From Candidatus Acidiferrales bacterium (GTDB lineage: Bacteria; Acidobacteriota; Terriglobia; Acidiferrales; UBA7541), in the NCBI GenBank assembly GCA_031296075.1, contig JARLGK010000208.1, positions 1 through 37,725 on the forward strand: 37,725 bases of DNA, written 5' to 3'. A program made the position numbers and the translations under genes. Below, in pieces: positions 1-37,725 of the stretch. Positions within the stretch are counted from its first letter, which is position 1, and the number at the start of each line of letters is the position of its first letter. Under the pieces are notes generated by a model. The model searched no databases. It was not told the origin of the DNA and saw only the letters and a program-made list of their open reading frames with translations.

Positions 1-3
1 CGA

Positions 4-79
4 TGGAGCCGAGGCCCGGACTTGAACCGGGGACCTGCCGATTACGAATCGGCTGCTCTACCAACTGAGCTACCTCGGC
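4..79 (-). tRNA. tRNA-Thr (anticodon CGT)
   Basis: Reverse complement folds as a full cloverleaf: GCCGAGG acceptor, GCTC-AGTTGGTA-GAGC D arm, GCCGA-TTCGTAA-TCGGC anticodon arm, CCCGG-TTCAAGT-CCGGG T arm, CCTCGGC-T-CCA 3' end. Confidence 0.95.
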
Positions 80-492
80 AGCGTAATCGACTGTAACATT
101 GCGGCGAAAAAACTGTCAAACCGCCAAATCGAGCCCGCGTTCTGAATCCCGGCACTCCGGAAGCGTAATGCCTTCAGCGCCGCAGGCGCCGTCACTTGCC
201 CTTTGAGCCTCTTGTTCCGGGCAGGGCACTCGCGGCGAACGTGCTGCCGGGCGGAGCAAGTTTCGCGCTTGGCCAGCCTTCCCGTTTCAGACCGTCCCCA
301 ATCCGATTCAGGACATTAGAAATCGTTAACCCTGTACGATTCATAAGCCTGCACGCGCGCATTCGGTTTCCAGAAACGCGGTTCGATCTTGACTCCACTC
401 GGGGGTTGGCGTAGCTTGGGCGCGAAGATAAAATTTCAATAAGTGCAAGCTGACGATAGCGGCAGCACTGGAAATTCTGAGGGAGGATTTTC

Positions 493-1026
493 GTGGCGAC
501 TCATTTTACGGTGAACGGCAAGCCCCAGACGGTAAACGTCAATCCCGACATGCCGTTGCTCTGGGTTCTTCGCGACACGCTCAACATGACCGGCACCAAA
601 TTTGGATGCGGCGTGGCGCTTTGCGGCGCCTGTACGGTCCACATCAACGGTGAGGCAACCCGCTCCTGCATCACCCCGATATCCAGCGTCGCCGGGAAGA
701 GCGTCACGACCATCGAAGGACTTTCTCCCAACAGCAGCCATCCCATTCAGCGGGCCTGGGTCGAAATCGACGTTCCACAATGCGGCTATTGCCAATCGGG
801 CCAGATCATGACGGCTTCGGCGCTCCTCGCGAAGAGTCCCAAGCCTACCGACGCCCAAATTGAGGAAGCCATGACCGGCAACATTTGCCGCTGTGGCACC
901 TATCCCAGAATCAAGAAGGCGATTCATCGCGCGGCGGAATTGCACGCTGCCGCGGCCAAGCCGGCCAACGCCAGCGCGGATCCCGTGCCTGGGCCTGATG
1001 CGGTGTTGGCAGGAGGTGCGGAATGA
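493..1026 (+). CDS. (2Fe-2S)-binding small subunit of xanthine dehydrogenase/isoquinoline 1-oxidoreductase family (IorA-like)
   Basis: Two Cys clusters: [15 protein letters not shown] and [10 protein letters not shown]...[12 protein letters not shown]; overlaps the large-subunit ORF. Confidence 0.93.
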
Positions 1027-3167
1027 GCGCCGTCACGAATCCACTGGATCGTCGCAGCTTCCTCAAGACGGGTCTCGCCGGAGCCACCGGGCTGGTCATC
1101 GGCTTCTATCTGCCGGGGCGCCGCGAGGTGCTCGCCGCTTCATCCGCACCCGCTGTTCTCAACGCCTGGATTCAAATCACGCCGGAAGATCAGGTGACCA
1201 TCCTGATCAGCAAGTCGGAGATGGGGCAGGGCGTGGAGACGTCGCTCGCGATGCTCGCAGCCGAAGAGCTCGAATGCGATTGGAAGAGAATTCACACTGA
1301 ATTTGCGCCCGCCGACAAAGTGTATTTTGACCCTGCGTTCGGAATGCAGGGCACCGGCGGCAGCCAGAGCATTCACTCCGGCTGGGAGCCGATGCGTAAA
1401 GCCGGCGCGACTGCCCGCGAGATGCTGATTGGGGCCGCGGCGCAGAAATGGAGCGTGGACGCCTCGGAATGCCACGCGGAGAATGGCGCGGTCTTCCACA
1501 GCGCCACGAAGCGCCGCGCGACTTTTGGCAGCCTTGCGGAGGCCGCTGCGCAGATTCCCCAGCCTAAAGAGGTCAAGCTCAAGGATCCCAGCCAGTTCAA
1601 GATCATCGGCAAGCCAATCAAGCGCGTGGATACGCCGAAGAAGGTGAACGGCACCGCGGTCTTTGGAATTGACGTGCGGCTGAAGGGCATGCTTCATGCT
1701 TCCGTCGAGCACTGCCCGGTTTTCGGCGGCAAAGTCGCCAGTTTCGATGCCACGAAAGCCAAGGCCATTCCCGGCGTGAAGGACGTGATTCAGATCCCCA
1801 CGGGCGTCGCCGTAGTGGCGGACAACACTTGGACGGCTTTTCAGGGCCGCAAAGCTCTCGATATCAAGTGGGACGAGGGTCCCAACGCAGCGGTCTCGAG
1901 CGCCAGCATCAGGAAATCGTTCATGGACGCCGTCGAAAAACCCGGCGTGGTATCGCGCAAGGAAGGCGATGCCGCTGCGGGGCTATCGAGCGCGGCGCAG
2001 AAGGTCGAAGCCGTGTATGAGGCTCCCTACCAGGCCCACGCCACGATGGAGCCGATGAACGGCACGGCGGACGTTCGCGCCGACGGCGTCGATCTCTGGG
2101 TGGCGACGCAGTTCCAGACGCCTTCGCAGGGCACCGCAGCCGGCATTACCGGCCAGAAGCCGGAAAATGTCAAAGTGCACACCACGTACCTTGGCGGCGG
2201 CTTCGGCAGGCGCGGCTGGTCGGATTTTGTCGCGGAATCAACCATCCTCTCGAAAGCCATGGGAGCGCCCGTGCAGGTCACATGGACCCGGGAAGACGAC
2301 ATGCAGCACGACTACTATCGGCCTGCGTCCTACATCAAAATGGCCGCCGGCCTCGACGCAAATGGCAAGCCGACGGCGTTCACGGCTCGCGTAGCCTGCG
2401 ATTCGATCATGAGCTGGTTTTTCCCCGGCTCGATCAAGAACGGTCTCGACGCCAGCAGCGTCGAGGGCGTTTCCGACATCGCTTACGACATACCCAATAT
2501 CCTCGTAGATTATCAGCTGATGGCGGGGCCGATCCCGATGGGCTTCTGGCGGTCGGTCGGAGCCTCGCAGAACGGCTTTTTCAGCGAGAGCTTTGTGGAC
2601 GAGCTGGCGGCCGCGGCCAAGAAGGATCCGTATGAATACCGCCGCGATCTGCTATCCAAAAAGCCGCGTCACCTGGGCGTTCTGAATCTGGCCGCGCAAA
2701 AGGCCGGGTGGGGCACGCCGCTGCCAAAGGGCCGCTTCCGTGGGATCGCCGTCCTGGAGGCGTTTTCAACCTACGCCGCCGAGGTCGTGGAGATTTCGAT
2801 CGACAAGGATGGCACAGTCAATGTCCATCGCGTCGTCGCCGCCGTGGATTGCGGCCGTGTGATCAACCCAGATACGGCGGAGGCGCAGGTTTCGGGCGCC
2901 ATCGTCTACGGGATTACCGCCGCGCTCAAATCGGAAATCACCATCGATCGCGGACGCGTCGTTCAGACCAATTTTGCAGACAACCCGACGCTGCGCATGA
3001 ACGAAACGCCGAAGATTGAAGTCTACTTTATCCCGAGCGAGGAAACTCCCACGGGCTTGGGTGAGCCGGCCGTTCCGCCGGTGGCGCCGGCAATCGCCAA
3101 TGCCATCTTCGCCGGCACTGGCAAGCGCATCCGCCACATGCCAATCAAGCCGGAAGATCTCGCCTAG
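1023..3167 (+). CDS. Molybdopterin-binding large subunit, xanthine dehydrogenase family (IorB-like), Tat-targeted
   Basis: N-terminal RRSFLK twin-arginine signal; [47 protein letters not shown] motifs; 4-nt overlap with upstream gene. Confidence 0.93.
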
Positions 3168-3194
3168 CCGGTAGGTAGACCACCAATCGAAATG

Positions 3195-3228
3195 AAAAGG
3201 GGCGTCCGCCGCGGCGGACGCCCCTTTT
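3195..3228. terminator. Rho-independent-type terminator, 34-bp perfect palindrome
   Basis: aaaaggggcgtccgccg/cggcggacgcccctttt, 17-bp perfect arms flanked by A and T tracts, 28 nt after the 3167 stop. Confidence 0.85.
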
Positions 3229-3235
3229 GTTTTCT

Positions 3236-3284
3236 CGGCCTTTCAGGTGGAAGCGTGGTCCCTCAGGCCCACGAAAAACCGGCA
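3236..3284 (-). repeat. Dispersed intergenic hairpin repeat, copy 1
   Basis: Reverse complement ttcgtgggcctgagggaccacgcttccacc closely matches 25374-25402 (ttcgtgggactgaagccccacgcttccacc). Confidence 0.6.
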
Positions 3285-3394
3285 TTAGAAATTGCGGTTT
3301 TAGCCGTGGTCCCTGGATCTTTTCCGCGAACATCAGTGTTTATCTGTGTTCATCTGTGGCCCATTTAGCTTTATCTCTGTGCCTCCGTGGCAAA

Positions 3395-3586
3395 TCATTT
3401 CGAAAAAGGATACATCAGCCACGCAAGACCGACGCCGATCACCAGAAAAAGGGCCAGCGACAAAAGCGCGTACTTGATTCTCCCCGCCAGCGTCTGGCGA
3501 CCAAGGCACGCGAAAGCCACCGACACGCACAGCGCGAACGTCACCATCGCCGCAAAGTGACTCAAATGGACGCCGGTTCCGAACAT
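3395..3586 (-). CDS. Small (63 aa) putative two-TM membrane protein
   Basis: Two hydrophobic segments; ATG directly abuts the stop codon of the upstream gene (TGAATG). Confidence 0.55.
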   Translation of the reverse strand: MFGTGVHLSHFAAMVTFALCVSVAFACLGRQTLAGRIKYALLSLALFLVIGVGLAWLMYPFSK

Positions 3587-4009
3587 TCAACTTTTCCGTC
3601 CCGAAGCGATTCGGTACGCGTCCAGAACTCCTAGCAAGTTCACCACTCCCGCGGCCGCCAGGAATCGCGTGCCATAATCGCCCACCGCGCGTGAGACATC
3701 CGGGCCTGCGGCCTCAAGCAGCCGCGGCAGAAAATAGAACGCGCCCGAGAGTGCATCCGCCAGAAAACCCAACTCGCCGAATGGATCGGTCGAGCGCGTG
3801 TTGAACACTTCGCCGCGCATCCCATATCCCACCAGAGCCAGGCCGCCCACCGCCAGGAAAAGGAAAGCCGCCCGGCCCCAGCGTCGCAGAAGCAGATGCC
3901 CCAACCCGGGCACGGCCCACGCCGCGATCGCCGCCACGACAGCGATGGCGGCAATGGGGTGCGCGCTTCGTTCGGCCGATTTTTCGGTCAAGGGAGCGTC
4001 GGTCGCCAT
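3587..4009 (-). CDS. Small membrane protein, DUF6677-like
   Basis: Several hydrophobic helices; PGLGHLLLRRWGRAAFLF motif; operonic position. Confidence 0.65.
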   Translation of the reverse strand: MATDAPLTEKSAERSAHPIAAIAVVAAIAAWAVPGLGHLLLRRWGRAAFLFLAVGGLALVGYGMRGEVFNTRSTDPFGELGFLADALSGAFYFLPRLLEAAGPDVSRAVGDYGTRFLAAAGVVNLLGVLDAYRIASGRKS

Positions 4010-4012
4010 GGG

Positions 4013-5191
4013 TTAGCCGAGCACAGGGAGAATTTCTTCCTGGATCGCGCCGGTGACGCGCGCCTCGCGCTCGCCGACGTACACATTGACCTCGCTGCGA
4101 ATGCCGAATTCCGGCAGGTAGATTCCCGGCTCGATCGAGAAGCACGTTCGCGGCACAATTTTCCGGTCATCGCGCGTCTCCAGGCTGTCCATGTTCGCGC
4201 CGTTGCCGTGGACTTCCTGGCCGATGCTGTGTCCGGTCCGGTGCACGAAGTATTTGGCATAGCCGGCCTTGCGAATGATTTCCCGCGCCGCGCGGTCCAC
4301 TTCCCAGCCATGAATCGTTCGTCCGTGCGCCACCGCCTCGCGCACGAATTCAATCGCGCGGTTCCTCGCCTCGCGCACGATGCGAAAGATCTTCGCGTAA
4401 GCCTCCGGGACGCGCTCGCCTAGGTAGCCGACCCATGTGATGTCGTAATAGACGCTGCCCGGGCGGTCGCACTTCGCCCAGATGTCGAGCAGCAACAGGT
4501 CGCCGGCGCGAATCGGTCGCGACGTCCCCGGTTTCGGCTCGTAGTGAGGATTGCCGTTGTTCGGCTGCACGGCCGCGATGGGTGGCTCGGCTGTCGTCAG
4601 CCCGTTTGCGTGGAAGCGTTCGAGGATCCACGCCTGCAATTCGACTTCGGTGATCGGATGGCCTTCGCGCACCAGCGCCGCCGCGCGTTCAAATGCCGCG
4701 CGCGTGATGCGGTCCACGATGGCGCCTGCTTCCAAATGCGATTCGAGTTGCTCGGGAGTCCACGCCGCCTCGAATTTCTGCACCAGATCCGCCGACGTGA
4801 CGACGCTTTTCTTCAGCTTGCGTATCAGCTCGACAGTCCCCGCGTCCACCAGACCGATGTACGGGATGTTATTCTCCGGCGAATACTGCATGGCGATTTT
4901 TCGGCTGCCGGAGAGCAGCTTGTGCAATTGCCCGCGCAGCTCTTCCCATCCCGCGTAGGTCAGCTTGCGCCCTGTGAGCGAGTCCAGAGCCCCCTGCTCG
5001 ATCTTGTGCACCAGTTTCCTCGGCTCGCCTCGCGATGGTATGAAATAAAACCACCGGCGCGTCGCCATGCCGTTGTTTCCCAGGCCGAGAATGTGGCCCG
5101 CGATCGGGTCGCGATGGTGATGGTCGTAGAAAAGCCAGCCGTCAATCTTGCTGGCCCGCAATTCCGCTTGAATGGCTTTGATGTCCGGCAT
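4013..5191 (-). CDS. M24 family metallopeptidase / Xaa-Pro peptidase
   Basis: Creatinase N-terminal-like region plus M24 pita-bread motifs (LLLDIWAKCD, HRTGHSIGQEVHGNGANMD, FSIEPGIYLPEFGIRSEVNVYV). Confidence 0.93.
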   Translation of the reverse strand: MPDIKAIQAELRASKIDGWLFYDHHHRDPIAGHILGLGNNGMATRRWFYFIPSRGEPRKLVHKIEQGALDSLTGRKLTYAGWEELRGQLHKLLSGSRKIAMQYSPENNIPYIGLVDAGTVELIRKLKKSVVTSADLVQKFEAAWTPEQLESHLEAGAIVDRITRAAFERAAALVREGHPITEVELQAWILERFHANGLTTAEPPIAAVQPNNGNPHYEPKPGTSRPIRAGDLLLLDIWAKCDRPGSVYYDITWVGYLGERVPEAYAKIFRIVREARNRAIEFVREAVAHGRTIHGWEVDRAAREIIRKAGYAKYFVHRTGHSIGQEVHGNGANMDSLETRDDRKIVPRTCFSIEPGIYLPEFGIRSEVNVYVGEREARVTGAIQEEILPVLG

Positions 5192-5196
5192 GATGG

Positions 5197-5514
5197 CTAT
5201 GGCGTCGATTCGAAAAGCGCGGCGACCTGCGCGCGTGTCACTCCCGAAATGGACACGCGCTTGGCGCGGCTTTTCTCGCCCGCAACGATTCTAACAGCCG
5301 AAACGGGCACCTTCAAACGCTCGGCCAGCAGCCGGCGCAGCGCCTCGTTCGCGCGGTCATCAAGCGGTGGCGCCGTTAGCCGAACCTTCAACGCGCCGTT
5401 GTATTCGCCCTCGATGGCGTTCCGGCTCGCGCGAGGTGCCACGCGCACCGCAAACACCACCTCGCCCTCTCGCAATTGAATATCCACGATTCGTTCGCCG
5501 CCGCACTCGAACAT
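5197..5514 (-). CDS. DUF167 (YggU-like) family protein
   Basis: VRVAPRASRNAIEGEYNGALKVRLTAPPLDDRANEALRRLLAERLKVPVSAVRIVAGEKSRAKRVSI is a DUF167 signature; internal Met at 5514 chosen as start. Confidence 0.88.
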   Translation of the reverse strand: MFECGGERIVDIQLREGEVVFAVRVAPRASRNAIEGEYNGALKVRLTAPPLDDRANEALRRLLAERLKVPVSAVRIVAGEKSRAKRVSISGVTRAQVAALFESTP

Positions 5515-5614
5515 ATCATTGGCCGGGCTTTTGCCGGGCCGTATTCTCGGCGCGAGTAGTCCTTGCATCGGCCGCGCCCGCTTCGTACAATGCCTCGCCT
5601 TCCAACCCTCTGCC

Positions 5615-6886
5615 ATGTCCTCAGCCATAAAGGTCCCGCTTACCAAGAATCAAGTCCGAGGCTTTTGGGCCTCCTGGGCCGGTTGGGCGCTTGACGGCAT
5701 GGACTCGTTTATCTATGCGCTGGTTCTCGTCCCCGCCATGCGCGAGCTGTTGCCCAAGTCCGGCATTGCGGCGACCCCTGCCAACACCGGGTTCTACGGT
5801 GGGCTGTTGTTCGCCTTGTTTCTTGTGGGCTGGGGATTGGCGCTCGTCTGGGGACCGGTTGCCGACCGCTTTGGCCGCGTACGCACACTCGCGCTGACGA
5901 TCCTGTGCTACTCGCTCTTCACTTTTCTCGCCGCGTTCGGGCAAAACATCTGGGAAGTCGCCATCTGCCGTCTGCTCGCCGGGGTTGGGATCGGCGGCGA
6001 ATGGGCCATGGGCGGCACCTTCGTGGCCGAGGAGTGGCCCGAGGATCGCCGCAAGATGGGCGCGGGCTACATGCACACCGGCTACTATTTCGGATTCTTT
6101 CTCGCGGCGATTGCGAATCATTTCGTCGGCGAATCCCATGGATGGCGGCCCATGTTCATGATCGGAGGCGCGCCGGCGATTTTGATCGGGCTGATTCTTT
6201 ACAGCGTCCGCGAGCCGGAGCGCTGGAAGGCCCGCGCCAAACGCGTCGCGAGCCCCTTCGTCACGATTTTTAAGCCCGAATACCGCCGGCGCACGTTGCT
6301 CAACTCCGCTTACGTCCTAATTTCGATCATCGGCTTGTGGGCCGGAACCGTGTACGTTCCCACCGGCGTCAATGAGATCGCCAGCCGCATGCATTTGGCC
6401 GCCGGCCTGGGACCGCGGCTGGCTACCTACGGCACGATGGTGCTTTCCTTCGGGACGATCCTCGGCTGCCTTCCGCTGCCGTGGATCGCCGAACGACTCG
6501 GCCGCCGCAAGACGCTGGCGATTTATTTCGTCATCATGGCGATCGCGATCAGCGCGAGCTTTGGCTTCGCCTTTTACCTCGCGCAGAACGCGATGACATG
6601 GTTTTTCGTCGGCCTGTTCTTTCTCGGGATCGGCGGCGCGAATTTCGCCATGTACACGCTATGGCTGCCCGAGCAATATCCCACCACCTGCCGCGGCAGC
6701 GCCTTCGCGTTTGCCACGTCCGTGGGCCGGTTTGTGGGCGCGGGCTTTTCGTTTATGGTTGGCGCGGGTGTGGCCCACTTCCATACGGTTGGCATTCCTG
6801 TAGCGCTGACCGCGATCCCGTTCGTCCTGGGCCTGTTCCTCCTGCCGTTCGGTCTGGAAACAACCGGCCAGCGGCTGCCGGACTAA
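5615..6886 (+). CDS. MFS transporter (sugar/organic-acid transporter-like)
   Basis: About 12 hydrophobic segments; DRFGRVRTLALTI and ERLGRRKTLAIYF MFS loop motifs; start chosen at MSSAIKV. Confidence 0.88.
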   Translation: MSSAIKVPLTKNQVRGFWASWAGWALDGMDSFIYALVLVPAMRELLPKSGIAATPANTGFYGGLLFALFLVGWGLALVWGPVADRFGRVRTLALTILCYSLFTFLAAFGQNIWEVAICRLLAGVGIGGEWAMGGTFVAEEWPEDRRKMGAGYMHTGYYFGFFLAAIANHFVGESHGWRPMFMIGGAPAILIGLILYSVREPERWKARAKRVASPFVTIFKPEYRRRTLLNSAYVLISIIGLWAGTVYVPTGVNEIASRMHLAAGLGPRLATYGTMVLSFGTILGCLPLPWIAERLGRRKTLAIYFVIMAIAISASFGFAFYLAQNAMTWFFVGLFFLGIGGANFAMYTLWLPEQYPTTCRGSAFAFATSVGRFVGAGFSFMVGAGVAHFHTVGIPVALTAIPFVLGLFLLPFGLETTGQRLPD

Positions 6887-6966
6887 TATCCGCGTATTGA
6901 CATATTCTCGTTTTTCGCAATTTTGTAGGAACGCGTGAAATAACCTGCTCCTTCTGCGCGTAGTAA

Positions 6967-7905
6967 GTGGACGAGGATGCAGGCTCGATCTCGATCGGAA
7001 GGGAATCCGTGGACGCCATCGCGCTTGAGAACGTCACCAAGTCGTACGAGTCGGTAACCGCGGTCAGCGGAGTCAACTTGCGCGTGCGCCAGGGCGCCGT
7101 TCTCGGCCTGCTCGGTCCCAACGGCGCAGGCAAGACGACCACTATCCGCATGGTGATGAATATTCTCGCGCCCGACGAAGGCTCGATTCATGTCCTCGGC
7201 AAACCCGTAAGCGACGAATCGCGCGACTCGATCGGCTACCTTCCCGAGGAACGCGGCCTATATCCGCGAATGAAAATCCGCAGCCTGATCGTCTTTCTCG
7301 GCGCGCTGCACGGACTTACGGAAGCCGAAGCCGACCGCCGCGCGCGAGAATGGCTCGACCGCTTCGAGCTGGGCGAATGGTCCGAGAAGAAGATGATCGA
7401 CCTCTCGAAAGGCATGCAGCAGAAAGTGCAGTTCATCACTTCGGTTCTGCACAAGCCGCCGATCGTGATTTTGGACGAGCCGTTTTCCGGCCTCGACCCC
7501 GTCAACGCCTCCACGATCAAGGATGTGATGCTCGAAATGCGCGATCAAGGCTCGACGATCATTCTTTCGACGCACCGTATGGAGCAGGTCGAAAAAATGT
7601 GCGATTCGATCTGCCTGATCAACAAAGGCCGCAGCGTTCTCGATGGGGAGCTCCGCGCCATCAAGCAGTCCTACGGAAAAAACACCGTGCACATCGAATT
7701 CACTGGCTCTGACGCCTTCCTGAATCATCCAGCGATTGCCTCGATCAACCGCTTTGGGACCGGAGTGGAAGCAAAATTGAATCCGGGCGCCGATCCTCAG
7801 GATATCTTGAAGGCGGCCGTGCAGTCCGGCGTCCAAATCAACCGGTTCGAGCTGCTCGAGCCTTCGCTCAGCGACATCTTTATCGAGAAGACCGCCCATG
7901 CATAA
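6967..7905 (+). CDS. ABC transporter ATP-binding protein (NatA-like)
   Basis: Walker A GPNGAGKTT, LSKGMQQKVQ, Walker B VILDEPFSGLDP, C-terminal DUF4162-like region; start may instead be GTG 7009. Confidence 0.92.
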   Translation: MDEDAGSISIGRESVDAIALENVTKSYESVTAVSGVNLRVRQGAVLGLLGPNGAGKTTTIRMVMNILAPDEGSIHVLGKPVSDESRDSIGYLPEERGLYPRMKIRSLIVFLGALHGLTEAEADRRAREWLDRFELGEWSEKKMIDLSKGMQQKVQFITSVLHKPPIVILDEPFSGLDPVNASTIKDVMLEMRDQGSTIILSTHRMEQVEKMCDSICLINKGRSVLDGELRAIKQSYGKNTVHIEFTGSDAFLNHPAIASINRFGTGVEAKLNPGADPQDILKAAVQSGVQINRFELLEPSLSDIFIEKTAHA

Positions 7906-9166
7906 GCTCTGGCTGATCATCAAGCGCGAATACGTCACACGGGTTAAGACCAAGGGCTTTGTGATCGGCACGGTAATTGTGCCGCTCATCGGCATTGGCT
8001 TTACTCTCCTGATCGTGTTTCTGGTAAGTCACCAATCAAGGCAGAGTCTACGCCTGGTCATCGTGGACAACGCCGGAGGTCTCGCGCCGTCGGTCGCCGC
8101 CGGCCTGCAAACGAAGATGCCCGACGGAACGGCGCGGTTCAACGTCGTCGACTCAATCAACCGGCCAGCTTCGCTCGCCGCAGCGCAGGACGATTTGCGC
8201 GCCAAGATCAATTCGGGTGCGCTCGACGCATATCTCATGCTTCCCAGCGACCTCAGCCAACCTGTCGAGCTTCACACGAAGAATCCCGGAAATTTTTCGC
8301 TGCTCGGTCAGCTCTCCGCCGCCGTGAATCAAGCGGTGGTCGAGGCGTGGCTGCGCGCCCGCGGCATCCACGTGGACAACGTGCGGGAGCTCGTCCGCAG
8401 CGCCGACTTGCAGGTCATCAAGGTCAGCAAAACGGGCGAGTCGGTTGAAAAAGGCCAGACCATCGGCGTCGCCATCGCTCTTGTGATCCTGCTGTACACC
8501 ACGCTGCTGATGTACGGCATCATCACCATGCGCTCCGTGCTGGAAGAAAAGACCACGCGCACCATGGAGGTCCTGATCTCCGCCGTGACGCCTTCCGAGC
8601 TTCTCGCCGGGAAAATTCTCGGCGTGGCCGGAGTGGCTTTCACGCAATTCCTGATATGGACGGCGTCGCTCGCGTTGCTGGGTTCCTACGGAGCCGCGAT
8701 GGCCGCCATGGGCGGGGGAAGCTCGATCCTGTCGGCGCTACACGTTCCGGCCTCGCTGCTGCTCTGTGCGCTGGTGTATTTCTTCGGCGGATACTTTCTC
8801 TACTCCTCGATGTTTGCGGCCGTGGGCGCCGCCTGCTCGAACGAACAGGACGCCGCTCAGTTGCAATGGATCGCCATGGCGCCGCTGGTCTTCACCATGG
8901 TGATTTACAGCCTGGTTCTGAACGATCCGGCGTCGCGCGTTTCGATCGTTCTTTCGGAGATTCCGTTTTTCGCGCCGGTGCTGATGCCGCTGCGCGTATC
9001 ACTCCAGACTCCGCCGGCCTGGCAGCTTGCGCTTTCGATCACCTTGCTGTTTGTTTCGATCGGCGCGGTGATCTACGGTTCCGCGAAGGTCTACCGTGTC
9101 GGCATCCTGATGTACGGCAAACGCCCCACGCTCCCCGAACTCGTCCGCTGGCTCCGTTATTCCTAG
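7898..9166 (+). CDS. ABC-2 type transporter permease (NatB-like)
   Basis: Overlaps the ATPase ORF by 8 nt; IIKREYVTRVKTKGFVIGTVIVPL N-terminus; EEKTTRTMEVLISAVTPSELLAGKILG motif. Confidence 0.92.
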   Translation: MHKLWLIIKREYVTRVKTKGFVIGTVIVPLIGIGFTLLIVFLVSHQSRQSLRLVIVDNAGGLAPSVAAGLQTKMPDGTARFNVVDSINRPASLAAAQDDLRAKINSGALDAYLMLPSDLSQPVELHTKNPGNFSLLGQLSAAVNQAVVEAWLRARGIHVDNVRELVRSADLQVIKVSKTGESVEKGQTIGVAIALVILLYTTLLMYGIITMRSVLEEKTTRTMEVLISAVTPSELLAGKILGVAGVAFTQFLIWTASLALLGSYGAAMAAMGGGSSILSALHVPASLLLCALVYFFGGYFLYSSMFAAVGAACSNEQDAAQLQWIAMAPLVFTMVIYSLVLNDPASRVSIVLSEIPFFAPVLMPLRVSLQTPPAWQLALSITLLFVSIGAVIYGSAKVYRVGILMYGKRPTLPELVRWLRYS

Positions 9167-9205
9167 GCTGTCAGGCCCCGCTGTGCGAGGGGGGCCGAAC
9201 TGTGT

Positions 9206-9280
9206 CGATTAGAAATGGCCGCTACCCTTTGTTTTCAGTTGGAAACAGGCGTTTCTAATCGCCAATGTGTCGATTAGATT
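9206..9280. repeat. Short inverted/direct repeat cluster (cgattagaaa ... tttctaatcg ... gtgtcgattaga)
   Basis: 10-bp inverted arms at 9206-9215 and 9252-9261, plus a further direct copy at 9271. Confidence 0.5.
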
Positions 9281-9782
9281 TTGCGGCAGCACAGGGTACA
9301 GACGCGGGAAGACAGGCCGCGAGGAACGCCTTCGCCGATCCCGTTGACCTGCCATTCAATTTTCAAAGAGCGTCCAGCCCTCGTCAAGAGAGCGGTAACG
9401 CAGATACGACTTTCAGCGGGGCCAAAAAAGACCCCTACTCGCGCTAATTCACTTGGCGTTCGCTGTCTATTGTGGAAACGACGCAGGGATTCATTCCGCT
9501 TGTCAGGTCAACCCCCGCACCCTTCTAGAAAGACGAAGGACAGCGGCATTCTCAAAATGTCACGCATCGCTCGGATGGATAGTTCATAGGTTCGGTAGGG
9601 TGATGGCGGTCACAACTAACGGTGAGTGCTATCACCGTCGCGAAGTCGCCTTAAGGCGTAAGAACTACTCGAAGGTCGGATTCCATAAGTGTGAGGCAGG
9701 GAAGAGAACAAAGTCCCGGATCAATAGGACCCAATTCAAGCGCGGATAGTTTCATGCTTCGGCCTTCGAGGAGGAAACGGCG

Positions 9783-10454
9783 ATGAAAAGAAGCAAGGTA
9801 GTATCTCTCGCTCTTGGGCTCATCGTGTTCGCCGGAGTTGCGGTGATTCAAACCCAAGCCCAGACTTTCGAGAAGAAAACTGCGGTCACATTCAACCGAC
9901 CCGTGGCAGTGCCCGGATCAACCCTTCCTGCCGGGACTTACACGTTCACAATTCTCGATTCGTTCGGCTCGCGGAACATCGTGCAGATTTGGAACGAAGA
10001 CAAATCGAACCTGATCACCACGATTCTCGCGATTCCGAACTATCGGCTCAAACCCACTGGCGAAACGGTGATTGAGTTCAGCGAGCGGCCGGCAAACGCG
10101 CCACAGGCCGTGAAGGCATGGTTTTATCCGGGCCACGGCTACGGCATAGAGTTCGTCTATCCGAAAAAGGAAGCGATTCAGATCGCCGAGGCGGCGAATG
10201 AGGTTGTTCCCGCCGAAGCCGTCGAGCCCACTCCAAGCACGCTGAGGACAGTTCCTCTGATCGCAATCACTCCCCAAGAAACGGAAGTGGGCATTGCAGA
10301 GGCATTTCCACCCCCCGCCAAGACAGCGGAACCCGTTACGGTTGCCAAGGAATTGCCAAGGACGGCGAGCCTGACTCCGCTTATCGCGCTGCTGGGTTTC
10401 GTCAGCCTCCTCATGGGATTCGGCCTAAGGCGACTTGGATCAAAACCGGTGTAG
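9783..10454 (+). CDS. Secreted protein with C-terminal LPXTA-type sorting signal; putative sortase substrate
   Basis: Signal peptide MKRSKVVSLALGLIVFAGVAVIQTQAQ; C-terminus LPRTAS-LTPLIALLGFVSLLMGFGL-RRLGSK; strong RBS gaggaggaaacggcgATG. Confidence 0.8.
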   Translation: MKRSKVVSLALGLIVFAGVAVIQTQAQTFEKKTAVTFNRPVAVPGSTLPAGTYTFTILDSFGSRNIVQIWNEDKSNLITTILAIPNYRLKPTGETVIEFSERPANAPQAVKAWFYPGHGYGIEFVYPKKEAIQIAEAANEVVPAEAVEPTPSTLRTVPLIAITPQETEVGIAEAFPPPAKTAEPVTVAKELPRTASLTPLIALLGFVSLLMGFGLRRLGSKPV

Positions 10455-10535
10455 TGGAAACAATTCTCGCTGTGCCGCGGGGGACAGAAACCGACTCCCG
10501 CGGCACGGGGAGAGTTGCGAACGGCGGGAGCCGAT

Positions 10536-11522
10536 ATGTCTCGGTTGTTGACCCAATGCCTTGCCGGAACGGCAGTTATCGCCATGGTGTTTTCCATGGG
10601 ACACGCAGCTCATTCTCAGGTCGGCGCAAAGCCACCTCTCTCCCAAGGATCGAATCACCCGCCCATCCTTTCTTCCAATACGGAGCTGGTGGCGCTTCCG
10701 GTGAACGTAACTGACGCGCATGGCGATTTCGTCGCGGGTCTGACGGCCGGCAGTTTCCGTGTTTCTGAAAACGGGCAGATTCAAAATATCAGTTTCTTCG
10801 AGCAGGAAGACACTCCGGTGACCGTGGGTTTGATTGTCGATCATAGTGGCAGCATGGGACGCAAGCTTCGCGAAGTGGCTGCGGCGGTGCTTGCTTTCGC
10901 TCATTCAAGCAATCCTGAAGATGAAATGTTCGTCGTCGATTTCGATGACAGCGTGTCGGTCGAACTGCTTCATGGCAAGGCTTTCACCAGCGATGCACAG
11001 GAACTCGAGCAGGCTGTCACGGCCGTATCCGCCAGCGGTCAAACCGCGCTCTACGATGCAGTCGTTGAGGGATTCATTCACTCGAAGCTGGGCCAATGGA
11101 ATAAGAAGGCTTTGATCATCGTAAGCGACGGCGGTGATAACGTCAGTCGGAACCACTTCTCGGACGTTCTGGAAATGGCGCGAAGTTCTCGCGTGGTGAT
11201 CTACGCCATTGGGTTACTGAGCGAATCTGGCCGGGAAGAGAACCCGGGAATTCTTCGGCGGCTCTGCAGCGAGACCGGCGGAGTGGCCTTCTTTCCGCCC
11301 ATGGGCGCGTCCATTGAAAAAATATCAACGCAGATAGCGCGCGATCTGCGTAAGCAGTATATGCTGGGATATGTTCCGCCAAAGAGCTCCGATGGTGACT
11401 CTTTTCGGAAAATCGATGTGAAAGTGTCCGTTCCCGGCCGGGGTAAAGTTCGGGTTAGAAGCCGGACTGGATACTCTCCCGCGATACCTCCGCCGGTACA
11501 GTCCGGGAACAACGCGCCGTGA
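10536..11522 (+). CDS. VWA-domain secreted protein (acidobacterial VWFA-related type)
   Basis: Signal peptide-like N-terminus; NVTDAHGDFVAGLTAGSFRVSENGQIQNISFFEQEDTPVTVGLIVDHSGSMG contains MIDAS DxSxS; IVSDGGDNVS. Confidence 0.88.
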   Translation: MSRLLTQCLAGTAVIAMVFSMGHAAHSQVGAKPPLSQGSNHPPILSSNTELVALPVNVTDAHGDFVAGLTAGSFRVSENGQIQNISFFEQEDTPVTVGLIVDHSGSMGRKLREVAAAVLAFAHSSNPEDEMFVVDFDDSVSVELLHGKAFTSDAQELEQAVTAVSASGQTALYDAVVEGFIHSKLGQWNKKALIIVSDGGDNVSRNHFSDVLEMARSSRVVIYAIGLLSESGREENPGILRRLCSETGGVAFFPPMGASIEKISTQIARDLRKQYMLGYVPPKSSDGDSFRKIDVKVSVPGRGKVRVRSRTGYSPAIPPPVQSGNNAP

Positions 11523-12130
11523 CCGTCTTACGCCTATCAACGAGTGAATCGGGAGGATCTGTGCGCTGGATGGCGCGTTGGGCTTCTGGCTTGCTGCTGG
11601 TAGCCGGTGCCCTTGCTCTCGTATATGTCACCTACGTCCTTGTGAGCGCCCGATACTACCAGGTGATCGAGACGAGCAGACTCGAGCGAACGGTTGCCCA
11701 TCCGGAATCTGGGCTCGATTCGCGCGTTGTGACGGAAGGCGATGTGATTGGCGAAATCCAGGTTCCCCGCCTCAGGCTAAGTGCGATCGTGGTTCAAGGA
11801 GATTCAGACGACATTCTTCGCCGTGCGGTCGGCCACGTCCCGGAAACTGCATTGCCAGGACAATCCGGGAACGTAGCGCTCGCCGGACATCGCGATACTC
11901 TCTTTCGTCCGCTGCGCGATATCCGGGTGGGCGACACGATTACTTTGAGAACGTCCGTCGGCAATCACACGTACCAGGTGAATTCCACGGAAGTAGTGCC
12001 TCCCACCGACATAGTTGTACTTCAATCTCGGGGAATCAACGAGCTGACGTTGATTACCTGTTTTCCTTTTCACTTCATCGGCCATGCACCCAATCGTTTT
12101 ATCGTGCAGGCTCGCGAGGTGGGAGAGTAG
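11519..12130 (+). CDS. Class D-like sortase
   Basis: N-terminal TM helix; IGEIQVPRLRLSAIVVQG; catalytic LAGHRDT; TLITCFPF (TLxTC); conserved Arg in NRFIVQA; GTG start overlaps the VWA stop codon (GTGA). Confidence 0.9.
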   Translation: MTVLRLSTSESGGSVRWMARWASGLLLVAGALALVYVTYVLVSARYYQVIETSRLERTVAHPESGLDSRVVTEGDVIGEIQVPRLRLSAIVVQGDSDDILRRAVGHVPETALPGQSGNVALAGHRDTLFRPLRDIRVGDTITLRTSVGNHTYQVNSTEVVPPTDIVVLQSRGINELTLITCFPFHFIGHAPNRFIVQAREVGE

Positions 12131-12465
12131 GCAGCTAGCAGATTGTGAGAGGAATCAGGGGGAGTCAGGCGCACGCGGCCTCGAGAGATCCCTGCAAGTG
12201 ACCCATCTTCCGCTTCACATTCTCACGTCCATCCAAGAGTACTCCTGCGCGGCTCACAGCAGCGTTCATCTGAGCCATGCGTGACATTTTGAGGGTGCCG
12301 CAGCCCTTCGATTTTCCGGAAGGGTGCGGGAGGGAACGTTGCCCTTCACCGTTTCTCCTCCGGCTTCCAATTTTGGATCGGCCCAGACATGCTCGTTTCG
12401 ATCGATTTCAACCTGGCAATCTTCTCTTTTGGTTAGGGTGAGAAGGGATTCGTCGCTCTGCGTGG

Positions 12466-13176
12466 CTAGCCAGCGACATTGGTGCGTGAGCCGAAGAGAG
12501 CGGTGCCGAGGCGAATCTCGGTTGCGCCCTCTTCGATGGCGACTTCGAAATCGTGGCTCATGCCCATCGAAAGGGCGGGGAAGGGCCGACCGAGGCGGCG
12601 ACTCAGACCGTCCCGGAGCTGTCGCAGCTTCCGGAAGTAAGGACGGGCGCGCTCCGGATCGTCTGAATACGGTGGAATCGCGAGCAGGCCGCGCAATTCG
12701 AGGTGCGCTAGCGCTGGAAGATCTTCGGCAAGCGCCGATAATTCTGTCTCGGCGACGCCGCTCTTTGTCGCCTCGCCGCCGAGATGCACTTCGATCAATA
12801 CCGGCAGGCGTTTACCATATTCCGCGGCCGCTGAATCCAGCTTTTGGGCCAGCGCGAGGCTGTCCACGGAGTCCACGCGATCGAAGAGTTGCGCCGCGCG
12901 CCGCGATTTATTGCTTTGCAGCTGGCCGATCAGATGCCACGTTGCGTTTAGGTCCGCAATCTTGGGCTGCTTGGCCTCAAACTCTTGCACGCGGTTCTCG
13001 CCGAACTCGCACAGGCCCGCATCGTACGCGGCACGAATCGCCTCCGCCGGAAAAGTTTTTGAAACTGCAACCAGCGTGATCTCGTCCGCACGGCGCCCGG
13101 CGCGTTCAGCGGCGCGCGCAATTCGCTCACGAACGCGCGCGAGATTCGCCGCAACCGCACTCGTTTGTTCCGGCAT
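12466..13176 (-). CDS. YggS/PROSC family PLP-binding protein (PLP homeostasis)
   Basis: LVAVSKTFPAEAIRAAYDAGLCEFGENRVQE, WHLIGQLQSNKSR, LSMGMSHDFEVAIEEGATEIRLGTALFG; start at MPEQTS. Confidence 0.94.
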   Translation of the reverse strand: MPEQTSAVAANLARVRERIARAAERAGRRADEITLVAVSKTFPAEAIRAAYDAGLCEFGENRVQEFEAKQPKIADLNATWHLIGQLQSNKSRRAAQLFDRVDSVDSLALAQKLDSAAAEYGKRLPVLIEVHLGGEATKSGVAETELSALAEDLPALAHLELRGLLAIPPYSDDPERARPYFRKLRQLRDGLSRRLGRPFPALSMGMSHDFEVAIEEGATEIRLGTALFGSRTNVAG

Positions 13177-13251
13177 GGCGGCGATTCTAGCATGCGGGCA
13201 CGAACCACTAGTCACGAGTCGGCTGCGGCTGCTAGACTGGCCATCACTTCC

Positions 13252-13953
13252 ATGCCTGCCCGCGGCAAATTCATCGTGCTCGAAGGAATCGACGGCTCCG
13301 GGAAACGTACGCAGCTCGAAGCGCTCGCCCGGGAATTCAGCCGTCGGGGAACGGCGTTCACGCAAATCAGCTTTCCCAACTATTCCGGCTTTTTCGGCAA
13401 GCTCGTGGCGCAATTTCTGAATGGCGAATTCGGCCCGCTAGCCGCGGTGGACCCGCACTTTTCCGCGCTACTCTATGCCGGCGACCGGCTGGAATCGAAG
13501 CCTGCGATCGAGTCCGCGCTCGCGTCGGGCAAGATGGTGCTTGCGGACCGCTACGTCGCTTCGAATCTGGCGCATCAAGGCGCGCGCGTGCCGCGCGAGA
13601 AGCGCGCCGAATTCCTGGCATGGCTGAAGCAGCTCGAATATGAGGTTCACGCGTTGCCGGCCGAGGACTTGGTCATCTATCTTCGCGTTCCGGTGGCCGA
13701 GGCGCACCGCCTGGTCGGCGAAAAGGGCGCGCGCGATTACACCAGCTCGCGGCGTGACTTGCAGGAAGCCGATCTGGCGCACCTCGAAGCCGCGGGTCAG
13801 GTTTATGACGAGCTGGCTCGGCAGCGAAACTGGATCACGATCGAGTGTTTCGACGTCGGGTCTGGCTCGCTCCGTGCGCCCGCGGCGATTCACGGGGAGA
13901 TTCTGACAGCCGTGGAGGCACGCATGCACTCGGCGCTTCAGGCCGGCGGGTAA
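13252..13953 (+). CDS. tmk: Thymidylate kinase
   Basis: FIVLEGIDGSGKRTQLEAL P-loop; SFPNYSGFFG; DRYVASNLAHQGAR. Confidence 0.92.
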   Translation: MPARGKFIVLEGIDGSGKRTQLEALAREFSRRGTAFTQISFPNYSGFFGKLVAQFLNGEFGPLAAVDPHFSALLYAGDRLESKPAIESALASGKMVLADRYVASNLAHQGARVPREKRAEFLAWLKQLEYEVHALPAEDLVIYLRVPVAEAHRLVGEKGARDYTSSRRDLQEADLAHLEAAGQVYDELARQRNWITIECFDVGSGSLRAPAAIHGEILTAVEARMHSALQAGG

Positions 13954-13983
13954 GTAATTCAGGTAAACGACTCAGGTAAACAA

Positions 13984-15084
13984 ATGGGCTTCGACGAATT
14001 TCTCGGCAATCAACGCGTGGTCAGCGCCTTGCGCGGAATGCTCCGCCGCGAACGCGTTCCGAGCGCGCTGCTGTTCACGGGCCCGCGCGGCATCGGCAAA
14101 TACACGCTGGCGCGCATGTTCGCGCAAGCGGCCAATTGCGAGCGCCTCAAGGACGATTTCTGCGGCGAGTGCGCCACGTGTCTGCGGATCGCGCGGCTGG
14201 CCGATCCGGCGCCGCTCATCGATGCGGGCCTTGCGGAGCGCGGCGAATCCGCCGACACAGCCGCGGTCGAGCGCACGCCCCTCATTCTCGAAACGCATCC
14301 CGACGTCTGGCTGATCGTTCCGGACCCGGTGCGGCTGCGCAATCCGGTGGCCCGGCCGATGATTCGCGTGGGGCAATTGCGCGCGGTGCAGCGCGCGGCG
14401 TATTTCAAGCCGCAGGGGCGGCGGCGGTTGTTCATCCTGGATGGCGCGGATACGATGCGCTGGAACGACGCAGACCTCTTCCTCAAGATTCTCGAGGAGC
14501 CGCCCGAATCCGCCACGCTGATTCTGCTCGCGATCACGCCAGACGCGCTGCTGCCGACGATTCGCTCGCGCTGCCTCCAGTTCCACTTCGCGCCGGTGCC
14601 GGCCGAGCAGGTTGAAGTGTTTCTGAAGGACCGCTCGGACGCGAAGCCCGCGGAGCGAAAATTGGCCGCGCAGCTTTCCGCCGGCAGCCCGGGTGCGGCT
14701 CTCTCGCTCAACCTAGAGGAATCGGCGCGCCTGCGCAAAAGCGTCCTCAGCCTGCTCGATCGGGCCGTCGCCGGAGAAAAATACGGCGAACTCTTCGCGG
14801 CCACTGCTCAGCTTTCCAAGCAGGAGCACGAATCATTTGAAAACATTCTCGCGCTGTTTTATAGTGTCTTTACAGACTTGCTGGAATCCTCGGAGGGCTC
14901 CAAGAGCAGTCTCCTACGCAACCCTGACCTGCGAAGGGAAGTGGAGGCCCTGGGCAAGAAGATTAACTGGGAATGGGTTTTGCGGGCCACGCGTGGCCTG
15001 GACACCCTCGAAGGCCGAATGCGCCGGAATATCGGCCGCCAGTTGGGTCTGGATGCTCTTGTGACATCTCTCGGTGTCCGTTAA
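13984..15084 (+). CDS. holB: DNA polymerase III delta' subunit
   Basis: FLGNQRVVSALRGMLRRERVPSALLFTGPRGIGKYTLARMFAQ; zinc-binding CxxCxxC-like CGECATC; ILEEPPESATLILLAITPDALLPTIRSRC. Confidence 0.9.
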   Translation: MGFDEFLGNQRVVSALRGMLRRERVPSALLFTGPRGIGKYTLARMFAQAANCERLKDDFCGECATCLRIARLADPAPLIDAGLAERGESADTAAVERTPLILETHPDVWLIVPDPVRLRNPVARPMIRVGQLRAVQRAAYFKPQGRRRLFILDGADTMRWNDADLFLKILEEPPESATLILLAITPDALLPTIRSRCLQFHFAPVPAEQVEVFLKDRSDAKPAERKLAAQLSAGSPGAALSLNLEESARLRKSVLSLLDRAVAGEKYGELFAATAQLSKQEHESFENILALFYSVFTDLLESSEGSKSSLLRNPDLRREVEALGKKINWEWVLRATRGLDTLEGRMRRNIGRQLGLDALVTSLGVR

Positions 15085-15175
15085 GGCCCCGGGCCAACCT
15101 AAGTTTGTTGCGAAAAGTTTGCAACCGATTGTCTTCCTACGCAGTCATATAAAAGCAGGAAACCGAGGAGCGCTT

Positions 15176-15529
15176 ATGGTAAACCGCAAGCTGTTTCGTC
15201 CCGCTCTTACCGATATGAAGGAATCATACGCGCCACGGCAATCGCAGCCCGCTCCGCAGGCGGCGCCTCCGCCGCGGAAGAAGCCGGCTCCGCCCGAACA
15301 AACGTTCGCGGAGAATTTTTATTATGTGAAGCAAATGCAATCGCGCACACCCGTGGCCGTCGTGTTGACCGACGGCGAGGTACTGCGCGGCACCGTGGAA
15401 TGGTACGACAGGGATTGCATCAAGCTCACTCGTTTCGGCAGCCCGAATCTGCTCATTTATAAGCACTCGATAAGATACCTCTACAAAGAAGGCGAAGACG
15501 CGGCTTTGGGCGGCACGAACGGCCAGTAG
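15176..15529 (+). CDS. Hfq/Sm-like RNA chaperone with Pro-rich N-terminal extension
   Basis: QTFAENFYYVKQMQSRTPVAVVLTDGEVLRGTVEWYDRDCIKLTRFGSPNLLIYKHSIRYLY resembles Hfq Sm1/Sm2; RBS gagga before ATG 15176. Confidence 0.8.
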   Translation: MVNRKLFRPALTDMKESYAPRQSQPAPQAAPPPRKKPAPPEQTFAENFYYVKQMQSRTPVAVVLTDGEVLRGTVEWYDRDCIKLTRFGSPNLLIYKHSIRYLYKEGEDAALGGTNGQ

Positions 15530-15603
15530 GACTCGCCTGTGCGAAATACTCGATCGCACCGCTGTGCTCGCTTAGCTTCGATCTGGCACGGGCGCCAACC
15601 AGC

Positions 15604-16746
15604 ATGAAAATCGGGATTACCTGCTACCCAACCTACGGCGGCTCCGGTGTGGTCGCCACCGAACTCGGCATTGAACTCGCCGCGCGCGGCCACGAAGTCC
15701 ATTTCATCAGTTATGCCATTCCCATTCGCTTGACCGGCGCGAGCGAGCGGATATTTTTCCACGAGGTGGAAGTCACCACCTATCCGCTGTTCGATCATCC
15801 GCCCTACACGCTGGCGCTGGCCACGAAGATGGGCGAAGTGGCCGAGCAGGCGTCGCTCGACCTGCTGCATGTCCACTTCGCCATTCCGCACTCGGTCAGC
15901 GCGCTGCTGGCGCGCATGATGGCTGCGCCGAGGCGATTGCCGTTCATCACCACGCTGCATGGCACCGATATCACTCTCGTAGGCAGCGATCGCAGTTATC
16001 TGCCCATCACGCGCTTTTCGATCGAGCAGAGCGACGGCGTGACGGCCATCTCGAACTATCTGCGCGACCGCACGTTGAAGGAATTCGAAATCAAGCGGCC
16101 GATTGACGTGATTCCGAACTTCGTCAACTGCGATCTTTACAAGAAGTCCGACGATGCGGCGGCTCGGGCGCGATGGGCGCCCGGCGGCGAACCGATCCTC
16201 ATGCACCTGTCGAATTTCCGCCCCGTAAAGCGCCTGACGGACGTCGTCGAGATCTTCGCGCTGGTTCGCGAAAAGATCCCCGCGAAGCTTGTGCTCATCG
16301 GCGACGGACCGGACCGCGGCGCCGCCGAGTACATCGTCCGGAAAAAGCGCCTCACGAAGGACGTGATGTTTCTCGGCAAGCAGGACCGCGTGCACGAAAA
16401 GCTGGGAGTGGCGGACCTGTTTCTCCTGCCCAGTGACGAGGAGTCCTTCGGGCTTGCGGCGCTGGAAGCGATGGCATGCGAGGTTCCGGTGGTCGCGACG
16501 AATGTCGGCGGCTTGCCGGAGGTGGTGACGCACGGCGTGGACGGCTATCTCTTCGAGCCGCGCGACGTGCATATCGCTGCGAAATACGCGCTCGAGATTC
16601 TCACGCGTCCGGACCGCGGCCGCATGATGGGGGAGATGGCCCGCACGAATGCCCGCCGCCGATATTGCTCGAACGACATCATTCCAATGTACGAGGCTTA
16701 CTACCAGAAAATCCTGAATTCGGCCGGCTCTACGGCTCGCGCGTAA
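15604..16746 (+). CDS. bshA: N-acetyl-alpha-D-glucosaminyl L-malate synthase BshA (GT4)
   Basis: MKIGITCYPTYGGSGVVATELGIELAARGHEVHFISYAIPIRL; LLHVHFAIPHSVSA; LPSDEESFGLAALEAMACEVPVVATNVGGLPEVV. Confidence 0.93.
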   Translation: MKIGITCYPTYGGSGVVATELGIELAARGHEVHFISYAIPIRLTGASERIFFHEVEVTTYPLFDHPPYTLALATKMGEVAEQASLDLLHVHFAIPHSVSALLARMMAAPRRLPFITTLHGTDITLVGSDRSYLPITRFSIEQSDGVTAISNYLRDRTLKEFEIKRPIDVIPNFVNCDLYKKSDDAAARARWAPGGEPILMHLSNFRPVKRLTDVVEIFALVREKIPAKLVLIGDGPDRGAAEYIVRKKRLTKDVMFLGKQDRVHEKLGVADLFLLPSDEESFGLAALEAMACEVPVVATNVGGLPEVVTHGVDGYLFEPRDVHIAAKYALEILTRPDRGRMMGEMARTNARRRYCSNDIIPMYEAYYQKILNSAGSTARA

Positions 16747-16772
16747 CAGGAACTATTGCGGCGCGGTGAGCT

Positions 16773-17840
16773 CTAGGACTTTGCGTCGCCGCGATTCTTC
16801 GTCAACTTGCGGATCACGAATTCCTGCAGAACGTTTGCGGCTGCGCTTGCGCCCACACCGATGGCGGCATTCTCGAACGTCAATCCAGCCCCGCGATTCT
16901 TCGCAGGATAGTAGGTATTGGAGATGCCGCTCGCGGCCAAGTCGCCGAGAAGATATGAGTAGTTCATTTGCCAGCGACCATTGTCGCCCTTGCAGATTAC
17001 GGCGTTCGCCAGGGCGTAGCCAAACCGCGCACGAGTGCCGCCCGTTCCCTTGTAAAAATATCGCGGATCTTGTTTGAAGAGAGACGGAAATACGGCGTTT
17101 CCGAGGTACGTGCTGAAGATGAAATCTCCGTAGGCGGCGCCGAAACGCCTTCCGTAACCCGCCGCGCCTTGTCCGTATCCGTCGTATAGATCGCCGGCTT
17201 GCGCCAGCCCGGCAGTGGCCCCGGTCAAAATGATGTTCACTGGATCGAGCGTCGATTTCCAGGCCAACTGGAATTTCTGCTTCGGCGAAAGCGGCGCGGC
17301 GTTCGGGACGTAGGTCACATAGAAATTGGGAATGACGCCGAGTACGCGCTGCTTCTCTTCGGCTTTCAGTTCCACCTTTGCTTGTTCTTCCGGCGGACGC
17401 ACCACCACCCTCGTCACGTTGGAGGCCACCGACAGCGCGATGGGCGGCAAGAGGACCACTTCACCGGGATGAAGCGTTCCGGAAAATGTGCGGGTCGCAA
17501 ACGACGCCGCGGCGATGGTCAGTTGAAACGGTCCGGGCGGAATCGCGGGAAACGAGTATTGGCCGTCATCACCGGACATGGCTTCCTGCTTCGGCCCCTG
17601 CTGGTCGAGTGAAAGCGTCACTTTCGCGCCCACGATGGCTGATCCGCTCGCGTCCACAACGTTTCCGGTGATACTTCCGGGCGCCGGCGCTTGCGGTTGT
17701 GGCGTTAGTTGGGCCGGCGTCGATACAGCGCAGAGAATCAGTGTAAGCACCAGCGCCGCGACGACGGCGGGAATGCGCAGGCCTTGATCGCCGCGTGTCG
17801 GTCTGTGGGTGCAAAAACTTCTCATAAGAGTCACGCTCAT
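16773..17840 (-). CDS. Exported protein with carboxypeptidase-regulatory-like (Ig-like) domain
   Basis: GSITGNVVDASGSAIVGAKVTLS...GDDGQYSFPAIPPGPFQLTIAAASF; N-terminal signal segment; start may be MRSF. Confidence 0.75.
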   Translation of the reverse strand: MSVTLMRSFCTHRPTRGDQGLRIPAVVAALVLTLILCAVSTPAQLTPQPQAPAPGSITGNVVDASGSAIVGAKVTLSLDQQGPKQEAMSGDDGQYSFPAIPPGPFQLTIAAASFATRTFSGTLHPGEVVLLPPIALSVASNVTRVVVRPPEEQAKVELKAEEKQRVLGVIPNFYVTYVPNAAPLSPKQKFQLAWKSTLDPVNIILTGATAGLAQAGDLYDGYGQGAAGYGRRFGAAYGDFIFSTYLGNAVFPSLFKQDPRYFYKGTGGTRARFGYALANAVICKGDNGRWQMNYSYLLGDLAASGISNTYYPAKNRGAGLTFENAAIGVGASAAANVLQEFVIRKLTKNRGDAKS

Positions 17841-18005
17841 TACTTTATCAGGAATCTCCCTATTGGCTATCGCCAGCGCGTCAAATGGTTTCCTTATTTT
17901 GGGTGCGCTGTGGTGACCGGGTATTCTTCGACGCCTTCTTGATTACTGTCGGCGGGACTGGGCGTTCCGATATTTTCGCGAACGCGATTTACGAGCTTAA
18001 GAACA

Positions 18006-18031
18006 GAAGGCCCGCCTTGGAGCGGGCCTTC
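18006..18031. terminator. Strong intergenic hairpin, possible terminator for the minus-strand DUF6599 gene
   Basis: gaaggcccgc/gcgggccttc 10-bp perfect arms, 6-nt loop; minus strand continues TGTTCTT (weak U tract). Confidence 0.5.
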
Positions 18032-18163
18032 ATGGGGAAAAAGCTCTACGGCCAATGCGCGGATGGCTTTCGAACCCTGTCCTCGGCCGTAGTCTAGGGG
18101 CCGGTTTCCGCGCTGTCAAGCGAGAAGCCCGGATCTAGCAAACTCCTCTAGATACCTTTATTT

Positions 18164-19315
18164 TCAGCGAAATAAGCGCAGGGCAACCCGCTCGGGCAGG
18201 TCTTTATCCACAGGGTTCCCCGTGCCAGCCGGGGCGCTGTAGCCGTAAAAGTCGTCTGAATTGATGGCCTTGCTGCCCAGCCCGAGCTGAAGAACCTGGA
18301 GATGGCTGTTCCGGTCGAACACCTTGCCCGGCGCCACGCGCTTCACGATAAGCCGCAAGCCGCCAAAAGAAAGTCCCGCGATCAACGCGAACATGCAGAT
18401 CGTGCCCGCCCCGATGATCGAACCTTCGATCATCATCTCGATACTGGGCTCTTTGAATTGGAATGTCGGCTCGTTCCAGGTCAGCTCCGTTTCCATCTGT
18501 ACCTGATCCAGCAAGGTGTCCGCTTCGGTCTGGCTGGTCGCGCCGGAGACAATCGCGAGCAGCCTTGCGGAGCGCTTGGCAAACAATTGGGGCACGCCGC
18601 TGGCCTGACTCGCGCCATTCACATTGAAGTTTTTCTGCAGCTCGGCTATCTGCCGCATCGCGATTTGATCGGTGGGGAAGCTGACAACCAGGAGCGTAGC
18701 GTCACGTCCGAGAAGCCGGTAGTGCGCGAGTTCCGCTTCCGCACCGCTCCGGAATCCGAGCGATTCGCCGATTCCACCGGGAAACAGCTGGTTCAAAGTC
18801 TGCGGGCCGAGGACGTAGTGGTCCGTTCGCTCGATCATGCTCTTTTGGGGCAGATACTGGCCCAGCATCGGAAGGACTCCTTCGTGTGCCCTCGGTTGAA
18901 TTGCCGCGACCAGCGCCCTCAGTTGCGGCTCAAATTTGGCAATATCCTTCCCTTGAACATCCAGCACCAGATCCCCGGCGAGCACGAGCGCGCGTTCCCT
19001 TGAGATCGAGGAATGATCCGTGAAATTCGCGCGCGCCATATCCGGCGTGCGCAGATAGGAATAAAGACCGTAAGCGCCGCTGGGGTCTTTCATCGTGTAG
19101 AGGCCTGCGTTCAGGGATTCCGAACCGCGCGTATACTGGCCGAAGACAGAGGAGACGAGGCCGTACTCGTTCAACACCGGTTGAGGCAATGCCGGCTCGG
19201 CCGCGACATCCCCGTTCGTCCATCCGGCAATTGAATCCGGTAGAATCTGCTGGGCGGAGACTGGCAACGCAGCCAGGAAAAGGACGGCAATCGACAAACC
19301 GGTCAGACAGCGCAT
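18164..19315 (-). CDS. Exported/membrane DUF6599-like protein
   Basis: Signal peptide; C-terminal TM; ILPDSIAGW and YGLYSYLRTP motifs. Confidence 0.75.
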   Translation of the reverse strand: MRCLTGLSIAVLFLAALPVSAQQILPDSIAGWTNGDVAAEPALPQPVLNEYGLVSSVFGQYTRGSESLNAGLYTMKDPSGAYGLYSYLRTPDMARANFTDHSSISRERALVLAGDLVLDVQGKDIAKFEPQLRALVAAIQPRAHEGVLPMLGQYLPQKSMIERTDHYVLGPQTLNQLFPGGIGESLGFRSGAEAELAHYRLLGRDATLLVVSFPTDQIAMRQIAELQKNFNVNGASQASGVPQLFAKRSARLLAIVSGATSQTEADTLLDQVQMETELTWNEPTFQFKEPSIEMMIEGSIIGAGTICMFALIAGLSFGGLRLIVKRVAPGKVFDRNSHLQVLQLGLGSKAINSDDFYGYSAPAGTGNPVDKDLPERVALRLFR

Positions 19316-19345
19316 GAATTCCCCTGCATATTAGACACCAAAATC

Positions 19346-21304
19346 TTACTTTGGATTCCCGTTTGATGCCACTGATGTGGGCTCGAGATGGCTGCCTGAG
19401 GTGTGGTTTTGGGAGACAAGCCTCTGTTTGTTGTAGGTGAGGCTGTTCAGGTTATCGAGGTAGGCCGCGACTCCGCGATAGAGTCCATCGGCGATCCGCT
19501 GGCGTTGGTCGGGCTTGCGGAGCAGTTTTTCATCGCCGGGGTTGCTGACAAACGAGATTTCCGAAAGCACCGAAGGCATATTCGCACCGATGAGCACGAC
19601 GAACGGAGCCTTCTTCACGCCGCGATTGCGTTGCCCGTGGCTCACCGGTTGCAAGCGGTCAAAGAGGTTGTCCTGAATGTCGCCCGCGAGCTCCCTTGAT
19701 TCCTCGATCTTTTCGTTGCGCGCAATCTTCTGGATCAGGTCCTGCAGATCGTGCAGCGACTCCTGCGAATTCGCATTTTCGCGGGAGGCCACTTCCATGG
19801 ACTCCGCGGACGTCGCGAAGTTCAGGTAATAGGTCTCAATACCGCGCGCCGCCGGGTCGTGGCTCGAATTCGCATGAATGGAGATGAAGAGATCTGCCTT
19901 CGCCTCATTGGCGATGGCGGTCCGCTGCTCGAGCGGGATAAACGTATCGTCTTTACGCGTGTAGATCACGTCCGCTCCCGGCAACTTTTGGTCGATCAAG
20001 TTTCCCAGGCGCAGCGCCACATCGAGGCACAAATCTTTTTCCATCAGACCGTGTGGACCGATCGTTCCCGTGTCGTGGCCCCCGTGTCCAGCGTCTATCA
20101 CGATGCGGCCGATCTTCAGCCCCAGCGCGCGCGTCAGAGAGCGGTCGCCGTCGCGCGTGGGCTTGGGTTCGGTGGGCGGCACAAGCGCGGCGACAGGAGT
20201 CTTTTTCACGGGTGGCAGCGGAGTGACTTTTGCCGCAACCTTTGCAGCCGTGCTCGCGGAAAGCGGCCGGGCGGCAGAGTTTCTGGTGGAACTGACCGAG
20301 ACCGTTTCGCTGACGGCTGCGGGGGCCGGTTCGGGAGCGGGTACATTCTTCGCGGTGGCGACGGATTTCGCATGAACGTCGATGACGAGCCGGTAGGGCT
20401 TCGCCAGCAGATAGGCCGAATAATCCTTTGCGCCGTCCACGTCGAGGACCAGCCGCACGACCGTCTGCTTGTTCTGCGCCACGCGAACGGATTTCAGCAG
20501 GCCGCTCTGGACTTCAATGGGCTTGCCCGGAAGTTTCGCGCCGAGTTTCGCTTTATAAAGATCGAAATAGATGCGATCGGGCGACGCGATGCGCACCACG
20601 TCGTATTTGATCGTGTCATCGAGCGTTACGACGATGTGAGTGGAATCGGCGGCGTTCCAAGTTTGGATGTCTTTCACGCTGGGCGTTCCACGATCGGACA
20701 CGCGGGGCTCGACGCGCGGGCCTTGCTCGTCCGGCGCCTGATCGGCTTTGGGGCCGGCATCGGCCGCGATTTCCTTCAATGCTTCGCGGGCGTCGTTCGC
20801 CTTATCGGAGCGCGGGAAGCGCTTCACATATTCTTTGTAGGACGCTTCCGCATCGGCCGGCTTGTCCAAATCGTCCTTTTGGATTTGCGCGATGGCAAGC
20901 ATCGCCTCGCCCCGGTAGCGGCTTTCCGGATATTGCTTCAGAAGGAAGTTGTAAGCCTCGATGGCGGATTGAAAATATTTCGGATCGAAAAGGCGGCCCA
21001 TCTCCTGGTACAGCTCGCCCTCGGCCACCAGAGACGGCGTTACTTCCTCGGCTTGTGTCGAGATCAGGTAAACCTTGTGATAGGCGGAGATGGTCTGGCG
21101 GTAATCGGAAAGCGTGCGATCCTTCTCGAGATAGCCCTCAAGCATCGTGCGCAGCTTGACGGCGTGCTCGAATTGGTCCCGCGCATCGGATTTCTTGTTG
21201 GCCCGGACAGGAAGGGCAAAACACACCGCGAGCACGGCAGCGATTGTCGCCGCACAAAGCGCTCTAAAAGCGAAGTGTTTCCCCCAAGAAGCGATGCGTT
21301 TCAT
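19346..21304 (-). CDS. N-acetylmuramoyl-L-alanine amidase with N-terminal TPR-like and AMIN domains
   Basis: Amidase_3 motifs IVIDAGHGGHDTGTIGPHGLMEKDL, FISIHANSSHDPAARGIETYYLN, PSVLSEISFVSNPGDEKLL; AMIN-like VRLVLDVDGAKDYSAYLLAKPYRLVIDV; start MKRIAS at 21304. Confidence 0.92.
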   Translation of the reverse strand: MKRIASWGKHFAFRALCAATIAAVLAVCFALPVRANKKSDARDQFEHAVKLRTMLEGYLEKDRTLSDYRQTISAYHKVYLISTQAEEVTPSLVAEGELYQEMGRLFDPKYFQSAIEAYNFLLKQYPESRYRGEAMLAIAQIQKDDLDKPADAEASYKEYVKRFPRSDKANDAREALKEIAADAGPKADQAPDEQGPRVEPRVSDRGTPSVKDIQTWNAADSTHIVVTLDDTIKYDVVRIASPDRIYFDLYKAKLGAKLPGKPIEVQSGLLKSVRVAQNKQTVVRLVLDVDGAKDYSAYLLAKPYRLVIDVHAKSVATAKNVPAPEPAPAAVSETVSVSSTRNSAARPLSASTAAKVAAKVTPLPPVKKTPVAALVPPTEPKPTRDGDRSLTRALGLKIGRIVIDAGHGGHDTGTIGPHGLMEKDLCLDVALRLGNLIDQKLPGADVIYTRKDDTFIPLEQRTAIANEAKADLFISIHANSSHDPAARGIETYYLNFATSAESMEVASRENANSQESLHDLQDLIQKIARNEKIEESRELAGDIQDNLFDRLQPVSHGQRNRGVKKAPFVVLIGANMPSVLSEISFVSNPGDEKLLRKPDQRQRIADGLYRGVAAYLDNLNSLTYNKQRLVSQNHTSGSHLEPTSVASNGNPK

Positions 21305-22167
21305 TCGTTCGTAAAGACGACCCGGCCATTCGAATTCACTTCCCGGCGCACGGGAGGTTTTGGCGGACTCCACAGCGTCGGGATGCGGCCCGATCCGGGC
21401 TGGAAATATGCTTGCGTTACTTTCTGCACGTACCGTTGCGTTTCCGGATACCACGGCACGCCACGATATAGATCCACGGCGTGTTCTCCGGCGTTGTATG
21501 CGGCGAGCGTTTTTGGCAGATCGCCGTTGTATCTGTCGAGCAGCCATTTCAAGTACGTCGTTCCGCCTTCGACATTCTGCGCCGGATCGAACGGATTACC
21601 GACGCCGTAACGTTCCGCGGTTCCAGGAATCAATTGCATCAGCCCGACGGCTCCCTTGCGCGAGACCGCCCGCGGATTCCACCCTGACTCCGTGCTGATC
21701 ACGGCTTTGACCAGAGCGGGGTCCACGCGGTGGCGTTCCGCGGCTTCGCGGACGATGCGATCCATCGGATCCGTCGACACCGCGACTGGCGACAGCAGCG
21801 ATCCTGTCGCCGCCGAATCCGCTGTCGAAGGAATCGCCGGCGGCAACGGTGGCTCGACCGTTTGCTTCGGCTTCGCGGTTTCGACGGACTCATCCGTTGT
21901 GCGCGGCTGAATCTGCGTCTGCGCGGGGGCCGAGGGAGGACTAATAGTACTCCCACCCTGGTGTCTTTGTGAATTCGCGTTGATGAACGTCATTCTGCCT
22001 TGTCCGTCAACGGAGGCCGCAATTTGAGCATGCGACTGGGTGGGCAGCGAGAGCCAGGCCACAGCCGCCAGGATTGCGATGGCGATGCTGGGCCTGGTCA
22101 CGAGCCGCTCACTTCGTGCCCTTGGGGAAGGCAGAATGCTGCAAGTTTGATAGAGAGTCTTGATCAT
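21301..22167 (-). CDS. Lytic transglycosylase (SLT domain)
   Basis: VKAVISTESGWNPRAVSRKGAVGLMQLIPGTAERYGVGNPFDPAQNVEGGTTYLKWLLDRY; ATGA overlap with the amidase gene. Confidence 0.93.
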   Translation of the reverse strand: MIKTLYQTCSILPSPRARSERLVTRPSIAIAILAAVAWLSLPTQSHAQIAASVDGQGRMTFINANSQRHQGGSTISPPSAPAQTQIQPRTTDESVETAKPKQTVEPPLPPAIPSTADSAATGSLLSPVAVSTDPMDRIVREAAERHRVDPALVKAVISTESGWNPRAVSRKGAVGLMQLIPGTAERYGVGNPFDPAQNVEGGTTYLKWLLDRYNGDLPKTLAAYNAGEHAVDLYRGVPWYPETQRYVQKVTQAYFQPGSGRIPTLWSPPKPPVRREVNSNGRVVFTNE

Positions 22168-22231
22168 CGGACAGACACCGATACGCCTCGGGAAAGAGCT
22201 TTCCCGGCGTAAACTTCTGGCACCACGGGGA

Positions 22232-24982
<2,751 letters not shown>

Positions 24983-25090
24983 ATTTTCCTTGGTCTCGTG
25001 CAAGCGAATTTGAAATCGAGCGGCTCCGGCAGTGGAAAGCGGAGCGGAGATTGCACCAAAATGGGGCAAAGTCGCCCCTCTCGTTTCTTC

Positions 25091-25170
25091 TCGATTAGAA
25101 GCGCTCGCGAGTCTGTGTTTTCAACAAGATACGCGATTTCTAATTCTAGAAATTCTCGATTAGGATTTCG
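25091..25170. repeat. Second cluster of tcgattaga / tttctaat inverted and direct motifs
   Basis: tctcgattagaagcg, cgatttctaattctagaaattctcgattagg; related to the cluster at 9206-9280. Confidence 0.45.
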
Positions 25171-25337
25171 CGGAGCGGCAGATTTCGGGCCGCTCGCCCG
25201 ATGTCCGAATCTTCGTACACGGAATTGTGCGCGCTGCTTCACGCTAGCCATATTAGGGAGAGAAGCGAGCGAGCGCAAGGGATCGTGCGTGTGGACTTTT
25301 CCTGTATCGAGGCGAATGGAGCGGAGAGGTGAAGTCC

Positions 25338-25410
25338 CCAGGGCTGAAACCCGTTATCATTCGAGCCTTCTATTCGTGGGACTGAAGCCCCACGCTTCCA
25401 CCGTGGGCCG
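25338..25410 (+). repeat. Dispersed intergenic hairpin repeat, copy 2
   Basis: gggctgaaaccc...cattcgagccttctattcgtgggactgaagccccacgcttccacc. Confidence 0.65.
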
Positions 25411-25416
25411 AAAAAC

Positions 25417-25436
25417 CTCAGGTCTAAAGACCTGAG
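25417..25436. repeat. Perfect hairpin ctcaggtc-taaa-gacctgag
   Basis: 8-bp perfect arms with a 4-nt loop, directly after repeat copy 2. Confidence 0.6.
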
Positions 25437-25454
25437 CTACATAAAACCAAAGGC

Positions 25455-26834
25455 ATGAAAAGCCAACGACGGAATTTACCAGCGGGATGGCAGAATGGAG
25501 ATGTGAGCGCGCAAGCTACTTCAACGGCTACTCCCCCCGTAAAGTCCGGCGGCCTATCGTACGCTTGGCGTTCTCTGCGGCATCGAAACTTTCGGCTGTA
25601 TTTCGGCGGGCAGGGAATCTCGCTGATCGGCACGTGGATGACGCGGCTGGCGACGAGCTGGCTGGTTTACCGGCTGACGGGCTCGGCCCTTTTGCTCGGA
25701 GTGGTGGGATTCGCCGGGCAGATACCGACGTTTCTGCTCGCGCCTTTCGCGGGAGTCTGGATCGACCGGCTGAACCGCCGTCACGTCCTTTTGATTACGC
25801 AAGTTTTGGCCATGGTCCAGTCGCTCGCCCTGGCTGTGCTCACGCTGACGAAGCATATCAACATTCACGAGATCGTTTTCTTGAGCGCGTTTCAAGGTGC
25901 GATTAACGCGTTCGACATGCCCGGCCGACAGGCTTTTCTGGTGCAAATGGTGGAGGACAAGGAGGACCTGGGCAACGCGATCGCAATGAATTCATCCATG
26001 GTAAATGTCGCGCGGCTTGTCGGCCCTTCGCTCGCCGGAGCAGTGATCGCGGTGTCCGGGGAGGGCTACTGCTTCCTGGTTGACGGGCTCAGCTATCTTG
26101 CGGTGATTGCCTCGCTCGTCGCCATGCGAGTGAAGTTGGGGACCACGCAACGCCATAAGGGCTCGATGCTCGTGCAATTGCGAGAAGGTTGGGCGTACGT
26201 CTCCGGGTTTGCGCCGATTCGCACGATCTTGCTCATGTTTGCCATCGTGAGCTTGATGGGATGGCCGTTCACGGTGCTGATCCCGATTTTTGCCGGAAGC
26301 ATTTTGACGGGTGGGCCGCATACGCTCGGCTTTCTGATGGGCGCCGTCGGAGTAGGCGCCTTGGCTTCGGCGGTATCGCTTGCGCTGCGAAGAACGATCC
26401 TGGGGTTGGCGAGGATGATTCCGCTTTCCGCCGGAGCCTTCGGCATCGGGCTGATCCTTTTCGGGCTGTCGCGAAATTTCTGGCTCTCGCTCCTGCTGAT
26501 GGTTGTGTGCGGCTTCGGACTGATGCAGCAAATGGCTGCCAGCAACACGATCATTCAAACGGCCGTCGAAGAAAGCAAACGGGGGCGGGTGATGGGCTTC
26601 TACACCATGGCCTTCGTGGGGATGGCTCCATTCGGAAGCTTGTTCGCGGGCAGCGTTGCTCACGTGATCGGCGCGCCACGAACCGTGATGCTCAGCGGAG
26701 CATGCTGCATCGCCGGAGCGATTTGGTTCGCCAGGCATCTGCGGCTGATACAAATGCTCGTTCGACCGATCGACACGGATCTCGGGATACTTCCGCCGGC
26801 GACCGCCGTAATCGACGACAGCGTGGTCCGTTAA
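25455..26834 (+). CDS. MFS transporter (MFS_3 / enterobactin-exporter-like)
   Basis: LRHRNFRLYFGGQGISLIGTWMTRLATSWLVYRLTGSALLLGVVGFAGQIPTFLLAPFAGVWIDRLNRRHVLL; GRVMGFYTMAFVGMAPFGSLFAG. Confidence 0.92.
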   Translation: MKSQRRNLPAGWQNGDVSAQATSTATPPVKSGGLSYAWRSLRHRNFRLYFGGQGISLIGTWMTRLATSWLVYRLTGSALLLGVVGFAGQIPTFLLAPFAGVWIDRLNRRHVLLITQVLAMVQSLALAVLTLTKHINIHEIVFLSAFQGAINAFDMPGRQAFLVQMVEDKEDLGNAIAMNSSMVNVARLVGPSLAGAVIAVSGEGYCFLVDGLSYLAVIASLVAMRVKLGTTQRHKGSMLVQLREGWAYVSGFAPIRTILLMFAIVSLMGWPFTVLIPIFAGSILTGGPHTLGFLMGAVGVGALASAVSLALRRTILGLARMIPLSAGAFGIGLILFGLSRNFWLSLLLMVVCGFGLMQQMAASNTIIQTAVEESKRGRVMGFYTMAFVGMAPFGSLFAGSVAHVIGAPRTVMLSGACCIAGAIWFARHLRLIQMLVRPIDTDLGILPPATAVIDDSVVR

Positions 26835-26876
26835 ACCGGTTCGCCGGCGGCCGCATTGGCGGACCAGGTCTTCGGT

Positions 26877-27176
26877 CTATTGTTGTTTTTTCTGTTGTTT
26901 GTCCGCTTTGGCTTTCATGGCAGCGGCGGTCCAGGGCGGGACGATGCCGTTGACGCGGGCGTAGGCGACGGATTGGCCGAGGTGCTCGTGGTCGTCCGTG
27001 ACGATGATATAGATAATGTCGCCAGCGTTGGCTTCGGGGCCGAATTTCGGTTCCAGCTTGGCGAAATCGGCGTTGGTCATTTGCGCGACGAAGGCGTGGA
27101 CGTATTCGAAGGACTGGTAGACGTGGCGCGCGAGAAAAGGTATGGCGGAGTTCGACCAGCGAATTGGTAAGATCAC
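26877..27176 (-). pseudogene. Truncated DinB-family protein (C-terminal fragment)
   Basis: SFEYVHAFVAQMTNADFAKLEPKFG...IIYIIVTDDHEHLGQSVAYARVNGIVPPWTA resembles the C-terminal half of DinB-like proteins; N-terminal half absent, with the neighbouring gene stop only about 37 nt upstream. Confidence 0.6.
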
Positions 27177-27212
27177 GCCAAGAAATAGTGCCGGCCACGA
27201 TATATCGTGCCC

Positions 27213-28169
27213 TTACGGCAGCTGCTGACCCTGAAAAAATTCCCAAATCGTGCGGGTGGCGTTGAGATTTTGGCTGGCCTTGCCAACGACGAGCTTCGGC
27301 AAATACTGCGGGCCGCCGGGCCAGGTGTGTCCTCCGCCTTCGATGGTGTACACGACGACCTCAGTGTCGTCCTTCCCGCCCGTCCAGATTTCGCGGCGGA
27401 CGTGCGTTCCATCATCGGAGCGGTCGGGCAGGTCTTTGACATTCGAGGCAGCGGAGATGTGATCCTGTTCGCGCCAGAATTGCGCGGAGGCGGCGAGGGA
27501 GATATTTTCGCCACGGCTGCGGCCGCAAACGAATCCGATGGTGCCGCCGTTGACGGGGACGAGGGAATCCTCCGTTCCCTGAATGTAGAGGACGGAAATC
27601 GGGCGCGACGGTTTGCACTCTGCGACGAGCGGCTTGGGCATGGTGGCGGCGACGGAAGCAATGGCGGTGATTTTGTCCGCGAGGTCGCAGGCGAGACGAT
27701 TTGAGAAAAAGCCGCCATTGGAAATGCCGGTAGCGTAAACGCGGCTCGGATCAATCGAGTGCGAGCGGGCGACGTCGTCAATCAGGGCGCGGGTGAATCC
27801 CACGTCGTCCGCGGTGGAGACGCCGCGACTGTCGTTCCAGTTTCTGTTCTCGGCGTCAGGGTAGGCGACGACGAATCCCTCCTGGTCGGCCAGATCGTCG
27901 AAGTGCGTGAAGCCGGGCATGTTCCAGTCATGGCCGCCGCCACCGTGGAAGACCAGGACGAGCGGCGCGGGCTTTCCAGGAGGCAAATCGTCGGGAACAT
28001 GCAGAAGATAATTTCGAGTCAGGCTGCCCACCATGATGGAATGTTTTTCGTCGGCAGCCGCTGCCTCGCGAAGGCTCGCGCGCAGGCGCATTGCGCGGCC
28101 GGCAAGTGTCGCTGCTCCCAGCGCGGCAATCCCCAGGAAGATGGCGAGGATGATGGCTAGCTTTCGCAT
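27213..28169 (-). CDS. Exported alpha/beta-hydrolase esterase (PHB depolymerase/LpqC/CE1-like)
   Basis: PLVLVFHGGGGHDWNM; DDVGFTRALIDDVARSHSIDPSRVYATGISNGGFFSNRLACDLADKITAIASVAATM (GxSxG); GGGHTWPGG. Confidence 0.92.
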   Translation of the reverse strand: MRKLAIILAIFLGIAALGAATLAGRAMRLRASLREAAAADEKHSIMVGSLTRNYLLHVPDDLPPGKPAPLVLVFHGGGGHDWNMPGFTHFDDLADQEGFVVAYPDAENRNWNDSRGVSTADDVGFTRALIDDVARSHSIDPSRVYATGISNGGFFSNRLACDLADKITAIASVAATMPKPLVAECKPSRPISVLYIQGTEDSLVPVNGGTIGFVCGRSRGENISLAASAQFWREQDHISAASNVKDLPDRSDDGTHVRREIWTGGKDDTEVVVYTIEGGGHTWPGGPQYLPKLVVGKASQNLNATRTIWEFFQGQQLP

Positions 28170-28279
28170 GGGTTCTCTCTAATTAAACACGCCTCTACGA
28201 AATAATACGCGTTTGGTTCGCAAGAAGTGTCAGCCGCGCGGTAGGCGTTGCTGTGCGAGTAGGTGCGCGTCGGCGTCTC

Positions 28280-28342
28280 CCGGGCTAAAGCCCCTTCCAT
28301 TCGAGCACTGATTCATGGGGCTGCAGCCCTACGCTTTCGCCT
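28280..28342 (+). repeat. Dispersed intergenic hairpin repeat, copy 3
   Basis: cgggctaaagccccttccattcgagcactgattcatggggctgcagccctacgctttcgcc aligns with copy 2 with one indel. Confidence 0.65.
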
Positions 28343-28871
28343 ATTCCGAGGCGTCGGGCGCATCCGGGAAATCGGGGAGATCGCCGTGGGTGATCCCGCG
28401 CAGTTCGGCGCGAATGATGTCCGAGGAAAAGCCGGCGCGAAGGAGGCTGCGATAGAGCGAGGCGATCTTGTTCTGGCCGAGCGCGCCGCGCACATGCGAA
28501 AGATGCCGCTTGAGGCGCGCGCGGACGGACGCTGCCTCGTCCGTCTCGGCGAAGACGGAATCGAGCGCGGCTTCGATGTAGCGGTCAGGAACGCCCCGGC
28601 CGCGCAGTTCGCGCGCGATGCGGAAGCGTCCCTGTCGGCGCGACTTCGCGTGATGGCGAGCATACTCGAGCGCGTAACGAGCATCGTCGAGATATTGCAG
28701 CTCGCGGAGGCGCGCGATGACCGGCGAGACTGATTCCTTGTCTTCGGCGCGGCGCTCGAGGTATTCGCGCATCTCGTGAATCGAATGCGCGCGGCGCATG
28801 AGGGCGCGGACTGCGGACGTGTAGAGCGCCTGCTCGATCGAAAGTTTGCGGAGAGAAGAGCGCGAGCGCAC
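28341..28871 (-). CDS. recX: RecX-family regulatory protein
   Basis: AVRALMRRAHSIHEMREYLERRAEDKESVSPVIARLRELQYLDDARYALEYARHHAKSRRQGRFRIARELRGRGV. Confidence 0.85.
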   Translation of the reverse strand: MRSRSSLRKLSIEQALYTSAVRALMRRAHSIHEMREYLERRAEDKESVSPVIARLRELQYLDDARYALEYARHHAKSRRQGRFRIARELRGRGVPDRYIEAALDSVFAETDEAASVRARLKRHLSHVRGALGQNKIASLYRSLLRAGFSSDIIRAELRGITHGDLPDFPDAPDASE

Positions 28872-29136
28872 GAGGGAAGCATAGAAGCAAGGAAGCAGGG
28901 AAGCAAGGAGCGAGGCGACGCGGGCGGGCGCAGCATTTCCGGGCGCGAACGCCGCCGAATTACATGCTGCGGTAGGGACAGCGCATAGGAAGGCGCTTCG
29001 CGCCGATTCTTTTTGTCGGAGCTAAAGTTCCGACCCCCTAAACAGAGAGGGAATCCCTCGGCTCGTCCGTCCCGGCGGGCTCGCTCCCTTCGCCAGAGCA
29101 GTCAGGGCAGGCGGGACGACGATCCTGGTCGGATCG

Positions 29137-30285
29137 TCAGTGCTTGCTGCCGAGGCGCTCGAATTCGTTCATGGCGCGTTCCATATCCTCGCGGGCGGAA
29201 TCGGCGGAGGAGCGGATACCCTGAACGCGAAGGTGGAAATCGTCCGGGTTCGAGGCGCGCAGCAGGGCCTCTTCAAGGGTGATGAGGTTGCGCGAATAGA
29301 GATCGAAGAGCGATTGATCGAACGTCTGCATTCCGTACTGGCTGGTTCCGGCGGCGATGGCGTCGCGGATCATGCGAGTCTTGTCTGGATTGATGATGCA
29401 GTCGCGAATGTATCCGGTGGCGACCATGACTTCGACCGCGGGCACGCGGCCCGTGCCGTCGCTCTTGCGAACCAGGCGCTGGCTGACGACCGCCTTGAGC
29501 GTCCCGGCGAGCTGCAAGCGAATCTGCTTTTGCTCCGGCGGCGGGAAGACGGCGATAATGCGCTGAATCGTTTCCGTGGCGTCGAGCGTGTGCAAAGTCG
29601 AAAGTACGAGGTGGCCGGTTTCAGCGGCGAGCAGGGCCGTGGAGATGGTTTCCAGGTCGCGCATTTCGCCGACGAGTACGACGTCGGGGTCCTGGCGCAG
29701 CGCGGCGCGGAGGGCCGTCGAGAACGACGACGTGTCGACCTCGACTTCGCGCTGATTGATGAAACCCTTTTTGTCGCGGTGCAGATATTCGATAGGGTCC
29801 TCGATGGTGATGATGTGCTCGGCGCGCAGTGAATTGATGCGGTCAATCATGGCAGCCAGCGTGGTGGATTTACCGGAACCGGTCGTGCCGGTGGTGAGGA
29901 TCAAACCGCGCTGCTCTTCGCAGATTTGCATGAGGATACGCGGGAGTTCGAGCTCTTCGATGGTGCGAATTTTCGTCGGAATAACGCGCAGAACCATGCC
30001 GACGTTGCCGCGCTGCTGGAAGACGTTGACGCGAAACCGTCCCAGACCGGCCACGCCGTAGGCCATATCCAACTCGGCCGTTTCCTTGAATTTTTGCTTC
30101 TGCCGGTTGGTCATCATGCTGAAGGCCATCGAGAGCATCTCTTCAGGCGTGATGCGGGGGACGTCGGTGAGGCCGCTCAGCAAGCCGTCCACGCGCAAAT
30201 AGGGATGATTGCCAACCTTCAAGTGCAAGTCGGAGGCGCGGCTATCAACGGCGCGGCGCAAAAGATCATCAATATTGAGGGCCAT
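29137..30285 (-). CDS. pilT: Type IV pilus twitching motility ATPase PilT
   Basis: ASDLHLKVGNHPYLRVDG; Walker A GTTGSGKSTT; EDPIEYLH; QDPDVVLVGEMRDLETISTALLAAETGHLVLSTLHT. Confidence 0.96.
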   Translation of the reverse strand: MALNIDDLLRRAVDSRASDLHLKVGNHPYLRVDGLLSGLTDVPRITPEEMLSMAFSMMTNRQKQKFKETAELDMAYGVAGLGRFRVNVFQQRGNVGMVLRVIPTKIRTIEELELPRILMQICEEQRGLILTTGTTGSGKSTTLAAMIDRINSLRAEHIITIEDPIEYLHRDKKGFINQREVEVDTSSFSTALRAALRQDPDVVLVGEMRDLETISTALLAAETGHLVLSTLHTLDATETIQRIIAVFPPPEQKQIRLQLAGTLKAVVSQRLVRKSDGTGRVPAVEVMVATGYIRDCIINPDKTRMIRDAIAAGTSQYGMQTFDQSLFDLYSRNLITLEEALLRASNPDDFHLRVQGIRSSADSAREDMERAMNEFERLGSKH

Positions 30286-30440
30286 CGCTGAATCTCCCCG
30301 TTTACGAAGCTGAATCCAAAACTAGCATGGGTTCTAGTACCCAACAAGAACGCGCGGCAGGGGAGTTTCTAGGGGCGCAACGGAGAAGGCAGGGCGAGGG
30401 TGAGGGCGAGGATTAGAGACGACGCGTGACCGCCACGGCG

Positions 30441-31148
30441 CTACGCGGGAGGCTGGTCGCGCAGAAAGGTGCGGTCGTAGAGGACTCCGGCAATAACGCC
30501 GCCGAGGAGGGGGCCGGCCCAATAGACGCCGTGGTTCTGCCAGTGGCTTGTGGCCAGCGCTGGCCCGAACGCGCGAGCTGGGTTCATGGCGGCGCCCGTG
30601 AAAGGGCCGCCGAAGAGAGTGTCCATGGTGATCGTCAGGCCGATGGCGAAGCCGGCAATCTTGCTAAACGCGCCTTTCGTATCCGCCGCGGTGGCGAAGA
30701 AGACGAATACAAGGAAGAACGTCAGGACGGCCTCCAGCGCGATGCCGTGCGCCCGAGTAAAGTCGCCGCCGAGGTCGGGTGTGATCGAACCGAGGGCCTT
30801 TGCGGTCCAAGTGGTGTCCGGGATCGCAACCTTGATCACGTAGGCCGCTGTCGTGGCGCCAAGCAGCTGCGCGATCCAGTAGGACACGCTGTGCCGCGTG
30901 CTCAAACGCCGAGTGACCCAGAGTCCGATGGTAATCGCGGGATTGAAATGACCGCCGGAGATATGCCCGAGCGCCATGACCATGACGCCGAAGGCGAGTC
31001 CGCTGGCGATGGCGACGCCCAGCAACCCCAGGCCGCTCTGGCCCGTCGAGGTCAGATATTGATCCGTGCAGATCGAGCCGGCGCCGATGAAGACGAGGGT
31101 GAACGCGCCGATGAATTCGGCGACGAGCTTCTGCGGAAGATTGTACAT
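30441..31148 (-). CDS. Aquaporin / MIP family channel
   Basis: Two NPA motifs: GGHFNPAITIGLWV and GAAMNPARAFGPAL; six hydrophobic segments. Confidence 0.95.
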   Translation of the reverse strand: MYNLPQKLVAEFIGAFTLVFIGAGSICTDQYLTSTGQSGLGLLGVAIASGLAFGVMVMALGHISGGHFNPAITIGLWVTRRLSTRHSVSYWIAQLLGATTAAYVIKVAIPDTTWTAKALGSITPDLGGDFTRAHGIALEAVLTFFLVFVFFATAADTKGAFSKIAGFAIGLTITMDTLFGGPFTGAAMNPARAFGPALATSHWQNHGVYWAGPLLGGVIAGVLYDRTFLRDQPPA

Positions 31149-31260
31149 GCGCGCCCTCCTCGACCGCGCGGATTCTACTGGATTGGATAAAGGGAGTCAA
31201 AGAATCGCAAGTTTGGACTCCGCTCACAATCACTCGTCGCTCGTCAAGCTACGACGACTT

Positions 31261-31400
31261 TGTGGAGTGCGGGAGCTTACTCCCGCTGTTCTTGGGCGAA
31301 GCTCGCTTCGCCCAATCCAAGGCGTTCCCGAACGAGTGCAGCGCGCACGGGCAGGCCCGTGCGGCAGACAGCGGCGGGCGGCAAACTGCCGCACTCCACA
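31261..31400. mobile_element. MITE-like nested-hairpin element with 12-bp perfect terminal inverted repeats
   Basis: tgtggagtgcgg (31261-31272) / ccgcactccaca (31389-31400); internal hairpins cgggag-ctta-ctcccg, ttgggcgaagc-tc-gcttcgcccaa (31292-31315), gcacgggc-ag-gcccgtgc. Confidence 0.65.
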
Positions 31401-31534
31401 TAGGCTGAGGTGAAAGGGGAGCGAGGCGAATGGCGGCTCCATGCCAAGGTCGCGCGCCGGGCGTAGCCGTGCTACGCCCCTACACAACACAGAGACGTTC
31501 TTACTTGCGGCCCGGGCGCTATTGCGGCGAAGCG

Positions 31535-32479
31535 TTAGCGGACGGCGGCGCTGGGGACGTTCACCGACGATAGCCAGCCGTGACGATCGGGCGTCTTGCC
31601 GCTGGTGATGGCGAAAAAATCATCCTGGAGTCGTTTTGTGATGGGGCCGCGCGCGCCGGCGCCGATCTTGATGCGGTCAATCGAGCGAACCGGTGTGACT
31701 TCGGCGGCGGTGCCGCAGAAAAAGACCTCGTCCGCGATGTAGAGCATCTCGCGTGGAATCACCTGTTCGCCGACGGGAATGCCCATGTCATGGCAGAGTT
31801 TCATAATCGAATCGCGCGTGATGCCGGGCAGGGCGGAGTTCGCAAGCGGCGGAGTCGAGACGGAGCCGTTCATCACCACGAAAATGTTTTCGCCGGAGCC
31901 TTCGCTCACGTAGCCGTTTGTGTCGAGCGCGATGCCTTCTTCGTAGCCGTTCACTTTGGCTTCCATTCGAATCAGCTGTGAATTCATGTAGTTTGCGGCG
32001 GCCTTGGCCATTTGCGGAAGCGTGTTGGGCGCCGGGCGGTTCCACGAGCTGACGCAGACGTCCACGCCGGAGCGCAGCGCTTCTTCGCCGAGATATTTTC
32101 CCCATTCCCAACAGGCGAGATAGACCTCGATCGGATTGTTTTGCGGGTTCACGCCCGCATCGCCGTAGCCACGCAGCACGATGGGACGCACATAGCACGC
32201 GGGCACTTTGTTGACGCGCACCAGATCGATGCTGGCTTGGCAGAGCGCGTCGAGCGTGTAGGGAACTTCCATCCGATAGATGTACGCGGAGTTGATCAGG
32301 CGCTGCATGTGCTCGCGGAGACGGAAGATCGAGGGGCCCTGCGGCGCGTCGTAGCAACGGATGCCTTCGAAGACCGCCGAGCCGTAGCTGACGACGTGCG
32401 AAAGCACGTGGATCGTGGCGTCGTCCCAGTTGATGAATTTTCCGTTGTGCCAGATTTTCTCGGTCTTGGGCAGGCTCAT
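31535..32479 (-). CDS. ilvE: Branched-chain amino acid aminotransferase
   Basis: IWHNGKFINWDDATIHVLSHVVSYGSAVFEGIRCYDAPQGPSIFRLREHMQRL; ANYMNSQLIRMEAKVNGYEEGIALDTNGYVSEGSGENIFVV; start MSLPKTEK. Confidence 0.95.
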   Translation of the reverse strand: MSLPKTEKIWHNGKFINWDDATIHVLSHVVSYGSAVFEGIRCYDAPQGPSIFRLREHMQRLINSAYIYRMEVPYTLDALCQASIDLVRVNKVPACYVRPIVLRGYGDAGVNPQNNPIEVYLACWEWGKYLGEEALRSGVDVCVSSWNRPAPNTLPQMAKAAANYMNSQLIRMEAKVNGYEEGIALDTNGYVSEGSGENIFVVMNGSVSTPPLANSALPGITRDSIMKLCHDMGIPVGEQVIPREMLYIADEVFFCGTAAEVTPVRSIDRIKIGAGARGPITKRLQDDFFAITSGKTPDRHGWLSSVNVPSAAVR

Positions 32480-32629
32480 GAATCTCTCCGCACCATGCAA
32501 AGAAACTTTTATAGGTCTCTAGAAGCGAAATTATAGCACAGGCATTTTCAAGAGCAGGGGCGGCATGTCGCGGAACGTGCGTAAAACGCGGCCAATTTGG
32601 CCTTCGGCGTAACCGCCTGACGAGCGCCT

Positions 32630-33757
32630 TCAGTCGGTGTGGTCGTCGGGTTCTTCGCGGTCCGGGCCGGCGATGCCGGAGATCCGGCCCCACGCGCTGG
32701 TCTTCCAGTTGTCCGCGATTTCCGTCGCGAGAATCCACGGAGGAACCTCCATATAGAGGAAACGCGAAAGAGCATGGAGGTACGGCTCGTACATCGCGCG
32801 GAGATCCGCGAGCTTCTTGTGCGAGGCTTCGTCGTCGCGAAGCTTAAAGCCGCACTTTGTGAGGGCGGCGCGCAGGCGCGCGAGCTCCGCGGGGGGCAAG
32901 CGGTTGTCCCGGTGATTGGGCGGAGGCTCGTTGAATAACTGCGCGAGATCTACAACCGTGTGGCGGCACATCGCGAACGTGAGCCGCGCCTGCCGCGAGG
33001 ACGTGCTTTCCACGAAGGCAAGCAAGAAACTGCACGTGTCGAGAATCGCCGTCAGCGAAGCGAGCCACGATTCGTTGGTGTGCTGCGAACGGAAATAACA
33101 AACGCTGGGATAAGAAACGTGGCTCTCCAGAATGTCGGCGGAAGATCGCTCCCAGTCATGCAGGAGTTCTTCCAGCGCTTCCGCTCCGCGCGGCCCCGAA
33201 TGACGCCGCAGAAGTTCCGCCGCGGTGGGAGGCGAACCTGCGCGCGCGTCCAGCAAAACGATATTCACTTCGCGGCGGGAGAATGCCTGATAGATCACCG
33301 GCAAATAGCTCAGAACGAGCGCGAGGAAGCCGAATCCGATCCCGCTCTCGAATACGACCATGAAACGCTCCGGCCAGGTGTGCGGAATCACGTCGCCGAG
33401 GCCGAGCGTGAACATTGTCGTGCCGCTCATGTAGAGGGAGGTCTCAAATGTAGGGTGCGTCGAGTCCCGCGCAGCGACGCTGTGATACATCAACCCGAAG
33501 CCGAAAATAATCGCGGCGGCCCAGACCGCGAACAGAATCAGGATCGAAAGCGGGCCGTAGAAGCTGAGAAACGTCTCACGGGATTTCGCGTCCTTGAAGC
33601 GGTGGGCCAGCGCTCTCCACGGAATCCACGTGCTGCGATATACGAGGACCGCCATTCGAAAGCGGCGCCGCACCCGGCGCGGGAGAATGACGGTTTCGAA
33701 CGCCTCCCACAGGACGATCGCAATGATCAGCACGCCCGACACAGCTGGAAAAATCAT
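32630..33757 (-). CDS. Potassium channel-like membrane protein (2TM ion channel)
   Basis: Hydrophobic segments flanking pore-like SGTTMFTLGLGDVIPHTWPERFMVV; large cytoplasmic C-terminus; ATGA overlap with the OsmC gene. Confidence 0.75.
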   Translation of the reverse strand: MIFPAVSGVLIIAIVLWEAFETVILPRRVRRRFRMAVLVYRSTWIPWRALAHRFKDAKSRETFLSFYGPLSILILFAVWAAAIIFGFGLMYHSVAARDSTHPTFETSLYMSGTTMFTLGLGDVIPHTWPERFMVVFESGIGFGFLALVLSYLPVIYQAFSRREVNIVLLDARAGSPPTAAELLRRHSGPRGAEALEELLHDWERSSADILESHVSYPSVCYFRSQHTNESWLASLTAILDTCSFLLAFVESTSSRQARLTFAMCRHTVVDLAQLFNEPPPNHRDNRLPPAELARLRAALTKCGFKLRDDEASHKKLADLRAMYEPYLHALSRFLYMEVPPWILATEIADNWKTSAWGRISGIAGPDREEPDDHTD

Positions 33758-34185
33758 GCTCCCTGCTCCAGGGTCGCCATCATCGTGATTTCCGCCTTCA
33801 ACAGTCGGGACACCGGGCAATTGGCTTTCGCGCTGGCGGCGGCTGATTCAAAGGCCGAGGCCGAAATGCCGGGAACTTTCGCGGCGACTTCGAGATGAAC
33901 GCGCGAAATCGTCCAGCCGGCATCGAGCTTTTCGAGCGACACGGTGGCCTTGGTGCGAAGGTTTTCCGGCGTGAAGTTCATGGTGCTGAGCTGGGCGGAT
34001 AGCGCCATGGTGAAGCAACCGGCGTGGGCTGCGGCAATCAGTTCTTCAGGATTTGTGCCCTGGCCGTTTTCGAACCGTGTGGAGAAGGAATACGGCGTGC
34101 CGGAAAGAACGCCGCTCGCGGTGGAAATCGTTCCCTTTCCCTCTTTCAGAGTGCCGTTCCAGACAGCCGTGGCCGCTCGTTGCAT
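33754..34185 (-). CDS. OsmC-family peroxiredoxin
   Basis: TNPEELIAAAHAGCFTMALSAQL and ANCPVSRLLKAEI retain both catalytic Cys; start MQRAATAVWNG. Confidence 0.93.
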   Translation of the reverse strand: MQRAATAVWNGTLKEGKGTISTASGVLSGTPYSFSTRFENGQGTNPEELIAAAHAGCFTMALSAQLSTMNFTPENLRTKATVSLEKLDAGWTISRVHLEVAAKVPGISASAFESAAASAKANCPVSRLLKAEITMMATLEQGA

Positions 34186-34214
34186 GAAGTGGGACCCCCG
34201 TGCGGATGAAATCC

Positions 34215-35192
34215 TTAAGGAATCAGAACGATTTTCCCGTAGGCACCCGCTTCCATCACGGCTATATGTGAGCGAGCGGCTTCGGCTAGCGGAATCTCCT
34301 GCCCGACAATGGGACGTAGAGTCTTGTTCTCGAGACCCGCGACAAGCGTCGAGTGGATGCTGACGATTTCCTCGGTCGTCGCGTTCCACATGCTCATGCC
34401 CAGGATGGACGCATCGCGCGTCATCGTGTGGCGCGCGTCAATTTTAACGGGCCCGCGACTGCCCACCACGACGACGCGTCCCTTGGGAGCAAGAATAGGG
34501 AGATCGCGCCCGAGATTCGCATTCGCGAGCATTTCGAGAATTACATCGTAGCCACGGCCGCCGGTCAGCGCCAGGGCTTCGTCGAAGTGGCCGGGCGCTT
34601 TGTGGTCGAGAATTTCATGTGCGCCTTCCGCCGCGACCAATTGGCGTCCGCGGTCGGAGCCAACCGTGCCGACGACGCGCAGCCCAGCCGCCCGCGCGAG
34701 CTGCACGGCTGCGATTCCCACAGCTCCGCTCGCGCCGTGAACCAGGACCGTCTCGCCCCCGCGCGCATTCGCGCGATGAAAGAGCGCACGAAAGGCGGTG
34801 GAGTAAGGAATATTCATGGCCGCGCCCTGCGCAAACGATACGCTTGCCGGCAGCGGGAAAACGAATCGCTCGTCGCAAAGCGATTGCTCCGCATACGCGC
34901 CGCTCAGGCTGCCGGCGATGTACACACGATCGCCCGGCTTGAATCGCGCCGCCTCTTTAGTATTCAAGGCGGGGCCGACGGACTCAACCGTACCGGCTCC
35001 ATCCGTGCCCGGCGTATACGGCAGCGAAGGCTTTCGCGGGTACGTTCCCGCTCGCATGTAGGTCTCGACCGGGTTGACGCCGATGGCGCGCAGACGCACG
35101 ACAACTTGTCCGGCGCCTGGCTTCAGGTCAGGAACTTCCTCAACCTTCATAACTTCCGGTCCGCCGAATTCCTTGATGCGAATTGCCTTCAT
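34215..35192 (-). CDS. NADPH:quinone oxidoreductase (zeta-crystallin-like MDR)
   Basis: MKAIRIKEFGGPEVMKVEEVPDLKPGAGQVVVRLRAIGVNPVETYMRAGTY; VLVHGASGAVGIAAVQLARAAGLRVVGTVGS. Confidence 0.95.
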   Translation of the reverse strand: MKAIRIKEFGGPEVMKVEEVPDLKPGAGQVVVRLRAIGVNPVETYMRAGTYPRKPSLPYTPGTDGAGTVESVGPALNTKEAARFKPGDRVYIAGSLSGAYAEQSLCDERFVFPLPASVSFAQGAAMNIPYSTAFRALFHRANARGGETVLVHGASGAVGIAAVQLARAAGLRVVGTVGSDRGRQLVAAEGAHEILDHKAPGHFDEALALTGGRGYDVILEMLANANLGRDLPILAPKGRVVVVGSRGPVKIDARHTMTRDASILGMSMWNATTEEIVSIHSTLVAGLENKTLRPIVGQEIPLAEAARSHIAVMEAGAYGKIVLIP

Positions 35193-35266
35193 GGCTGCTC
35201 AGGTTCCTCAGGGTTCGATGCCGGCCGGGTTCGAGCGGATTCCGCGATTTTCGCCGCTCCGCGGAA

Positions 35267-36172
35267 TTATTTATCCGCGGGGGATTGTCGAGCGCCGGAA
35301 GGCGTCATTCTCAGCGTCTGGTAATTCGTGTTCACGCGGTTGAGTCTTGTGCCCCACACGCTTTCCCACGTCCCGAACAGCAGAAAAGGCACCAGCGCCG
35401 CGAGCACCCAGAGCTTGGCGCGGCGGGGCAACTTGGCTTCCGGTTCCCAACGGAAAAGTTGGCGCGAAACTTCAAACGCGACCCAAAAACCAAGAGCGAG
35501 CGCCAGGAAATCCTCAAGCACTTCGTAGGGCGTCGAGGCTTTCGTGGCGGCGGATTCCAGGCCCGTGGCCAAATATTGCGCGGGAATAAACAGCGCCACT
35601 CGCTGCATCCACTGAGGAAAAATCGCGAGCGGAATCGTGGCTCCGGAGAGAAAAAGAAACGCCATCCAGATGAGGTTATTGATCATCTGCGTTTCCTGCA
35701 TGGTGTTGGTTACGCTCGCGACGATCAATCCGAGCGAGGAAAACGTCGCCGACCCGATCGTCACCAGCACGAAAATGGCCCAGAGATTTCCCCACGATTG
35801 CATGTGAAGCACCCAGCGGCAGACCAAAATCTCAATCACAACCACGGGCAGCGCCATGAAGTAATTCGAAAGAATGCTGGATGCGAGCATCGGCCCCGCA
35901 CCCACCGGTGGAAGCCGGAAGCGACGCAAAATGCCCTGCTCGCGGAAGGTGACCAGCTGGACGCTCAATCCCCAGAAACTTCCCATCACCGTCGTGGTGA
36001 GCATGGCGCCGAGGATGTAGCCCACCCATTCCGTATGTCTGCCAAAGAAAACAACAGCGCCTACCAGGAAGATGAGCGGCATTGCCAGACTGAAGAAGAA
36101 AAAGGCGCGGTTGCGCATCGCCAGCCGGATGCGAATCTTGGTTAGAGTCCACGTGTGTTTCAAGGCGTTCAT
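35267..36172 (-). CDS. ABC-2 type transporter permease
   Basis: Six hydrophobic segments; FREQGILRRFRLPPV and NLIWMAFLFLSGATIPLAIFPQWMQRVALFIPAQYLATGL motifs. Confidence 0.92.
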   Translation of the reverse strand: MNALKHTWTLTKIRIRLAMRNRAFFFFSLAMPLIFLVGAVVFFGRHTEWVGYILGAMLTTTVMGSFWGLSVQLVTFREQGILRRFRLPPVGAGPMLASSILSNYFMALPVVVIEILVCRWVLHMQSWGNLWAIFVLVTIGSATFSSLGLIVASVTNTMQETQMINNLIWMAFLFLSGATIPLAIFPQWMQRVALFIPAQYLATGLESAATKASTPYEVLEDFLALALGFWVAFEVSRQLFRWEPEAKLPRRAKLWVLAALVPFLLFGTWESVWGTRLNRVNTNYQTLRMTPSGARQSPADK

Positions 36173-36190
36173 TTCAGTTTCACCATCGCG

Positions 36191-37111
36191 TTACTCGCGC
36201 AGCCGGCGGCCGGTCAATTCGATGAAGACGTCCTCGAGCGACGGAGAAAACATCTCCAGGCTTTGCAGCTCGTTGTTTTCCGCCTCGAGCTGTTTGACGA
36301 GCGCCACGATCGTTTGCGGCGGCCGCGCGGAATGCAGCACGTACATGCCCTCAAATTCGCGGGAGCTGGCGACGCCATCCAGGCGACCGAGCATCCCGTC
36401 GCTCAGCGGACGCGCGAGGCGGACCTCGATGCGCGTCGTCCCGGCGGATTTCTGCTTCAGCTCGCGGGGCGTGCCCTCCGCGATCACGCGGCCATGGTCC
36501 ACGATGGCGACCCGGTCGCACAGCCGCTCGGCTTCCTCGATATAGTGCGTGGTCAACAGAACGGTCTTCTTGCCGCGCTTGAGCTCCTCGATGATGTCGT
36601 AAATTTCGCGGCGCACCTGCGGATCGAGACCCGCTGTCGGCTCGTCCAGAAAGACGACCTCCGGATCGTTCACCAGCGCCATGGCCAGCGCCAATCGCTG
36701 CTTCTGCCCGCCGGAAAGATGGCTGTAGAATGCGTCGCGCTTTTCATCGAGCTGAAAACGCCGCAGGAGTTCATCTGTGTTCGCTCGTTTGCGATAGAAC
36801 TTCGCGAACAGCTCGATGGCTTCCTTCACCCGCAGTTTGTCCGGCAGAGCAGTCGACTGCAGGACCGCGCCGATTTTCTCCTTGAATTGATCTCCGCTCG
36901 TTTCCGGATCGAGTCCGCAAACGCGCACCTTGCCGCGATCCGGCGTACGCAGGCCCTCGAGAATTTCCACGCAGGATGTTTTCCCGGCGCCGTTTGGCCC
37001 GAGCAATCCGAAGACTTCGCCTTCCGCGACGGCAAAGCTCACGCCACGCACTGCCTCGACGGCGCCGTAGCTCTTGTAGAGGTCATCGACCTGTATGATT
37101 GGCTCGCCCAC
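36191..37111 (-). CDS. ABC transporter ATP-binding protein
   Basis: GLLGPNGAGKTSCVEILEGLRTPDRG; LSGGQKQRLALAMALVNDPEVVFLDEPTAGLDP; probable GTG start at 37111. Confidence 0.95.
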   Translation of the reverse strand: MGEPIIQVDDLYKSYGAVEAVRGVSFAVAEGEVFGLLGPNGAGKTSCVEILEGLRTPDRGKVRVCGLDPETSGDQFKEKIGAVLQSTALPDKLRVKEAIELFAKFYRKRANTDELLRRFQLDEKRDAFYSHLSGGQKQRLALAMALVNDPEVVFLDEPTAGLDPQVRREIYDIIEELKRGKKTVLLTTHYIEEAERLCDRVAIVDHGRVIAEGTPRELKQKSAGTTRIEVRLARPLSDGMLGRLDGVASSREFEGMYVLHSARPPQTIVALVKQLEAENNELQSLEMFSPSLEDVFIELTGRRLRE

Positions 37112-37172
37112 GGAATGAGTCCCTTTGCTTCGGGGGAACAATTCTATATCACAATCACGATGGCGGCGCGAA

Positions 37173-37508
37173 TCAGCTCGTCTTTGCGCGTCGGCGCCCC
37201 GCCGGTTTCTTTTTCGCCTTCGGCCACGCGTAACGCTGCATATCAATGCGGCGGCCTTCGATTGTCACGCCCTCGGTTTCAAGCAATCGCCGCTGCAGAC
37301 CGGCGTACGGTTCCCGAATGATCAGCCGCCCTCCCGCGCCGACCACGCGGTGCCACGGGATGCCTCGTCCGTTGGGGCACGCAGCCATGGCGTAACCCGC
37401 CGCTCGCGCACCGCCGCGAAGCCGGAGCGCTCGCGCCAGCTCACCATACGTGGTTACGCGCCCGCGCGGGATTTTTTTCACCAGCCGGTAGACGCGCTCC
37501 CAGGACAT
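37173..37508 (-). CDS. Alkyltransferase-like (ATL) / MGMT-family DNA-binding protein
   Basis: VYRLVKKIPRGRVTTYGELARALRL...AMAACPNGRGIPWHRVVGAGGRL; MGMT DNA-binding fold with Trp at the alkyl-acceptor Cys position. Confidence 0.9.
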   Translation of the reverse strand: MSWERVYRLVKKIPRGRVTTYGELARALRLRGGARAAGYAMAACPNGRGIPWHRVVGAGGRLIIREPYAGLQRRLLETEGVTIEGRRIDMQRYAWPKAKKKPAGRRRAKTS

Positions 37509-37725
37509 TCCTTCCGCTCCTTGCGGGCCACGGGCCCCCTCGATTCAGCATCCAAATGATTTCGATAGAGTTTGGCCTTCCCATTTACTTCGTCGGCCGG
37601 CGCAAACCCCCCATTTGCACTGAATGCGCGCAATGCCGAATTTCCTGCCAAGTAATAACCAATTGTATGCAACTTGGCGCCATCTGTTGCATCGTACCAT
37701 TGACGGTGTAGTGGATGGCCCATAC

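Follow-up and report, generated by a model that had tools for sequence, protein, structure and literature searches.

A putative one-enzyme, one-substrate sortase cassette conserved in diderm Acidobacteriota

Nearly all genomes of Acidobacteriota, soil bacteria with two membranes, that carry an LPxT[AG]S-type C-terminal tail also hold a sortase, an enzyme familiar above all from Gram-positives, and in the window (the whole 37,725-nucleotide stretch analysed here) the two are encoded in one compact cassette. Three plus-strand genes lie in a row: a substrate gene (9783-10454), a VWA gene (10536-11522) and a sortase gene (11519-12130), the last two sharing 4 nt between the VWA stop and the GTG start of the sortase. 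The window belongs to a 3.19-Mb MAG, 89% complete, whose nearest relatives are Acidobacteriota of the class Terriglobia. The preliminary description of this DNA had proposed three consecutive same-strand genes forming a dedicated sortase cassette in which the sorting motif is carried by a separate small protein and not by the VWA protein; the gene layout is as it stated, and the co-conservation of the genes and the constancy of the tail strongly support the cassette itself. That the sortase acts on this substrate we regard as very likely. We also favour, with less assurance, the fuller reading that the dedicated enzyme cleaves the substrate between Thr and Ala and fixes it to the meso-DAP peptidoglycan in the periplasm, the acceptor being the part that we infer.

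A model of this potential one-enzyme, one-substrate sorting system in a diderm periplasm can be drawn as follows. The signal peptide would export the substrate and the C-terminal hydrophobic stretch would hold it in the inner membrane. In that membrane, too, a class D-type sortase would be anchored; it would cut LPRT-AS with Cys181, assisted by His124 and Arg193, and a thioacyl intermediate would form on the enzyme. The acceptor of the substrate would then be meso-diaminopimelic acid of lipid II or peptidoglycan, through its free amino group, and the product would be an abundant, peptidoglycan-bound periplasmic beta-domain protein. A hairpin behind the substrate gene would raise the substrate message relative to those of VWA and sortase further downstream, and the VWA protein, encoded in overlap with the sortase, would be accessory, probably as a metal-dependent binding partner of the anchored protein. 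Terriglobia have a diderm envelope with meso-DAP peptidoglycan.

The substrate is a secreted protein of 223 aa composed of a signal peptide, a predicted beta domain of ~110 aa, a Pro/Ala-rich linker and a sorting signal (10353-10451) in which LPRTAS (residues 191-196; 10353-10370) is followed by a hydrophobic stretch and the basic RRLGSKPV. The signal peptide and the C-terminal LPRTAS, hydrophobic stretch and RRLGSK tail that had been read on the first gene are thus present in the translation, and the protein has every element of an LPXTG-type signal (LPxT[AG], hydrophobic stretch and basic tail at the C-terminus). A tail profile of 75 sequences and 39 positions recognised one place in the window genome (E=3.9e-13), the next match being a 25-aa frame with partial profile coverage (E=0.28); the search for further LPxTA or LPxTG tails in this genome, suggested with the preliminary description, therefore returned a single tail. 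At E<=1, 63 of the 75 tails match PF00746 and 67 match TIGR01167, for which the window's own tail scores 15.0, just under the cutoff of 15.9. Among 109 distinct tails, chosen by a loose pattern that by construction limits the positions it conditions to the allowed letters, Pro and Thr never vary, the position after Thr holds Ala in 86 and Gly in 23, and Ser follows in 103. A Pro at +8, three residues past the Ser and outside the pattern requirement, is kept in 102 of them, and the residues ahead of the motif vary freely, as predicted from selection on a sorting signal. Seven substrate-family matches fall outside the tail pattern. A tail varying freely among orthologues had been named beforehand as an outcome that would speak against the cassette, and across these 109 sequences the tail turned out to be constant.

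The rest of the substrate resembles little that has a name. Searched against protein families, it scored over no cutoff; its similarity to DUF2911 (PF11138; 16.7, under the gathering threshold of 27) recurs weakly in 15 of 29 relatives, with a best E of 8e-5. AlphaFold2 gave a pLDDT of 45.7 for the full protein and 57.0 for the beta domain alone, too low for use; Foldseek returned nothing at E<=0.001, and the domain profile had one match among PDB sequences, which was not significant (E=0.31). Untailed beta-domain homologues are common (39 examined) and occur also in genomes with no detected sortase. In two genera (codes g17 and g30; loci L112, L149 and L150) an untailed homologue adjoins the sortase, the tailed copies being encoded at other places in those genomes. 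Outside the class, both beta-domain proteins and proteins with no beta-domain match bear the tail, whose presence on proteins unlike the beta domain indicates that it is a modular signal and not mere part of one fold. In other acidobacterial classes, six loci (L221, L223, L226, L227, L232 and L233) encode secreted proteins without a match to the beta-domain profile that carry an LPxT[AG]S-type tail; a Pfam scan of four of these (L221, L226, L227 and L233) found no domain over cutoff.

How specific is the association between tail and sortase? Of the 299 class genomes, a sortase is present in 109 and a tail (E<=1e-4) in 103: both occur in 98, a sortase only in 11, a tail only in five and neither in 185 (Fisher p=4e-59, a value that carries no phylogenetic correction and comes from a tail profile built partly from these same genomes). 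Several of the 11 tailless, sortase-positive genomes contain class GN-like systems or partial sortases, and the five with a tail and no detectable sortase include fragmented MAGs and one case in which the tail lies in a 64-aa ORF. A cleaner test than this within-class count is the co-occurrence outside the class, where the profile, built from class members only, was applied to the rest of the phylum. There, each of the 36 genomes with a tail also contains a sortase (p about 1e-32 to 1e-33); a further 13 genomes contain a sortase and no tail, and the tail was found in none of roughly 190-210 genomes lacking a sortase, this denominator being an estimate.

Linkage is equally evident at the level of the locus. 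Of 131 acidobacterial sortase loci that include flanks, 105 have a tagged-substrate homologue close to the sortase and on its strand, in the order substrate-VWA-sortase (type I) in 62, substrate-sortase in 27 and sortase-substrate in 16; the remaining loci comprise nine of class GN-like type, three with VWA and sortase genes and no substrate in view, and 14 others. The proposed test of gene co-conservation has hence been carried out with a positive result for substrate and sortase, the VWA gene standing between them in the 62 type I loci. Strings of the LPxTA kind are short and common in six-frame translation, and on that ground the cassette could be imagined as unrelated neighbours, one of which ends by accident in such a tail. 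The conservation data contradict this idea, to which we attach almost no credence: the tail profile singles out one place in the genome, adjacency recurs in the 105 loci across many families, every tail-bearing genome outside the class has a sortase, and the genes on either side of the whole cassette are neighbours in relatives.

These flanking genes are an ABC permease gene and yggS (window 9166-12466). In three genomes of the same genus (G044, G223 and G563; loci L253, L260 and L263) permease and yggS are nearly adjacent, 29 bp apart in L253, which indicates that the cassette occupies, as a unit, a site empty in these relatives; the sortase loci of G044 and G223 lie at other positions. The cassette is bracketed by a 64-nt inverted repeat of 84% identity, with its left arm at 9514-9577 (plus strand) and its right arm at 12267-12330 (minus strand), of which the assembly has only these two copies. 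We considered the arms as ends of a mobile unit; in relatives carrying the cassette, the repeat was not seen around it. A 22-nt direct repeat (TGTGTCGATTAGA...) also occurs upstream of the cassette, at 9201-9222 and 9266-9287, with an inverted partner between the copies.

The sortase is the only one in the window genome (as a MAG 89% complete) and has an N-terminal hydrophobic membrane anchor. Its LAGHRD, TLITC and downstream Arg, picked out from the letters at the outset, were all recovered as an intact His/Cys/Arg set: LAGHRDT with H124 (11888), TLITC with C181 (12059) and R193 (12095). It belongs to the peptidase C60 superfamily (Pfam PF04203, 103 bits, cutoff 26.6, E=1.1e-29). With respect to class, it scores 147.1 with the NCBIfam class D model NF058671, over the cutoff of 140, and 135.8 with the general class D model NF033746, below the cutoff of 165, while neither the class GN sortase model TIGR03784 (87.3, cutoff 158) nor the class C pilin sortase model NF033745 (77 bits, cutoff 160) is reached. 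Among PDB sequences it matches 2ln7 (E 1.6e-19) and 4d70 (E 1.9e-17) best, which we take to be class D sortases from B. anthracis and C. perfringens.

The class D systems of these two organisms are, by PDB sequence and by the NF058671 score, the closest known to the cassette. In the SrtC/BasI/BasH system of B. anthracis, SrtC cuts LPNTA between Thr and Ala with m-Dpm as the nucleophile (PMC3297441), and SrtD of C. perfringens prefers LPQTGS and has its gene clustered with that of an LPQTGS protein (PMC4498605). The cassette shares with them the Ala or Gly at P1′ followed by Ser and a substrate gene within the sortase operon (PMC3297441, PMC4498605), and it differs in its diderm, non-Firmicute hosts, in the VWA gene placed between substrate and sortase, and in a substrate whose beta domain belongs to no named Pfam family. 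By analogy with these precedents, the sortase of the cassette should cleave between Thr and Ala and attach its substrate to meso-DAP. The main rival to such anchoring is that the sortase merely removes the tail by hydrolysis, so that the protein leaves the inner membrane for the periplasm, or is released for export at a later stage, and is attached to nothing covalently. PEP-CTERM and GlyGly-CTERM are C-terminal tripartite signals of diderms that serve processing and export, and the acceptor is not a thing that can be read from sequence. Both points lend this reading some weight; we nonetheless hold it to be rather unlikely, as the nearest characterised enzymes (2ln7, 4d70) are of class D and the one from B. 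anthracis anchors its substrates to m-Dpm (PMC3297441).

What part does the VWA protein play? Its start is likely the ATG at 10536 (the ORF caller chose a TTG at 10515), and it is a member of the NCBIfam family TIGR03436 (189.4, cutoff 81.25), whose model makes no reference to sortases; a subset of this family sits in the sortase operon here. The secreted VWA protein with an intact MIDAS that had been described is borne out by this membership and by the presence of DHSGS (~10839-10853), and a strict MIDAS pattern occurs in 56 of 66 short VWA hits. The window protein is tailless, and an LPxT tail is absent from every short VWA protein scanned. The VWA gene is missing from 43 of the 105 sortase loci with a tagged substrate, and in one relative (L005) the VWA protein is recognisable over residues 5-138 only, with substrate and sortase intact. 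It is therefore not obligatory to sorting everywhere: the VWA protein is accessory and dispensable for the pairing of tail and sortase, and its role is probably that of a metal-dependent binding partner of the anchored protein. The adaptor or assembly partner suggested in the preliminary description is a role that it may have, though not one on which every locus depends. The same observations bear on the idea that a lysine or the N-terminus of the VWA protein attacks the acyl-enzyme, yielding a substrate-VWA conjugate. The 4-nt overlap of VWA and sortase genes, present in 41 of the 62 type I loci, implies tight co-production of the two proteins and would suit such a reaction, to which we give very little chance given the absent and the truncated VWA genes. 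In a further genome (G058; L007/L060) no substrate was found, the last 54 VWA residues are left and the sortase is frameshifted just after the catalytic Cys; this pattern fits a joint decay of the cassette, an assembly error in the MAG being also possible.

The cassette invites comparison with the class GN system of marine proteobacteria (TIGR03784/TIGR03788), which likewise has diderm hosts, a VWA gene directly upstream of the sortase and, often, the same 4-nt overlap between them. However, the VWA protein of class GN is ~700-800 aa long and bears its own C-terminal signal, whereas here a short tailless VWA protein accompanies a separate tagged protein. The window proteins do not belong to that system, defined by a TIGR03784 sortase and a tailed TIGR03788 VWA target, the VWA protein scoring 23 with the GN target model (cutoff 552). 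Class GN-like systems also occur in Acidobacteria, beyond the marine proteobacteria: these loci encode VWA proteins of ~700-740 aa with their own C-terminal signal, L075 and L078 have a class GN system over cutoff (in L075, 625 bits for the target against the cutoff of 552 and 171 for the sortase against 158), and in the sortase tree a branch with support 94 sets the GN-type loci apart from the rest. A GN-like sortase beside a long VWA protein with a GAPATGTAD-type tail was seen in nine loci (L064, L068, L075, L078, L079, L081, L084, L146 and L172).

Sortase-assembled pili (class C, with YPKN pilins) offer another comparison, since their components share with the cassette a signal peptide, a predicted beta domain ending in VYPK, a sorting signal and a VWA partner gene. 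VWA tip proteins are known from Gram-positive pili. On this pattern, the sortase would build a fibre, perhaps tipped by the VWA protein, by linking each subunit through its C-terminal Thr to the VYPK lysine (residue 128) of its neighbour. EFVYPK at the end of the beta domain indeed recalls the pilin motif YPKN (PMC3297441), and K128 is present in 76 of 88 tailed homologues (86%) and in 14 of 37 untailed ones (38%). These counts are striking, yet the tree holds only two well-supported independent contrasts, which leaves the association of lysine and tail inseparable from phylogeny, and other residues drop equally between tailed and untailed homologues. Moreover, 12 of the 88 tailed homologues lack K128, whereas a pilin lysine would be expected in every subunit, and FIYPK or FLYPK also occurs on untailed homologues in genomes with no detected sortase (G283). 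Unlike pili, the cassette has a single tailed protein, a VWA protein devoid of a sorting signal, and an enzyme that resembles class D more than class C. We thus judge polymerisation unlikely, and its most specific form, a minimal sortase-polymerised surface fibre in a diderm with LPxT-to-VYPK-lysine links and the VWA protein as an optional tip or receptor, slightly more so.

A strong hairpin after the substrate gene is present in most loci, across all three gene orders, and is a new observation here. In the window it spans 10461-10517 (plus strand), 3′ of the substrate stop, with two 21-nt arms that are 86% complementary and no T-run, and it recurs at the same place in relatives. When the 110 nt after the substrate stop were folded and compared with dinucleotide shuffles, the mean z over the 62 type I loci was -2.6 (below -2 in 41); type II loci averaged -2.3 and type III loci -2.4. 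Control segments taken ahead of the substrate gene, behind the sortase gene and within both genes gave means of -0.1 to -0.7, or -0.1 to -0.6 when set against the type I loci. A stem of at least 10 pairs occurs in 51 of the 62 type I loci, only six of which have at least five T in the next ten bases, and this rarity of T-runs means that most of these hairpins are not typical intrinsic terminators. Segments with a strong hairpin after the substrate stop, mostly without a T-run, were seen among L047-L176 in all three gene orders. The hairpin likely raises the substrate message over that of the enzyme.

Reviews still treat anchoring by sortases as a feature of monoderms (PMC10501053), or describe sortase as unknown from phyla that are strictly diderm (PMC7203096); sortase genes of one acidobacterium are included in a COG count for Solibacter (PMC3174227). 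The literature that we searched, which did not extend to subscription sources, yielded no description of an acidobacterial sortase-substrate system. In one acidobacterial class, about one in three of the genomes sampled holds a sortase, as do further genomes across the phylum, mostly together with a signal that matches. Should the product be bound to peptidoglycan, as we favour, the cassette would represent a way of tethering proteins to the thin diderm wall other than the Braun-type lipoprotein linkage. With one enzyme and one substrate, the question of which acceptor a diderm sortase uses becomes directly testable.
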